DNA from: Rheinheimera nanhaiensis E407-8 | GTDB lineage: Bacteria > Pseudomonadota > Gammaproteobacteria > Enterobacterales > Alteromonadaceae | Direction: 5' to 3' | DNA: 64,000 nucleotides | Assembly (NCBI RefSeq): GCF_000296695.1 | Contig: NZ_BAFK01000001.1 | Coordinates: 248,001 to 312,000, forward strand | Shown here: positions 1 through 64,000 of the stretch, piece by piece | Position numbering within the stretch: the stretch's first letter is position 1 | Layout of the letters: every line of letters begins with the position of its first letter | Position numbers and translations under genes: made by a program | The notes under the pieces: generated by a model | What the model saw: only the letters and a program-made list of their open reading frames with translations | The model's database searches: none | Told to the model about the DNA's origin: nothing

Positions 1-1088
1 CTGGTTCTGCTCAGATATGGCTGATGGATTTGAGCACGCGGGAAACCAACTTGCTCACAAAAATAGCAGACTCCTTTCCTGGTAATATCGATTGGGGATT
101 GGATGATAGCTACATTATTTATCCGTCATCATCTGTAAGCCTAAGCAAAGTGAAACTTAACGGTGAAGCAGAAATAATTGCCTACACTGACGAGAGCAGC
201 AACGAAATTCAGTTGACGAAATCAGGCAGTGTTGTAGCCACAGTAGGCAGCTTTTCGAGTATTAATTTACGTAAACTTGCCAACCGTATAAATAACAATG
301 AACTTCTTAACGAAAAAGTATTTAGCTCTAATCGAAATGAAACTTATGTTGAAACGAGTCCGGTAAACTCGGGCCCTCTTGCTGTTTTGTCTAGAAGAAC
401 TGGGTTACCCCAGGTCTGGTTAATGTTTGCAGATGGTACACAAAGACAACTAACTCACTTTTCTGAGGTAGAGCGAATTCGTAGTCTAATGTTTTCACCT
501 GATGGCACTAAACTTCTGATTCAAATGAATCAGAAGATTTTAGTTTACAGCATGAACTCATTTCTAAATGAAATTAAAGGCAATACTGGTGCAGTAATCG
601 GAACTGCATCATGGCGAAGTGATGGCGAGGGAATATATTTTCCAGAGGTTAACAACGGAAAATGGCAGATCATCGAAGCGAGTATTGCAGACGTCACTGA
701 GAGAAGAACAATATCTGTAGAAAAAGAGCTTTATCTGCCAAGCCATGATGGTGATTACGTTTTTTGGCGCGACAGCAACACGAAAAAGTTCTATATACAA
801 CGCAAAGGTTTAGAGCCTGAATTACTTCAATTTACCTTGCCTGAGACTCAGATTGCTTTTAAGTTCCAGGTAACTGCAGATGGCATATACTTCTCTAAAC
901 TTATTAGTGAGTTAGATTATGGTCTGTTTTATTACAATTTAGCCAAGCATAGTGTTGAACCCGTCGTAGAAAAAATGCGATTAAGTCGTTTTAGTGTTAC
1001 CGCAGACCAAAAATATGTGTATTTATTGGATTATGAGTTGGGAGACCTTGATGTTGCCATTCTTCCAAATGTCATCGAGTCTTTATAA
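1..1088 (+). CDS. C-terminal beta-propeller of a probable CadC-like regulator (5' partial)
   Basis: The reading frame is open from base 3 and reads GSAQIWLMDLSTRETNLLTK before the first ATG at 24, so the gene begins upstream of the window. Repeated WD40/TolB-like blade motifs are visible: QIWLMD at the edge, then QVWLMFADGTQRQLTH and SPDGTKLLI, with four or more blades. The intact gene at 6364 has the same kind of propeller behind a winged helix and one membrane helix, so I infer this is the periplasmic propeller of a paralogous membrane regulator. The N-terminal DNA-binding part is not visible, so a free TolB-like protein remains possible. Confidence 0.6.
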   Translation, partial: GSAQIWLMDLSTRETNLLTKIADSFPGNIDWGLDDSYIIYPSSSVSLSKVKLNGEAEIIAYTDESSNEIQLTKSGSVVATVGSFSSINLRKLANRINNNELLNEKVFSSNRNETYVETSPVNSGPLAVLSRRTGLPQVWLMFADGTQRQLTHFSEVERIRSLMFSPDGTKLLIQMNQKILVYSMNSFLNEIKGNTGAVIGTASWRSDGEGIYFPEVNNGKWQIIEASIADVTERRTISVEKELYLPSHDGDYVFWRDSNTKKFYIQRKGLEPELLQFTLPETQIAFKFQVTADGIYFSKLISELDYGLFYYNLAKHSVEPVVEKMRLSRFSVTADQKYVYLLDYELGDLDVAILPNVIESL

Positions 1089-1167
1089 AGAATTTATCCA
1101 AAAATCATAGAGTTTCCCCCAACTGTTGGTACTACGTTGTTGACAACCAACAAAGGAGAAACTGCAC

Positions 1168-1389
1168 ATGAAAGCTTTAACTTTAATTTTAATCGCACTT
1201 GTATTATTCGTAGTCGAAGCCTCAACTGGGGTGTTGATAAAACAAACTGAAAGTAAGATTAAGCTAGAGAATACTTACGCTTGCATATGGTACACCTATT
1301 GCAACGATCCTGAATCATACAGCCCTATCCTACAACCCAAGAGCGACAAAACTGAAACTCAGGACACTAAAGACGAAAAACTAGCCTGA
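1168..1389 (+). CDS. Small secreted or membrane-anchored peptide, unknown function
   Basis: This encodes 73 residues. It starts with an uncleaved or weakly cleaved signal segment (residues 2-17, KALTLILIALVLFVVE), followed by a polar region with two cysteines in ACIWYTYC, and ends in a highly charged Lys/Asp/Glu/Thr tail. The start is supported by AAAGGAG at 1152-1158, nine bases before the ATG. It follows the propeller gene by 79 bp and ends just before the first 94-bp direct repeat. I recognise no family. The position suggests a partner of the upstream regulator, which is inference only. Confidence 0.6.
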   Translation: MKALTLILIALVLFVVEASTGVLIKQTESKIKLENTYACIWYTYCNDPESYSPILQPKSDKTETQDTKDEKLA

Positions 1390-1477
1390 TACATTGTCTT
1401 ACAAATAGAGACGCTAAACCTTTCTAAGGCTTAAGGTATAATCCGCCCAGATAACATGTTATCGGGCGGACCTTAAT
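1384..1477 (+). repeat. 94-bp direct repeat, copy A (promoter-like)
   Basis: By hand alignment this stretch matches 6272-6365 over 94 bases with seven mismatches and no gaps. It overlaps the last codons of the small peptide gene. It contains TATAAT at 1437-1442 and then an inverted repeat: CCGCCC and GGGCGG flank a perfect 14-base palindrome, GATAACATGTTATC. In copy B the repeat ends on the first bases of a gene (ATG at 6364). Here the equivalent bases are ATT and no gene starts, so copy A looks like an orphaned promoter or leader. Confidence 0.85.
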
Positions 1478-1630
1478 TTACTTGCCATTACGCTTCGCCG
1501 TTACTCGCCATGCCATTCTTATATTCCGCATCAAGGTACGATCTGGTCCTTGCTCATTGACAAACCGACTTTCAACTGAAAAAATTCACCGTTAATTTTC
1601 GTTATGTTAACTTTCTCGTAAGGCAGCAGG
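1478..1630. other. Short non-coding stretch upstream of the candidate toxin gene
   Basis: No ORF is convincing here. A TTGACA hexamer lies at 1557-1562 but has no good -10 at a 16-18 base spacing. AAGG at 1620-1623 serves as the ribosome-binding site of the ATG at 1631. Transcription of the cassette may start here or from the TATAAT inside repeat A. Confidence 0.4.
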
Positions 1631-2728
1631 ATGCAAAACCAGCAATATAACGGCGTAATTCTTGAAGATAAATGGGGTAAAACCTATCTTTGCAGCAGTT
1701 GCTTATTGGCTTACGCTGATTTAGGAGAAGGCTATATTTCTGACGTCAACGACAAGGAATATGGCCGCTATTTTTTGCACGACTTAGAACCGCATTGGAA
1801 TTTACGCCAAATTTGGGTCGAAATGTATCAACACGTCAAACCCTGGGCGTTAGATTTATCTAAGTTTACTGATTTTCAGTTGCGTGATGCTTTATTGCAA
1901 ATATTTTCTGCTGGCGAAATGCGCGTCTGGCAACTCAGCGAGGGCTGGGGCAAACAACCGGAAGGCAACGGCATAGGCGAAGGTCGTTTAGCGCCACAAA
2001 CCAGCAGCAACGTAGGCCCTGCAACTGTCAGCAAAAAAGCACTTAAACCCGGTGGTGGCGTAACGCCGGCAAATAGCAGTAACGCCACAACGGCAGTGCA
2101 TAGCAGTATAACCACCAACACGGTAGCACCGACTGCGACAGATGATATTGCAAACAACCCGGCAGCCCGTAAAGCGTTGTATGTCAAGCATGGCATTGAA
2201 GTTGGCCCTTACAAAGAGCTGCAAAAAATCACCAAACCGGGTTACCAACGTGAGCACTTTATTCCGCATAGCTGTTTTATGGTGCGCTCTGTCGCCAGTG
2301 GTGAGAGCCGTGCTAATGTGCCTATTGGTGCGGCCTTTGGTTCTTATAATGAAGGCGATGCTATTACCTATTTTGTGTTTGATGACCAAAGCAAAGGTAC
2401 AGAGCACCGCTATCTTACCGATATTGAAAAAAACTATGCCAAATCACTGAATGATGCTGGCGAGTATGCGACAGTGAATCAATGGTTAGACCATATGGAG
2501 CACGAAACCGCAACATCCTTATGTATGGACACCATAGAGCGCTCACCTGGCGTATATGAAGCGCGTGTACCAGACGACGAAGCAAAACTGGTGGCTAAGG
2601 CCATACGGATTGACACAGAAAGCTACTTGGACAGTGCTGGCGTGAATAAAAATGCACCGCTATCTAATCTGGTGGGTGGTGGAGATGTGCCAGGTGGCAC
2701 AGAAATCGGTAGCGGTGATGACTTCTAA
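1631..2728 (+). CDS. Candidate toxin with HNH/ENDO VII-like motif
   Basis: This encodes 365 residues. Residues 1-110 are compact and rich in aromatic residues, with a CSSC pair near residue 22. Residues 120-180 are a low-complexity Ser/Thr/Ala/Asn/Gly linker. Residues 185-320 form a second domain with GPYKELQK at 192-199 and GYQREHFIPHSCF at 204-216. The combination of a GPY motif, a (R/E/N)H motif and a short following hydrophobic run resembles the HNH/ENDO VII-type nuclease domains seen at the C-termini of polymorphic and type VI secreted toxins. This is motif resemblance only, and the N-terminal domain is unrecognised. No secretion genes are present in the window. The protein has no signal peptide. 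Confidence 0.5.
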   Translation: MQNQQYNGVILEDKWGKTYLCSSCLLAYADLGEGYISDVNDKEYGRYFLHDLEPHWNLRQIWVEMYQHVKPWALDLSKFTDFQLRDALLQIFSAGEMRVWQLSEGWGKQPEGNGIGEGRLAPQTSSNVGPATVSKKALKPGGGVTPANSSNATTAVHSSITTNTVAPTATDDIANNPAARKALYVKHGIEVGPYKELQKITKPGYQREHFIPHSCFMVRSVASGESRANVPIGAAFGSYNEGDAITYFVFDDQSKGTEHRYLTDIEKNYAKSLNDAGEYATVNQWLDHMEHETATSLCMDTIERSPGVYEARVPDDEAKLVAKAIRIDTESYLDSAGVNKNAPLSNLVGGGDVPGGTEIGSGDDF

Positions 2729-2742
2729 TTAAGGTATTGAAA

Positions 2743-3684
2743 ATGAACGTTAGAAATCAATATGACATTGTACATGCGATAGATGTTGCCCATTCTCAAT
2801 ATGGTTATCATGCCATTTTAACTTTTTACAACGAGTCAAACCCTTTAGCGGCGGTTGGGATGGTATCAGTAAATAATGAGCCCGTAGAGGGACTGATTAA
2901 GACATTCTTAGGCGCCAATTTCCAGCTAAACGCAATGTGGGTATCCGACAGCGGTAATTTATGGGTAGTTGATGATCAAGGCGATGTATTTACCACTGCT
3001 AAGGTCAGCTTTAGCCAGCCACCTTATCGCTTATTAAAGTTTAACGCGGGTAGTTTTGATATTGACTGGCAGGTAACTGAAGCCTTTAAAGGTCAACTAA
3101 ACGGTATTTGGGGCACAACTGACAGTGATGTGTGGGTAACTTCCTTTAAAGGGCCGGCCTTACACTGGAATGGCAAAGACTGGACCGAGTACGCCCTACC
3201 GCAAGCACCTAACGCCATTGATGGCTCTGCCAGCGATGATATTTACATCGTTGGTTATCATGGCAATATTCACCATTTTGACGGTAGCCGTTGGCGCAAA
3301 GTAACTCTGCCTGCCAACATTCCCCAGCAAGATGCCTTTACTGATGTAAAAGTGGTATCAAAGCACTTAGTTTACATTACAGGGCGCAGCGGTTGCCTGT
3401 TGGTTGGTAATGCCGCTGACGGTTTTAAAGATATTGGTTCACCTAAGTTTAGTTGGTATGGCGTAGGCACTTTGGCTGAACGGGTATTTTTAGCCGGTGG
3501 TGAGGCAGGTATATTTGAGTTAATAGACAGCCAGTTTATTTGCCTGAAAGACAAAGGCCAACCGGTAGGCGTTTTTGAAACGCCAAACGCCATTAACTTT
3601 ATTCCTGCTGAGCAGCAACCTAACCCATGGTTTGTCAGGTATGAACCTAGTGCTGCCCGCGAATGGACAAAGGTAAATACGTGA
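2743..3684 (+). CDS. Beta-propeller protein with DVW-type blades, cassette partner
   Basis: Starting at the ATG at 2743 (AAGG at 2731-2734) gives 313 residues. An in-frame TTG at 2737 would add two. At least five degenerate blades are visible, for example NLWVVDDQGDVFTT, GIWGTTDSDVWVTS, AIDGSASDDIYIVG and VFLAGGEAGIFEL, with ALHWNGKDW and IHHFDGSRW between them. This pattern is known from bacterial galactose-oxidase-like propellers. There is no signal peptide, so it is probably cytosolic. It follows the candidate toxin by 14 bp and overlaps the next gene by 4 bp, so it could be an immunity or chaperone partner, which is inference. Confidence 0.65.
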   Translation: MNVRNQYDIVHAIDVAHSQYGYHAILTFYNESNPLAAVGMVSVNNEPVEGLIKTFLGANFQLNAMWVSDSGNLWVVDDQGDVFTTAKVSFSQPPYRLLKFNAGSFDIDWQVTEAFKGQLNGIWGTTDSDVWVTSFKGPALHWNGKDWTEYALPQAPNAIDGSASDDIYIVGYHGNIHHFDGSRWRKVTLPANIPQQDAFTDVKVVSKHLVYITGRSGCLLVGNAADGFKDIGSPKFSWYGVGTLAERVFLAGGEAGIFELIDSQFICLKDKGQPVGVFETPNAINFIPAEQQPNPWFVRYEPSAAREWTKVNT

Positions 3685-4004
3685 TAAAACTCACTTACCT
3701 TGTTATTACAGCCACACAGGCCAAAGCTGAACTTAGGCTATGGCAACAACAGGGTAAAAACCTGCTGGCGCTGGTTAAATTACAACACAGCAAACCCGGC
3801 TTTAGCTTGTATATTCCCGGTTATCGCTGTAATAACTGGTATCGGTTGGATAGACAATACTACCCCAGCCAGCAAGCCGCATTAGCGGCTTATGGTGAAT
3901 TATTGGACTCACTGACTGATGAGTATACTCAGAAGGGGGTGAGTAGCGTTCCTTTTATCGGACATTCAAAACTGAATCATCAAATTACAGAAGAGGCAAA
4001 ATGA
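3681..4004 (+). CDS. Small cytosolic protein of unknown function in the cassette
   Basis: I place the start at the GTG at 3681, which forms a GTGA overlap with the stop of the propeller gene and has AAAGG eight bases upstream. An ATG at 3663 in the same frame would overlap more deeply. The product has 107 residues, is mixed alpha/beta in character and rich in Tyr, Leu and Gln, with no signal peptide or membrane helix. Its stop overlaps the start of the lipoprotein gene (ATGA at 4001-4004). I do not recognise a family. The tight coupling on both sides argues that it is a real gene. Confidence 0.6.
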   Translation: MIKLTYLVITATQAKAELRLWQQQGKNLLALVKLQHSKPGFSLYIPGYRCNNWYRLDRQYYPSQQAALAAYGELLDSLTDEYTQKGVSSVPFIGHSKLNHQITEEAK

Positions 4005-4603
4005 TCAGATTTTTACTTTCAGTACTTTTAGCGATTGGATTATCAGCTTGTAGTCAGAACGCTGATCCAGACAAAGCCGATATATTAGCAGCGCTAAATG
4101 ACTTAGCGACCAAGAAAGCTTGTGTCAGTTCCACTTTGTTCCAGGCGTTTCCAATTTCAAAGACCAACCAAACTGAAGCAAATCAAGATATTATTCAGCC
4201 GTTTGTCGAGCTCGGCTTTATTGCAAACAAACCAGATGAATATACGTTATCGGAAAAAGGGCAATTGGTTTACGACAAAAATCAAGCTGGGTTTTGTTAC
4301 ACAAACCAATTTAAAATCAGCGATATTTCAGTAGTTAAGAAAGAGTCTGATAATAATTTACCTCCTGGATTATCAGGAGTTTGGTATGTCAGATTCAACA
4401 TTGAACCGGAAAGTACTGAAGAATGGGTTCTGAGTTCAGCAATGTTGCAAGTTGTAAGTCATTTGACGCCGGACCAAATTACCAAGACACACTCATTTAC
4501 TGTGCGGTTAGCAAAAAAACATGGCGAAGAAGAGCTAATTATTGCGGACCCACGCTTTAGCTTTAACCCAGGTATGCGTTTAAATACCAAATTTACGTTT
4601 TAA
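4001..4603 (+). CDS. Predicted lipoprotein, cassette member
   Basis: This encodes 200 residues with a lipoprotein signal (LLAIGLSAC, lipidated Cys17) and then a soluble domain with a possible winged-helix-like segment (residues 30-95) and a beta-rich C-terminal half. It is translationally coupled to the preceding gene by an ATGA overlap. Lipoproteins encoded beside secreted toxins often act as periplasmic immunity proteins. That role is plausible here but not shown by the sequence, and the family is unrecognised. Confidence 0.65.
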   Translation: MIRFLLSVLLAIGLSACSQNADPDKADILAALNDLATKKACVSSTLFQAFPISKTNQTEANQDIIQPFVELGFIANKPDEYTLSEKGQLVYDKNQAGFCYTNQFKISDISVVKKESDNNLPPGLSGVWYVRFNIEPESTEEWVLSSAMLQVVSHLTPDQITKTHSFTVRLAKKHGEEELIIADPRFSFNPGMRLNTKFTF

Positions 4604-4741
4604 AGCTTAATAGAGAAAATAGCTATTCTTGTCGCTTCCCGGTTAACGCTGCGAGACTAGGTATCGGGAGACTAAACAACTTTCGTCAGTGGGCGCAACA
4701 TTTACCTGCCTTACCACCGATAATCTATTTAGGAGAATGAT

Positions 4742-5155
4742 ATGCGAAAAGTTTTAGTAGCGGTTATTTTAGGAACGATATTTTTTGTTGGCTTTTATAT
4801 GTATTGCTTAGATTTGTCTTCCGATGCTCCGAAAGCTTTCGGTATAGCCGGTGTTGCTGGGGTAAGCCTTATGATCTTCTCTACGGCAGGTGGTTTTATC
4901 AGCATGGTACTGAAGAGAGCTACTTTCAAAAGCAATTTTGACAGGGGGCTTATGCTGTGTACGTATGGGGCTATTACTGCATTCATTCCGACTTTAATTC
5001 AGGCGTTTATGGCAAATAGACACGTGATATTGGACAGTGACCTTCAACTGATTATGTCGATACATATGATTTTTTTTACGACAATTGCATTTGCTTCAGC
5101 TGGAGCTGGAGGGAGCTTAATTGCCGCAGATATTGTTTTGAATAAAGAACCTTGA
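4742..5155 (+). CDS. Small four-helix membrane protein of unknown function
   Basis: This encodes 137 residues. Hydrophobic segments lie at about residues 4-23, 33-56, 70-90 and 104-128, which suggests four transmembrane helices. It is preceded by AGGAG (about 4731) with good spacing. It lies 138 bp downstream of the lipoprotein gene and converges with the lipoprotein gene at 5238. I recognise no family. Confidence 0.55.
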   Translation: MRKVLVAVILGTIFFVGFYMYCLDLSSDAPKAFGIAGVAGVSLMIFSTAGGFISMVLKRATFKSNFDRGLMLCTYGAITAFIPTLIQAFMANRHVILDSDLQLIMSIHMIFFTTIAFASAGAGGSLIAADIVLNKEP

Positions 5156-5168
5156 GAGAAGAAACTGA

Positions 5169-5227
5169 CTCAAATCTAATCTGACAGACAACACTGAAAA
5201 ACTGGGAACTGTCAGGTCAAGTTTGAG
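5169..5227. terminator. Two-armed inverted repeat between convergent genes
   Basis: CTCAAA (5169-5174) and CTGACAG (5181-5187) are mirrored by CTGTCAG (5209-5215) and TTTGAG (5222-5227), with equal six-base internal loops. It sits between the stops of the membrane-protein gene and the convergent lipoprotein gene. There is no U-tract, so it may be a weak bidirectional terminator or an RNA-end stabiliser. Confidence 0.4.
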
Positions 5228-5237
5228 CCAGCACAAA

Positions 5238-6038
5238 TTAGAAGGACTTGACGACTCGTTTATCATCCTTCCCATAGTAGACTTCACCATCAAGGATTTC
5301 GGCATAAAAGATACCTTCTCCTTCATCAAGCCTTACAAGCTTGAAGTAAAACATAGCTGGCAGTTCTCGATTGATTGTACCGCGTGAATTTTTCTTTTTC
5401 TGAAGGAATACCTTGGCTGCTTCTGGATCCATCTTCAAATTGCCAATGACCTCTGGATTTGTGAAATATAGTCTGAACTCACGAGGAAAATTATTGCTCG
5501 GCATGCGTAGACTATCTTGTTTAAAGCTATAGCTGGTTGTCGTTGTAAGGGAATCCAGTGGGAATTCGCTCTTTTCAAAGTCATAGGTGCCAAAATCCCA
5601 CTCGGTGAAAAGCTGATGAACCCGTGTTTCATCAAATTCTTCCGTGGTTTGTTTAATTTTACTGACCGCGGCCTGTCTTTTGCTAGCCAGCTCGAATTCG
5701 TCATTCCGATATTTTGTATAAATATCAGGATAATAGATTCGCATTAGATCAGTTGCATTTTGATCATATGAAAAATACTTGGACATCTTTCTGTAGGCAG
5801 TGAAAAAGTAGGCCCAGTTATACCCCTCATCGTAGACATTTTGATGTCGGGACTGTTGCACTCGCGGGGAAACTTCTGCCATAACATCATCAGAAACTTG
5901 GTCACTTTGAGATTCGGCCTTTCCCCAAATCATTTCTGATACTGGGCCTCTCTTTACGCCCTCAGTCGGCTGAGGAAGCGTTGATTTACATGCTGTCATT
6001 GATAGCGCCACAAACAGCAATAGGACTGTTTTATTCAT
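5238..6038 (-). CDS. Predicted lipoprotein, DUF4852-like in style
   Basis: This encodes 266 residues with a lipoprotein signal (LSMTAC, Cys17). The mature part is soluble and mixed alpha/beta, with YDEGYNWAYFFTAYRKM (about 69-85) and a C-terminal beta-rich segment ending EILDGEVYYGKDDKRV. The layout reminds me of the DUF4852 lipoproteins, but I cannot confirm that. The start is supported by GAGGAG just upstream of the ATG on the minus strand. It is transcribed toward the cassette and lies inside the repeat-flanked region. Confidence 0.6.
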   Translation of the reverse strand: MNKTVLLLFVALSMTACKSTLPQPTEGVKRGPVSEMIWGKAESQSDQVSDDVMAEVSPRVQQSRHQNVYDEGYNWAYFFTAYRKMSKYFSYDQNATDLMRIYYPDIYTKYRNDEFELASKRQAAVSKIKQTTEEFDETRVHQLFTEWDFGTYDFEKSEFPLDSLTTTTSYSFKQDSLRMPSNNFPREFRLYFTNPEVIGNLKMDPEAAKVFLQKKKNSRGTINRELPAMFYFKLVRLDEGEGIFYAEILDGEVYYGKDDKRVVKSF

Positions 6039-6271
6039 GTTTACAACTCCTCATATAAAACTCAGTCATACTTATTGAAATAGATATTTTTTCAAGCGGA
6101 AATGTCCCTTTGCCATCCCAAACAGCATTTCAGTCGCAACTGTCGCCATTAATCGGCTTCATCTATTTGAAATAGACGCGATGAATGTCGGCCAGTTTTC
6201 TGAGCATCTAAAAATGTACGGTGCGAGGACAAGTTCTAAATCCACATATGCGGAAAATTCTGTTATTTGTC
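6039..6271. other. AT-rich intergenic region, no gene seen
   Basis: This 233-bp stretch separates the minus-strand lipoprotein start from repeat copy B. It should hold the lipoprotein promoter. I see no ORF or RNA gene. Together with repeat B it makes a 325-bp gene-free interval. Confidence 0.5.
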
Positions 6272-6365
6272 GCCTGATATATTGTCTTACAAATAGAAAC
6301 GCTAAACATTTCCAAGGCTTAAGGTATAATCCGCCCAGATAACAAGCTGTCGGGCGGACCTTAAT
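6272..6365 (+). repeat. 94-bp direct repeat, copy B (promoter and leader of the regulator)
   Basis: This is the second copy of the 94-bp repeat at 1384-1477. It contains TATAAT at 6325-6330, and the CCGCCC/GGGCGG arms are kept, but the inner palindrome is degraded. It ends within the ATG of the winged-helix gene (6364). GGGCGGA, about ten bases before the ATG, is the only Shine-Dalgarno-like stretch. Confidence 0.85.
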
Positions 6366-8433
6366 GTCACATCTGGACCCTGTGGTACAAATTGGTGACT
6401 GGTATTATCAGGTGATCTACGGTCAGCTGTGGCCTGCTGCTGTACCCGTAAAGCCCGAACACATGGTGCGCTTGGAGCCACGACTACACAGCCTGCTGAA
6501 TTTCTTTTTGCAACACCCCAACACCCTGTTAGCCAAAGATACCTTGATTGAAAAAGTCTGGCCGGCTGAAGAAGGTACCGATGCCGCAGTGATGCGTGCT
6601 GTCGGCGCACTGAGAAAAGTGCTGGGTGATGATGTGCGAGCGCCGGTCTACATAGCCACGATATCGAAAAAAGGTTACTGCTGGCTGGCCGATATTAACC
6701 CCGTTGCACCCGGCACCCTGTTGCCTCATGTTGAACTGCCTGAAACAGCGCAGCCGGCCCTTACCAAGCCTGATGTATTACCACCGCGCTGGCCCTGGCG
6801 CTTTATCAGTCTGACGGCTGCAGCGATACTGCTTGGCTGTGCCAGCGTCGCTTATGTGTTGGCGAGTCTCACTGCAGCGCCGCTGCTGAAGTTGCCTGAT
6901 ACGATTACACCAATTAGCGCGTTAAGCGGGCAGGAATACTGGCCTGTGCTAAATGACGCGCAAAGCCATGTGGTGTATCAACAGCGGCCGCTGGATGCTA
7001 ACAGCCTGAACTGGAACCTGCAAAACCTGACTGATTTACGGGTAAGCCCATTACCGCAGCAGTTTAATGCCCTGTCACAACCACACTGGCTGGATGCCGA
7101 GCAGGTGCTGTTTCGTGGCGAAAAACCTGGCGAGTCATGTCAATTTTACCGGCAGCGGCTGTTACCGCAGCCGGCAGCGCCAGTCGCTTTGTGGTCTTGT
7201 ACTGCTGTATTGCCGCAAGCGTTGGTGCGCTGGCAGCAGCAGTGGCTGTGGTTAGATAATACTGCTGACGATACTACGCAGGCGCTGTGGATTGCTGAAG
7301 CCCAGCGACCACCACAGCTGCTGCGAAGCCTAACCAGCCTGTACTGGCCAGTGCAGCATATGCTGATACAGGATGACATGCTGTACTTGCTGGTGCAGCA
7401 AACGCAAAACAGCAGCAGCTTGTTTAGGATGCAACTCCCTGATGGTGAGGCTGAAGTTGTCCGGCAGTTTCCTTATCTGATAGAGCAGTTCTCCTGGTGG
7501 GATCAGCATAAGTTGTTATTGTCACCCGCACAGCACGAGCTGCAACTGTATGATATTAAACGTGACACTAGTCAAAGCCTTGGACCGTTAACGCGTGAGT
7601 TGACTCAGGCACAGCGCTACGACAACCGTATCCTTGCTACGCAATATCTAGATTACACTACGGATATTTACCGGCTCGAGCCGTTTGACAACCCGGTAAC
7701 GGTTACTCCCTGGCAAGTGTCAAACCGCAGCGAGCGCTTGGTGGCGCATGGTGACGCTGGTACTGCCTTTGTGTCAGACAGGGCGGGTATAAGCCAAATT
7801 TGGCTGGAGCAGGGCCGTGACAGCATACAGCTTAGCCGGTTAAACGAGCAGCAGCAGTTGCAGCAACTGCTGTGGCATCAGGGCGAGCTACTGGCGCTGC
7901 TGAACAGCCAGTTATACCGCTTAGCACCTGACAGCAGCGAGCTGAGCCTGTACCCGCTGCAAGCTAAGGCTGCCGGACGTTATGCCAGTTGTACCAACCA
8001 ACTATATTGGACTGAGCGGCGCGAAGAGCAGTGGTGGTTAATGACAGCGCACCAGCAGCAGGCTAAGCCAGTACGTGCCGGCGTGGTTGATGTGCGCTGC
8101 GGGCCCGATGAGAGGCTGCTGCTGCAGTTAGCCGACGACCGCAGCCTGCATCTGTTGGAGCCAGGCGGTCAGTTAACTGCACTGCCGGTGCAACTGGACT
8201 GGCGTTACGTTAAGCCAGAGCAGTGGTTTAGCGACCAGAGCGGCATTTACTGGTTAACCGCACAAGGCACTGAAGTACAGGCGTATCTATGGCAGGAACA
8301 GCAGGTGTCCATATTTAACTTGCCGCTAGAAAAACGCGCCATCGCAATTTATAGCAACGGTGCAGGTTTGGGTTATCTGGTGCGGCCAAGGCCGCACGAT
8401 ACCGATATTGTCTGGCTGCACAACCGCCGTTAA
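6364..8433 (+). CDS. Membrane-anchored winged-helix regulator with periplasmic propeller (CadC/ToxR-like)
   Basis: This encodes 689 residues. Residues about 8-110 form an OmpR/ToxR-type winged helix ([21 protein letters not shown]). Residues 147-170 are one membrane helix. Residues about 175-689 are a TolB/WD40-like propeller predicted to be periplasmic. CadC-like proteins of this layout read a periplasmic signal and bind DNA from the membrane, and the ligand here is unknown. Its promoter lies in repeat copy B. It is probably a paralog of the partial gene at the window start. The 3' end overlaps the convergent hemL by 4 bp. Confidence 0.85.
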
Positions 8434-9710
8434 AGCTGTTTAAAGCTATGCTCGGCCGCTGCGATAGTTTGGACTAAATCTTCTGCTGTATGCGCCAGTG
8501 ATAAAAAGCCAGCTTCGTAGGCAGAAGGCGCCAGATAAACACCTTGCTGCAGCATCAGGTGGAAAAAGCGTTTGAAGGCGTCGATATTGCATTGCGTCGC
8601 CTGGGCAAAGTTATTCACCTGTGGCTCGCCGGTGAAGAAGAAACCAAACATACCGCCAACCTGGTTAGTGGCCAAAGGTACGCCGTGTTTGGCAGCGGCC
8701 GCGCGCAGGCCATTGACCAGTTGCGTCGTTTTAGCCGTAAGCGCCTGATAAACGCCGGGTTTGCTGATTTCAGTAAGGGCAGCTAAACCCGCTGCCATCG
8801 CAATAGGGTTGCCTGACAGCGTACCAGCCTGATACACCGGGCCTAACGGTGCAATAAACGACATAATGTCGCGTTTACCGCCAAAGGCACCTACTGGCAT
8901 ACCGCCGCCGATAATTTTACCTAAGGTGGTTAAATCCGGTTTCACCTCGTAAACGGCCTGGGCACCGCCTAATGCAACGCGAAAGCCGGTCATCACTTCA
9001 TCAAAAATCAGTACCGAACCATAGTCGTCACAGAGTTTGCGCAGGCCTTGTAAAAACCCCTCTACCGGTGGAATACAGTTCATATTACCAGCGACTGGCT
9101 CTACGATAATACAGGCGATGTCATGGCCATGCTCGGCAAACAACTGCTCCAGCTGTGCCAGGTTATTAAACTCGCTGGTCAAGGTGTATTTGGCAAAGTC
9201 GGCCGGTACGCCGGGTGAGTTGGGGACTCCCAGGGTTAACGCGCCCGAGCCGGCTTTTACCAGTAAGGAATCGGCATGGCCGTGATAACAGCCTTCAAAT
9301 TTTACGATCATATTGCGGCCGGTGTAGCCGCGCGCTAAACGGATGGCGCTCATGGTGGCTTCAGTGCCGGAGCTGACCATCCGCACCATTTCCATACTGG
9401 GTACTAACTTACTGACCAGTTCTGCCATGGTAACTTCCGCCGGGCAGGGTGCGCCAAAGCTCAGGCCCTTGCCGGCCGCTTCAATCACCGCATTACGAAT
9501 AGCCGGGTGGTTATGCCCCAGCAGCATAGGGCCCCAGGAGCCGATGTAATCGATATAACGTTTGCCGTCGACATCATATAAATAAGCGCCATCGGCGCGG
9601 TCGATAAATACCGGAGTGCCGCCCACGCTTTTAAAGGCGCGTACCGGCGAGTTTACGCCGCCGGGAATGGTATGCTGGGCACGTTGAAACAATTCTGCAG
9701 ATAAAGACAT
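8430..9710 (-). CDS. hemL: Glutamate-1-semialdehyde 2,1-aminomutase
   Basis: This PLP enzyme converts glutamate-1-semialdehyde to 5-aminolevulinate, the C5 route into heme. From the ATG at 9710 it has 426 residues, the usual length, starting [12 protein letters not shown] as in the family. An ATG at 9737 would add nine unconserved residues. The PLP lysine is K265 in [15 protein letters not shown], and [10 protein letters not shown] binds the cofactor phosphate. It lies 38 bp downstream of pyrB on the same strand. hemL near clcA and erpA is also the E. coli arrangement. Confidence 0.97.
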
Positions 9711-9748
9711 AAGGTAATTCCGCTTAAAAATTAACACAAACAGCCGGC

Positions 9749-10762
9749 TTAACCGCTGTGCTTGTTGCTATACCAGGGCACAGCACATTCATAATTGCCG
9801 ACAATATTTTCTACCCCCAGCGTAAGGGCAAACAGCGCCATCCGCACCAGAATGCCGTTATCGGCCTGGCGGAAAATCGCCAGATTAGGGTTCAGGTTTA
9901 AGTCGTTATCCAGCTCGTTGGCTTCCTGACGTGAATCACGCGGCAGCGGGTGCATAATCACAGTATTGGATTTGCAGTAACGGGTATAAATTTCCTGATT
10001 TAACCGAAACTTACCGCGGTACAAATTCGCTTCAGCTTTGGACGGGAAACGCTCTTCCTGAATGCGGGTCTGGTAGACGATATCGGCGTTAAGGTTACCT
10101 TCCAGTACGTCGGTAATGCTAACCTGATGGCCGGCATTTTCGATGGCGCTGACAATCTCATCCGGCATTGCCAGCTCGTTGGGTGAAATTAAGGTAAAGC
10201 GCACATTTTTATACAGCTTTAACAGCTTAGACAGCGAGTGCACGGTGCGGCCGAATTTTAAATCACCCACCATAGCGATATGCATGCCGTCGATGCACTG
10301 GCCGCTGGCGGCCAGCTCGCGCTCTATGGTGAATAAATCCAGCAGCGCCTGGGTCGGGTGCTCATTGGCACCGTCGCCGCCATTTAGTACCGGTACCCGG
10401 CTGCCCTCAGCAAATTCGGCCACAGAGCCGGCCTGTGGGTGGCGCATGGCAATCACATCGCTGTAGCTACTGATCACGCGGGCAGTGTCGAACAGCGACT
10501 CACCTTTTGACAGTGCTGATGATTCCATACCGGTGGTTTCGCGCACTTCACCGCCCAGCAAGTTAAAGGCACAGCCAAAACTTACCCGGGTGCGGGTGCT
10601 GGGTTCAAAAAACAAATTGCCTAAAATTGCGCCTTCCAGCACCTTAGTGCGTTTCTGCCGGCTGGCATAAGGCTGCATATTGCGGGCAATATGAAAAACC
10701 TGTTGGATGGTATCGCGGTCAAACTGGCTTACTGAGAGGATGTGTTCGCCTTTAAAGCTCAT
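9749..10762 (-). CDS. pyrB: Aspartate carbamoyltransferase catalytic chain
   Basis: It condenses carbamoyl phosphate and aspartate in pyrimidine synthesis. It has 337 residues, longer than the E. coli catalytic chain (311). The carbamoyl-phosphate loop [12 protein letters not shown] (STRTR 55-59), HPTQALLDL (135-143) and HPLPR (271-275) are intact. No pyrI regulatory gene is adjacent. The length and the absence of pyrI suggest the alteromonad-type enzyme without the E. coli allosteric subunit. A -10-like ATTATA (TATAAT on the minus strand) lies at 10831-10836. Confidence 0.95.
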
Positions 10763-10830
10763 AATCAGTGCTCTTTACGCTGAGAGTTAAGCCGCGCCAG
10801 AGGCCCCGGCGCCGGCAGTAGACGGCCGTT

Positions 10831-10836
10831 ATTATA
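10831..10836 (-). promoter_or_regulatory. Candidate pyrB promoter -10
   Basis: A perfect TATAAT on the minus strand lies 69 bp upstream of the pyrB ATG. The -35 is weak. The 106-bp gap from hemJ to pyrB holds no terminator or leader peptide that I can see. Confidence 0.45.
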
Positions 10837-10868
10837 CGGCAAAGTCGCCGTTAAAAGCGAATCGGCTG

Positions 10869-11300
10869 CTAAATAGGCTTTACGTAGGCCAGCAGTACCA
10901 CCGCCAGCAAAAGCAGTACCGGCAATTCGTTAAAAATGCGGTAAAAGCGTGGGCTGCGCTTGTTACGGTTGTGTTTAAAGTCGGCCAGCAGCTTAAAGCA
11001 GTAAGCATGATAGCCATACAACAGGCCCACCAGCACTAATTTGTAATGCAGCCAGCTGCTAACGGCAAACCAGGCACGGCCATAGCTGTAAATCAGCAGC
11101 AGGCCAAACACTAAAGTCAGAATGGCGAAGGGGGTGACAAAGTAGAGTAAACGCCGCTCCATCACTTTGAATTCGGCGTCACAGTCAGGGCTTTGGTTGG
11201 CAGCGTGATAGACAAACAGCCTGGGCAGATAAAAAATGCCGGCAAACCAGGCCACCATAAAAAACACATGCAAGGCTTTGTACACAAGGATGGTTGTCAT
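10869..11300 (-). CDS. hemJ: Protoporphyrinogen IX oxidase, HemJ type
   Basis: This is a membrane enzyme that oxidises protoporphyrinogen IX to protoporphyrin IX, the penultimate step of heme synthesis. It has 143 residues and four hydrophobic helices. The family's N-terminal signature is clear (YKALHVFFMVAWFAG, IFYLPRLFVYH), with the conserved His11 and a Lys in LHYKLVLVG (K87). Its start overlaps the clcA stop as ATGA, so the two are translationally coupled. Confidence 0.85.
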   Translation of the reverse strand: MTTILVYKALHVFFMVAWFAGIFYLPRLFVYHAANQSPDCDAEFKVMERRLLYFVTPFAILTLVFGLLLIYSYGRAWFAVSSWLHYKLVLVGLLYGYHAYCFKLLADFKHNRNKRSPRFYRIFNELPVLLLLAVVLLAYVKPI

Positions 11301-13009
11301 AATAAGTTGTTCTGTTTTACTAATAAGCTGCGTACCTGATCCCAGCGGATAATACCAATCAGCTGGCCGGGCTCCTGTTCACGGTAGATATACACGGCGC
11401 CTTCGCGTTTATCCTCTAAAATGGCAAACACTTCTGCCAGCGTGGCCTGATGGTTCAGGCCTTGCAACGGCTGATAATGTACAGCACTGGCGCCGGTCAT
11501 CGATAACTGTACATCGTAGCTGGCCAGTAAAAACTCGACGCTGTCGGCGTGCTGACGGCGGATAATGAGTTGCTGCGGCGGCTCCAGCTGGTCCAGCGCT
11601 TGCGTTACCTGTGGCTCGTCCGGGTTATCCAGCAGCTGGTACTGATTATCCAGCATGGCCAGTACGCCAACTTTTTGCAGTACGTCATCGGCCGGTGACA
11701 GCTTATAAGGCATTTGCAGAAAATCCAGCTGCAGCAAAAACAATGATTTATTGTTAAAAAACTGCACGCCGGTAATGTAAGCGGTAGTGATCACTAACAT
11801 GGCCGGTACAATAATACCCGGGTTGTGCGCCAGCTCCATCACCGCCACCAGCGCAGCTAAAGGCGCATGCATAGTGGCGGCCATCAAGCCGGCCATGCCC
11901 AGCACCGCATAGGTGCCGGCAACACTGTTATCGCCAATAATAGCCGATGGAATGATCGCTAAAATGGTACCCAGCACTATACCGATACCAAACACCGGGC
12001 CGATAACGCCGCCCGGCACGCCAAGGCCAAGGGCAAACAACGTTAGCAGCATTTTGCCGATAAAAATGGTCAGCAGCAGGGCAATATCATCAGGTGCATT
12101 AACTGCGTAGTGAATCGCGCCGGCTTCAGCGCCCATCGCATGCGGGATCAGGTAACCAATGGCGGCGGTTACTGCCCCGGCCAGGGTTAAGCGTAGCAGC
12201 AAGGGCCAGTTACGAAACAACTTAATCAGCCGCATCATATTGTTATTAAACACAAAAGCGATAGCGCCAAACACAATGCCGCACAGCACCAGATAAGGCA
12301 GATGCCAGCCGCTGATGGAGACGATATTCAGCAGGGCTAATTCCTTGTCACTGCCAAACACACCTTGGGTAACCAGGGCGCCGACCACCGAGGACAACAT
12401 AATCGGAATAAACACATGCACGCGGTATTCGCGCAGCACCACTTCCATCACAAAGATCACAGCCGCTAAGGGGGTATTAAACGACGCTGAAATGCCGGCA
12501 GCGATACCGCAGCCGGCCAGAATACGGATACTGTTATACGGCAGCTGTAAATACTTGCCTAAAGTGCTGGCGCCATAGGCGCCCAAATGCACTGAGGGCC
12601 CTTCGCGGCCAACGGAAAAGCCGCTGCTTAGGGCCAAAATGCCGCCAAAAAACTGATTTAGCGTATTGCGCGTCGGCATGATGCCGTACTTCAGCTTCAT
12701 CCGGTGGATAACAAAAGGAATACCCAGCCGGTAATGTTTGTAACCGGTTATCCAGGCAATCAGGCCAATCAGCACCGCCCCAACTAAGGGCAACAGCCAG
12801 CGTATTTCACTGTCAACACTGGAGAAATCATCGGTTTTATCAAGAAAAAAGCTTTGCAGGCCAATAATGGCCAGACGGAACAGGATTATAAGAATGGCCG
12901 CCGCTAAGCCGCCGAGCATGCCCAATATGCACAGTTGCAAAGATGTTTGTGGAAACGCCAAACGGCGTTGTAACGACACAAGCCTGATCTGCCAGCGCTG
13001 CATAGCCAT
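11297..13009 (-). CDS. clcA: ClC-family anion channel or transporter with C-terminal CBS-like region
   Basis: I place the start at the ATG at 13009 (AGG just upstream), giving 570 residues. An in-frame ATG at 13042 would add 11 and has no ribosome-binding site. The ClC core occupies about residues 25-430 with the gating motif GREGPSVHLGA (gating Glu136) and GLGVPGGVIGP. About residues 440-570 form a CBS-like cytosolic region. By hand alignment to E. coli ClcA, three functional residues differ: the proton glutamate (E203) is Val190, the Ser of GSGIP is replaced in YRLGIP, and Tyr445 aligns with Phe. The gene is adjacent to erpA and near hemL, as in E. coli, but chloride/proton exchange is not assured. 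Confidence 0.88.
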   Translation of the reverse strand: MAMQRWQIRLVSLQRRLAFPQTSLQLCILGMLGGLAAAILIILFRLAIIGLQSFFLDKTDDFSSVDSEIRWLLPLVGAVLIGLIAWITGYKHYRLGIPFVIHRMKLKYGIMPTRNTLNQFFGGILALSSGFSVGREGPSVHLGAYGASTLGKYLQLPYNSIRILAGCGIAAGISASFNTPLAAVIFVMEVVLREYRVHVFIPIMLSSVVGALVTQGVFGSDKELALLNIVSISGWHLPYLVLCGIVFGAIAFVFNNNMMRLIKLFRNWPLLLRLTLAGAVTAAIGYLIPHAMGAEAGAIHYAVNAPDDIALLLTIFIGKMLLTLFALGLGVPGGVIGPVFGIGIVLGTILAIIPSAIIGDNSVAGTYAVLGMAGLMAATMHAPLAALVAVMELAHNPGIIVPAMLVITTAYITGVQFFNNKSLFLLQLDFLQMPYKLSPADDVLQKVGVLAMLDNQYQLLDNPDEPQVTQALDQLEPPQQLIIRRQHADSVEFLLASYDVQLSMTGASAVHYQPLQGLNHQATLAEVFAILEDKREGAVYIYREQEPGQLIGIIRWDQVRSLLVKQNNLL

Positions 13010-13104
13010 AATACCTGTAAGAGTTAAGCCAAAGTTTAACATAAGTGGCTGAGCTTTCAGCTTAAAAATGAAGCTGCGCGTTAAACTGCCGGCTAATCCG
13101 GCTA

Positions 13105-13129
13105 ATACTTGAATAAATTACTCAGGTAT
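13105..13129 (+). promoter_or_regulatory. IscR type 1 binding site overlapping the erpA promoter
   Basis: The 25 bases from ATACTTGA to CAGGTAT match the published IscR type 1 consensus (ATASYYGACTRWWWYAGTCGGSTAT) at 22 of 25 positions by hand count, with the right symmetry. The site covers the -35 and the spacer of the erpA promoter. [2Fe-2S]-IscR would be expected to repress from here, as it does at E. coli erpA. Confidence 0.75.
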
Positions 13130-13137
13130 TAGATAAT
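13109..13137 (+). promoter_or_regulatory. erpA promoter
   Basis: TTGAAT (13109-13114) and GATAAT (13132-13137) are 17 bases apart. The predicted start, near 13144, lies downstream of the alternative TTG codon at 13138. This supports the ATG at 13168 as the erpA start. Confidence 0.65.
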
Positions 13138-13167
13138 TTGCCGCCCGGCGAAACCCTTGGAGTTGTT

Positions 13168-13509
13168 ATGTCAGAGCCCGTTGTACCTATTGAATTTACT
13201 GAAGCGGCGGCCCGTAAAGTCGCGCTGTTGGTCAGTGAGGAAGAAAATCCGGATCTGAAACTCAGGGTATATATCACCGGCGGTGGTTGCTCAGGTTTTC
13301 AGTATGGCTTTACCTTTGATGAAAAGGTGAACGAAGGTGATTTTGTCGTTGAGAAGCAAGGCGTTGCTATGGTAGTTGACCCCATGAGTTTGCAATACCT
13401 GATGGGCGGGGTAGTAGATTACACCGAAGGCTTACAAGGCAGCCGCTTTATTGTACAAAACCCTAACGCCACAACGACCTGTGGCTGTGGCTCATCATTT
13501 TCTGTTTAA
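13168..13509 (+). CDS. erpA: Iron-sulfur cluster insertion protein ErpA
   Basis: This is an A-type carrier that delivers Fe-S clusters to apoproteins. It has 113 residues from the ATG at 13168, which has GGAG upstream. The start [18 protein letters not shown] aligns with E. coli ErpA. The three cluster-ligand cysteines are present in [11 protein letters not shown] and [10 protein letters not shown]. It is almost identical in pattern to E. coli ErpA along its whole length. An IscR site lies in its promoter. Confidence 0.97.
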
Positions 13510-13513
13510 AATT

Positions 13514-13537
13514 ATTGTTTAATGTAAATTAAACAAT
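13514..13537. terminator. AT-rich perfect hairpin after erpA
   Basis: ATTGTTTAAT (13514-13523) and ATTAAACAAT (13528-13537) form a perfect 10-bp stem with a GTAA loop. It lies between erpA and the convergent small membrane-protein gene. It has no GC core or U-tract, so termination is uncertain. Confidence 0.4.
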
Positions 13538-13567
13538 ACATTAACACTGTCCTGCCCGCTGCTCAGC

Positions 13568-13741
13568 TTAACGCTGTGTCAGCAGCAGGATCAGCCACAA
13601 GCTGGCGCCAATCGCCAGGTTAAAGCCAATAATATACGCGAAGCCTTTCTTACCCTGCGTTATGCTCCAGCCGTGTTGCCTAAGGTACCAGTACCAGGCC
13701 ATACACATTAACAGTGGCAGCAAAAATAACAATTTGACCAT
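13568..13741 (-). CDS. Small two-helix membrane protein
   Basis: This encodes 57 residues from the ATG at 13741, chosen because GGGAG lies five bases upstream on the minus strand. The longer frame from 13780 lacks this. Hydrophobic helices lie at about residues 2-17 and 33-53, with QHGWSITQGKKGF between them. A protein of this size and pattern beside erpA is familiar from alteromonads, but its role is unknown. Confidence 0.6.
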   Translation of the reverse strand: MVKLLFLLPLLMCMAWYWYLRQHGWSITQGKKGFAYIIGFNLAIGASLWLILLLTQR

Positions 13742-13988
13742 GTGAGCTCCCAGTTTGTACCCGGTTATGCAGGCCAGCATAGCGGTATTTTTAGCATAGA
13801 AACAACAACTAAACGCTAATGTAAAGTGGCTGTACAGTTTTTAACGCTTGTAGCTGTACGCTTGTCGCGTCCTGTGGTTTAATTAACCGATTTTTATTGC
13901 TTATTGCGCTGGCAATAAGGTTTGGATTTTTTTTGCAGGAAGTATTTTTGACATAATAAAAGCGTAACACGCTGGGAGAAGAAAAAAC

Positions 13989-14231
13989 ATGAAAGGTACC
14001 AAAAGCGTTACTTCTGATGAGAACAAGCGTTTGTGTGTTTGGCTGAAGCGTCAGCGTCAGGAAAAAGGCCATACTATGCGCAGCTTATCGGAGATTTTAG
14101 GGACGCCGCATTCCTTTATTGGCAAAGTAGAAAATCAGGAACGCCGGTTGGACGTGGTTGAGTACGTCCGTTATTGCCAGGCACTGGGTGTTGACCCCAC
14201 GGAAGGGCTAAAACAGGTATTAACAGCCTGA
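13989..14231 (+). CDS. XRE-family helix-turn-helix protein
   Basis: This encodes 80 residues that are nearly all one lambda-repressor-like DNA-binding domain (residues about 13-75). The recognition region is SLSEILGTPHSFIGKVENQ, and EYVRYCQALGVDP follows as in many XRE regulators. GGGAGAAG precedes the ATG. It stands alone, with its own terminator. The target is unknown. Confidence 0.8.
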   Translation: MKGTKSVTSDENKRLCVWLKRQRQEKGHTMRSLSEILGTPHSFIGKVENQERRLDVVEYVRYCQALGVDPTEGLKQVLTA

Positions 14232-14241
14232 CATTAACGCA

Positions 14242-14270
14242 AACGCCGCTACCCAGCGGCGTTTTGTTTT
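14242..14270 (+). terminator. Rho-independent terminator after the XRE gene
   Basis: AACGCCGCT and AGCGGCGTT form a 9-bp stem with an ACCC loop, followed by TTTTGTTTT. It overlaps the last codons of the convergent ampG gene. Confidence 0.85.
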
Positions 14271-15583
14271 GTTAACCGTTGCTTTTCAATCAGTATAATT
14301 AAAAGCAGTGCCGGGATGCCCATGGCTGCTGTCATGGTAAAAAACGGGCTGTAGCCCATTTGTTCAACCCAGCTGCCGGAAAAACCGCCAACAAACTTCG
14401 GTAACAGCAACATCAATGAGCTAAACATTGCGTACTGGGTGGCGGTAAAGGCCAGGTTAACCAGTGAGGATAAATAGGCAATAAAGGCGCTGGTGGCAAT
14501 GCCGGCACTTAGGTTGTCTGCCGAGATAATTAAGGTTAACCAGGCCAGGTCATAGCCAATCTGGCTAAGCAGGGCGAACAACAGATTGGTAGTTGCACTT
14601 AGTACACCACCTAAAAACAAAATCTTTGCCGTGCCAAACCGGTTTATCAGCACGCCGCCCAGCGCAGCGCCTGCCAGCGTCATGATCACACCATAGACTT
14701 TTGAGATGCTGGCCACTTCCTCTTTGCTGTATCCCATATCGACGTAAAAGGCATTGGCCATCACACCCATCACGATATCCGTTAACCGGTAGCAGGCGAT
14801 AAGCGCCAGAATAAGCAGCGCCTGCCATTTATAGCGCTGAAAGAAATCAATAAAAGGCGCAACCACCGCTTGTTGTAACCAACCGAGCAGGCGCTGCCAG
14901 GCCGGGCCCTGTTTGCTAACATGCTGTTGCAGCTGCGTCAACGGCTCCTGGCATACCAAAGTGGTGACAATACCCGGCACCATGCACAGCGCCATCACCA
15001 GATAAGCGTGTTGCCAGCCGGCCAGATCATAGCCCTCGGTAGCGGAAAACAGCGCCGCCAGCCACAAGGTGCCGGCTGATGCCAGGATCATCGCCAACCG
15101 GTAGCCGGTTAAATAGGCCGCTGCCAGGGCGGCCTGCAGTTTCTCTGGTGCACTCTCAATGCGAAAGGCGTCGACGTTAATATCCTGAGTGGCCGAAGCA
15201 AAGGCCAGCAGCACGGCAAAGGCGGCCATTAACGCCAGGTCTTGTTGCGGATCGGTCATCGCCATACTCATCACTGCCAGCAATACCGCCAGTTGTGAGC
15301 TGAGCAGCCAACTGCGCCGCCGTCCCAGTTTGGCATGTAACAGCGGAATTTTCAGCTGATCACACAGTGGTGACCACAACCACTTGATTGCATAGGCCAT
15401 TGCCACCCAGCTGAAATAGCCAATGTCAGCGCGGGATACGCCGGCCTCACGCAGCCAAAAGGATAACACGCCAAACACCAACATCAGCGGCAGGCCGCTG
15501 GAGAAGCCAAGGATAAAAATAGCCAGCACTCTACGCTGGAAGTAAATGGTCAGGCTGTTAAGCCAGGAGCGGGCGTGTGACAA
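14249..15583 (-). CDS. ampG: AmpG-type muropeptide permease (MFS)
   Basis: This major-facilitator inner-membrane protein should import anhydro-muropeptides for cell-wall recycling. It has 444 residues and about 12 helices. The signatures FILGFSSGLPLML, SFWLREAGVS and YAIKWLWSPLCDQ are typical of AmpG. In E. coli ampG adjoins yajG. Here a YajG-like lipoprotein lies three genes away on the same strand. The gene may indirectly affect beta-lactamase induction where AmpR is present, but none is seen here. Confidence 0.88.
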   Translation of the reverse strand: MSHARSWLNSLTIYFQRRVLAIFILGFSSGLPLMLVFGVLSFWLREAGVSRADIGYFSWVAMAYAIKWLWSPLCDQLKIPLLHAKLGRRRSWLLSSQLAVLLAVMSMAMTDPQQDLALMAAFAVLLAFASATQDINVDAFRIESAPEKLQAALAAAYLTGYRLAMILASAGTLWLAALFSATEGYDLAGWQHAYLVMALCMVPGIVTTLVCQEPLTQLQQHVSKQGPAWQRLLGWLQQAVVAPFIDFFQRYKWQALLILALIACYRLTDIVMGVMANAFYVDMGYSKEEVASISKVYGVIMTLAGAALGGVLINRFGTAKILFLGGVLSATTNLLFALLSQIGYDLAWLTLIISADNLSAGIATSAFIAYLSSLVNLAFTATQYAMFSSLMLLLPKFVGGFSGSWVEQMGYSPFFTMTAAMGIPALLLIILIEKQRLTKQNAAG

Positions 15584-15647
15584 AATCGTATCTTATAAAG
15601 GGCAACAATAACCGTAGCTTACCTGGCGTTGGCGTGCAGTCAACTGA

Positions 15648-15968
15648 TTATGGCCGGATCCCCACACAGTCCGGTGGTGCAATACCCAGCCCTTTCAGAT
15701 AGCAGATACAGTCCTGAATACTGCGTCTTAGCTTTCTGTCCTGTCGCAGCTGTTGCTCGGGCCAGTATTCCAGCTGATGAATTAAATGCCAGAACACCTG
15801 TTCGCGCCGGGTGCAAGGCTGCTGCGGGGTAATGTGAAGCTGCGCCCATTCCTCCAGCGTGTCCCAGACAAACAGATGCAGTTCGCTATGAGGTAAACGC
15901 CCGCGCAGATAACGCGAGATGTAAAAAACCAGCTGCTGCGATTTATGCTCAATAAACTGCTCTGACAT
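15648..15968 (-). CDS. Conserved-looking protein of unknown function
   Basis: This encodes 106 residues from the ATG at 15968. An ATG at 15986 adds six. It is mostly helical and rich in Gln, Trp and His, with SELHLFVWDTLEEWAQL in the centre and CICYLKGLGIAPPDC at the end. There is no signal peptide or membrane helix. It lies between ampG and the cyclophilin gene on the same strand. I cannot name the family. Confidence 0.55.
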   Translation of the reverse strand: MSEQFIEHKSQQLVFYISRYLRGRLPHSELHLFVWDTLEEWAQLHITPQQPCTRREQVFWHLIHQLEYWPEQQLRQDRKLRRSIQDCICYLKGLGIAPPDCVGIRP

Positions 15969-16023
15969 AGCCTGGCTTAACAGCATCCTGTGGTTGGTGT
16001 TGTTAAGCCAAGTATAGCCGGTT

Positions 16024-16605
16024 TTATTGCTCTGGCAGGACGATAGCCGTTTTTAACAGCACCTTTTCTACCGGTACATTAGGCCAGCCTAGTTCGGCAG
16101 AAGTATCTGTCTGAATCGCCCTGATTTTTTCAAGCACCTCTGTGCCTTCGGTCACGTAACCAAATACCGCATAACCCCAGGTCCGGCCCGGGTCTAAATG
16201 CGGATTATCTTTTAAATTAAAGTAAAACTGACTGGTGGCACTGTGTGGATCGTTCAGCCTGGCCATAGCAACAGTGTAGAGCTGGTTTTTCAGGCCATTA
16301 CCCGACTCATTAAAGACAGGCTTTAGCTCTTCTATCGGTTTGTAGTTGGCATCATAGCCGCCACCTTGCAGCACAAACTCCGGTTCCAGCCGGTGAAACA
16401 GCGTGTTGTCATAGCGCTTTTGCTTTACGTAGCTTAGGAAATTATTCACGCTAATAGGCGCGCGGCTGCGATCGAGCTCAATCACGATATCGCCTTGCGA
16501 TGTCATCAGTTTTACTTTGGGAAATAAATTGTTTGGCTGTACAAACTGGCCTGCCTGGCTGCAAAAAGCAGCCAGCGCCAGCAGCAGGGTAATACCCAGG
16601 CGCAT
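16024..16605 (-). CDS. Periplasmic peptidyl-prolyl isomerase, cyclophilin type
   Basis: This encodes 193 residues with a cleavable signal peptide (about residues 1-18) and a cyclophilin domain (about 30-188). Recognisable motifs are MTSQGDIVIELD, FHRLEPEFVLQGGG, SATSQFYFNL and WGYAVFGYVTEG. It should assist folding in the periplasm, like PpiA. It starts one base after the stop of the lipoprotein gene upstream, in an apparent rlmG-lipoprotein-cyclophilin operon. Confidence 0.9.
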   Translation of the reverse strand: MRLGITLLLALAAFCSQAGQFVQPNNLFPKVKLMTSQGDIVIELDRSRAPISVNNFLSYVKQKRYDNTLFHRLEPEFVLQGGGYDANYKPIEELKPVFNESGNGLKNQLYTVAMARLNDPHSATSQFYFNLKDNPHLDPGRTWGYAVFGYVTEGTEVLEKIRAIQTDTSAELGWPNVPVEKVLLKTAIVLPEQ

Positions 16606-16606
16606 G

Positions 16607-17158
16607 TTACCCCCTTACTGCGTCATGCCAGCTGCGATCTTGCAGCAGCTGCGCCAGCACCTGTTCGGTTAACACCCGCAACTCGCGCTCTACGGCGGCA
16701 ATGTCCATTTTAAAGGGGGCGGTAAAGCTGCTATCGCCCGAGTAGGTTTTGCTAAAGGTGCCCTGGTTGCTTTGAATAAACACGGTTAATGCCACCTGGT
16801 TCGTCACCGCATGCTCCAGGGTGCGCTGCTCAACCAGCGCCTGCAGCTGGGCAATACGTACTGTCATCTGGGTGCTGCTGTTTGGGTTCAGGCGCGCGCC
16901 TTGTTCGGTTAGCGCTGCGCTCAGGGTTTGCTCCAGCTGTGCACGTACGTCGTTACTGGTTTTAATTTGCTGTACTTTATCGGCGTTACGTAAGCGCAGG
17001 GTATAGCCTACCGGGCGCTCGTCCGATACGCTAAAAGCGAAACTGCTTTGCTGCAGCTGGTTTGACTGGGGCCAAAACACCTGAGGCGCCAGGATAAAGC
17101 CTGGGGTAGGGCTGCTGCAGCCGGCTAATAGCAATACAGCAATAAGTAAAGCGCGCAT
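16607..17158 (-). CDS. YajG-family lipoprotein
   Basis: This encodes 183 residues with a lipobox LLAGC (Cys14). The mature domain has the YajG pattern: a beta segment, then DERPVGYTLRLRN and VRAQLEQTLSAALTEQGARL, ending in a long helix. The function is unknown. It lies close to ampG, as in E. coli, and is followed at once by the cyclophilin gene. Confidence 0.75.
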   Translation of the reverse strand: MRALLIAVLLLAGCSSPTPGFILAPQVFWPQSNQLQQSSFAFSVSDERPVGYTLRLRNADKVQQIKTSNDVRAQLEQTLSAALTEQGARLNPNSSTQMTVRIAQLQALVEQRTLEHAVTNQVALTVFIQSNQGTFSKTYSGDSSFTAPFKMDIAAVERELRVLTEQVLAQLLQDRSWHDAVRG

Positions 17159-17160
17159 GG

Positions 17161-18324
17161 TTAACTCCTTTTTATCGTTTCTAGAATAATAAATTTCGGA
17201 TCGGCTGCCAGTTGGCGGCAGTTGCCAAATAAGCGTTTTAAACTGTCCTGATAGGCCAGATGGCGGTTTGCCACAATACGCAAGCGGCCACCGGGCTTTA
17301 ATACCCGTTTGGCGTCAATAAACATCTGGCTGGCAATGTGGCTGGTAATTGCCTGCTGCTGATGAAACGGCGGATTACACAATACCCAGTCACAACTGTT
17401 GTCAAGGTGGCGGGTTAAACAATCATCCACCACAAAATGGCATTGGCTCAACTGCTGTGGCAGGTTATAACCTATGCTCAATTTGGCCGACTCAACGGCC
17501 ATATAAGACTCATCATAGCACCACAGCGACACAGCTTCTTTTGCCTGGTTTAACAGGCTAAGCGCCAGCACACCATTACCGCAGCCAAGATCTATCACAG
17601 TTTGGCCATCCTGCAGCCTGGGTAAATGCTGCAAGAAAAAGCGGGCTCCCTGATCCAGCTTTTCCCGGCTAAACACATTGGCATGGTTAAATAGCGTAAA
17701 CTGGCTCTGTTCCAGCGGCCATTGCAGCGGAAAGCTTTCCAACTGGCGTGTTAATGCCGGGTCGAACTGACACTGAATTAAGCGGCACTTTTTTACCGTT
17801 AATGATGCTGAAGCCGGCCCCAGCGTGTGGTTAAAACGGGCCAGCACATTGCGGCTGATATCTTTGGCCTTGGCGCTGGCCAGGATCAGCGTTTGGTTGC
17901 TTACCACCTGTGCCAGTTGCTGCAATATATACTGCAGGTAACTGTGGTTGTTTGGCAGCTTTAACAGCACTATATCGGGTTTATCCGGATACGCCGCCAG
18001 GCTGGATTGCTGGCGAAAATGGCTGTTATCCAGCTGATTTTGCGCCCGGTTATGCTGGCTTGCCAGCTCGGCCAGCCAGGAGTCGTTTACCTGCACCTGC
18101 GGATAATCGGACAGTGCGCAGGACAGCGCACCAAAACTGTCGTTTATCAGCAGTAACACGGGCTTGCGCTGTTGGCGGCTACTAAACTGCGCCGCTGCCT
18201 CAAGCGTATATGCAATCAACAGCTCGTCGGCGGCATCCCAGGCTTGTAAACTGCCGTTGGGCTGGTTTAGCGGCCAGCGTTGTAATTGCCAGGTGCCGCT
18301 GGCACAGGTAAAAGTTGTATTCAT
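17161..18324 (-). CDS. rlmG: 23S rRNA (guanine-1835-N2) methyltransferase
   Basis: This RsmC/RlmG-type enzyme has 387 residues from the ATG at 18324. The longer frame adds 13 unlikely residues. The N-terminal half is a degenerate methyltransferase-like domain. The C-terminal half carries the SAM loop VIDLGCGNGVLALSL and the catalytic NPPFHQQQAITSHIASQMF. LRIVANRHLAYQDSLKRLFGN matches RlmG better than RsmC. It is divergent from alkB, and the two starts are only 24 bases apart. Confidence 0.88.
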   Translation of the reverse strand: MNTTFTCASGTWQLQRWPLNQPNGSLQAWDAADELLIAYTLEAAAQFSSRQQRKPVLLLINDSFGALSCALSDYPQVQVNDSWLAELASQHNRAQNQLDNSHFRQQSSLAAYPDKPDIVLLKLPNNHSYLQYILQQLAQVVSNQTLILASAKAKDISRNVLARFNHTLGPASASLTVKKCRLIQCQFDPALTRQLESFPLQWPLEQSQFTLFNHANVFSREKLDQGARFFLQHLPRLQDGQTVIDLGCGNGVLALSLLNQAKEAVSLWCYDESYMAVESAKLSIGYNLPQQLSQCHFVVDDCLTRHLDNSCDWVLCNPPFHQQQAITSHIASQMFIDAKRVLKPGGRLRIVANRHLAYQDSLKRLFGNCRQLAADPKFIILETIKRS

Positions 18325-18347
18325 CAGAACAAGGCCAAAGCAAGAAG

Positions 18348-18980
18348 ATGTGCATTTTGACACGCCAGACCGATAGCGACAACCAACAAAGCCCGCCGCA
18401 GCAGTTTAACCTGCCGGATGCGCGCATCCGCTTCTGGCCAAACTGGCTTGACGAGGCTCTAGCGCAGCAGTTGCTTGAGCAGCTACAGCAGCAACTGAAC
18501 TGGCAACAGGAGCGCATTATGATGTTTGGCAAGCCGGTACCGATCCCCAGACGGCAGGTGTGGATGGGTGACGCGCACTGTGTGTATACCTACTCGGGTA
18601 GCCGCTTTGTGCCGCAGCCCTGGCAGCCTCGTTTGCAGCAACTGGCGGCGCAGCTCAGCGAATTTTTGCAGCAACCGTTTAACTGTGTGTTGCTGAATTT
18701 ATACGCAGACGGGCAGCAGCATATGGGCTGGCATGCTGACAATGAGCCGGAACTGGGGCATGATCCTGTTATTGCTTCGCTGAGTCTGGGCGCCAGCCGC
18801 CGCTTTGACTTAAAGCATCGCCGGCAGGACTGGCAGTTACAGTTGGCACTCGGCAGCGGCAGTTTGCTGGTGATGGACAACGGTTGTCAGCAGCATTGGC
18901 TGCACCGCTTACCGAAACAAACTAAGGTTAACAATGCACGGCTGAATCTGACCTTTCGTTATATTGCAGCGCCGTCTTAG
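18348..18980 (+). CDS. alkB: AlkB-like 2-oxoglutarate/Fe(II) dioxygenase
   Basis: This encodes 210 residues from the ATG at 18348. A TTG at 18315 in frame would overlap rlmG and is less likely. The Fe ligands are His129 and Asp131 (GWHADNEPELG) and His186 (QQHWLHRLPK). The 2-oxoglutarate arginines are Arg198 and Arg204 in NARLNLTFR. It should demethylate 1-methyladenine and 3-methylcytosine in DNA. The size and motifs resemble the ALKBH2/3-like bacterial group more than classic E. coli AlkB. Confidence 0.88.
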   Translation: MCILTRQTDSDNQQSPPQQFNLPDARIRFWPNWLDEALAQQLLEQLQQQLNWQQERIMMFGKPVPIPRRQVWMGDAHCVYTYSGSRFVPQPWQPRLQQLAAQLSEFLQQPFNCVLLNLYADGQQHMGWHADNEPELGHDPVIASLSLGASRRFDLKHRRQDWQLQLALGSGSLLVMDNGCQQHWLHRLPKQTKVNNARLNLTFRYIAAPS

Positions 18981-19107
18981 ACAAATTTATTTTTTACAGC
19001 AACGCCAGCTCTTTAGCATCGTTTATTTTGCTTGACAACAAAACGGGCTGGCAACTTTAACCGGCCCATCTAGAGTTAACAACAGGGATAAAAAAAGGAT
19101 TAGGACT

Positions 19108-19449
19108 ATGTTGATTCATACCGCTATTGAACAGAAGTTACTTAGTGCATTCGATCCTGTGTTCCTGGAGGTGGTAAACGAGAGCCACCTGCACAACGTG
19201 GCACCCGGCTCAGAGTCTCACTTTAAAGTGGTGATCGTTACCAAGCAGTTTGACGGCATGCGCCTGTTACAGCGCCATCGCGCCGTGAACGCTGTGGTGG
19301 CCTCAGAGCTGGCAGAGAAAATTCATGCACTGGCGCTGCACACCTACACGCCATCAGAATGGTACGAGTACTATGCTGAAAAGCCGCCGGTATCGCCGCG
19401 CTGCTACGGTGGCAGCAAACTGGATAAAGCAGAAAAAGCGTCAGTATGA
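19108..19449 (+). CDS. bolA: BolA-family protein
   Basis: This encodes 113 residues covering the whole BolA fold (residues about 1-85): EVVNESHLHNVAPGSESHFKVVIV and RHRAVNAVVASEL, with the His used for Fe-S binding with monothiol glutaredoxins. It acts in Fe-S trafficking and morphology in relatives. AGGA precedes the ATG, and a TTGACA (19032-19037) with a weak -10 lies upstream. A terminator overlaps its stop. Confidence 0.93.
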   Translation: MLIHTAIEQKLLSAFDPVFLEVVNESHLHNVAPGSESHFKVVIVTKQFDGMRLLQRHRAVNAVVASELAEKIHALALHTYTPSEWYEYYAEKPPVSPRCYGGSKLDKAEKASV

Positions 19450-19460
19450 CGCTTTTTTTT
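19436..19460 (+). terminator. Terminator after bolA
   Basis: AAGCGTCA and TGACGCTT form an 8-bp stem with a GTA loop, followed by a run of eight T. The stem contains the last codons and stop of bolA. Confidence 0.9.
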
Positions 19461-19589
19461 CGCACTCTTTTTCGCACTAATGCCGCACAATAAACGCTTA
19501 TTCTGCGATAAAACCGCTGATCAGACCTGTTTTCTGCGGTAAAGTTTTACACTATCGCCAATTTTGTTCAGACAACAGCAGGAGCTGTC

Positions 19590-20783
19590 ATGGTTATCCA
19601 ACCGAAAATTCGTGGTTTTATTTGTACTAACGCCCATCCTGTCGGCTGTGCCGAACATGTAAAAGAACAAATTGAATACGTAAAACAGTTAGGCCCGGTG
19701 GCTAATGGGCCGAAAAACGTGTTAGTTATCGGTGCTTCTACCGGTTATGGCCTGGCTTCGCGTATTACCGCGGCGTTTGGCTCAGGCGCGAAAACCTTAG
19801 GTATCTTCTTTGAAAAAGAGCCCAGCGATAACAAAACCGCCTCAGCCGGTTGGTACAATACGGCAGCCTTCGAGCAGGCGGCGGATGCCGCCGGCCTGTG
19901 GAACAAACACATCAACGGTGATGCCTTCACTGACGAGCTAAAAGCCCAGGCCATCGATATTATCCGCAGTGAAATGGGTAAAATTGATTTAGTGGTTTAC
20001 AGCCTGGCGGCGCCACGGCGTAAAGATCCGGTTACCGGTGAGGTTTTCAGCTCGGTGCTAAAACCTATTGGCCAGGCCTACACGGCCCGCACCCTCAACA
20101 CCAGCAAGCGCGAAATTGAAGAAGTATCAGTAGAGCCTGCCAACGATGAAGAAATTTACCACACGGTAAAAGTAATGGGGGGGGAAGACTGGGAACGCTG
20201 GCTGGATCAGTTAAACGCCGCCGGTGTGCTGGCAGATAACTGTCAGACCGTTGCTTATACCTATATTGGCAAAGAGTTAACCTGGCCTATTTACGGTAAA
20301 GCCACTATCGGCAGGGCAAAAGAAGATTTAGACCGCGCTGCCGCAGCGATTACCGCCAAATTAGCCGATAAAAAAGGCAAAGCCTATGTCGCATCGCTCA
20401 AAGCGTTGGTTACCCAAGCCAGTTCAGCCATTCCGATTATGCCGCTGTATATCTCTTTGCTCTACCGGGTAATGAAAGCAGAAGGTAGCCATGAGGGCTG
20501 TATCGAGCAGATCAACGGCTTATTCCGTCAAGGCTTGTATAGCGCGAACCCGGTGTTGGATGAGGCGGGCCGCTTACGTCAGGATGGTAAAGAGTTAAGC
20601 GAGCATATTCAGCAAGCAGTAAAAGATTTATGGGAGCAGGTGACGACCGACACCATCGACAGCCTGACGGATTACAAAGGCTATCATAACGAATTTTTAA
20701 GATTATTTGGCTTTGGCTACAGCCATGTAGATTATGATGCCGATGTGTCGCCAATGGTGCCACTGCGTAATATCGCCGGATAA
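19590..20783 (+). CDS. fabV: Trans-2-enoyl-ACP/CoA reductase FabV
   Basis: This NADH-dependent enoyl reductase catalyses the last step of fatty-acid elongation. It has 397 residues. It shows the NAD motif VIGASTGYGLASR (47-59), the catalytic pair Tyr235-x8-Lys244 in TWPIYGKATIGRAK, and the N-terminal RGFICTNAHPVGC signature. FabV enzymes are typically insensitive to triclosan, and none of FabI, FabK or FabL is seen in the window. GGAG precedes the ATG, and a strong terminator follows. Confidence 0.96.
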   Translation: MVIQPKIRGFICTNAHPVGCAEHVKEQIEYVKQLGPVANGPKNVLVIGASTGYGLASRITAAFGSGAKTLGIFFEKEPSDNKTASAGWYNTAAFEQAADAAGLWNKHINGDAFTDELKAQAIDIIRSEMGKIDLVVYSLAAPRRKDPVTGEVFSSVLKPIGQAYTARTLNTSKREIEEVSVEPANDEEIYHTVKVMGGEDWERWLDQLNAAGVLADNCQTVAYTYIGKELTWPIYGKATIGRAKEDLDRAAAAITAKLADKKGKAYVASLKALVTQASSAIPIMPLYISLLYRVMKAEGSHEGCIEQINGLFRQGLYSANPVLDEAGRLRQDGKELSEHIQQAVKDLWEQVTTDTIDSLTDYKGYHNEFLRLFGFGYSHVDYDADVSPMVPLRNIAG

Positions 20784-20789
20784 AAATTT

Positions 20790-20816
20790 AAGCCGCCATC
20801 AGGCGGCTTTTGTTTA
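20790..20816 (+). terminator. Terminator after fabV
   Basis: AAGCCGCC and GGCGGCTT form an 8-bp stem with an ATCA loop, followed by TTTTGTTT. Confidence 0.9.
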
Positions 20817-21103
20817 GCTGAAAATGGACTAAAGTTGACTACACTTTGTACTTAGTATTCGTTACAGTCGCACCGTTTTTTGTTCGCGCCCGGTTGCGGT
20901 TATAGCGGGGTAGATTGTTGGAAAATTTAGCGAACAGCATAGATAGCCAGCGGGTTTAATGCTAGAATCCGCGACTTTAATACGTGTATCTGGTGCAAAA
21001 ATAACCAGCTGTAATGGCTGATATAATAATACCGGATGCGCTGCGCACTAAGCAGCTGAAAAACTAGGCCCTGTTTCTTCCCAAAATAGTAGTGCAAGTA
21101 CGT
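20817..21103 (+). promoter_or_regulatory. Upstream region of the nqr operon with two extended -10 promoters
   Basis: This 287-bp stretch holds no gene. TGATATAAT (TATAAT at 21022-21027) is a perfect extended -10, and TGCTAGAAT (TAGAAT at 20963-20968) is a second. Both lack a good -35. The downstream one would give a leader of about 70 bases. There is no clear Shine-Dalgarno sequence before the nqrA ATG. Confidence 0.55.
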
Positions 21104-22441
21104 ATGATAAAACTCAAAAAAGGCTTGGACATTCCCCTCGCGGGCAGTCCTAAACAAGAGATCAGTGCGGGCAATGCCATTACAACTGTCGCCGTTCTAG
21201 GTGAAGAGTTTCATGGTATGCGGCCGACGATGGCGGTTGAAGTTGGTGATACGGTAAAAAAAGGCCAGGTACTTTTCGAAGACAAGAAAAACCCGGGCGT
21301 TAAATTTACTGCGCCACTGGCGGGAACTGTTACTGAAATTAACCGCGGTGCTAAGCGGGTGCTGCAATCAGTGGTGATTAAAGCGGCTGGCACTGATGCG
21401 GTGCAGTTTGCCAAGTACTCTGCTGAGCAGTTGGCCGGTTTAAGCCGCGAGCAGCGGGTACAAAACCTGGTCGACTCTGGCCTGTGGGTCGCACTGCGTA
21501 CCCGGCCATTTAGCCAGACGCCTGCCATTGACAGCACACCGCGCGCCATTTTCGTTAATGCCATGGACACTAATCCGCTGGCGGCTGACCCGGCAGTGGT
21601 GATTGCGGCTGACAGCGAGGCCTTTACCCAGGGCTTAACAGTACTGGCTGGCTTAACTGACGGTAAGTTATACCTGAGCAAAAAAGCCGGCGTGGCTATT
21701 CCAACCGTGGCGCAGGCGCAGGTTGCTGAGTTTGACGGCCCGCACCCCGCTGGCCTGGTAGGCACGCATATCCATATGTTAGAGCCTGTCAGTGCGAAAA
21801 AAGTGGTGTGGCACATTGGCTATCAGGACGTTATTGCCATTGGTAAATTGTTCACTACCGGCGAGCTTAACAGCGAGCGCGTTATTGCTTTAGCCGGCCC
21901 GGCAGTGAAAAACCCACGTTTGGTGAAAACGGTGCTGGGCGCCTCTACGCAGGAACTGACTGCCGGTGAACTGCAAGATGGCACTAACCGTATTATTTCA
22001 GGCTCTGTACTGGCAGGTGCTACGGCGCATGGTGTACACGGTTATGTTGGCCGTTACCACAACCAGGTGTCTGTGTTGGCAGAAGGTACAGAGAAAGAGT
22101 TTATGGGCTGGATTGCACCAGGCGCCAAGAAGTTCTCGGTAACCCGTGCTTACCTGTCACATTTAAGCCCGAAACGCTTATTTAACATGACCACAACCAC
22201 CAACGGCTCTGCCCGTGCCATGGTACCCATTGGTAACTATGAGCGCGTAATGCCACTGGATATCCTGCCCACTTTATTACTGCGTGACATGGTATCCGGA
22301 GACACTGACAGTGCGGTTTCGCTGGGTGTGCTGGAGCTGGATGAAGAAGATCTGGCGCTATGTACCTTTGTCTGTCCGGGTAAGTACGACTATGGCACGA
22401 TCTTGCGCAACTGCCTGACGACCATTCAGAAGGAAGGCTAA
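21104..22441 (+). CDS. nqrA: Na+-translocating NADH:quinone reductase subunit A
   Basis: This is a peripheral cytosolic subunit associated with quinone binding. From the ATG at 21104 it has 445 residues, starting [14 protein letters not shown] as in the family. A GTG 12 bases upstream adds an unlikely extension. [35 protein letters not shown] sequence lies in the middle third ([10 protein letters not shown]). It is the first gene of nqrABCDEF-apbE-nqrM, with two bases between it and nqrB. Confidence 0.97.
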
Positions 22442-22443
22442 TC

Positions 22444-23649
22444 ATGAGTTTAAAGCATTTTTTAGAGCGCATTGAGCCGTCATTCGAGAAAGGCGGCAAA
22501 TATGAGAAGTGGTATGCGCTGTATGAAGCCGTTGCCACTGTACTTTATACGCCTGGTCTGGTAACAAAAAACGGTACTCACGTACGTGACAGTATCGACT
22601 TAAAGCGTATCATGATCTTTGTCTGGCTGGCGCTGTTCCCGGCACTGTTCTTCGGTATGTACAATATCGGTCATCAGGCGGTTATCGCGCTGCAGGCCGG
22701 TTTTGGTGCGCCGGACACCTGGCAGGTGGCTATATTCCAGGCCTTGGGCGGTGAACTGACTGCCGACTCCGGCTGGGGCAGTAAAATGTGGTACGGCGCC
22801 GTCTGGTTCCTGCCCATTTATGCTGTGACCTTTATTGTTGGTGGTTTCTGGGAAGTGTTGTTTGCTTCAGTGCGTAAGCATGAAGTTAACGAAGGCTTCT
22901 TCGTCAGCTCTATTCTGTTTGCCTTGATCCTGCCAGCCACTATTCCGCTGTGGCAGGTGGCTTTGGGTATTACCTTCGGTGTGGTTGTGGCGAAGGAAGT
23001 GTTTGGCGGTACAGGCCGTAACTTCTTAAACCCGGCGTTAGCTGGCCGTGCTTTCCTGTTCTTCGCTTATCCGGCGCAAATCTCTGGTGACGCTGTGTGG
23101 ACCGTTGCTGATGGTTATTCAGGTGCCACCTGGTTAAGTAAAGCTGCCTCTGGCGAGCTGGACTACAGCGCTAACATGGAACTGTGGTGGGATGCCTTCT
23201 ACGGCTTTATTCCCGGTTCAGTCGGTGAAACTTCGGTACTGGCGCTGTTAATCGGTGGTTTAGCGCTGATTTACTTCCGCATTGCATCATGGCGTATCGT
23301 TGCCGGTGTGATGGTGGGTATGGTGTTAACCGCTTACCTGTTCAATGCGATCGGCTCAGAGTCTAATACCATGTTCGCTATGCCGTGGCACTGGCACCTG
23401 GTATTGGGTGGTTTTGCTATCGGTATGTTCTTTATGGCAACCGATCCGGTATCAGCGTCTTTTACCAATCAGGGTAAGTGGGCTTACGGTATTTTAATTG
23501 GCTTTATGGTGGTGATGATCCGTGTGGCTAACCCGGCATACCCAGAGGGTATGATGTTAGCAATACTGTTCGCTAACCTGTTTGCGCCATTGTTCGATTT
23601 CTTCGTGGCTCAGGCCAATATCAAACGGAGGCTGGCACGTAATGTCTAG
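22444..23649 (+). CDS. nqrB: Na+-NQR subunit B
   Basis: This is an integral membrane subunit of 401 residues with about ten helices. FMN is attached covalently to the Thr of the SGAT motif (residues 226-229, Thr229). The N-terminus [21 protein letters not shown] is typical. AAGGAAGG precedes the start. It overlaps nqrC by 8 bp. Confidence 0.97.
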
Positions 23650-24427
23650 TAATAACGATAGCATCAGCAAAACGCTGATTGTAGTCATCTCTTTATGTTT
23701 AGTGTGTGCGGTTATCGTATCCACTGCGGCAGTACAGTTACGGCCGCAGCAAACGGCCAATAAGCTGCTTGACTCGCAGAAAAACGTGTTAGCGGTAACG
23801 GGCCTGTTAAGTGGCGGTAATGTGGCACAGCTATACAGCAAGCACATTGTTGAGCGGTTCGTTGATCTGGATAGCGGTGAATTTGTCGAAAAGCCGGCAA
23901 ATTATGATTACCGTAAGTTTATGAAAGATCCCAAAGAAAGCACCCGTTTAAGCGGCGAGGAAGATTTAGCCTCAATCAAGAGTCGCGCCAACGTAGCACC
24001 CGTGTACCTGGCTTATGCCAATGGCGTTGAATCAGGCGAGCTTACTTCTATCGTGCTGCCAATCCACGGTTATGGCTTATGGTCTACTATGCACGCCTTT
24101 TTGGCCTTAGCACCGGATGGCGCGACCATTCAGGGGCTAAACTACTACGAGCAGGGCGAAACGGCCGGTTTGGGTGGTGAAGTGCAAAACCCAAACTGGG
24201 TAAAACAGTTTGAAGGTAAGAAGCTGTTAGATGCCGCTGGTGCCCCAGCCATTAAAGTGCGTAAACCTGGCAATGCCAGCCCTGATTCAAGCTACGAGGT
24301 TGATGGTTTATCAGGCGCCACCTTAACGGCTAATGGTGTGCAAAACACTTTTGATTTCTGGGCGGGTTCTAAGGGGTTTGCCCCTTTCCTGGCCAAAGTG
24401 CGTGACGGAGCATTAAACAATGGCTAA
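23642..24427 (+). CDS. nqrC: Na+-NQR subunit C
   Basis: This encodes 261 residues from the ATG at 23642, chosen because the protein then starts with a short cytosolic segment and one membrane helix (11-32), as in the family. The second covalent FMN site is SGAT at 224-227 (Thr227, [14 protein letters not shown]). The domain faces the periplasm. It overlaps nqrB and nqrD by 8 bp each. Confidence 0.96.
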
Positions 24428-25049
24428 TGCAAAAGAAATTAAAACCGTACTGTTTGGGCCGGTTTTTGCCAACAACCCTATCGCATTACAGGTACTGGGT
24501 ATCTGTTCTGCGCTGGCGGTAACCACTAAGATGGATAAAGCGCTGGTAATGTGTATTGCACTTACCCTGGTAACAGCGTTTTCCAACTTCTTTATTTCGT
24601 TAATCCGTAATCACATTCCCTCCAGTGTGCGGATCATCGTACAAATGACCATTATTGCGTCATTGGTAATCGTAGTAGACCAGCTGTTAAAAGCCTTTGC
24701 TTACGATGTCGCCAAAGAGCTGTCGGTGTTTGTTGGTCTGATTATTACCAACTGTATCGTTATGGGCCGCGCTGAAGCCTTTGCCATGAAGAGCAAGCCT
24801 GGTATCAGCTTCCTCGATGGTATAGGCAATGGTTTGGGTTACAGCGTAGTGCTGATGACAGTAGCCTTTATCCGTGAGCTGGGTGGTTCTGGTACGGTGT
24901 TTGGCGTAGAAATACTGCCACTGGTAAAAGACGGGGGCTGGTATCAGCCAATGGGTTTACTGCTGATGCCTCCAAGTGCCTTTATTATTATCGCAGCCTT
25001 TATCTGGATACTGCGTACCTTCCGTACTGAACAAGTAGAGAAGGCATAA
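24420..25049 (+). CDS. nqrD: Na+-NQR subunit D
   Basis: This encodes 209 residues of an RnfE/NqrD-type membrane subunit with six helices. [19 protein letters not shown] and [14 protein letters not shown] contain the conserved cysteines that help coordinate the intramembrane Fe-S centre with NqrE. It is translationally coupled to nqrC by an 8-bp overlap. Confidence 0.96.
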
Positions 25050-25059
25050 GGAGCGATAA

Positions 25060-25668
25060 ATGGAACATTACATTAGTTTATTTGTACGCGCCGTATTTAT
25101 TGAAAACCTGGCGCTGTCTTTCTTCCTCGGTATGTGTACCTTCCTTGCTGTGTCAAAGAAAGTCACTACCGCCTTTGGTCTGGGCGTTGCCGTTATCGTG
25201 GTATTAGGTATTTCGGTACCGGTGAATAATCTGGTTTACCAAAACTTACTGGCGCCGGGTGCACTGTCGTGGGCCGGTTTTCCGGAAGCCGACTTAAGTT
25301 TCCTTGGCTTTTTAACCTACATTGGTGTTATCGCTGCGCTGGTACAAATTCTGGAAATGACCTTAGACAAGTTTTTCCCGGCACTGTACAACGCTTTAGG
25401 TATCTTCCTGCCGTTAATTACGGTGAACTGCGCCATCTTCGGTGCCGTAGCCTTTATGGTTGAGCGGGATTACAACTTTGGCGAGAGCGTGGTGTTTGGC
25501 CTGGGTAGTGGTATTGGCTGGGCACTGGCAATTACCTTGCTGGCGGCTGTACGTGAGAAGTTAAAATATGCAGACATTCCGCACGGTTTACGTGGTCTGG
25601 GTATTACCTTCTTAATAGTGGGTTTGATGGGCTTTGGCTTTATGTCATTCTCTGGTGTATCACTGTAA
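25060..25668 (+). CDS. nqrE: Na+-NQR subunit E
   Basis: This encodes 202 residues, homologous in fold to NqrD and inserted in the membrane in inverted topology. [20 protein letters not shown] and [17 protein letters not shown] carry the conserved cysteines of the Fe-S site shared with NqrD. AAGGAG lies just before the ATG. Confidence 0.96.
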
Positions 25669-25686
25669 GGGGGAAGGGAACACAAG

Positions 25687-26919
25687 ATGGAAAATCTAGA
25701 TATTATTCTTGGCGTTGCCATGTTCACCCTGGTGGTGCTGGCCCTGGTTATCATTATTTTGGTGGCCAAATCTAAGCTGGTAGCATCAGGCGACATTACG
25801 ATCAGCATCAATGGCGATCCGAGCAAAGCTATTAAAACCAAAGCCGGCGGCAAGCTGCTGGGTGCCTTAGCTGACAACGGTATCTTCTTATCGTCAGCCT
25901 GTGGTGGTGGTGGTTCTTGTGGCCAGTGCCGTGTGCATGTGCACTCGGGCGGTGGCGAAATTCTGCCAACTGAGTTGGGCCACATTACCAAAGGCGAGGC
26001 GCGTGAAGGGTGCCGCTTATCCTGTCAGGTAAACGTAAAATCTGATATGGAAATTGAAGTTGAAGAGGAAATCTTCGGCATCAAAAAGTGGGAATGTACA
26101 GTTATCTCTAACGATAACAAAGCAACCTTCATTAAAGAGCTGAAGCTGCAAATTCCAGATGGCGAATCAGTACCGTTCCGTGCTGGTGGTTACATTCAGA
26201 TTGAAGCACCGGCGCACCATGTGAAGTACAAGGATTTTGATATTCCTGCGCAGTTCCGCGGTGACTGGGAGCGCTTTAACTTCTTTAGTCTGGAGTCAAA
26301 AGTAGACGAGGAGACCATCCGCGCTTACTCAATGGCTAACTATCCGGAAGAAGAAGGCATTATTATGCTGAACGTGCGTATTGCTACGCCGCCACCAAAT
26401 AACCTGAGCCTGCCTTGCGGTAAAATGTCGTCCTTTATCTGGAGCTTAAAAGCCGGTGACAAGGTAACGATTTCTGGCCCGTTCGGTGAATTCTTCGCTA
26501 AAGACACTGATGCGGAAATGGTATTTATCGGTGGTGGTGCCGGTATGGCGCCCATGCGCTCGCACATTTTCGACCAGCTACGCCGGTTAAAGTCAAAGCG
26601 TAAAATTACCTTCTGGTATGGTGCCCGCTCTAAGCGCGAAATGTTCTACGTAGAAGATTTCGACATGCTGGCGGCCGAGAACGACAACTTTGAGTGGCAT
26701 GTCGCGCTGTCAGACCCTCAGCCCGAGGACAACTGGACAGGTTACACCGGTTTTATTCATAACGTCATTTATGAAAACTACCTGAAAAACCACAAAGCAC
26801 CGGAAGACTGCGAGTTTTATATGTGCGGTCCACCGATGATGAACAAAGCCGTTATCAATATGCTCAAAGACTTAGGCGTAGAAGATGACAACATCCTGTT
26901 AGACGACTTCGGCGGCTAA
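25687..26919 (+). CDS. nqrF: Na+-NQR subunit F, NADH-oxidising flavoprotein
   Basis: This encodes 410 residues: an N-terminal membrane helix (6-27), a 2Fe-2S ferredoxin domain with Cys72, Cys78, Cys81 and Cys113, an FAD domain (RAYSMANYP) and an NADH domain ([11 protein letters not shown]). It brings electrons from NADH into the pump. A hairpin without a U-tract follows before apbE. Confidence 0.97.
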
Positions 26920-26932
26920 CAAAGTAAAAACC

Positions 26933-26959
26933 GCAGGGGCTCCTAACAGGCGCCCCTGC
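26933..26959 (+). other. GC-rich hairpin between nqrF and apbE
   Basis: GCAGGGGC (26933-26940) pairs with GCCCCTGC (26952-26959) around an 11-base loop, and no U-tract follows. It may stabilise the 3' end of the nqrABCDEF message or lower expression of apbE and nqrM relative to the structural genes. Confidence 0.5.
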
Positions 26960-26976
26960 TGCTATCAGGAACCGCT

Positions 26977-28002
26977 ATGCACGTTGTTTCTTTCCTGAAA
27001 ATCTGGCTGGCCACTATTGCGCTGGCCGTTTTAGTTTCCTGTACCCCGGCGAAACCGGCTAACCAGCAATATCAGCTGGACGGTAACACCATGGGAACCT
27101 ACTACGTGGTGAAGTTTTATAGCGACACTACACCGGATTTAACGGTGCTTAAGCAGCACATTGATACCGAGCTGGAGCTGGTTAACGACTTAATGTCGAC
27201 CTACCGGCCAGAGTCTGAACTAATGCGCTTTAACCGTCATATGGACAGCAGCGCGTTCACCATTTCAGCGCAAACCCGCACTGTTATTACCGAAGCGCTG
27301 CGAATTGCCGAGCAAACCGGCGGGGTGCTGGATGTTACGGTCGGCCCTTTGGTTGAACTGTGGGGCTTTGGTGCAAAGGGCCGTATCGAGCGGGCACCCG
27401 ATGAGGCGCTAATTGCACAAACCCGTGCCTGGGTCGGCTATGACAAGTTACAGCTGACCGAGGCCGGTTTAAGCAAAGACATTGCCCAATTGGCGGTCGA
27501 TTTATCGCCGATCGCTAAAGGTTATGGCGTCGACCAGGTTGCCGCTGTGCTGGAGCAGCAAGGCATTACTGACTATCTGGTGGAAATTGGCGGTGAAATG
27601 CGCTTAAAAGGCGTAAAAGCCGAAAAGCAACCGTGGAAGATCGCCATAGAGAAACCGGTAAGCGCCGAGCGTGCTGTGCAGCGCATTCTGCTGCCAGGCG
27701 ATATGAGCGTGGCGACGTCGGGCGACTATCGCAACTATTTTGAAGAAGATGGCGTGCGTTACTCGCATTTACTCGACCCACGTACCGGCAAGCCGATTAC
27801 TAACCGCACTGTGTCTGTAACAGTATTACATCCGTCCTGTATGACAGCGGATGGCTACGCTACCGCATTAAATGTCATGGCAGCGCAGGAAGCACTGGCT
27901 TTTGCTGAGCAGCATCAACTGGCGGTGTTAATAGTGACAAAAACTGCCGATGGCTTTAACGAGTTAACCTCGTCAGCCATGTTGCCTTATCTGGCCGAAT
28001 AA
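26977..28002 (+). CDS. apbE: FAD:protein FMN transferase (lipoprotein)
   Basis: ApbE attaches FMN to the SGAT threonines of NqrB and NqrC. It has 341 residues with a lipobox LVSC (Cys22), so it acts from the periplasmic face of the inner membrane. Visible motifs are GNTMGTYYVV, LDVTVGPLVELWGFG, DLSPIAKGYGVDQVA, VEIGGEMRLKG and the Mg/FAD region MTADGYATALNVM. Its place in the nqr operon fits its job. Confidence 0.96.
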   Translation: MHVVSFLKIWLATIALAVLVSCTPAKPANQQYQLDGNTMGTYYVVKFYSDTTPDLTVLKQHIDTELELVNDLMSTYRPESELMRFNRHMDSSAFTISAQTRTVITEALRIAEQTGGVLDVTVGPLVELWGFGAKGRIERAPDEALIAQTRAWVGYDKLQLTEAGLSKDIAQLAVDLSPIAKGYGVDQVAAVLEQQGITDYLVEIGGEMRLKGVKAEKQPWKIAIEKPVSAERAVQRILLPGDMSVATSGDYRNYFEEDGVRYSHLLDPRTGKPITNRTVSVTVLHPSCMTADGYATALNVMAAQEALAFAEQHQLAVLIVTKTADGFNELTSSAMLPYLAE

Positions 28003-28012
28003 CGGAGTTGTT

Positions 28013-28225
28013 ATGAGTATTTTCTTACTAACCTTTGGTTTGTTTTTACTGGTCGTGATTGCCATGGCAATTGGTTATCTGGTGCAGCGTAAAACGATCG
28101 CGGGTAGCTGTGGTGGTCTGGGTGAGATTGGCATAGAAAAAGCCTGTGACTGTGATAAGCCCTGCGAAAAACGGCAAAAGCGCCTTGAGAAAGAAAAATT
28201 TTGGCAGCAGAACAAAATTATCTAA
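28013..28225 (+). CDS. nqrM: Na+-NQR maturation factor NqrM
   Basis: This encodes 70 residues: one membrane helix (about 3-23), then a cysteine cluster in GSCGGLGEIGIEKACDCDKPC typical of NqrM (formerly DUF539), and a basic tail. It is needed to deliver iron to the intramembrane site between NqrD and NqrE. CGGAG precedes the ATG. Confidence 0.93.
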   Translation: MSIFLLTFGLFLLVVIAMAIGYLVQRKTIAGSCGGLGEIGIEKACDCDKPCEKRQKRLEKEKFWQQNKII

Positions 28226-28251
28226 CCTCACCAGGTTACTTTTTTTACCCA

Positions 28252-28274
28252 AAGCTGGCGTCTTGCCAGCTTTT
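28252..28274 (+). terminator. Terminator of the nqr operon
   Basis: AAGCTGGC and GCCAGCTT form an 8-bp stem with a five-base loop, followed by a short T-run (TTTTCACTTTT). Confidence 0.75.
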
Positions 28275-28294
28275 CACTTTTCAGGAGGCCGGCG

Positions 28295-29584
28295 TTGCTG
28301 GATAAATGGTTTTTAATGAGTGCCCGCGGCAGTTCGGTCAAACGCGAGATGATGGCCGGCCTGACAACCTTTATGGCAATGTCTTACGTGCTGTTTGTTA
28401 ACCCCGCTATGCTGGCACAAACCGGGATGGATCAGGGCGCCGTCTTTGTTGCTACCTGCTTAGCGGCGGCGCTCGGTTGTTTGTTGATGGGGCTGTTGGC
28501 TAACTTGCCGGTGGCACTGGCGCCGGGTATGGGGCTAAACGCGTTTTTTACCTATGTTATCGTGCTGGAGCAGGGCCACAGCTGGCAAACCGCACTGGCC
28601 TGTGTGTTTTTCTCCGGCTGTTTGTTTTTATTACTGAGCATTTTTAAAATACGCGAGTGGATCATTAACAGCATTCCGCTGCCACTGAAAATGGGAATCG
28701 CTGCTGGTATTGGTATGTTTCTGGCGCTGATTGCCCTTAAAACCGCCAACATTATTGTCGCAAGCCCGGCCACGCTGGTAACCCTGGGTGACTTACATAA
28801 CCCGCAAGTGGTGCTGGCACTTTGCGGCTTTTTTGTTATTTTTGCGCTGGCACATCGAGGCTGGCATGCCGCAGTGCTAATCAGTATAGTGCTGGTTACC
28901 TTAGGTGCCTGGTATCTGGGTGACACCCGCTTTAGCGGCATTATTGCCACGCCGCCATCCCTGGCACCCACTTTTATGCAGCTTGATTTCGCCGCTGCCC
29001 TGCAGCTTAGTATGTTGCCGGTGATCTTAAGTTTGTTGTTTCTTGATCTGTTTGATACCTCGGGCACGTTGGTAGCGGTAAGCCATAAAGCCGGCTTAAT
29101 GCAACAGGATGGCAAAGTACCGGATTTAAACAAAGCCTTAATTGCCGACAGCAGCGCTACTATCGCAGGCGCCATGTTCGGCACATCCACCACCACCAGC
29201 TATGTCGAGAGTACCAGTGGCGTAGCAGCCGGCGGCCGTACTGGCTTAATGGCGGTGGTGACCGGCTTGTTATTTCTGGCAGCATTGTGGTTCTCGCCGC
29301 TGGCGGCTATGGTACCCTCTTACGCCACCGCCGGCGCACTGTTGTATGTCGCTACCCTGATGCTGGGCAGTTTGCGGCATGTAGAGTGGGATGAAGTGAT
29401 CCAGGCGGTGCCGGTCTGCGTTGTGTTGGTGATGATGCCACTGACTTTTTCCATCTCTGATGGTATAGGCATGGGGTTTATCAGTTACGCTGTGCTATGT
29501 TTAGTCACCGGTAACCTACATCGCACCACGCTCAGTGTTTGGGTGCTGACCTTGGTGTTTCTGGCCAAATTTATCTGGGGATAA
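28295..29584 (+). CDS. AzgA-type purine (adenine/hypoxanthine/guanine) permease, TTG start
   Basis: This encodes 429 residues and about 12-14 helices. It belongs to the NCS2/AzgA family by REMMAGLTTFMAMSYVLFVNP near the N-terminus, NLPVALAPGMGLNAFF, LFLDLFDTSGTLVAV and GTSTTTSYVESTSGVAAGGRTG. It should import a nucleobase with protons, and which base cannot be told. The start is TTG, with a perfect AGGAGG six bases before it. The next ATG would remove the first seven residues. Confidence 0.88.
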   Translation: MLDKWFLMSARGSSVKREMMAGLTTFMAMSYVLFVNPAMLAQTGMDQGAVFVATCLAAALGCLLMGLLANLPVALAPGMGLNAFFTYVIVLEQGHSWQTALACVFFSGCLFLLLSIFKIREWIINSIPLPLKMGIAAGIGMFLALIALKTANIIVASPATLVTLGDLHNPQVVLALCGFFVIFALAHRGWHAAVLISIVLVTLGAWYLGDTRFSGIIATPPSLAPTFMQLDFAAALQLSMLPVILSLLFLDLFDTSGTLVAVSHKAGLMQQDGKVPDLNKALIADSSATIAGAMFGTSTTTSYVESTSGVAAGGRTGLMAVVTGLLFLAALWFSPLAAMVPSYATAGALLYVATLMLGSLRHVEWDEVIQAVPVCVVLVMMPLTFSISDGIGMGFISYAVLCLVTGNLHRTTLSVWVLTLVFLAKFIWG

Positions 29585-29589
29585 GCTGA

Positions 29590-30447
29590 ATGAAACTACA
29601 ACTGTTTACCACGCTGGCGTTGCTGTTGGCCGTGGCGCCACTGCAAGCTGATCGTTTTAAAGAAGTGCAGGTGCAAGACACCAAACTGACCGAAAACCTG
29701 TATATGCTGACTGGTGCCGGCGGTAACATGGCGACCATAATTGCCGGTGATAAAGTGCTGCTGGTCGATAGCCAGTATGCTGAGCTGGCCGATAAAATTA
29801 AAGCTAAGCTTGGCGAGCTGGGCGCGACCTCTGGTGTCACCACGCTGGTCAACACGCACCTGCACGGTGACCATGTTGGCGGTAACAGCCAACTGGCAGC
29901 CGGTGTCGATATTATTGCCCACCACAATGTGCTAAGCCGGCTGACGCAGGATAGCCAGTTTCCGCGTAATGGCCTGCCGACCATTACCTTTAAAGAGCAG
30001 CTGAAACTGAGGCTTGGCGGTCAGACCATCCGGCTGGATTACCTGCCACCAAGTCATACCGACGGCGATATAGTGGTATGGTTTGAAGAGGCCAATGTGG
30101 TGCACTTTGGCGATTTGTTGTTTGAGGGCCGTTTTCCGTTTATCGACACCAACAACGGTGGCTCGGTAAAAGGCTATATTGACAACACCCGGCAACTGAT
30201 GGGTATGTTAAACCAGCAAACCCGTGTTATCCCCGGTCATGGTCAGCTTACCGACAAAGCCGGCGTGCAGCGCTCGCTGGACATGATGCAAGCTACCCTG
30301 GCCATAGTACAGGGCTATAAAGCCGCAGGAATGACTGAGCAGCAGGCGGTAGAAAAAGGTCTGGGCGAGCAGTGGAAAAGCTGGCACTGGAATTTTATCA
30401 CCGAAGAGCGCTGGATTAAGACGCTTTACCGGGCTGACGTAAACTAG
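29590..30447 (+). CDS. Secreted metallo-beta-lactamase-fold hydrolase
   Basis: This encodes 285 residues with a signal peptide (about 1-20). The zinc motif HLHGDH is complete (His90, His92, Asp94, His95), followed by His156 (PPSHTDGD), Asp175 (HFGDLLFEG) and His217 (VIPGHG). The set matches the general MBL-fold family rather than a proven beta-lactamase. The substrate is unknown. It starts three bases after the permease stop, so it is co-transcribed. Confidence 0.85.
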   Translation: MKLQLFTTLALLLAVAPLQADRFKEVQVQDTKLTENLYMLTGAGGNMATIIAGDKVLLVDSQYAELADKIKAKLGELGATSGVTTLVNTHLHGDHVGGNSQLAAGVDIIAHHNVLSRLTQDSQFPRNGLPTITFKEQLKLRLGGQTIRLDYLPPSHTDGDIVVWFEEANVVHFGDLLFEGRFPFIDTNNGGSVKGYIDNTRQLMGMLNQQTRVIPGHGQLTDKAGVQRSLDMMQATLAIVQGYKAAGMTEQQAVEKGLGEQWKSWHWNFITEERWIKTLYRADVN

Positions 30448-30529
30448 CACTTGTCGGCGTGTAATGCGCTGGTTATGCTGTACGGCATGATAAGGGCAGG
30501 GCGCAAGCCCGCTGCTGCGCAGGACACGG

Positions 30530-33169
30530 ATGAGGCTACGCGAAACACTTGTTGCTTATATGCTGCCATTACTGGTTATACCGGTAATGGCCTTTGGCTA
30601 TATTGCTTACCAGTTCAGTAAGCAATATTGGCAGCAGCAGGCGTATTACGGTGCAGAAAAAGCCCTCAGCCAACAGCAATTACAGCTAAGCAGCTTTTTG
30701 CAGTTACAACAAGCCAGGTTAGCCATGCTGGCGCAGAACCCGCTGTTAGCGCAATATGTGCAGCAAGGCGACAACACCCAGTTGGCCGCGCTGCAACAAC
30801 AGTTGCGCCAGTTTGCCAGTGCTGACAGAAATGTCGTGTCGGTTAAACTGCTGAATCTTAACGGTGATTATCAGCTGCAGGTACCGCACCGGACCGATTA
30901 TTCTGCCATTCCTAACCGGTTTCGTAATGAATATTTTTCTCAACTGCAAGCACAGGTCGATGAAGCCAGCTATTTTCTGGCGCAAGACACTGACAGTAAA
31001 AGTCAGCAGCTGTTCTTTGCCCACAAGCTTTATGCCGGCAGTGTTAACGAGTCACGCCGTTTATGGGGCTATCTGGTGGTGGTGGTCAGCCCCAAGCCGC
31101 TGGCTGAGGTGGTTAGCTACCGGCATACCCCTAACAGCGTGACCTTATTGATCAGCAAAGCGGCCGCCATTACCTATGCTGACAATCCGGCGTTAATTGG
31201 CAGTGCCTTTGCGCCGACCAATTTTCGTGCTATCCAGCAAAGTATTGATGCTGACAGCTTCAGTGATGTGATTTTGCTGGGCCAGAGCCGCTTACTGTTG
31301 GGCAAAAGTTTGCCCGGTGCCTATCAGCTGTTATACGGCATTGATGAGCAGGAGCTGTTACAACAACAGCGTACCTTGTCGTTAGTGATCCTGCTGCTGA
31401 CTTTACTGATGTGCGCTACGCTGCCACTGTTAGTGTATTGGCTGCTGATCCGCAATATTTTTGCCCCGATTAAACAGCTGACAGCGGCGAAAACGGCGGT
31501 AGGGCGCGGCGATTTGTCCACCTTGCTGGAGGTGACTAAACAGGACGAACTGGGCGACATGTTTGCCGCCTTTAATGTGATGGTGCGTCAGCTCAGGGTT
31601 TACCGCGAACGTGAGCGTGCCTACAAGCAGCAACTGGAAGACAAAGTACTGCGCCGCACCCAGGACTTAGCCCGCGCCAATGACGACTTAGCGGCAGCTA
31701 ACCAGGAGCTTATTCTGGCGCGTGAGGCGGCCGAGCAGGCCAACCGGTTAAAAAGCGTATTTTTAGCCAATATGAGCCACGAGATCCGCACACCGCTGAC
31801 GGCCATTATTGGCTTCTCTGAACAGGCACTAAGCGAGCAAAACCGCGATAAACTGCAAAACTACCTGCAGCGGGTGTTAAAAAGTGGCGACCATTTACTG
31901 GGGTTGATTAACGATATTCTGGACTTGTCAAAAATTGAGGCGGAAAAGCTGGAGCTGGACCGCGAGGCTTTTGATGTCCTCAGCGTGATTGAAGATGTGT
32001 TTCTGATAACCCGCAGCCAGGCCGAGGCCAAAGGTTTACAGTGTCTGCTACAGCTTAATTTTCCACTGCCACGCCAGCTTTATAATGATGCACTGCGTTT
32101 TCGTCAGGTGCTGTTAAACCTGACCAGTAACTCAGTGAAGTTTACCCAAAAAGGTAAAATTGTTATTAGTGTCAGCTTTGATGTGCTGACACAGCAGCTC
32201 AGCATCAAAGTAAAAGACAGCGGCATTGGTATGACACCGGATGAATTAAGCCGCATCTTCCAACCCTTTGTACAGGCAGATGCCACAGTAACCCGCCATT
32301 TTGGTGGTACCGGTCTGGGGCTTTGTATCTCGAAAAAGCTCATGCAACAGATGGATGGTGATATTCAGGTAGAAAGTGTAAAAGGCATTGGCAGCTGCTT
32401 TGAACTGCAGTTTGATTGCTCGCATCAGCAACCGGAACTGGTCGATGATGTCGCCAAACTGCCTGTGCTGCCGCCAGTACCGGCATTGCCGGCACAGCAG
32501 CAGCCGTTACATATCCTGGTAGCAGAGGACAACCCGGATAACCAGTTACTGCTGCAACTGATGCTGGAAAAGGTTAACGCCAGCTGTGTGATGGTAGAAA
32601 ACGGTCATAAGGCGGTTGAGCGCGCGCTGGCAGAGGATTTTGATCTGATCTTTATGGACATGCAAATGCCGTTAATGGGCGGTGAAGAGGCGACCAGGCT
32701 GATTCGTCACGCCGGTATTGAAACACCGGTTATCGCCGTAACGGCCAACGTGATGTCAGAAGATTCAGAGCGTTATCGTCAGGCGGGCTGTCAGGGCTTA
32801 CTGGCAAAACCTGTGATGCATGCTGAGTTAGTGGCTATACTGAGCAAATACGGCAAATCAACAACAACCGGTGTGGATAAGCTCACGCAACAGTTGGCGC
32901 AAGATCCGCAAATGCAGGCACTAAAGCAACAGTTCACTGCGCAATTGCCAGTGCTGCTGGATGAACTGCAGCAGGCTTTTGCCAACGCAGACTGGCATAG
33001 CCTGGCTTATGCCGCTCACAGTTTAAAAGGCAGTGCCGGCAGCATGGGCTACCCGCTATTAACAGAGCTGGCCGGTCAGCTCGAGGTTAGCGCCCGGCAG
33101 CAACTCAGTGAAGCCTGTGCCGCTTTACTGCAGCAGATGCAGCAGAGTGTTGCCAAAGGTGACGAATAA
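30530..33169 (+). CDS. Hybrid sensor histidine kinase with REC and Hpt domains
   Basis: This encodes 879 residues. Membrane helices lie at about 9-29 and 282-307, bracketing a periplasmic dCache-like sensor. HAMP follows at about 308-360, then a coiled coil, HisKA (His417 in NMSHEIRTP), HATPase (about 520-628, [11 protein letters not shown]), REC (about 660-775, Asp710) and Hpt (about 795-879, His830 in [11 protein letters not shown]). This is an ArcB/BarA-type phosphorelay in one chain. The output partner is not fused, and the HDOD gene follows by 22 bp. Confidence 0.92.
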
Positions 33170-33191
33170 CTAACGCCGGCCAGGGAGCTTT

Positions 33192-34034
33192 ATGTCAGCA
33201 CAGCAACGTTTGTTACAGCTTTTACAGTATAAAATTCAGCATGATCAGTTACTGCTACCCACCTTGCCGGATGTGGCGCTAAAGGTGCGTGAGCGCTCGT
33301 CTGAGCCTGATATCAGCCTGGCTGAGATGGCTGATGTGATAGCCCAGGATCCGGCGTTAGCGGCGCGTATGATCAAAGTGGCCAACAGTGCCTTTATGGG
33401 CCGTTCGATTAAAGTGACGTCGCTAAGCCAGGCGGTTACCCGTATTGGCCTGAGTCAAATTCGTAATATTGCCATCGCCATGGCGCTGGAGCAGGTGTTT
33501 GTTTCTAAACATAAGCAAGTACAGCAACAACTGGATCAACTGTGGCAACTGAGTGTACAAACCGCCTGTGTGGCAACGGCCTGCCTGAGCGTTTATCAAA
33601 CGCTAGAGCCGCGCAGTGGCCTGAGTAAAGATGTGCTGAATCTGATGGCGCTGGTGCATAATATCGGCGCTTTGCCCATTATCAGTGAAGCGGAGCGTGA
33701 AACTGAGTTGCTGGGCGATCCGCGTTTTCTGCTGCATCTAGCCAACAGTCTGGCCAAAGACGTTAGCCTGCGTATTATGTATGCTTGGGGCTTTGCGCAG
33801 GAGTTTTATCAGGTAAGCCAGAGCTGGCAAAAATGTCAGCCAGATAACCCCGGGCCGGGGTATGCTGATTTTATCCGCCTGGCGGTGATTGCCCGCGACG
33901 GCTATGCCGACAAAGCACTGCAACAACGCCTGCTGGACTACTATGTGTCTGTTAAGCTGGTGCCGCAGCCACAGTTTATGCAACATCCTGATATCCAGCG
34001 GGTCTATCAGGACGTGCAAAGCGTGTTTCGTTAA
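33192..34034 (+). CDS. HDOD-domain signalling protein
   Basis: This encodes 280 residues with an HDOD domain at about 20-220: LPTLPDVALKVRERSSEPDISLAEMA, IAQDPALAARMIKVANSAF and LSQAVTRIGL. The catalytic HD pair is not kept, as usual for the family. HDOD proteins act as scaffolds in motility, biofilm and cell-cycle signalling. It probably shares a transcript with the hybrid kinase and is a candidate output or partner. Confidence 0.88.
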   Translation: MSAQQRLLQLLQYKIQHDQLLLPTLPDVALKVRERSSEPDISLAEMADVIAQDPALAARMIKVANSAFMGRSIKVTSLSQAVTRIGLSQIRNIAIAMALEQVFVSKHKQVQQQLDQLWQLSVQTACVATACLSVYQTLEPRSGLSKDVLNLMALVHNIGALPIISEAERETELLGDPRFLLHLANSLAKDVSLRIMYAWGFAQEFYQVSQSWQKCQPDNPGPGYADFIRLAVIARDGYADKALQQRLLDYYVSVKLVPQPQFMQHPDIQRVYQDVQSVFR

Positions 34035-34041
34035 AGCAGTG

Positions 34042-34944
34042 TTATTCTGCGGCGCTGTTGACCTGCTGCTGAATTGCGCTCAGCGCCTGGTTGACGGTGC
34101 TGGCCATCAGCAGTAAGTCGGCATCCAGCCTGGCCACCAGATCATCCCAGCCCAGCTCGTCGTTTTGCCCGGTCAGCAGTTCATGAAACTTCAGCCGCTT
34201 TAATGCCCCCTCGTCGGTGACAGCCAGTGACAAGCGGTCAGGCTGTTCCAGGCCGATACTGGTAACCAATTTATGCTGCAGATGGCTTTGTACTTCATCG
34301 GCACTGAGTAAATGGTTGCTGAATTTTACCTTAGCGCCTTCTTCATCCGGTGCTTTTAGCTCGGCGTCGGCGCCCAGGTCAAAACCCTGCGGTAGCGCCT
34401 GATTTTGCAGCCATAACTGTAAATGCGTGGTCAGTTTGGTGTTGTCCAGCCAGGGCAGAGCGGGTAACGAGCCTAACGCCTTACGCAGCAGCGCCAACAC
34501 ATCTTCTGCTTTGCTGGCACTGCCGCTGTTAATCACCAGCCACTGATTGTCGGGATCATAATAGCCCTGGGTTAGGGTTGAGCGGCTAAAGGCGCGTGGC
34601 AATAAACTCAGCTGTAATTCTTCTTTCAGGCTTTGCTTCTCTTTGCGGCTTAACGGCCGGCCTTTTTCCTGCTCCATCGCTTCCAGTTTTGGCTGCATCT
34701 CTTCATTGATGACAGCGGCGGGCAGGATCTTCTCCTGCCGTTTTACCGCAAAAAACAGCAGATGCTGACAAGCATGACAATACTGCTTCACACTGGCATG
34801 TAACGGGAAACTAAAGCCGGTTCTTACCGCTTCCTGTGCGCTTAACGGGCTGAACTTAAACTCGGCCAGCGCCTGCTCCCATACCGCAGTGTCGGTGCTC
34901 AGCGGGGCGCTGAGTTTATAAACACGAACATTTTTAAACCACAT
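34042..34944 (-). CDS. rdgC: Recombination-associated protein RdgC
   Basis: This encodes 300 residues starting MWFKNVRVYKL as in RdgC. The family pattern continues in ILPAAVINEEM, RKEKQSLKEE and LLPRAFSRS. RdgC forms a ring dimer on double-stranded DNA and limits RecA access. It is convergent with the HDOD gene, with only 7 bp between them. Confidence 0.95.
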   Translation of the reverse strand: MWFKNVRVYKLSAPLSTDTAVWEQALAEFKFSPLSAQEAVRTGFSFPLHASVKQYCHACQHLLFFAVKRQEKILPAAVINEEMQPKLEAMEQEKGRPLSRKEKQSLKEELQLSLLPRAFSRSTLTQGYYDPDNQWLVINSGSASKAEDVLALLRKALGSLPALPWLDNTKLTTHLQLWLQNQALPQGFDLGADAELKAPDEEGAKVKFSNHLLSADEVQSHLQHKLVTSIGLEQPDRLSLAVTDEGALKRLKFHELLTGQNDELGWDDLVARLDADLLLMASTVNQALSAIQQQVNSAAE

Positions 34945-34988
34945 AATCTACTCTACTTCAAACATCCGGCTGCGGAGTATAACGTGGA

Positions 34989-36737
34989 TTAGGCCGTAGG
35001 TTTTAGCTTTTTTGGAAAGCAAATATGGTAGTGCAGGCCTTTACCTGGCTCACTGCTGACACTGATGCTGCCGCCCAGTGTTTGCCGTACCAGGTTGTAG
35101 GTAATATGGGTGCCCAGGCCGCTGCCGCCCTGATCACGCTTGGTGGTAAAAAACGGATGAAACAGTTTTTCCAGTTGCTCCTGCGTCAGGCCTTTACCGT
35201 TGTCGCTGTATTTAATATCGACGTTTTCATCTTCATCCAGCACGGTAATGCGGATCAGGCCATTGTCCATCTCCTCAAAGCCGTGGATCAGTGAATTCAT
35301 CAACAGGTTGGTGAAGATCTGCGAGATGGCACCCGCCGGGCAGCTGAGCATAATATTATCCGGGCAATTCACCTCTACCTGATGGTGCGTCTTTTTAAAG
35401 TTGGGTTGTAATGAGCGGATCACCTCGTGCAGGTATTCGGCCAGATTGATGGTGCGCACAGCCTCACTGGTCTGATCGACGGCGATTTGCTTAAAGCTGG
35501 CGATTAACTCAGACGCCCGCATCAGGTTAGATTGCAACAGCTCAGTACCCTGTGTCGCTTCTTCAATAAAATGTTCCAGCGTTTTAGGTGTCAGCGTTTT
35601 ATCTTTATAGGCTTGCTCCAGCGTTTGCAGTTTTTCCGCCAGGAAACTGGTTGCCGTAACGCCTATGCCCACAGGCGTATTAACTTCATGGGTAATACCG
35701 GCCACCAGGCCACCTAAGGCCGCCATTTTTTCTGATTGCACCAGCCGGTCCTGCGCCTGTTTTAAATCATCAACAATTTTTTCCAGTTCGGTTTGTTTGG
35801 TGCGAAGGGCATCCTCGGTATGGCGGCGACGCTCTATTTCTTCGCGCAAACTTTGCTGCTTTACTTCCAGCTCTTGTTTTTGTTGTTGCAAGTCCATCAT
35901 CGCCTGACTAAGGCCGGAGGTTTTGCGCGCCACTTCCTGCTCCAGCATCAGGTTTTGCTGGTCCAGTTTCTCATTCGACAACATCAGTTGTTTTTGTGTG
36001 GTTTCCAGCTGGGTTTTATAGTCCTGCACCCGGCCAATCAGCCGGTTAAAGGCATCGGCCATTACGCTGAGTTCTGAACTGTCACCATGCTGTATTTCCA
36101 CTTTGGCACCTTCAAGTTGATCCAGCTCTAGATCTTCAATCTGCTGGGTCAGCTCCGTCAGCGGTACGGTCAGTTGTTTACGAAACGCCAGTAAAAACAG
36201 GATGATTAAAAAGGTGGTTTTTAGCATGGCATTACCAATTAAAAAGTAGATGCCGATTTTAATCCGATCAATCACCACCGCCCGGCTGGAGAACAGGGTA
36301 ACATCACCTACCTGGGTGGCCCGGCCGGAGAACTCGAAAATAAGCGGGAAGGTATAACCAAAAATACCCGATTGTTGCTCGGTTAAGCGCACGCCTTCAC
36401 GCACCAGCTGGGTGCTAAAACGCTCCTGAATATTGATATACAAGCCAAGCTGGGTAATCACAGCACCACTGTCATCGCGCACTATAATGCCTTCAATCGC
36501 CGGTATCGCCAGCAGGCCATCGGCAATAATCATTGCCTGTTGTGTATTAAGCTCCCAAATTGCGCGGGTTAAGCTGCCGGAAAAGGTTTGCTGCAGTGTT
36601 TCCAGTTCGCCGTTAATGTGGTTTTTGGTATTAAAGTATTCTGCAACAATCTGGCCTAAGGTGACGATAAAAGTCAGAATAAAATAAACCGACAAAACCT
36701 TGGTTAACAGCTTACGGGACAAGCTTTTCTGCTGCAT
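34989..36737 (-). CDS. Sensor histidine kinase with HAMP and long coiled coil
   Basis: This encodes 582 residues: TM1 about 13-32, a periplasmic sensor (33-160), TM2 about 161-185, HAMP (186-240), and a long coiled coil rich in Gln and Glu (240-335). The kinase core has His350 in AGITHEVNTPVG, a HATPase with IFTNLLMNSLIHG, and GGSGLGTHITYNLV. The HEVNTP H-box is typical of the HPK4-like group. It has no fused receiver. It is divergent from the CheY-like/CheC-like/GGDEF trio (188 bp apart), which suggests that they are partners. Confidence 0.9.
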   Translation of the reverse strand: MQQKSLSRKLLTKVLSVYFILTFIVTLGQIVAEYFNTKNHINGELETLQQTFSGSLTRAIWELNTQQAMIIADGLLAIPAIEGIIVRDDSGAVITQLGLYINIQERFSTQLVREGVRLTEQQSGIFGYTFPLIFEFSGRATQVGDVTLFSSRAVVIDRIKIGIYFLIGNAMLKTTFLIILFLLAFRKQLTVPLTELTQQIEDLELDQLEGAKVEIQHGDSSELSVMADAFNRLIGRVQDYKTQLETTQKQLMLSNEKLDQQNLMLEQEVARKTSGLSQAMMDLQQQKQELEVKQQSLREEIERRRHTEDALRTKQTELEKIVDDLKQAQDRLVQSEKMAALGGLVAGITHEVNTPVGIGVTATSFLAEKLQTLEQAYKDKTLTPKTLEHFIEEATQGTELLQSNLMRASELIASFKQIAVDQTSEAVRTINLAEYLHEVIRSLQPNFKKTHHQVEVNCPDNIMLSCPAGAISQIFTNLLMNSLIHGFEEMDNGLIRITVLDEDENVDIKYSDNGKGLTQEQLEKLFHPFFTTKRDQGGSGLGTHITYNLVRQTLGGSISVSSEPGKGLHYHICFPKKLKPTA

Positions 36738-36925
36738 GGAATAACCTTGTGTGGCAACGATATTATGAGTGTTATTGCACTACCATAACCAATAACCGGC
36801 AGTTTGCAAATAGCACTGGGGATTCTGAGCTATTTATAGCGCAGATATTGCTTTATAGTGGCGGTCTGTATATATTTTTTAGCCAACTTTGGCCCCAACG
36901 ACAACAACAATACAGGCTATAGTAC

Positions 36926-37291
36926 ATGGCGTTAACGGTTTTAATATGTGACGACTCTTTGTTGGCACGCAACCAATTAAAGAAGGCGTTGCCGGCAGAT
37001 TTTGATGCCAGTATCGTCACCGCAACAAATGGTTTAGAAGCACTGGCCGTGCTGCAATCGCAGGAAATTGGTCTGGTATTTTTAGATCTGACCATGCCCG
37101 AGCTTGACGGTGTCGGCGTGCTGGAAGCCATCAAAGCGCAACAACTCGATTGTCTGGTGATCGTGGTATCAGCCGATATCCAGCCGGAAATGCAAAAACG
37201 GGTGATGGAACTGGGAGCGCTGGCCTTTATTCAAAAACCGGCCAATGCCGACAAACTGGCTGCGGTGCTGCACAAGTATGGTTTGATATGA
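36926..37291 (+). CDS. CheY-like single-domain response regulator
   Basis: This encodes 121 residues of one REC domain: acidic pair Asp9/Asp10, phosphoacceptor Asp54 (VFLDLTMPELDG), Ser82 and Lys104 (IQKPAN). There is no output domain. Its stop overlaps the start of the CheC-like gene as ATGA. The probable input is the divergent kinase at 34989-36737. Confidence 0.9.
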   Translation: MALTVLICDDSLLARNQLKKALPADFDASIVTATNGLEALAVLQSQEIGLVFLDLTMPELDGVGVLEAIKAQQLDCLVIVVSADIQPEMQKRVMELGALAFIQKPANADKLAAVLHKYGLI

Positions 37292-37902
37292 CAACACTGC
37301 ACTTCACGGAAGAACAGCGCGATTGCCTGCAGGAGCTGGTCAATGTTGCCATGGGACAGGCCAGTGACAAGCTGGCGCGTTATCTGGAAACCATGGTGCA
37401 CTTACAGGTGCCGGCGATAAAACTGGTCGACACCCAACAACTGCCTGAACACTTCGCTAAACGCTATCAGCAACAAAGTGTCAGCCTGATAAGCCTGGGC
37501 TTTTTTGGTGATCAGGGCCTGCGTGGCGAAACCATTATGTTGTATCAGTTGGCCAATGTGGGTGTGCTGGCTAAACTGCTGGGTTATAGCGACGATGACA
37601 GCTCAGAAGATGAAATGCTGACCGACATCAGTTCGGTGCTCACTACCACCTTCTTAAACGGTTTGGCCGAGCAGCTGGATAACAGCTTTTCTTACGCCGC
37701 ACCACGCATTTTGTCCAGCCGTGACGAGCATTTCGCCGATAAGCTGGCTGCGACGGCCCAGCAATGGCAGCTGGCGCTGCAGGTCGATATCCGCTATCAA
37801 CTGACGGACTACAGTTTTCACTGTGACATGATTTTACTGATCCCCGGCGAAGCTGTATTGCGCCTGCGTCAGATGCTGGATCAGATCCTGGCGGACTTTT
37901 AA
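37288..37902 (+). CDS. CheC/CheX-like phosphatase
   Basis: This encodes 204 residues from the ATG at 37288, which overlaps the regulator stop. The CheC active-site pattern D-x3-E-x2-N-x22-P is matched exactly by Asp12, Glu16, Asn19 and Pro42. At the second position (from Asp113) the Glu and Asn are Val and Thr, so only one centre is likely to be active. It should dephosphorylate the CheY-like protein encoded just upstream. A small acidic insert (SDDDSSEDEM) lies at 101-110. The stop overlaps the next start by one base. Confidence 0.8.
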   Translation: MTTLHFTEEQRDCLQELVNVAMGQASDKLARYLETMVHLQVPAIKLVDTQQLPEHFAKRYQQQSVSLISLGFFGDQGLRGETIMLYQLANVGVLAKLLGYSDDDSSEDEMLTDISSVLTTTFLNGLAEQLDNSFSYAAPRILSSRDEHFADKLAATAQQWQLALQVDIRYQLTDYSFHCDMILLIPGEAVLRLRQMLDQILADF

Positions 37903-38867
37903 TGCCATTAGCCGGGTTATTACAGCCGTTACTGTCACAACTAAACTCCGGGGTAGTGCTACTGGACGCCGAGTTAAAACTGGTGTTTATCAATCAGTTT
38001 ATCGCCCGGCGAGCTGACCTTCAGCCAGAGGATGTGAAGGGTAAAAGCCTGTTCGAGGTGTTCAGCGACTTGCCACAAGCCTGGCTGCAACGCAAACTGC
38101 ACGGCGTGTTAAGTTTACAGGTACCGGCGTTTAGCAGCTGGGAGCAGCGGCAATACATTTTTAAACTGCCGCATTTGCGTCCGCTTAGCAGCGACAGTGC
38201 TTATATGGCGCAAAATTGCAGTATGCTGCCCCTTACCGCCGCTGATACTGGCGAGCGCTATATCTGTATTCTGGTAGAAGATGCCACCGACGCCTATGTC
38301 TACCAGCAGCAGTTACAGCACAGTGTGGCGCGATTACAACTGGCAAACCGTACCGATGGCCTGACCGGCGTGTTTAACCGCAGCTACTGGCAGCAGCAGT
38401 TAGGCTATGAGATCCAGCGTGCTGAGCGCTACCAGCACCCGCTGTCGCTGCTGTTGTTTGATTTAGATAAGTTTAAGCAGTTAAACGATCACTATGGCCA
38501 TTTGGGCGGTGATGCGGTGTTAATTGAAGTGGCCCGCTTAGTGGCGGCCTTACTGCGTGATACCGACTTGCTGGGCCGTTATGGTGGTGAAGAGTTTGGC
38601 ATTATTCTGCCCGAAACCGATTTAACCGGCGCCATGCAGGTAGCACAGCGGCTGTGCAGCGCGGTAGCCGCGCACCGTGTTGCCTTTGAGCAGCAGCAGC
38701 TATTGGCCACCATTAGTCTGGGCGTAACCGGTTTCACCAGTGGGCTTAGCAGCGATCAGCTGATCCAGCAAGCCGATGAAGCCTTGTACAGTGCAAAACG
38801 GCAAGGGCGCAATCAGGCTGTTGCCTGGCGCGACAGCCAGAGTGTTTACCTTAAAAAGGTAAAGTGA
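37902..38867 (+). CDS. PAS-GGDEF diguanylate cyclase
   Basis: This encodes 321 residues. A PAS-like domain occupies about 5-130, followed by a short linker helix and a GGDEF domain at about 150-310. The active motif is GGEEF (228-232), and the inhibitory RxxD (RDTD, 219-222) sits exactly five residues upstream. It should make c-di-GMP, with product inhibition. It is translationally coupled to the CheC-like gene, giving a kinase/receiver/phosphatase/cyclase set. Confidence 0.92.
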   Translation: MPLAGLLQPLLSQLNSGVVLLDAELKLVFINQFIARRADLQPEDVKGKSLFEVFSDLPQAWLQRKLHGVLSLQVPAFSSWEQRQYIFKLPHLRPLSSDSAYMAQNCSMLPLTAADTGERYICILVEDATDAYVYQQQLQHSVARLQLANRTDGLTGVFNRSYWQQQLGYEIQRAERYQHPLSLLLFDLDKFKQLNDHYGHLGGDAVLIEVARLVAALLRDTDLLGRYGGEEFGIILPETDLTGAMQVAQRLCSAVAAHRVAFEQQQLLATISLGVTGFTSGLSSDQLIQQADEALYSAKRQGRNQAVAWRDSQSVYLKKVK

Positions 38868-38887
38868 TCGCGCAGAAAAATTAGCCA

Positions 38888-38917
38888 TTGACAGACGTCT
38901 ATAAGTCTGTGCATAGT
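38888..38917 (+). promoter_or_regulatory. Promoter of the thr operon
   Basis: A perfect TTGACA (38888-38893) is followed after 18 bases by CATAGT (38912-38917, four of six to TATAAT). The expected transcription start is at about 38924-38925, which is the leader peptide ATG itself. No other convincing promoter lies before the leader. Confidence 0.6.
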
Positions 38918-38924
38918 GTTGGCG

Positions 38925-38984
38925 ATGAACATAACAACGACAGTCCTCACCACCATTATTATTACCACCAACCCTGCGGGGTAG
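38925..38984 (+). CDS. thrL: thr operon leader peptide
   Basis: This is a 19-codon ORF, MNITTTVLTTIIITTNPAG, with seven Thr and four Ile codons, followed by TAG. It precedes a strong terminator and thrA, so ribosome stalling at Thr and Ile codons should control attenuation as in E. coli. There is no Shine-Dalgarno sequence before the ATG, and the predicted transcription start coincides with it, so it may be translated from a leaderless message. The Thr-rich run is about residues 4-15. Confidence 0.9.
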   Translation: MNITTTVLTTIIITTNPAG

Positions 38985-39012
38985 GAGGTCGGCGGTGTGT
39001 TGTCTGTAAAAA

Positions 39013-39047
39013 GACCCGTGACCTCAACCGTCACGGGTCTTTTTTTT
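39013..39047 (+). terminator. thr attenuator (rho-independent terminator)
   Basis: GACCCGTGAC (39013-39022) and GTCACGGGTC (39030-39039) form a perfect 10-bp stem with a seven-base loop, followed by eight T. It lies 28 bp after the leader peptide stop and 87 bp before thrA. Confidence 0.93.
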
Positions 39048-39133
39048 GGCTTAGTATTGCAAAGCCGGCATAACAACAAGCAAGCGTCACGGTAACGGAA
39101 CTTTACAGATACTTTATGCGCAAGGAGTAATAC

Positions 39134-41593
39134 ATGAGGGTGCTAAAATTTGGCGGCTCGTCGCTGGCTTCGGTCGAGCGTTTTGTCAGCGTTGCCACTA
39201 TCGTGCAGCAGCAAGCCGCCGACGATACGATTTGTCTGGTGTTATCGGCGCCGCAGGGGGTAACCAATACCTTGGTTGAGCTGACCGATTTGGCCTATCT
39301 GGGCTCAGACTTCAGTGCACTGCTCAGTCAGTTATCGACGCGCTACCAGACACTGGCTGAAGAGGCGGCGGCACAATTTCCCGGTGCTGAGTTATCAGCG
39401 CTGCAACAGGTGATGTCACAGCAATTGGCGCAACTGCAAAACCAGCTGACCGGTATTGCGCTGCTGCGCCACTGTCCTGATCATATCAAAGCGCAAATTC
39501 TCGGTTTAGGCGAACAGTTTAGCGTGGCACTGATGACGGCTTTGCTCAATGCCAAACAGCTGCCGGCGCTGGCACTGGACGCCGTGACACTGGTAAAAAG
39601 CACGGGTGATTATTTAAACGCCAGTGCCGATATTGCCGGCTGTGAGCAAACGCTACCACAGGCTATTGCCGCCATGCCGGCTAAGGTCTATGTCATTGCC
39701 GGCTTTGTTTCGAGCAATGCCGCCGGCGAAACCTGTTTGCTCGGCCGTAACGGTTCAGATTACTCAGCCGCTATTGTCGCAGCGGCTATCCGCGCGGCGG
39801 CTTGTGAGATCTGGACTGACGTGGACGGTGTGTACAGCGCCGATCCACGCCAGGTAAAAAATGCCAAACTGATTGACCGTTTGTCGTATGATGAAGCGAT
39901 GGAGCTGTCCTACTTTGGCGCTAAAGTGTTGCACCCAAAAACCATAGGCCCGCTGGCGCGGTACAACATTCCCTGTTACATCAAAAATACCCTTAACCCC
40001 ACAGCGCCGGGTACCTGCATTGATAACAGCGGCGGTGGTGATGCGCTGGTAAAAGGTATCTCCAGCCTGGAGCATCTGGCGCTGATTACGGTGTCGGGCC
40101 CGGGTTTAAAAGGTGTGGTTGGCATGGCCAGCCGGGTGTTTGCCTCTATGGCACGCGCGCAGATTTCGGTCAGCCTGATTACCCAGTCCTCGTCGGAGTT
40201 TAGCATCAGTTTTTGTGTACCCCAGCTGCATTTAGCTGCCGCGAAAAAAGCCTTGCAGCAAGAGTTTGAACTGGAGCTGCAAACCGGTTTGCTGCGCGAG
40301 CTGACCATTTTGTCGGATATGGCCATTGTCAGTCTGGTTGGCGATGGTATGCGTCAACACCGCGGTGTGGCAGCCAAGTTCTTTGCCTCGCTGGCGCAGG
40401 CCAGGGTGAACGTGGTGGCGATAGCGCAAGACAGCAGCGAGCGTTCTATCTCAGCGGTGGTAGAGCAGAGTGCCTGTAAAAACGCGGTAAAAGTGTGTCA
40501 TGAAAACTTCTTCAGCCATGTGCCCAGTATTGATGTGTTCCTGGTCGGCTGCGGTGTGGTGGGTAGTGAGCTATTGGCACAAATTCAGCGCCAGCAGCGC
40601 TTTTTACAGCAGCGCCATGTTAAATTAACGGTGTACGGTATCGCTAACAGCAAAACCTGTTTACTCAATGGTGAAGGCATTGCATTAACCGACTGGCCAG
40701 CGCAGTTGCAACAGGCGCAGGGTAGTTTCTCTGTCGGGCAGCTGAGCCAGTTTGTGCAGCAGCACCATCTGACTAATCCGGTACTGGTCGATTGCACCAG
40801 CTCAGAGCAGGTGGCCGCACACTATACCGCCTTTCTGGCGGCCGGCTTTCATGTGGTGACACCGAACAAAAAAGCCAATACCGCCAGTTACAGCTATTAT
40901 CAGCAACTGCGCGCACTGGCGCAGCAAAACCGGCGCCGCTTTTTGTATGAAACCACCGTAGGGGCCGGCTTGCCGGTAATAGACACCCTGCAGGGGCTGC
41001 TTAATGCCGGCGATGAATTGCTGGCGTTTGAAGGCATTCTATCCGGCTCTTTATCGTATATCTTTGGTGAGCTGGAGCAGGGTGTGGCCTTGTCAGAAGT
41101 GACGCAAAAAGCCAAAACTCTGGGCTTTACCGAACCGGACCCACGCGATGATTTATCCGGTATGGACGTCGCGCGTAAGCTGCTTATTCTGGCGCGCGAA
41201 GCCGGTATGACGCTGGAGCTTGATGACGTAGAGGTAGAGTCAGTGCTGCCGTCAGGCTTTGCCAAAGGTGCCAGCACTGAGGCATTTATGGCTGAATTGC
41301 CCGAGTTGGACCAGGCCTTTAGTCAGCGGATCAGCCAGGCCAAAGCCGAAGGTAAGGTGCTTAGGTATATTGGTGAAATCAGCGGTGGTAAATGTAAGGT
41401 AGCCATTAAGGCGCTGGCCGCTGAGCACCCGCTGGCCAAAGTGAAAGACGGTGAAAACGCGCTGGCTATTCATACCCGGTATTATCAGCCTATTCCTTTT
41501 GTGCTGCGCGGTTATGGTGCCGGTGCGGCGGTGACCTCCGCCGGGGTGTTTAGCGACATTATGCGTACCCTTGGCTGGCAGCAACAGGTGTAA
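39134..41593 (+). CDS. thrA: Bifunctional aspartokinase / homoserine dehydrogenase I
   Basis: This encodes 819 residues. The aspartokinase domain (1-290) starts with KFGGSS (5-10). Two ACT-like regulatory domains follow (about 315-455). The homoserine dehydrogenase domain has the NAD loop GCGVVG (472-477) and KKANTASYSYY in its core. It catalyses the first and third steps toward threonine and should be inhibited by threonine. AAGGAG precedes the ATG. Confidence 0.98.
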   Translation: MRVLKFGGSSLASVERFVSVATIVQQQAADDTICLVLSAPQGVTNTLVELTDLAYLGSDFSALLSQLSTRYQTLAEEAAAQFPGAELSALQQVMSQQLAQLQNQLTGIALLRHCPDHIKAQILGLGEQFSVALMTALLNAKQLPALALDAVTLVKSTGDYLNASADIAGCEQTLPQAIAAMPAKVYVIAGFVSSNAAGETCLLGRNGSDYSAAIVAAAIRAAACEIWTDVDGVYSADPRQVKNAKLIDRLSYDEAMELSYFGAKVLHPKTIGPLARYNIPCYIKNTLNPTAPGTCIDNSGGGDALVKGISSLEHLALITVSGPGLKGVVGMASRVFASMARAQISVSLITQSSSEFSISFCVPQLHLAAAKKALQQEFELELQTGLLRELTILSDMAIVSLVGDGMRQHRGVAAKFFASLAQARVNVVAIAQDSSERSISAVVEQSACKNAVKVCHENFFSHVPSIDVFLVGCGVVGSELLAQIQRQQRFLQQRHVKLTVYGIANSKTCLLNGEGIALTDWPAQLQQAQGSFSVGQLSQFVQQHHLTNPVLVDCTSSEQVAAHYTAFLAAGFHVVTPNKKANTASYSYYQQLRALAQQNRRRFLYETTVGAGLPVIDTLQGLLNAGDELLAFEGILSGSLSYIFGELEQGVALSEVTQKAKTLGFTEPDPRDDLSGMDVARKLLILAREAGMTLELDDVEVESVLPSGFAKGASTEAFMAELPELDQAFSQRISQAKAEGKVLRYIGEISGGKCKVAIKALAAEHPLAKVKDGENALAIHTRYYQPIPFVLRGYGAGAAVTSAGVFSDIMRTLGWQQQV

Positions 41594-41598
41594 TAACG

Positions 41599-42567
41599 AT
41601 GCAGGCAGAATTAGCTAACAAAACGTTAAGTTATCAAAAACGCTACTATGCCCCGGCCTCTACCGGCAACTTCTCGGTCGGCTTTGACTTACTGGGCGCG
41701 GCCTTTGAGCCATTAAACGGCGAATTGTTTGGTGACGTGCTGGATATAGTTGCGCCAAGCCGCACACTTGAGCTGGATATAGTCGGCCGTTACCGTCATC
41801 AGCTGCCGGCCGATAACAGTACTAATCTGGTGTTACAGTGTTTTGCGGCCTTTGAGCAAAAGCTGGGCCGGGTGTTACCCAAGCTGGCGCTTAGGCTACA
41901 CAAAAACCTGCCGGTGGGCAGCGGGCTGGGCTCCAGTGCCTGCTCTATCGTGGTGGCCTGTTATGCTTTTAATGATTACTTTGGCAAACCGCTGTCGGAT
42001 ACCGAACTGTTAACGCTAATGGCAGAGGCTGAAGGCGGCGTCAGCGGCAGCGTGCATTATGACAATGTGGCACCGTCATTTTTAGGCGGCTTGCAGCTGA
42101 TGCTGCCGCAAAGTGAGCGCATCTGCCGCAGCCTGCCGTGGTTTGAACATTGGCGGGTGGTGCTAAGCTATCCCGGCACTGTGCTGTCAACCAAGGCGGC
42201 GCGGGCAGTGCTGCCAAAAGAGCTTAGCCTGGCGCACAGCATTAACTTTGCCGGCATGCTAAGCCGTTTTGTCAGTGCACTCTATGCTGCTGACGAGGCC
42301 GATGCCGTTGCTGCGCTGCAGGATCTGGTGGCCGAGCCGGCGCGCACACCGCTTATTTCAGAGCTGCCAACACTGCGCCTGGCACTTGTTGAAATGGGCG
42401 TATTACATCTGGGCATCTCCGGCGCCGGGCCAACTTTGTTTGCCCTGTGCGCCAATGATGCGCAGGCCCAGCTTGCTGCGACATATTTATCACGGCATTA
42501 TGAAAAAAATCAGGACGCGACCACGCAAATTTGTCGCTTGTCATTAGCCGGCGCCCGGGCGCTGTAG
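41599..42567 (+). CDS. thrB: Homoserine kinase
   Basis: This GHMP kinase has 322 residues. It has the ATP loop PVGSGLGSSACS (105-116) and the N-terminal YYAPASTGNFSVGFDLLGAA. About 12 residues precede the usual family start and no later ATG fits. It phosphorylates homoserine. It lies 5 bp after thrA. Confidence 0.96.
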   Translation: MQAELANKTLSYQKRYYAPASTGNFSVGFDLLGAAFEPLNGELFGDVLDIVAPSRTLELDIVGRYRHQLPADNSTNLVLQCFAAFEQKLGRVLPKLALRLHKNLPVGSGLGSSACSIVVACYAFNDYFGKPLSDTELLTLMAEAEGGVSGSVHYDNVAPSFLGGLQLMLPQSERICRSLPWFEHWRVVLSYPGTVLSTKAARAVLPKELSLAHSINFAGMLSRFVSALYAADEADAVAALQDLVAEPARTPLISELPTLRLALVEMGVLHLGISGAGPTLFALCANDAQAQLAATYLSRHYEKNQDATTQICRLSLAGARAL

Positions 42568-42578
42568 GAAGATTACCC

Positions 42579-43862
42579 ATGTTGTTAACTAATATAAAAG
42601 TACCGCAAGAGCAGGTGAGTTTTTTACAGGCTGTCCGTCAGGGCCTGGGCGTTGAGCAGGGCTTATTTTTCCCCACCCAGTGGCCTAAGCTGGATATTGA
42701 CGCCTTGTTAGCCATGCCGTTTGTCGCCCGTAGCAGCGCCATTTTACAGGCACTGATTGGCGATGAGCTAAGCGCTGCCGACATTGATGCGATGGTCAGT
42801 CAGGCCTTTACCTTTGCTGCGCCGCTGGCCAGTGTGGCTGACGACATCAGCTGCCTTGAGCTGTTTCACGGCCCGACCCTGGCGTTTAAAGACTTTGGCG
42901 GCCGCTTTATGGCGCAGGCACTGGCCAAAGCGCAGGGCGAGAAGAAAACTACCATTGTTACCGCAACCTCGGGTGATACCGGTGCGGCGGTCGCTCACGC
43001 GTTTTACCGCCAGCGTGGCGTGCAGGTGGTGATCCTGTTTCCCAAAGGCAAAATCAGCCCGTTGCAGGAGAAACTGTTTACCACCCTGGGGGACAATATC
43101 ACTACCCTGGCGGTAGACGGTGACTTTGACCAGTGCCAGGCGCTGGTAAAGCAGGTATTTGACGATAAACCTCTGGTACAGCAGTTGGGCATTAACTCGG
43201 CCAATTCCATTAATATCAGCCGGTTATTTGCCCAGGTGTGTTATTACTTTGAAGCTGTAGCGCAAGTGCCGGCAGCCAAACGTCAGCAAGTGGTGATAGC
43301 AGTGCCAAGTGGCAACTTTGGTAATTTAACCGCCGGTTTAATTGCCAAAGCCATGGGCTTGCCAATCAAGCGGATGGTGGCCGCGACCAACAGCAACGAC
43401 ACGGTGCCACGCTATTGGCGCAGTGGTGACTGGCAACCTAAAGCAACGGTGGCCACCTTATCCAATGCGATGGATGTGGCCGCGCCGAACAACTGGCCGC
43501 GGGTAGAGGCACTGCTGGCGCAGGGTGTTATCAAGCGTGATGCAATTGAAGCAGTAATGGTCGATGAAGATGATACGGTACTGGGCGTACGTCAGCTGTA
43601 TCAGCTGGGCTATTTAAGTGAGCCGCATGCGGCCGTGGCTTACAAGGCGTTAAAGCGCAGCCTGCAAAGCGGCGAGTACGGTATTTTCCTTGGTACCGCA
43701 CACCCGGCCAAGTTTAAAGAGCAGGTGGAAAACATTTTAGGTACACCCATAGCGCTGCCAGAGGCGTTAGCCCGCTGCGCGGCCGAGCAGAGCCTGAGTA
43801 AAGAACTACCGGCCAGTTTCACTGCGCTTAAGCAGCAGTTATTAACGCTGGAGCAAGCCTGA
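42579..43862 (+). CDS. thrC: Threonine synthase
   Basis: This is a PLP enzyme converting O-phosphohomoserine to threonine. From the ATG at 42579 (GGAAG upstream) it has 427 residues. An upstream ATG at 42531 would overlap thrB by 37 bases. The PLP lysine is Lys104 in [14 protein letters not shown], and the phosphate loop is [11 protein letters not shown]. Its stop overlaps the ung start (TGATG). Confidence 0.97.
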
Positions 43863-44521
43863 TGTCGTGGCAGCAGCTACTGGGGCCGGAGAAAAACCAG
43901 GCCTATTTTGTGGAGACGCTTAACCAGGTCAAACAAGCCAGGCTGGCCGGTCAGGTGATCTATCCGCCCGAGGCCGAGGTGTTTAACGCTTTTAAGCTAA
44001 CCGAGCTTAATCAGCTCAAAGTGGTGTTATTGGGGCAGGATCCTTATCACGGGCCCAATCAGGCACATGGGCTGGCATTTTCGGTACGCAAAGGCGTGCG
44101 GGTGCCGCCCTCGTTACAAAACATGTATAAAGAGCTGGCGCTGGAATACCCGGACTTTCAGATCCCACAGCATGGCTGTCTGGAAGACTGGGCGAAACAA
44201 GGCGTGCTGCTGCTCAATACCGTGCTGACGGTGGTGGCTACCCAGGCCAACTCGCACCGCCATTTGGGCTGGGAGCGTTTTACCGATCAGGTTATTGCCC
44301 AGATCAACAGCCACTGCAGTGGCATAGTGTTTTTGCTGTGGGGCTCACATGCACAGAAAAAAGGCCGGCTGATTGACCGTCAGCGCCACTTTGTGCTGGA
44401 AGCACCGCATCCGTCACCGCTATCGGCCCACCGCGGTTTTCTCGGCTGTGGCCATTTTAAGCAGGCAAACGAGCTACTGGTTAAGCAGGGCAAGGCCCCG
44501 ATTAACTGGCAATTAGCTTAA
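43862..44521 (+). CDS. ung: Uracil-DNA glycosylase
   Basis: This encodes 219 residues of family 1 UDG: the water-activating loop [14 protein letters not shown] (Asp60), LLLNTVLTV, and the leucine loop [13 protein letters not shown] (His183). It removes uracil from DNA. The start shares a base with the thrC stop, so it is cotranscribed and probably coupled with thrABC, an odd partner for a biosynthetic operon. Confidence 0.97.
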
Positions 44522-44541
44522 GCAAGCTGAGCAAAACAAAA

Positions 44542-44572
44542 AACGCCCACTGTTGCCAGCGGGCGTTTTTTT
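44542..44572. terminator. Bidirectional terminator between ung and the DUF3545 gene
   Basis: AACGCCC...CTG pairs with CAG...GGGCGTT (one A-C mismatch) around TTGC. It is followed by seven T on the plus strand and preceded by an A-run that gives a U-tract on the minus strand. It ends at the stop of the convergent small gene. Confidence 0.85.
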
Positions 44573-44744
44573 ATAGTTCGATATCGGCCAGTTCCGGCTC
44601 TATCGTCCAGTCGATGTCGCTCAGCTCCTTTTTCAGGCGCTGGCGCTCTTTTAACTGCTCAATTTCGCGCCATTTACGCTTAGCGGCCCGCGGTTTGGCG
44701 GCCGGGCGTTCCAACATGTTCAGTAAGTCTTCGAAGCTTTCCAT
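44571..44744 (-). CDS. DUF3545 family small protein
   Basis: This encodes 57 residues from the ATG at 44744. GAGAGG lies seven bases upstream on the minus strand and decides against the longer frame from 44819. MESFEDLLNMLERPAAKPRA and KRKWREIEQLKERQRLKKEL match the DUF3545 pattern of alteromonads, a basic helix with acidic ends. The function is unknown. Confidence 0.75.
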   Translation of the reverse strand: MESFEDLLNMLERPAAKPRAAKRKWREIEQLKERQRLKKELSDIDWTIEPELADIEL

Positions 44745-44852
44745 AATAATGCCTCTCTGAGTGTTGTTGTTGTTATTTTCAACAAAGGGTTTACCACACT
44801 TTGTCTGAAAATAAAACAACTAAGTGACAACACTATGACAGGTCGGCGCTGC

Positions 44853-46481
44853 TTAAGACTTTTTTTGCTGTAAAAACGCGGCGATTAACGCCTGGGTTGA
44901 ACTGTCCAAAGCCGTGGCATCTTTGCCGGCCAGCGCCTGATAAATCGGGCCTGACAGCTGTTTGCCCAGTTCGACACCCCATTGATCGAACGAATTAATG
45001 CCCCACAGCACGCCCTGACAAAAAACCTTGTGCTCGTACAGTGCAATTAAGGCGCCTAAATAATAGGGTGACAACTCGGGCAGCAACAACGTATTACTGG
45101 GCTTATTACCCGGCGATACTTTGTGTGGTGCCAGTGCCTGTGCGTCTTGCTGGCTCATGCCGGCCGCCATACATTCAGCGCTGGCTTCAGCCAGCGTTTT
45201 ACCCTGCATCAGTGCCTGGGTTTGCGCAAAGCAATGTGCCGCCAAACGCTGATGCTGGTCGCTTAGGGTATGCGCCGCGTTAAGCGGCAGAATAAAATCG
45301 GCCGGTACCGTTAAGGCGCTTTGGTGCAGCAACTGATGATAAGCATGCTGGCCGTTAGTGCCGGCATCGCCCCAAATCACCGGTGCGGTAGCATAGGGCA
45401 GTGGCGCACCCGCAGCGTCAACGGCCTTACCGTTAGATTCCATATCCAGCTGTTGCACATAAGAGGGCAGCAGGCGCAGATAGTGGCTGTAGGGCAGTAA
45501 GGCCTGCGCCTGACAACCAAAACCATTAATATACCAAATGCCCAGCAGCGCCAGTGTTAATGGCATATTGTCGCTAAGCGGCGCGCTGATAAAGTGCTCA
45601 TCCATCGCCTCAGCACCTTTTAGCAACTGCGCAAACTGCGCGTTACCTATCATCAGCGCCACCGGCAGGCCAATGGCCGACCACAGCGAGTAACGCCCGC
45701 CCACCCAGTCCCACATCGGCAGAATATGCTCTGGCACTATGCCAAAGTCGGCTGCCGCCTTAATATTGGATGAGGTCGCCCAAAAATGCCGGGCAATGGC
45801 GCTGCTGTCAGCACCGTTATCAGTAAACCACTGGCGCAGTGCCAGCGCGTTTTGTTTGGTTTCTTCGGTGCCAAAGGATTTTGACGCCACAAACACCAGT
45901 GTGCTTTGTGGCCGCAGTGGTTTCATCACGTCGCTGACCACAGCGCCGTCGATATTGCCGGCAAAGTGCAGCCGCACCGGGCTGATGTGATAGGGCGTTA
46001 ATGCCTCTACCGCCATTTGCGGGCCCAGTAAGGAGCCGCCAATACCCACCCAAATAACATCGGTAATGCGCTCACCGCTGTAGCCTGTGTACTGCCCCTG
46101 ATGCAGCTGATTGACCAGCGCTGTCATTTTGTTGCGGCAATCCAGAATAGCCTCGCCGACAGCTTCACCGTCTAAGCTCAGGCCGGCAACCTGGCTTTTA
46201 CGTAGCATCATATGCCAGACGGCGCGCTGTTCGGTGTGGTTAATTTTGTCGCCGGCCAGCATCGCGTTAAGCTGCTGCTTTAACGGGCTTGCTGCGGCCA
46301 GTTGCTGCAGCGCCTGCCAGCTTGATTCGTCAATCAGGTTTTTCGAGTAGTCCAGTGTAATGCCGCAGGCGCTGCTGCGATAGCGGCTGGCGCGGGCCGG
46401 ATCAGTGGCAAAGGCCTGCCGTAATGACAACTGTTGCTGGCGGGCAAGCGCTGCCAGCCCCCCAAGGGTAACACCGGACAT
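44853..46481 (-). CDS. pgi: Glucose-6-phosphate isomerase
   Basis: This encodes 542 residues, the usual length. It interconverts glucose-6-phosphate and fructose-6-phosphate. Recognisable stretches are VWVGIGGSLLGPQM, VASKSFGTEETKQNA, GTNGQHAYHQLLHQ (active-site Glu/His region) and GVLWGINSFDQWGVELGK. It is preceded by tal on the same strand (25-bp gap), forming a sugar-phosphate pair. Confidence 0.97.
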   Translation of the reverse strand: MSGVTLGGLAALARQQQLSLRQAFATDPARASRYRSSACGITLDYSKNLIDESSWQALQQLAAASPLKQQLNAMLAGDKINHTEQRAVWHMMLRKSQVAGLSLDGEAVGEAILDCRNKMTALVNQLHQGQYTGYSGERITDVIWVGIGGSLLGPQMAVEALTPYHISPVRLHFAGNIDGAVVSDVMKPLRPQSTLVFVASKSFGTEETKQNALALRQWFTDNGADSSAIARHFWATSSNIKAAADFGIVPEHILPMWDWVGGRYSLWSAIGLPVALMIGNAQFAQLLKGAEAMDEHFISAPLSDNMPLTLALLGIWYINGFGCQAQALLPYSHYLRLLPSYVQQLDMESNGKAVDAAGAPLPYATAPVIWGDAGTNGQHAYHQLLHQSALTVPADFILPLNAAHTLSDQHQRLAAHCFAQTQALMQGKTLAEASAECMAAGMSQQDAQALAPHKVSPGNKPSNTLLLPELSPYYLGALIALYEHKVFCQGVLWGINSFDQWGVELGKQLSGPIYQALAGKDATALDSSTQALIAAFLQQKKS

Positions 46482-46506
46482 AGTCTACTCCTGTAACGGT
46501 TAAGGT

Positions 46507-47457
46507 TTATAACGCCTGCTTGATCAGTTGCTCCAGCTTACGCTGGTCAATGGCAAACTTACGGATCCCTTCAGCAAGCTTTTCTGTTGCCATGGCATCT
46601 TCATTCAGTGCCCAGCGAAAGGCTGCTTCGCTAAGCTGTGCAGGTGCCGGCGTTTTAATGCCATCGTCACGCAGGTGCACAGTGAGCTCGCCCTGCATTT
46701 GGCTCAGCTCAGACAGCAGTGCCGGGCTGATGGTTAAACGGTCACAACCGGCCAATGCCAGCACTTCACCGGTATTGCGAAAGCTGGCGCCCATTACCAC
46801 GGTATTAAAGCCATGCTGTTTGTAAAAACGGTAAATCTCGCGCACCGATAACACACCAGGATCGGTTTCGCTGCTGTAATCCTGGCCGGTGCTGGCTTTA
46901 TACCAGTCGAGAATGCGGCCAACAAAGGGCGAAATTAAATACACGCCAGCCTCAGCACAGGCGCGGGCCTGCGCCATATGAAACAGCAACGTCAGATTAC
47001 ACTGAATGCCTTGCTGCTCGAGCAGCCTGGCCGCTTGAATACCTTCCCAGGTGGAGGCTATTTTGATCAGAATGCGATCGGTCGCTACACCGTTTTCCTG
47101 ATATAACGCCACTAACTGCCTGGCTTTGGCAACGGTGGCATCAGTGTCAAAAGATAAGCGGGCATCGACTTCGGTCGACACGCGGCCAGGTACCAGCTTG
47201 CTGATGGCGGTACCGACATCGACGGCAAATTTATCTGAGGCTAATGCCAGCTGGGTGGCACTGTCAGCGGCATGCTGTTTAGCATAACTGACTGCACCCT
47301 GTAACATCGGCTTGGCAAAATCCAACTGGCTGGCATTTAGCAGCAAGCTGGGGTTGGTGGTCGCATCTACCGGGCGAAACTGCTCGATGGCGGTTAAATC
47401 ACCGCTGTCTACTACCACAGTGGTGACGGCTTTTAATTGGCTAAGTAAGTCGCTCAT
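46507..47457 (-). CDS. tal: Transaldolase
   Basis: This encodes 316 residues of the TalB class. The Schiff-base lysine is Lys132 in [11 protein letters not shown], and Asp17 and the [11 protein letters not shown] signature (30-40) are present. It belongs to the non-oxidative pentose-phosphate pathway. A good promoter (TTGCTT-17-TAGAAT on the minus strand) lies upstream and should drive tal and pgi. Confidence 0.97.
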
Positions 47458-47485
47458 ATTGTTTTATTACCATATTTTTGCTCAC

Positions 47486-47514
47486 ATTCTAGTGATGCAG
47501 GGTTAAATAAGCAA
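47486..47514 (-). promoter_or_regulatory. Promoter of tal-pgi
   Basis: On the minus strand, TTGCTT (47514-47509) and TAGAAT (47491-47486) are 17 bases apart. The predicted start is about 20 bases before the tal ATG. Confidence 0.65.
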
Positions 47515-47574
47515 TTAATGTAGGAATATTACAACAAAATCAGCTTTCGCCACATTAAGCAGGCTTAAATTGCA

Positions 47575-47603
47575 TTGCAAGGCACAAAGTAAGTTACTAT
47601 ATT
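47575..47603 (+). promoter_or_regulatory. Promoter of the REC-TPR gene
   Basis: TTGCAA (47575-47580) and TATATT (47598-47603) are 17 bases apart. They leave a leader of about 70 bases containing a short CCGG-based inverted repeat. I saw no riboswitch pattern in the leader. Confidence 0.6.
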
Positions 47604-47682
47604 GCCAAATTTACCGGACAGGGCAGCCCGGTTTATATTTCAGAATAACTTAAATTTAGGCGTAACCTAGCACAGGATCACG

Positions 47683-49299
47683 ATGATCTACCCAGCCAGC
47701 TTCTATAAAAGTAAAAAACTGCTGTTAATCGAAGACTGCGAGCCGGTGCGAGCCTCTATTAAGGGCATGCTACAGCAAATTGGTTTCGAAGATATTACCA
47801 CTGTTACTGATGCGGTGCAGGCCATGCCACTGGCAAAACAGGATAATTTTGACGTTATTCTGGCAGATTTTGATTTAGGCCCGGGTAAAGATGCGCTGCA
47901 GTTCTTCACTGAGTTATCGCAACAAGCCCTACTGCGGCTTGGCTGCTGCTTTATCTTAATGAGTGCCGAGCCACGCCGCCTGCCGGTGCTGGGCGTTTTA
48001 CAAGGCGCGCCGGATGCCTTTATTTTAAAGCCGTTTTCTTACGTTGAGCTGGAAAAGCGGCTGGCTAAAGCCTGGAGCACCCGCAGTAAACTGCGTAAGG
48101 CCTATCAGGCGCTACGTGACAAAGATTATACCAATGCGCAGCTGGAGCTGGATCAGCTGATTAATGCGGTGAACTCAGCCTCGTTACCGGCGCTTAGGAT
48201 CATGGCCGAAGTGTTGCTGCAGCAGGGCAGTTATGACGCGGCGTTAAAGCTATACCAGCAGGTTATCCAGCAGCGTGAATTCAGTTGGGCGCTACTGGGG
48301 CGCGCTGTGGCGTTATTGCAGCTCGAAGATTTCGCTGGCGCTGGGGCGCAGTTACTGCCATTGGCCGAGCAGGACGATACCCGGCCAGAAGCGCTGGAAT
48401 GGCTGGCCTGTTTGTATCTGCGCCAGCAGCAATATGAGCTGGCTAATCAGCAACTGACAGAACTGTTACGTTTGCAGACTAACCACTTCGCGGCGCACCG
48501 GGCTAAAGTGGCCTTGCTGCTGTTACAACAGCAAACCGATGGCGCAGTAAAATATTTACAGAAGCTGATCCAGCAGTACCGTTTCTCCGGCTTTGATCAG
48601 GCCGATTATTATTTCGAGTTGTGCCGTGTATTGCTGCAACAAGCTCAGCAAGCCAGTATGGCGACCATGGCGCCGCTGCTAAAAAAGGCTGCCGATGCGT
48701 TAGCCTCAATGCCGCAGAAATTACAATCTGACGACAGTGACACTGAGCACAGCCTGCTCAAAGCCAGAATTCAGCTGTTAAAAGGCCATATTGCTGATGC
48801 TAAACAGCAGTTTAGCCAGCTGTTGATGCCAGCTGACGCTGCTAAACCGGCGCTGTTGTTAGATTACGCCCGCCTGGCTTTTGCACTGGGTGAGGTGAAA
48901 CAAGCCGACAGCTGTTTAAGCCGGCTTAAGCAGTACCAGGGCACGATGGCTGATCTGCACGGCTGTTGTGTGCGTTTAACTACGCAGCATGCGCTGCAGC
49001 AGGAGCTGGCGCTGCGTGAGCAAATTGCCCGCTGGAACCAGCAAGGTATGGCGCTGGCACAAAACGGCCAGGCCAAGGCCGCGCTGCTGGAGCTCAGACA
49101 AGCCTTTTTGGTTATGCCGTGCAATGCTTCACTGGTACTGAATATGCTACAGGCACTGAGCCAGCTGCCGGCCGACAAGGCGTGGTTGCCGCTGGCGCAG
49201 GCTGCGCTTACGGCACTGGAGTTCAGTACAAAAACGGCCGCCAACCAGCAGCGGCTGGCGCAGTTATTACCGCAGTTACCACAGCTGTACCTTGATTAA
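47683..49299 (+). CDS. Response regulator with TPR repeat output
   Basis: This encodes 538 residues. REC occupies about 11-130 with acidic Glu17/Asp18, phosphoacceptor Asp62 (VILADFDLG) and Lys116 (FILKPF). The rest (about 140-535) is an array of helical hairpins of TPR type, for example GSYDAALKLYQQVI and QYELANQQLTELLRLQTNH. There is no DNA-binding or enzymatic output, so it should act through protein contacts, as in VieB-like proteins. No kinase is adjacent. Confidence 0.88.
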   Translation: MIYPASFYKSKKLLLIEDCEPVRASIKGMLQQIGFEDITTVTDAVQAMPLAKQDNFDVILADFDLGPGKDALQFFTELSQQALLRLGCCFILMSAEPRRLPVLGVLQGAPDAFILKPFSYVELEKRLAKAWSTRSKLRKAYQALRDKDYTNAQLELDQLINAVNSASLPALRIMAEVLLQQGSYDAALKLYQQVIQQREFSWALLGRAVALLQLEDFAGAGAQLLPLAEQDDTRPEALEWLACLYLRQQQYELANQQLTELLRLQTNHFAAHRAKVALLLLQQQTDGAVKYLQKLIQQYRFSGFDQADYYFELCRVLLQQAQQASMATMAPLLKKAADALASMPQKLQSDDSDTEHSLLKARIQLLKGHIADAKQQFSQLLMPADAAKPALLLDYARLAFALGEVKQADSCLSRLKQYQGTMADLHGCCVRLTTQHALQQELALREQIARWNQQGMALAQNGQAKAALLELRQAFLVMPCNASLVLNMLQALSQLPADKAWLPLAQAALTALEFSTKTAANQQRLAQLLPQLPQLYLD

Positions 49300-49323
49300 C
49301 CCTAAGTTGTTACAGGAAAGACT

Positions 49324-50100
49324 ATGTTGTTGCTTGTCTCACCGGCGAAAGATCTCGACTATCAGCCACTGGCAAAAAATTTAGCCGTTACTCAGCCGGC
49401 GTTGCTGGAGCACAGCAAGCAGCTGGCAGCAATTTGCAAAAACCTGACGCCAGCCGATTTAAGCAGCCTGATGCATATCAGCGATAAACTGGCCGGGTTA
49501 AATGCGGCCCGTTTTGCCCAGTGGCAGCCGTCTTTTAGCGAGCAAAATGCCAAAGCCGCGCTGTTTGCTTTTAACGGCGATGTGTATCAGGGGCTGGATG
49601 CCGCAAGTTTAACCGATGACGATATTACCTTTGCCCAGCAGCATCTGCGTATTTTAAGCGGTTTGTATGGTGTGTTGCGCCCGCTGGATTTAATGCAGCC
49701 GTACCGGCTGGAAATGGGCACTAAGCTGGCCAACGGTAAAGGCAAAGATTTATACGCCTTCTGGCAGGATATCATTACGCCAGTGCTGAACCAGCAACTG
49801 GCCGCACTGAATACCGACGTAGTGGTCAACCTGGCCTCACAGGAATACTTTAAAGCGGTGCAGCCAAAGCAGTTAACAGGCCGGGTTATTACGCCGGTGT
49901 TTAAAGACTTTAAACACGGCCAGTACAAAATTATCAGCTTTTTTGCCAAAAAAGCCCGCGGCCTGATGGCGCGCTATATTATTCAGCAGCGGCTGAGCCG
50001 CAGCGAGCAGTTACAACAGTTTGATCTGGCGGGTTATCAGTACAGCAGCGAGCAATCATCGGCTAACGAGCTGGTATTTTTACGCCACAGCGCTGAATAA
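49324..50100 (+). CDS. yaaA: Peroxide stress protein YaaA
   Basis: This encodes 258 residues of the YaaA/DUF328 family: [12 protein letters not shown] at the start, [35 protein letters not shown] and [15 protein letters not shown]. It lowers free iron and protects DNA during peroxide stress in E. coli. It is 24 bp after the REC-TPR gene. The thr-yaaA-tal neighbourhood is shared with E. coli. Confidence 0.95.
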
Positions 50101-50124
50101 GCGCTGCGGCAGCGTCGGGTTTTT

Positions 50125-50133
50125 TGTTACAAT
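50125..50133 (+). promoter_or_regulatory. Extended -10 promoter of gsk
   Basis: TGTTACAAT is an extended -10 about 50 bases before the gsk ATG. The -35 is poor. Confidence 0.5.
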
Positions 50134-50183
50134 ACGCGCTTTGCTTCTCTTAGCCTAACAGCGGCATAACAGCGGTATCACAG

Positions 50184-51482
50184 ATGAAATTTCCCGGCCT
50201 GCGCAAAATTAAACACTACTTTCCGGTCTCCCAGCCCAAGCCTCAGCTGCCCAGCTTCGAGGTGCGGCCCAAGCTGGATACCTATATCGTTGGCCTGGAT
50301 CAGACTATTGTCGATGTGGTCGCCAGTGTCAGTGACGAATTTCTGCAAAAATATGGCATTGGCAAAGGCTTGTCGAATCTGGTCGAGCACGGTAAGGCCA
50401 ACCAGATTTATCAGGAGCTGGTGGCGCATAACGCCATATCAGACCATTTTGCCGGCGGTACCATCGGCAATACTATTCACAATTATTCGGTGCTGGCCGA
50501 CGACAAATCGGTGCTGTTGGGCGTAATGTCGGCCAATATTGCGCTGGGCTCACCAGCCTATCACTATGTGTGTCATACCAGCTCTAAAGTGGATATGAAC
50601 CACCTGCAGGGCGTTGCCGGCGACATTGGCCGGGGTATTACCATGATTACCCCTGATGGCGAGCGCACCTTTGTAATTGACCCCAGTGATATGGACCAGC
50701 TAAGCCCGGAGTACATTCCCACCGACATCATTGCCGGTGCAGCGGCTTTTGTTGTTAGCGCTTACCCGCTTAGGGCCGTTGGCCAGCCTATTCAGCAGGC
50801 CATGCTAAAAGCGCTTAGCGATGCCAAAGTGCACCAGGTGCCGGTGGTAATGAGCCTGGGCACCCGCCATCTGGTAGAGGAAAACCGCGAGCAAATTCTG
50901 CGCACCATCCATGATTACGTTAACGTACTGGCGATGAACGAGCTGGAAGCGCAGGCGCTGACCGGTTTTGCCGATCCGTTAAAAGCCGCCGAGGCGATAC
51001 TGGAGCACACCGATATGGTGCTGATCACGGCCGGGCCGGATGGTTTGTATTTGTGTGGCCATACCGATGACAGCGTGAAGCGGGAAAGCAGCAACCCGAT
51101 TAAATCGGCCAGCCTGGCTGATTTTAACCAGTACGAGTTTAGCCGGCCCATGCTGCGGGCTCATTGCGATAAACCGCTAAAAGTGTACTCGCATATCGAC
51201 CCTTATTTAGGCGGCCCCGAGCGCATTATGAACACCAATGGTGCCGGCGACGGTGCTTTGTCGGCCATTTTGCATGATATGGCGGCAAATCATTACCATA
51301 AACAGGTGCAGCCGTTATCCGGTAAGCATGAACAGCCCTACCTGGCGTATTCGTCCTTTGCGCAAATTTGTAAGTACGCAAACCGGGTAAGCTATGAAAT
51401 TCTGGTGCAAAATGCGCCAAGGTTGTCCAAAGGCTTACCCGAGCGCGAAGATAGCCTGGAAGAGGCATACTGGGAGCGCTAG
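50184..51482 (+). CDS. gsk: Inosine-guanosine kinase
   Basis: This PfkB/ribokinase-family nucleoside kinase has 432 residues, the length of E. coli Gsk. It has GGTIGNTIHNYSVLADDKSVLLG-type substrate sequence (GGTIGNTIHNYS) and the ATP/catalytic motif NTNGAGDGALSA (350-361, catalytic Asp356). It phosphorylates inosine and guanosine for purine salvage. It stands alone behind its own promoter. Confidence 0.95.
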   Translation: MKFPGLRKIKHYFPVSQPKPQLPSFEVRPKLDTYIVGLDQTIVDVVASVSDEFLQKYGIGKGLSNLVEHGKANQIYQELVAHNAISDHFAGGTIGNTIHNYSVLADDKSVLLGVMSANIALGSPAYHYVCHTSSKVDMNHLQGVAGDIGRGITMITPDGERTFVIDPSDMDQLSPEYIPTDIIAGAAAFVVSAYPLRAVGQPIQQAMLKALSDAKVHQVPVVMSLGTRHLVEENREQILRTIHDYVNVLAMNELEAQALTGFADPLKAAEAILEHTDMVLITAGPDGLYLCGHTDDSVKRESSNPIKSASLADFNQYEFSRPMLRAHCDKPLKVYSHIDPYLGGPERIMNTNGAGDGALSAILHDMAANHYHKQVQPLSGKHEQPYLAYSSFAQICKYANRVSYEILVQNAPRLSKGLPEREDSLEEAYWER

Positions 51483-51533
51483 TATCTGTGCTGAAGCTGT
51501 GTCGCTGCTTCAGTGAGCAATCCCGTTGTGCTC

Positions 51534-51616
51534 GCCACAGCAACTCGCAAGCCATCCCTGGCTTGCTCAGACACTCTGTGGCTGCGCATCGGGACGCCCA
51601 CCTGCGCAGCTGTGGC
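51534..51616. repeat. Structured palindromic intergenic repeat
   Basis: GCAAGCCA (51547-51554) and TGGCTTGC (51559-51566) make a perfect 8-bp hairpin. CCACAG (51535-51540) and CTGTGG (51576-51581) enclose it. CTGCGC (51582-51587) and GCGCAG (51604-51609) form another hairpin beside it. The element fills the gap between gsk and the convergent carboxypeptidase gene. It looks like a REP/BIME-style dispersed repeat, but only one copy is in the window. Confidence 0.6.
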
Positions 51617-51627
51617 AGAGCTGTTTG

Positions 51628-52677
51628 TTAACCCTGAAACACGCTATCTAATAAGCGGAAGCTGCCGGCATCGGCATCCAGTTCTACCTTGCCACCTACC
51701 GGCACAATAAACTGCTGTTTAATATGGCCAATCATGGCGCCGCGATAAGCCGGAATATTCAGCGGTTTAATATGGTCGTCAAAAATCTGATCCATCGTCA
51801 GCCAGCCATAACCGCCACCGGGGCGACAAGCGGTGCATTCACCAAAGATAAAACCGGCGATTTTATCCAGCGCGCCCATCAGCTTTAAGGTGCTGAGCAT
51901 ACGGTCAACCCGGTACGGCGCTTCTTCAACGTCTTCTAAAAACAATATTTTACCGCTAAAGTCGGGCAAATAAGGTGAACCCGCCAGCGCTGTTAATACC
52001 GTTAAATTGCCGCCAATCAGCTCGCCCTGCACCTTGCCGCTGTTAATGGTAATGGTGCGGTTTTGCCGCGGCACCAGTTCGTCTTTGGCGTCCAGCACAT
52101 TTTGGTAGTGCATCAGCTCACGGTCAAAAAACAGCCGCTGAAACTGGTCGGCGTTAAAGCTGTTCCAGCTGCCGGTGCCATTGGGGCCATGAAAGGTGAC
52201 TAAACCGGTTTGGGCATGAATGGCATTATGTAAGGCAGTAATGTCGGAGTAACCCAGCAACACTTTCGGGTTTTTCCTGATCAAATCGTAGTCTAACAGT
52301 GGTAGCAACCGTGCGGCGCCCGAGCCGCCGCGCAAACAAATAATGGCTTTTACGTCCTTGTCGGCAAACATGGCGTTAATGTCGCTGGCGCGCTCGGCGT
52401 CTGTGCCGGCTAAATGGCCGCGGCGCGCCGCCAGATGTTGACCGGTTTTTACCTTAAAGCCCAGCGCCTGCATCACTTCCTGAGCAATTTGCAGATCCAG
52501 TGCTTCGTCGGTGGCTTTAGAAGGGCTAACCAGGGCTACCGTATCACCTTTATTTAGTGCCTGCGGCAGCAAGCGCGCCCCGCTTGCCGGCGCAGCGGCC
52601 AGCACTGAACTGCAGCCTGCCAGTGGCAGCATGGCGGCAGTAAGGGCACAGGTTTTAATAAATTGGCGTTTATCCAT
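51628..52677 (-). CDS. LD-carboxypeptidase (S66 family) lipoprotein
   Basis: This encodes 349 residues. The N-terminus MDKRQFIKTCALTAAMLPLAGC carries a lipobox (Cys22) behind a basic start. The S66 triad is Ser144 (LGYSDITAL), Glu248 (FLEDVEEAPYRVDRM) and His318 (IGHIKQQ). It should cleave the terminal D-Ala of muropeptide tetrapeptides, or a related substrate (MccF-like activity is possible). E. coli LdcA is cytosolic, so the lipoprotein signal suggests a periplasmic role. Confidence 0.88.
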   Translation of the reverse strand: MDKRQFIKTCALTAAMLPLAGCSSVLAAAPASGARLLPQALNKGDTVALVSPSKATDEALDLQIAQEVMQALGFKVKTGQHLAARRGHLAGTDAERASDINAMFADKDVKAIICLRGGSGAARLLPLLDYDLIRKNPKVLLGYSDITALHNAIHAQTGLVTFHGPNGTGSWNSFNADQFQRLFFDRELMHYQNVLDAKDELVPRQNRTITINSGKVQGELIGGNLTVLTALAGSPYLPDFSGKILFLEDVEEAPYRVDRMLSTLKLMGALDKIAGFIFGECTACRPGGGYGWLTMDQIFDDHIKPLNIPAYRGAMIGHIKQQFIVPVGGKVELDADAGSFRLLDSVFQG

Positions 52678-52803
52678 CGGGCGCTCCGGTTATTGCAATA
52701 AATAAATTATTCACACTACCAATAGCATTGTTACTAAAAAATTCCAAGCGCCCTAAGTGAAAATGCCGCCAACTATCGATAGACGGCGATGGTAAAGCTT
52801 TGA

Positions 52804-54042
52804 TTAACCCGCGGCTTTCTTGGCTGGCTTTTTACTACCGGCTTTTTTTGCCGCCACTTTACCCGGCTTTTTCTTTTTCACCGGCACTTTGGCTTCTTTA
52901 TTTTTTGGCCGCAGGCTATCTACCACGCGCCGTTTCAGCTTTTGCTCGGTGTAGCGCTCTACCTTGGCCAGTATCGCCATGTCGTGCGCTTCTACCAGCG
53001 ATATTGCTGTGCCTTTTTTACCGGCGCGGCCGGTGCGGCCAATACGGTGTACATACACATCGGCACTGCGCGGCATATCAAAGTTAATCACATGGCTAAT
53101 ATCATCAATATCTAACCCGCGTGCCGCCACATCGGTGGCCAGTAAAATATTCACCCGGCCGCTGCTAAAGCGCTCTACCGCCTGCATGCGTTTGTCCTGC
53201 GGCATTTCGCCCTGTAACCAGCCACAGCGCAGGCCGGCTGTTTCCAGCTGGCCGGTTAAACTGGCCAGCCGTTCACGGGTTTTAACAAAGACGATGGCTT
53301 TGCTGACATCGTCTTGCTTTAACAGATGAATAAGCAGCGCCAGTTTATGCTGGGCATCATCGGCCAGGTGTACCCACTGCAGAATTTTGGCTTTTTCTTT
53401 GCGTGAAGGTATGGCTTCTAACCGCTCAGGCTCTTTTAACGCATGGCCGGCAAACCGTTCAAGGTTATTGCCCTCTAAGGTTGCGGAGAACAGGAAGGTT
53501 TGGCGGCGGCGGCGCGCTTCCAGCACTATGCGGTTCATCTCGCCAATAAAGCCCATGTCCAGCATACGGTCAGCTTCATCCAGAATAAGCACTTCTACCT
53601 CATCGGCCTGAAAGCTTTCTTCGTCCAGGTATTCGGTTAAGCGGCCTGGCGTGGCAACTAAAATATCGTTGTTTTTCTCCAGCGTGTCTTTATGGCTGCC
53701 ATAGTTAATGCCGCCGGTAATCACGCCGACATTCAGGCTGGTAAACTGGGTAAAGTGTTTAAATTCGTCATACACCTGATAGGCCAGCTCGCGGGTAGGT
53801 GTCATGACCAGCACGCGGGCAAAGCCCGGGTCTTTGCGGCCAAAATCGAGCAAGTACTGAATTGCCGGTAGCACAAAAGCCAGTGTTTTACCGGTGCCGG
53901 TGGGCGCACTGGCCAGAATATCTTTACCGTCCAGCGCCAGTGGGATCGCCATTTCCTGGATCAAAGTGGGTTTGTCATAACCGCGTAAACTGATGGCGCG
54001 GTTAATGTCATCGTCCAGTTGAAAGTCTGCGAATGTTGTCAT
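52804..54042 (-). CDS. srmB: DEAD-box RNA helicase SrmB
   Basis: This encodes 412 residues: ASAPTGTGKT (45-54), DEAD at 155-158, SAT at 186-188, VFVKTRE, and ARGLDIDDI with HRIGRTGRAG, followed by a Lys/Pro/Ala-rich basic tail (about 375-412). SrmB acts in 50S ribosome assembly. It is divergent from trmN6 as in E. coli, which supports SrmB over other DEAD-box paralogs. Confidence 0.93.
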   Translation of the reverse strand: MTTFADFQLDDDINRAISLRGYDKPTLIQEMAIPLALDGKDILASAPTGTGKTLAFVLPAIQYLLDFGRKDPGFARVLVMTPTRELAYQVYDEFKHFTQFTSLNVGVITGGINYGSHKDTLEKNNDILVATPGRLTEYLDEESFQADEVEVLILDEADRMLDMGFIGEMNRIVLEARRRRQTFLFSATLEGNNLERFAGHALKEPERLEAIPSRKEKAKILQWVHLADDAQHKLALLIHLLKQDDVSKAIVFVKTRERLASLTGQLETAGLRCGWLQGEMPQDKRMQAVERFSSGRVNILLATDVAARGLDIDDISHVINFDMPRSADVYVHRIGRTGRAGKKGTAISLVEAHDMAILAKVERYTEQKLKRRVVDSLRPKNKEAKVPVKKKKPGKVAAKKAGSKKPAKKAAG

Positions 54043-54114
54043 GGTGTCCTCAGCCTGATTGCCTGTACGGTGACACCTGACCCGCTTCGCCGTAAACTGG
54101 CGGCGGAGGTGATG

Positions 54115-54825
54115 ATGTCAGCCGGTTTTCAATGTAAAAAATTCTATGTTGCCCATGATCAGTGCGCGATGAAAGTGGGCACTGATGGTTTACTGCTGGG
54201 CGCCTTTGCACCGCTGCCTGCACCTGGCAGCACTATGCTGGATATTGGTGCCGGTTCAGGCTTAGTCAGCCTGATGCTGGCACAGCGCAGCCAGGGACTA
54301 AGCCCGATTGATGCGATAGAGCTGGATCCCGCCGCGGCCTGCCAGGCCGCGGCCAATGTAGCCGCTAGCCCCTGGCCGCAAGCGGTGCAGCTGATAAAGG
54401 GCGATATTCTAACCTATCAGCCGGGCAAACGTTACCGCTTAATTGTATCTAACCCGCCGTTTTTTCAGCAATCGCTGCTATCAAAGGATGCCCGGCGCAG
54501 CCAGGCGCGCCATACCAGCAGTTTGCCGCTGCCCAAACTGCTGCAAAAAGCGGCTGAATTGTTAGATGAGAAGGGGGTATTCGGCCTGGTGTTACCACTT
54601 AGCGAAGGCGAAATGCTGCTGCAGCAGGCGTTACACGCGGGCTGGTATCTGGCACAGCGCTGTGAGGTAAAAAGCAAAGCTGACAAACCGGTACAGCGTT
54701 TGCTGTTAACTTTACGCCGCACGCCTTGTCAGGCGCTGTTGTCTCAGCTGATTATTCATCAGGAAGACGGCAATTACAGTGACGAGTACCGCACACTGCT
54801 TAAAGATTTTTATCTGAAGTTTTAA
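54115..54825 (+). CDS. trmN6: tRNA1(Val) (adenine37-N6)-methyltransferase
   Basis: This encodes 236 residues from the ATG at 54115 (GGAGG five bases upstream). The longer frame from 54019 overlaps srmB. FYVAHDQCAMKVGTDGLLLGAF at the start is typical of YfiC/TrmN6. The SAM loop is MLDIGAGSGLVSLM, and the catalytic motif is SNPPFFQQS. It modifies A37 in tRNA-Val. Confidence 0.93.
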   Translation: MSAGFQCKKFYVAHDQCAMKVGTDGLLLGAFAPLPAPGSTMLDIGAGSGLVSLMLAQRSQGLSPIDAIELDPAAACQAAANVAASPWPQAVQLIKGDILTYQPGKRYRLIVSNPPFFQQSLLSKDARRSQARHTSSLPLPKLLQKAAELLDEKGVFGLVLPLSEGEMLLQQALHAGWYLAQRCEVKSKADKPVQRLLLTLRRTPCQALLSQLIIHQEDGNYSDEYRTLLKDFYLKF

Positions 54826-54838
54826 CCGCCCTGTACTG

Positions 54839-55357
54839 TTACAGCCGCTCAGCTATTTCGGTAAGAATTTGGCTTACCCAGGCATTTAACCGCTCGTCGG
54901 TTTGCTCGTACTGGTTTTCATCATCCAGTGCCAGGCCAACAAATTGTTCGCCATCTTCGGTTAAGGCTTTAGAGGCAATAAAGTCATAACCCTCTGTCGG
55001 CCAAAAGCCAATCCGTATGGGCTGTTGTGGTGCTATGGCGTCGTGCAGCATACCCACCGCATCGATAAACCACTCGGCATAACCAATCTGGTCACCCATG
55101 CCGTAAATAGCGATAATTTTGCCGTGTAAATTCACACCGGCAATGTCGTCCCAGCGTGCTTCCCAGTCTTCTTGTATTTCACCAAAATCCCAGGTCGATA
55201 AGCCCAAAATAAGCACGTCATAGTCGGCCATGTTGCTCAGCGGCACCTGCTTAATGTTGTTAAGCTCTACGGTATCTGCGCCAATCAGCGCCTGAATTTT
55301 CTCTGCCACGATTTCGGTATAGCAGGTGGTAGAGCCATAAAATAAACCGATTTTCAT
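54839..55357 (-). CDS. fldB: Flavodoxin FldB
   Basis: This encodes 172 residues from the ATG at 55357, with the FMN phosphate loop YGSTTCYTE directly after MKIGLF. An ATG at 55384 adds nine residues. WDFGEIQEDWEARWDD and GMGDQIGYAEWFIDAVGML match the long-chain FldB family closely. It is an electron carrier. It is convergent with trmN6 and divergent from xerD, as in E. coli for xerD. Confidence 0.94.
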   Translation of the reverse strand: MKIGLFYGSTTCYTEIVAEKIQALIGADTVELNNIKQVPLSNMADYDVLILGLSTWDFGEIQEDWEARWDDIAGVNLHGKIIAIYGMGDQIGYAEWFIDAVGMLHDAIAPQQPIRIGFWPTEGYDFIASKALTEDGEQFVGLALDDENQYEQTDERLNAWVSQILTEIAERL

Positions 55358-55488
55358 GCCGTGCTCACAACAGTGTCTGGACAACTAAAAGGCGCACAGT
55401 GTAGCAGATCTGCCGCAGCGGCAAAATGCTGGCTTTGCCAAAGGTTGCCGCTGCGTTACCATAGCAGCAGTTTTATCCGGAGCAGGTT

Positions 55489-56415
55489 ATGGCCGTAGCA
55501 GCACAGCAGCACAACACCTTAGCCGATAGCGAGCAGGCGCTTATCAGCGCGTTTTTAGATCAGTTATGGCTGGATAAAGGCGTTAGTGAGCACACGCTAA
55601 GTGCCTACGGCACCGATTTAACCAAGTTTGCGCTGTTTTTGGCTAAACAGCAGCACAGTTTGGTCAGTTGCGACAGCGAGCTGATTAACCATTACCTGGC
55701 CAAACGCACCGACAGCGGCTTTAGCCCGCGCAGCACCTCGCGGGCGCTCAGTAGCCTGCGCCGTTTTTACAGCTATCTGCACCAGCAGGGCACTATTGCG
55801 CAAAACCCACTGGCCAGTGTGCAAAACCCCAAGTTAGGCCAAAGCCTGCCCAAGACCTTGTCTGAGCAGGATGTTGAAGCATTGCTTAATGCGCCTAATA
55901 TCAGCGACCCCATTCAGTTTCGCGACAAAGCCATGCTGGAGCTGTTGTACGCCAGTGGCCTTAGGGTAACGGAATTAGTTAGCCTTAATATGCAACAAAT
56001 TAACCTGCAGCACGGTCTGGTAAGGGTAGTGGGTAAGGGGCAAAAAGAGCGGCTGGTACCCATGGGCGAGGAGGCGGCCCATTGGTTGTTGCGTTACCTG
56101 CGTGAAGCGCGCGCGCTACTGCTTGGTGTGCAGCAGCAAGATGTGGTGTTTCCCAGTAGCCGGTTGCAACAAATGACGCGGCAAACCTTCTGGCACCGCA
56201 TTAAGTTTTATGCCAAAGTAGCGCACATACAGGCGCCGTTGTCGCCGCACACGCTGCGACATGCTTTTGCCACGCACTTGCTAAACCACGGAGCCGATTT
56301 ACGTGTGGTGCAAATGTTGTTGGGCCACAGCGATTTATCGACAACACAAATTTATACGCATGTTGCCAAAGCCAGGCTGCAAAGCCTGCACCGGCAACAT
56401 CATCCGCGCCCTTAG
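55489..56415 (+). CDS. xerD: Site-specific tyrosine recombinase XerD
   Basis: This encodes 308 residues. The catalytic set is complete: Arg159, Lys183, His254, Arg257, His280 and Tyr289. The N-terminal core-binding SAM-like domain lies at about 17-102. With XerC it resolves chromosome dimers at dif. It is followed by dsbC and recJ, the conserved neighbourhood that separates XerD from XerC or a phage integrase. Confidence 0.96.
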   Translation: MAVAAQQHNTLADSEQALISAFLDQLWLDKGVSEHTLSAYGTDLTKFALFLAKQQHSLVSCDSELINHYLAKRTDSGFSPRSTSRALSSLRRFYSYLHQQGTIAQNPLASVQNPKLGQSLPKTLSEQDVEALLNAPNISDPIQFRDKAMLELLYASGLRVTELVSLNMQQINLQHGLVRVVGKGQKERLVPMGEEAAHWLLRYLREARALLLGVQQQDVVFPSSRLQQMTRQTFWHRIKFYAKVAHIQAPLSPHTLRHAFATHLLNHGADLRVVQMLLGHSDLSTTQIYTHVAKARLQSLHRQHHPRP

Positions 56416-56435
56416 GTGCTGTTACAGGAGATGTT

Positions 56436-57149
56436 ATGAAAAAGTACGTGTTAGCGTTATGCAGTCTGGGTTTTATCGCCAGTGCCAGTGCCCAGTTAAA
56501 AGCGCCAGAGGCCGATTATGAGCAGGTGCGCCAGCAATTTAGCCAGTTAAATTTAACCGTCAATGCGGTATCAGAAGCACCACTTAATGGCTTATTGCAG
56601 GTATTTACCAACCGCGGTTTGTTTTTCAGCTCCAGCGATGGCCGCTATTTTATTGAAGGGAATATTTACGACTTAACCAACAAAGTGCTGGTTAACGACG
56701 AGCAAATGCGGCCTTACATTCAAAAAACCATCGAAGCCAACAAGGCCGGTGTGATTGAGTACAAAGCGAAGAACGAGCAGTACGTGATTAATGTGTTTAC
56801 TGACCCCAGCTGTGGTTATTGCCGCAAGCTGCATAACGAAATGAAAGATTACAATAACGCCGGCATCACCGTGCGTTATCTGGCGTTTCCGCGCGGTGGT
56901 ATTGGCTCTGAAACCTATTTGCAAATGCAGCATATCTGGTGCAGTAAAAACAGCCGTGGTGCGATGGATGCCGCCAAAGCCGGTGACGAGGTAAAACCTG
57001 CTATGTGTAGCAACCCGGTAAAAGCGCAGTATGAGCTGGGCCAGTCCTTTGGTATTAATGGCACACCGGCTATTATTCTGCCCAGCGGCCGGTTAATTCC
57101 GGGCTACCAGCCAGCTAAAGCCTTATTGGCACAATTACAGGCGGAATAA
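56436..57149 (+). CDS. dsbC: Periplasmic disulfide isomerase DsbC
   Basis: This encodes 237 residues with a signal peptide ending near SASAQ (about 19-20), an N-terminal dimerisation domain (about 22-85), and a thioredoxin-fold domain with CGYC (Cys126-Cys129) and the cis-Pro in NGTPAIIL. It reshuffles wrong disulfides and is kept reduced by DsbD. It lies between xerD and recJ, as in E. coli. Confidence 0.96.
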   Translation: MKKYVLALCSLGFIASASAQLKAPEADYEQVRQQFSQLNLTVNAVSEAPLNGLLQVFTNRGLFFSSSDGRYFIEGNIYDLTNKVLVNDEQMRPYIQKTIEANKAGVIEYKAKNEQYVINVFTDPSCGYCRKLHNEMKDYNNAGITVRYLAFPRGGIGSETYLQMQHIWCSKNSRGAMDAAKAGDEVKPAMCSNPVKAQYELGQSFGINGTPAIILPSGRLIPGYQPAKALLAQLQAE

Positions 57150-57158
57150 GCAGCCCTT

Positions 57159-58892
57159 ATGTCTGTTGTTAACCGTTTTATACAGCGCCGGGCCTTACCC
57201 GGCGTTTTACCGTTATTAGACGGTGTCAATCACCCGGTGCTGCAGCGGCTGTATGCCAGCCGTGGCGTTAGCCACGCTGCTGAGCTAGACCGCAGTGCCG
57301 CCAGCTTATTGCCGTTCACGGCGCTAAAAGATATCGATAAAGCCATTGCCTTGTTGCTTGAAGCGCTGCGCCAGCAGCAGCAACTGGTGATCGTTGGTGA
57401 CTTTGACGCCGACGGCGCCACCAGCACCGCTGTGCTGCTAACCGGCTTAAAAGCGCTGGGTTTTAAACGGGTTGAATACCTGGTGCCAAACCGCTTTGAG
57501 TATGGCTATGGCTTAACGCCCGAAATGGCTGAACTGGCGGTAGCGCAGGGCGCCGAGCTGATTATTACCGTCGATAACGGCATCTCGGCCATTGACGGCA
57601 TAGTGCTGGCGAAAAAAGCCGGGGTGAAGGTATTAGTCACCGACCACCATTTAGCCGGCAGCGATTTACCGGCGGCCGATGCGATAGTTAACCCTAACCA
57701 ACCGGGGTGTAGTTTCCCCAGTAAAGCGCTGGCCGGTGTTGGCGTGGCGTTTTATCTGTTGCTGGCGCTGCGCGCCGCACTGCGTGAGCAAGGCTATTTT
57801 ACCGCAGCACAAACCGAGCCTAATTTAGCCGAGCTGCTGGATTTAGTCGCGCTGGGTACCGTGGCCGATGTAGTGCCGCTGGATGCCAACAACCGCATTT
57901 TGGTGCATCAGGGCTTAATGCGTATTCGTAGCGGTAAATGCCGGCCTGGTATTCAGGCCTTAATTGATGTGGCCAATCGCAGTGCGCAAAAGCTGACCGC
58001 CAGTGATTTTGGTTTTGCCCTGGCACCCAGGCTAAACGCCGCCGGCCGCTTAGATGATATGTCGCTGGGCATCAGTTGTTTGCTGGCACCGGATTTAGGC
58101 CTGGCACGGCAATATGCGGCAGAGCTGGATAGTTTAAACGTTGAACGCCGCGCCATAGAGCAAAGTATGCAAACCGAGGCGCAGGCGTTTTTAAGCCAGC
58201 TGTCATTTGACGGCAATGAGTTACCCGAATGCTTGTGTTTATATCGCCACGACTGGCATCAGGGCGTGATCGGTATTCTGGCCGGCCGGATTAAAGAGCA
58301 GTTTCACCGCCCGACTATCGTGTTTGCCCAGGGCGATGAGGGCGAGCTAAAAGGTTCGGCCCGCTCGATTAACGGCCTGCATATCCGTGACTTGCTGGAA
58401 GAAATCTCGACGCAATACCCCGGCCTGATTAAAAAATTTGGCGGCCATGCGATGGCGGCCGGCTTAACCATCAGTGCCGAGCGGCTGGACACCTTTAAGC
58501 TGGCGCTTAATTTAACGGCGAAAAAGCATTTAACGCCCGAGCAGCTAACGGCGGTGATTTACACCGACGGCGAGCTGCCGCCAGAGTGCTTTGATTTGGG
58601 CTTTAGCACGCTTTTGCAAAACGCCGGCCCCTGGGGGCAGGCCTTTCCCGAGCCGGTGTTTGACGGTGAATTTAGCCTGATAAATCAGAAAATGCTGGCC
58701 GACCGTCATTTAAAAATGATGCTGCAGCTGCCCAATGGCAACCTGATCGATGCCATCTGGTTTAATGCCGACAACAAAGCCTGGCCTAATGTGAATGTGC
58801 AAAAAGTGCAACTGGCCTATCAGCTGGACATTAATGAGTACCGCGACAAGCAAAGTTTGCAGCTGATTGTGCGGCATATGCAGGCACTGTAA
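57159..58892 (+). CDS. recJ: Single-stranded-DNA 5'-3' exonuclease RecJ
   Basis: This encodes 577 residues with the DHH phosphoesterase motifs: DFDADG (81-86), VDNGIS (Asp139) and DHH (162-164). The DHHA1 domain has GGHAMAAGLTI. It works in mismatch repair and recombination. It lies 9 bp after dsbC. In E. coli prfB follows directly, and here two kinase genes intervene. Confidence 0.96.
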   Translation: MSVVNRFIQRRALPGVLPLLDGVNHPVLQRLYASRGVSHAAELDRSAASLLPFTALKDIDKAIALLLEALRQQQQLVIVGDFDADGATSTAVLLTGLKALGFKRVEYLVPNRFEYGYGLTPEMAELAVAQGAELIITVDNGISAIDGIVLAKKAGVKVLVTDHHLAGSDLPAADAIVNPNQPGCSFPSKALAGVGVAFYLLLALRAALREQGYFTAAQTEPNLAELLDLVALGTVADVVPLDANNRILVHQGLMRIRSGKCRPGIQALIDVANRSAQKLTASDFGFALAPRLNAAGRLDDMSLGISCLLAPDLGLARQYAAELDSLNVERRAIEQSMQTEAQAFLSQLSFDGNELPECLCLYRHDWHQGVIGILAGRIKEQFHRPTIVFAQGDEGELKGSARSINGLHIRDLLEEISTQYPGLIKKFGGHAMAAGLTISAERLDTFKLALNLTAKKHLTPEQLTAVIYTDGELPPECFDLGFSTLLQNAGPWGQAFPEPVFDGEFSLINQKMLADRHLKMMLQLPNGNLIDAIWFNADNKAWPNVNVQKVQLAYQLDINEYRDKQSLQLIVRHMQAL

Positions 58893-59014
58893 CGGACAAC
58901 GCCCTCGCTTGCCTGAACCAGACAAGGCTGCTACACCTTAGAGGGATATTGTCAATACCACCTGTAGCGGCAGCGTGGGCTAAAGCATGCTAATACGGCA
59001 GCAAGAGGACAACG

Positions 59015-61000
59015 ATGGCGAACAGCAGGCAGGGACCGCAATTACTGGCGTTGCAAGCACAAATTCTGGCCTCGCCACTGCTGTTTGCCAGAGAGACGGC
59101 AGTCGCCTGGCATTTTATCACCGAACAGATTAGTCGGGCATTGTATGCTGACAGAGTGAGTATTTGGTTGTTTCTGCAGCCTGACGAACTGCAGTGCATT
59201 GATTTGTATCAGTACAACAGCAAAAGCCATAGTGCCGGTGGCTCGCTACAGCGCAGTCAATTCCCGGCGTACTTTAGTGCTTTAGCCCAATACTCTCTTA
59301 TTGCAGCGACAGATGCTGCAACCCACCCGGCCACGGCTGAGTTTAAACATAACTATTTACGTAGCTCGGGTGTGCGCTCGATGCTGGATGTCGTCATTCA
59401 ATCTGAGCAGGGCCTTACCGGCGTTATTTGCATTGAGCAAGTGAGCGCAGCGCGGCAATGGACTGTAGACGAGCAACATTTTGCCGCGGCTATGGCCTCA
59501 GTCTCCAGTACGGTGCATACCTTTAGCCAGCACCTGAAGTTACAGCAAGAATATCAGCTGGTGCTGGAGCGGCAGGACATGGCCAGCCGCAATGCGCGCA
59601 TCGGCTTTTGGGAGGCCAATATCAGCACCGGCAGCTTGTGGTGGTCGCCAATGGTATACGATATTTTTGGCCTCGACCCGCAACGCGATGTGCCAAGCGT
59701 GGCGTTATTCTACCGCTGTGTTCATCCGGATGATCTGGACCTGGTGCGGCGCAGTGAAGCCAATGCCAAACTCAGTGGTGAACATAACGTTGTGCACCGT
59801 ATAGTGTTACCCGATGGCCGCCTGCGCTGGGTGCATGAGGTGGCCAACTGGACAACTCCAACAGCCAATCAGCCTGCCAGACTGATTGGCTCTGTGCAGG
59901 ATGTTACCTTGCAGCAACAGAGCCTGTGTGAGCTGCAGCAATTTTTCGCTTTATCACGCGATATTTTGTGTATTGCCAATACCAACGGTTATTTCGAGCG
60001 GGTTAATTCGGCCTTTAGCCGGGTTACCGGTTACAGTGAAGCCGAGCTGCTCAACCGGCCTTTTACTGACTTTATTCATCCGGACGATCTTACCGATACC
60101 GAGAGCGAGGTTGCGCAGCAGCAACAGGGAGAGGTGACCTCTGGTTTTTGTAATCGCTATAAACATAAAAATGGCCATTACGTTACCCTGCAGTGGTCGT
60201 CGGTGTTAGATCCTGCCACCGGCAAAATGTATGGCTCGGCCCAGGATATTACTGAACGGCTGCAGTTAGAGCGGATTAAAAGTGAATTTGTTTCTACCGT
60301 TAGCCATGAGCTGCGCACACCGCTGACGTCCATCAACGGGGCATTGGCGTTGGTAGTGTCGGGTTGTTTGGGTGAGCTGCCGCCACAGATAGCGCAGTTA
60401 TTAGATTTGGCCAACAATAACTGCCAGCGCTTAAGTCAGTTGATTAACGACTTGCTGGATATCGAAAAGTTGTCAGCCGGCATGATGCAATTTGTGTTGC
60501 AACCTCATTCCGTGCTCGCGCTGGTGCAGCAAAGTGTCGCCGACAACAGCCACTATGGCCAGGAGCGGGGTATTACGCTGGCATTAAACTGTAACGGCGT
60601 AGATGCGCAGCTAAAAATTGATGTTGATAGCCTGCGTTTCTCTCAGGTCTTGGCCAACTTACTGTCTAATGCCATTAAATTTTCACCCGATGCCGGTGTT
60701 GTGACTGTGGCGATTGAACGCCAGGCCGCGCGGGTTCGTATTAGTGTTACTGACACTGGCCCAGGCATCGACGACAGTTTCAAACAGGCCATTTTTCAGC
60801 GTTTTTCTCAGGCTGATAGCAGTGACACCCGGCAAAAAGGCGGCACCGGTCTGGGTTTGGCGTTATCAAAACAGCTCACTGAAACCATGCAGGGTAGCAT
60901 TGGTTTTAGCTCAACACCCGGTGTTGGCGCCTGCTTTTATGTCGATTTCCCGCTGTCGTCATACACCGCTGTGTCAGGCACCGCAGTGTCACAGGCCTGA
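59015..61000 (+). CDS. GAF-PAS-PAS sensor histidine kinase
   Basis: This encodes 661 residues with no membrane helix. GAF occupies about 20-175, PAS1 about 185-300 (ARIGFWEANISTG, HRIVLPDGRLRWVHEV), PAS2 about 305-415 (RDILCIANTNGYFERVN), HisKA has His431 (TVSHELRTPLTSI), and HATPase has GGTGLGLALSKQL. It is a cytosolic kinase with no fused receiver or adjacent regulator. A 15-bp tandem repeat (60964-60993) encodes TAVSG/TAVSQ at the C-terminus. It interrupts the conserved recJ-prfB neighbourhood. Confidence 0.9.
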   Translation: MANSRQGPQLLALQAQILASPLLFARETAVAWHFITEQISRALYADRVSIWLFLQPDELQCIDLYQYNSKSHSAGGSLQRSQFPAYFSALAQYSLIAATDAATHPATAEFKHNYLRSSGVRSMLDVVIQSEQGLTGVICIEQVSAARQWTVDEQHFAAAMASVSSTVHTFSQHLKLQQEYQLVLERQDMASRNARIGFWEANISTGSLWWSPMVYDIFGLDPQRDVPSVALFYRCVHPDDLDLVRRSEANAKLSGEHNVVHRIVLPDGRLRWVHEVANWTTPTANQPARLIGSVQDVTLQQQSLCELQQFFALSRDILCIANTNGYFERVNSAFSRVTGYSEAELLNRPFTDFIHPDDLTDTESEVAQQQQGEVTSGFCNRYKHKNGHYVTLQWSSVLDPATGKMYGSAQDITERLQLERIKSEFVSTVSHELRTPLTSINGALALVVSGCLGELPPQIAQLLDLANNNCQRLSQLINDLLDIEKLSAGMMQFVLQPHSVLALVQQSVADNSHYGQERGITLALNCNGVDAQLKIDVDSLRFSQVLANLLSNAIKFSPDAGVVTVAIERQAARVRISVTDTGPGIDDSFKQAIFQRFSQADSSDTRQKGGTGLGLALSKQLTETMQGSIGFSSTPGVGACFYVDFPLSSYTAVSGTAVSQA

Positions 61001-61500
61001 GGTAAGCTAAACCAAAAGACACTGCCCCCGTCGGCGGCAATGCGGTAACCGACCCTGCCGCCTAATCGCTCAATAATGCGCTTAACGATGGATAAACCCA
61101 GGCCATGCCCGTCAGCACTTTTGGGTGAAAAACGTTGAAAGCTGTTAAACAGGCCAGTTTGTTGCTGAGCAGAGAGCGCCGCTCCATTATCATGTAGCCA
61201 AAATACCACATCCCCGGTTTCGTCGGCTTGTGCACCCAAACGAAGCAGTGGTGGCCTACCGCCGTATTTGATGGCGTTTGACATATAGTTTACCCAAACC
61301 TCTTCCACCCATTGAGGGTAGCCGCTAACTTTTGGCCAGCTAACCGGCAGCTGTAAGACGGCCTGGTGTTGGTGAATAAAATCGCTCAGCCTGTCTTGTG
61401 CATTTCGCACAAGTTGTGCCATATCCAGCGTTTCAAGATTGATATGTTGTTGTTCTCGCGTGCTGGCTAATAACAAGAGTGCATTAATGATGTCATTCAT
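60937..61500 (-). pseudogene. 5'-truncated histidine kinase gene (helix 2 of HisKA plus HATPase)
   Basis: The frame encodes 187 residues from the ATG at 61500. It starts inside the second HisKA helix (MNDIINALLLLASTREQ) and continues through a HATPase with the N-box VNYMSNAIKYGG and G-box DGHGLGLSIVKRI. The phosphoaccepting His helix and any sensor domain are missing. Upstream the frame reads 14 more plausible codons and then a TAA (61543-61545). It overlaps the convergent kinase by 64 bp. Most likely it is a remnant. A free ATPase-domain protein acting in trans is possible. Confidence 0.65.
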
Positions 61501-61675
61501 TTTGTTTGGTAAGCTCTGCGGCTGTTTGCTGTTACAGGCAAGTTAATGGTTTGAACAATAGTTAGATAACAAGGGCTGAGGAAAAAACCGTCCCAGATGG
61601 CTGCACGTCTTCTGATAATTTTGCTACAATCGCCGCCTATTTTTTTATCGCAACCCAAAGGTTACGGCTACCAGC

Positions 61676-62774
61676 ATGTTTGAAGTGAACCCGGTGTACA
61701 ACAGCATTAAAGATTTAACTGAACGCACTAACGTGCTTCGGGGGTATCTTTGACTACGATGGCAAAAAAGAGCGCCTAGAAGAAGTTTCACGCGAGCTGG
61801 AAGACCCGGCCATCTGGAACACGCCGGATAAAGCCCAGGCACTGGGTAAAGAGCGTTCGGCGCTGGAGCAGGTGGTTGGCACCATCGACAAACTGGACCA
61901 GGGCCTGGAAGACGTAGCAGGCCTGCTGGAGCTGGCAGTAGAAGCCGAAGATGAAGCCACCTTTGAAGAAGCCAAGCTTGAACTGGCCGATTTAGATAAG
62001 CAGCTAAGCCTGCTGGAATTTCGCCGTATGTTCTCCGGCAAGCATGATCAGAATGACTGCTATCTGGATATTCAGGCCGGCTCGGGCGGTACCGAAGCGC
62101 AGGACTGGGCCAGCATGTTAATGCGCATGTACCTGCGCTGGGGTGAAGATAAAGGCTTCAAACCCGAGATTTATGAAGTGACCGACGGCGATGTGGCCGG
62201 TATTAAAGGCTGTACCATTAAATTTAGCGGCGAATATGCCTACGGCTGGCTGCGCACCGAAACCGGCGTACACCGCCTGGTGCGTAAAAGCCCGTTCGAC
62301 AGCGGTAACCGCCGCCATACCTCGTTTGCCTCGGTGTTTGTGTCGCCGGAAATTGACGATGACATTGAAATTGAAATTAACCCGGCCGATTTACGTATCG
62401 ACACCTACCGCGCCTCGGGTGCCGGTGGTCAGCACGTTAACCGCACCGACTCGGCGGTACGTATTACTCACTTGCCGACCAATATCGTGGTGCAGTGTCA
62501 GAACGACCGCTCGCAGCATAAAAACCGCGACAATGCTTACAAGCAACTGCGCGCCAAGCTGTATGAGTTTGAATTGCAAAAGCAAAACGCGGAAAAGCAG
62601 GCACTGGAAGATACCAAGTCGGATATCGGCTGGGGCAGCCAGATCCGCTCTTATGTGCTGGACGATTCGCGCATTAAAGATTTACGTACCGGTATTGAAA
62701 CCCGCAACACCCAGTCGGTATTAGACGGCGATCTGGACAAATTTATCGAAGCCAGCTTAAAAGCCGGTTTGTAA
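61676..62774 (+). CDS. prfB: Peptide chain release factor 2, with programmed +1 frameshift
   Basis: The first frame runs from the ATG at 61676 for 25 codons to an in-frame TGA at 61751-61753. Immediately before it is the classic RF2 signal: an internal SD-like GGGGG, then TAT CTT TGA C. A +1 shift at CTT continues into [13 protein letters not shown], giving 365 residues, the E. coli length. The stop-codon tripeptide SPF (205-207) and GGQ (250-252) are present, with Ala at position 246. RF2 controls its own synthesis by this shift. It is upstream of lysS, as in E. coli. Confidence 0.96.
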
Positions 62775-62800
62775 TTGTAATGCGAACAAATTGAGCGTGA

Positions 62801-62893
62801 ATCGGTTTACCCTAAGCCAACCGTTGAAGGCATGGATGCCTGAATCGAGCCTACATGGATGTATTCACGGCGTGTTGGTGTGGGTAAACCGGT
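62801..62893. repeat. Structured intergenic repeat between prfB and lysS
   Basis: The outer arms CGGTTTACCC (62803-62812) and GGGTAAACCG (62882-62891) are perfectly complementary, and CCAAC (62817-62821) pairs with GTTGG (62874-62878) inside. The centre holds the hairpin GGCATGGATGCC (62829-62840) and a second CATGGATG (about 62853). The GGCATGGATGCC...GTATTCACGGCGTG pattern is familiar to me as a dispersed intergenic repeat of marine gammaproteobacteria, but I cannot count copies here. Confidence 0.65.
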
Positions 62894-62973
62894 TCGTTAG
62901 CGCGGCTCACTGACAGGCAATAGCCTGCAGTAAAGACTTAACTAAAACTTCGACTTCAATCAGGAAACACACT

Positions 62974-64000
62974 ATGTCTGACCAACAGCACCAACACGAC
63001 GAAATTCAGGACGTAAACAAACTGATTGCTGAGCGAAAACATAAGCTGGCACAGCTGCGCGAAGACGGCTTTATGTTCCCGAACGATTTTCGCCGTGAGC
63101 ACATCTCTGATGAAGTCTTAGCGAAGTACAACCACTTAAGCAAAGAAGAGTTAGAAGCGCAAAAAATTGAAGTTAGTCTGGGCGGCCGTATGATGACGCG
63201 CCGCATTATGGGTAAAGCCAGCTTCACGACCATGCAGGATATGGGCGGTAAGTTTCAGGTGTATGTGGCGCGCGACAGCCTGCCGGAAGGTTTATACAAC
63301 GAGCAGTTTAAAAAGTGGGACTTGGGCGACATCTTAGGCGTTAAAGGCCACTTATTTAAAACCCAAACCGGTGAGCTTACCGTGTGGGCGACTGAAATCC
63401 GCTTATTAACCAAAGCGCTGCGCCCGCTGCCGGATAAATTCCACGGCTTAACCGACAACGAAGCGCGTTACCGCCAGCGCTACCTGGACCTTATTTCCAA
63501 CGAGCAGTCACGCCACACCTTTTTAGTGCGCAGCAAAACCGTGGCCTACATTCGGAAGTTCTTTAACGAAGAGGGCTTTTTAGAAGTTGAAACGCCGATG
63601 CTGCAAGCCATTCCAGGTGGCGCCTCAGCACGGCCGTTTGAAACCCACCACAACGCGCTGGATATGCAGATGTTTTTGCGTATCGCCCCCGAGCTGTACT
63701 TAAAGCGTTTAGTGGTTGGCGGCTTTGAAAAGGTATTCGAGCTTAACCGTAACTTCCGTAACGAGGGCGTATCCACGCGCCATAACCCGGAATTTACTAT
63801 GCTGGAATTCTACTGGGCCTACGCCGATTACAATGACTTAATGGATTTAACCGAAAAGTTATTCCGCGGCTTAGCACAGCATGTACTGGGCAGTACCGAA
63901 GTGCCATATCAGGGCGAAGTATTCGACTTTGGCAAGCCGTTTGCGCGTATGTCGGTAACCGAATCAATTCTGCACTACAACCCGGAGATTACCAAAGAGC
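62974..64000 (+). CDS. lysS: Lysyl-tRNA synthetase, class II (3' partial)
   Basis: The frame is open from the ATG at 62974 to the window end, so 342 residues are visible of about 500. The N-terminal OB-fold anticodon domain (about 70-170, [14 protein letters not shown]) is followed by the class II core: motif 1 region [15 protein letters not shown] and motif 2 [26 protein letters not shown] precedes the start. The prfB-lysS order is conserved with E. coli. Confidence 0.97.

Follow-up and report, generated by a model that had tools for sequence, protein, structure and literature searches.

Polymorphic toxin systems such as Rhs-CT, CDI and T6SS cargo effectors possess exchangeable N-terminal domains and toxin ends, a cognate immunity gene directly downstream and arrays of displaced pieces, as described in the accessible part of the source (PMC3482391). 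Some T6SS effectors are recognized by the marker domains FIX, MIX, RIX and WHIX, which are fused to varied toxins in T6SS-bearing genomes; FIX is an N-terminal domain of ~80 aa, and 70.14% of the genes directly upstream encode VgrG, TssL or DUF4123, according to the available text (PMC6688995). Among the closest known toxins are the DNase effector TseN of Acidovorax citrulli (PDB 9J9W) and Tde5, which the available text presents as a T6SS-associated β-β-α-metal DNase with three required histidines (PMC13392607). Propeller-like folds occur among immunity proteins: the accessible portions of the reports describe Tsi1 as three sheets resembling a fragmented propeller (PMC3391265) and XAC2610 (X-Tfi) as similar to Tsi1 in topology (PMC10933484), both of which inhibit peptidoglycan hydrolases.

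The locus analyzed here lies in a window of 64,000 nucleotides (the whole stretch of DNA under analysis) from the aquatic bacterium Rheinheimera nanhaiensis E407-8, and its first two genes almost certainly form a polymorphic-toxin pair of interbacterial effector and immunity protein (Table 1). The system is of a known kind with unnamed parts, the unusual one being a complete β-propeller that very probably serves as immunity protein; in contrast to the described polymorphic toxin systems, none of its N-terminal domain (N-domain), toxin end and immunity protein scored above the cut-off of a Pfam family in the scans performed. It thus adds three unnamed parts, namely the toxin end, an N-domain that is combined with at least eight toxin types in one genus, and the full propeller in the immunity role, and the N-domain provides a simple handle by which more effectors, and immunity proteins with them, can be listed in such bacteria. 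A preliminary description of the DNA had read four consecutive genes as a possible toxin, propeller and lipoprotein cassette. The four reading frames were all confirmed, as were the linker and the GPY...QREHFIPHS stretch of the first gene. The four-base overlaps are likewise genuine: one is ATGA at 4001-4004, the other GTGA at 3681-3684, provided that gene 3 begins at GTG 3681. An alternative start of gene 3 at ATG 3663 gives a 22-base overlap with the propeller gene.

Table 1. Features of the effector locus and its borders (positions in the window).
Feature	Position	Strand	Description	Basis or occurrence
Effector gene	1631..2728	+	365 aa; N-terminal domain, linker and C-terminal toxin domain	Open reading frame; 111 homologues including itself
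N-terminal domain	1631..2005	+	Residues ~1-125; common to effectors with other toxin ends	95/111 homologues; tracks TssC in the genus
Low-complexity Ser/Thr/Ala/Pro linker	2006..2134	+	Residues ~126-168	Sequence and start of the CTD alignments
C-terminal domain (CTD)	2135..2725	+	Putative HNH-like nuclease toxin outside any named family; residues 169-365	24/111 homologues
Motif QREHFIPHS	2246..2272	+		Q, R, E, H, P and S invariant
Motif GTEHR	2396..2410	+	Start of helix CTD 90-107	G, T and H invariant (12-row alignment)
Propeller gene	2743..3684	+	313 aa; assigned as cognate immunity protein	Complete seven-bladed β-propeller
Small protein (gene 3)	3681..4004	+	Accessory or passenger of 107 aa (GTG start)	Not tied to the CTD toxin
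Lipoprotein (gene 4)	4001..4603	+	200 aa; passenger	LSACS lipobox (by eye)
94-bp direct repeat, left copy	1384..1477	+	Bounds the insertion	93% identical to the right copy
94-bp direct repeat, right copy	6272..6365	+	Leader of the next gene	Relatives have one match each

A search of ~5.8 billion proteins revealed 111 homologues of the effector at E ≤ 0.001, the query included, which were split at the linker. The N-domain is found in 95 and the CTD in 24 of these proteins, with both in eight, the N-domain only in 87 and the CTD only in 16. The N-domain is therefore joined to varied toxin ends (87 of its 95 proteins lack this CTD), and the toxin end sits on other carriers (16 of its 24 proteins lack this N-domain). 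Pfam names the ends of 20 N-domain proteins, as PF13930 (9), PF26363 (6), PF08808 (3) and PF15538 (2); the remaining ones have ends without a Pfam name in the same homologue table. Conversely, the CTD is carried by an Rhs protein of Marinomonas lutimaris at 77% identity and by differing N-terminal ends in Hahella, Psychromonas and Oceanobacter, and a profile search added further closer pieces as well as remote relatives at 33-47%. This exchange of N-domain and CTD among homologues bears out the proposal that the first gene encodes an effector or toxin, of a modular type. An alignment of 15 mixed proteins was too uneven and was not used. Among 369 genomes of the class, the CTD is matched in its own genome only; plasmids and phages gave no match to it, and none of 53 pattern stretches in viral contigs is a relative. 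PADLOC gave no match, PHROGs only weak matches of unknown function (best E 0.0049), and the viral fold library nothing useful. PDB sequence searches with the effector, the propeller and the CTD reached a best E of 0.26. In the accessible parts of the literature searched, nothing was found on this effector family or on T6SS effectors of Rheinheimera.

The CTD, modeled by AlphaFold with a pLDDT of 91.1, is on balance a putative HNH-like nuclease, judged from its motifs and predicted secondary structure, and the product of this weapon gene probably cuts DNA or RNA. QREHxxPxS resembles [DE]HxxPxS, the initial half of an HNH motif. The motif histidine, H41 of the CTD (residue 209 of the protein), does not vary among the 24 CTD proteins or in a 12-row alignment of which seven rows are remote (32-41% identity), as the preliminary description had demanded of an HNH/ENDO VII-type enzyme. 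A second invariant histidine, H91 (residue 259), is found where the helix behind the second strand begins. The predicted order is a strand 37-41 ending in H41, a strand 77-82, and a helix 90-107 with H91 as its second residue, which corresponds to the HNH/EndoVII succession of strand-His, strand, and helix with a metal-binding residue. A predicted strand-strand-helix with conserved histidine is likewise shared with Tde5, by description, and with other HNH DNase toxins. Thus, the invariant H41 and H91 and the core order support the HNH/ENDO VII assignment, whereas the second histidine of the motif, H45, is replaced by Asn in five of the 12 rows.

The CTD might alternatively be a toxin that is not an HNH nuclease, either another hydrolase or a protein with some other cytoplasmic target, and the propeller would still be its immunity protein; we regard this as the less probable reading, yet a substantial one. 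It fits with the scattered weak Pfam and NCBIfam matches of 18 members, which include no named nuclease family, and with the invariant residues D83, Q85, W117, E122 and N178 of the 12-row alignment, all lying beyond the HNH-like core. The CTD fold matches listed include no solved HNH protein, a point that might be set on the same side, though taken alone it counts neither for nor against. Such a toxin accounts less well for the resemblance of QREHxxPxS to the HNH half-motif, for the predicted strand-His, strand, helix-His order, and for PF13930, a DNA/RNA non-specific endonuclease per the sources, being the commonest Pfam end behind the N-domain. The domain scans used a family alignment of 18 of the 24 CTD proteins; PhiCb5_coat (4/18 members, best E 0.029) and NCBIfam matches that mostly concerned single members (best E 0.00054, to a dihydroorotate dehydrogenase model) were set aside as weak.

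The N-domain is likely to deliver the effector via the T6SS, as its distribution suggests. It occurs in 22 of 31 genomes of the genus and in none of 29 others of the order. A Pfam scan with 12 members (the window protein and 11 of the 29 N-domains listed) gave no family over the cut-off, and a profile search of 369 genomes of the class found it clearly in its own genome alone, in addition to one broken, marginal match (E 0.0055). Across the 31 genomes, the N-domain and TssC (PF05943) are both found in 21 and both missing in nine; the N-domain occurs alone in one genome (G015) and TssC alone in none (Fisher p 5e-7, kinship ignored). The genus tree was built from one gene (hemL) and covers 30 of the 31 genomes, leaving out G010, which has both TssC and the N-domain. 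On this tree, absence of TssC requires four changes, and the lineages without TssC are also those without the N-domain, except for G015. Of the four independent pairs available, a mean of 3.4 are concordant, 0.6 show no difference and none is discordant (p ~0.25), so that the link recurs in separate lineages and is not significant after correction for kinship. The own genome has matches to TssC, Hcp and VgrG on a contig (C46) apart from that of the window. Two adjacent VipB/TssC-family proteins are encoded in this T6SS cluster (G000:C46:21745-24299), and all 21 genomes of the genus with any match to this family have at least two. Another genome, G019, has two Hcp-family matches (G019:C11:236476-237818) and no match to TssC or VgrG.

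Like FIX, MIX, RIX and WHIX, this N-terminal domain, of ~125 aa, occurs in T6SS-bearing genomes and is fused to varied toxins. It differs from the four, compared by the available descriptions, in its occurrence almost only in part of one genus among the genomes searched, and from FIX, on the same basis, in not being near VgrG. On the contigs of the N-domain genes, no VgrG match lies within 70 kb (the nearest is at 74 kb, in G017), and the genes therefore look like stand-alone cargo islands. This distance, together with the two N-domain genes of G015, which has no TssC match, could also mean that the effector leaves the cell in some other way or that the cassette is a relic without delivery. 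We consider this unlikely: the N-domain is present in all 21 genomes of the genus with TssC and missing in nine of the ten without, the two absences coincide by lineage apart from G015, and no signal peptide is seen by eye.

The propeller is very probably the immunity protein, an assignment that comes from gene neighbourhood, with binding to the CTD presumed. To survey the downstream genes, 20 stretches were taken from 36 N-domain matches, with the one upstream of the window replaced by the window itself. The 21 effector genes in these stretches fall into eight CTD clusters (6, 5, 3, 2, 2, 1, 1 and 1 members), and the genes directly downstream also form eight clusters that pair one to one with them in all 21 cases. 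This pairing is trivial for the three single clusters; the other five comprise 18 genes, some of whose loci share flanks and are not independent. Each toxin type is therefore followed directly by a specific gene, as in polymorphic toxin systems, and these genes are presumably immunity genes. The propeller lies directly 3' of this CTD in the three loci read: the window, the Marinomonas Rhs locus L032 (propeller at 1350-2276, CTD gene ending at 1341), and L050 of G020, whose effector frame is shortened at the N-terminal end. For 10 of the 23 other CTD proteins a propeller is found on the same contig, as judged from equal lengths of the longest contig, which does not imply adjacency; three of the ten have adjacent or near-adjacent locus tags (HCH_06372/06371, HCH_03330/03328 and ACR30L_09735/09740). 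No propeller was paired with the other 13, some of which may be hidden by 90% clusters and short contigs.

Propellers commonly serve as binding platforms, and 313 aa is large for an immunity protein, so an adaptor, a chaperone or a second toxic subunit might be considered in its place. We find this quite improbable: the propeller tracks the CTD rather than the N-domain, standing behind the Marinomonas Rhs protein with the same CTD, and it never directly follows the 19 N-domain effectors that carry a different CTD, which have downstream genes of their own types.

The AlphaFold model of the propeller (pLDDT 94.7) has seven radial four-stranded blades that close into a ring. A propeller had been proposed from the sequence, where the support is weak (the Pfam family Tectonin scores 16.7 bits at E 0.005, below its cut-off of 30 bits); the fold itself is supported by the model. 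At the family level (the window protein and 28 of 43 propellers), Tectonin (10/29 members, best E 0.00089) and DUF2510 (14/29, best E 6.9e-5) were both weak and set aside. Plasmids hold four partial matches at 24-37% identity. Compared to Tsi1 and XAC2610, the propeller is complete with seven blades, has no signal peptide by eye, and has a presumed cytoplasmic toxin as target. Somewhat more tentatively, we propose that a complete cytoplasmic seven-bladed propeller confers immunity to a new toxin family by plugging its active site, and that it travels with the toxin between an Rhs carrier and an unnamed N-terminal T6SS delivery domain, so far found almost only in Rheinheimera. In the available parts of the literature searched, no complete seven-bladed propeller was found as an immunity protein; the accessible text of the 2012 polymorphic-toxin survey indicates that such an immunity fold had not yet been found then, and propeller immunity, if true, would be a kind of fold absent from it.

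Taken together, we consider the following explanation likely as a whole. The N-domain would direct the effector into the T6SS encoded elsewhere in the genome, and the CTD would enter the cytoplasm of a neighbour, where its most likely mode of action is that of a metal-dependent HNH-like nuclease via H209 and H259, as the motif and the predicted secondary structure suggest. The cytoplasmic propeller, made from the next gene, would bind and block the CTD and thereby spare the producer and its kin. The CTD and propeller would be swapped as a unit between carriers, and would have come here within a 4.9-kb insertion.

The earlier four-gene cassette is too wide: in the loci that were read, the recurring unit consists of genes 1 and 2 alone. 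Despite the tight four-base overlaps, and a sister effector type (CTD cluster 1, five loci) that is followed by a lipoprotein-like protein of 273-274 aa (lipobox by eye), we reject as highly improbable that the four genes function as one cassette in which the lipoprotein provides periplasmic immunity or anchoring, since gene 3 is scattered and the lipoprotein has relatives in only two of 59 other genomes (G009 and G046), beside unrelated genes, and was not found in L032 or L050; the immunity role passes to the propeller. Gene 3 has 25 mostly weak matches in 16 of 60 genomes, the own one included, and its relatives are scattered over the genus. It is present in two of the three CTD loci read, in one of them (G020) as a broken copy 3' of the propeller, while in G021 a 75%-identical copy (L038, 12005-12307) follows a different toxin-immunity pair with a four-base overlap with its stop. 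Since gene 3 follows unrelated toxin-immunity pairs, it and the N-domain may serve as homologous arms for exchange of the CTD-immunity module; the role of gene 3 could accordingly be that of a recombination arm or of an accessory protein.

The locus is bounded by the 94-bp direct repeat, of which the genome holds two copies and no other was found (E ≤ 1). By eye, the repeat unit contains the inverted halves TTAAGGT...ACCTTAA and CCGCCC...GGGCGG. In a search of 32 genomes, 14 relatives (L074-L087) have a full-length match to the right-hand regulator-like gene, and in all 14 the matched ends of the flanking regulator-like genes are 387-487 bases apart, compared to 5279 here; the 4.9-kb segment was therefore most likely gained in this genome. 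The two flanking genes (6364-8433 and the gene ending at 1088) encode paralogues of 689 and 716 aa, which are also neighbours in the 14 relatives; the first has a winged-helix N-terminal end (PF00486), and the second is 29% identical to the first and weakly resembles a TolB-like propeller. The insertion also contains, on the minus strand at 5238-6038, a gene for a lipoprotein-like DUF4852 protein (E 1.4e-19). In G020, a longer effector and several toxin pieces that are truncated lie at ~2261-9538 of L050 (G020:C1:1010000-1029990), and behind each of them is an immunity-like gene; together they look like an array of displaced toxin-immunity modules, such as polymorphic toxin systems have.
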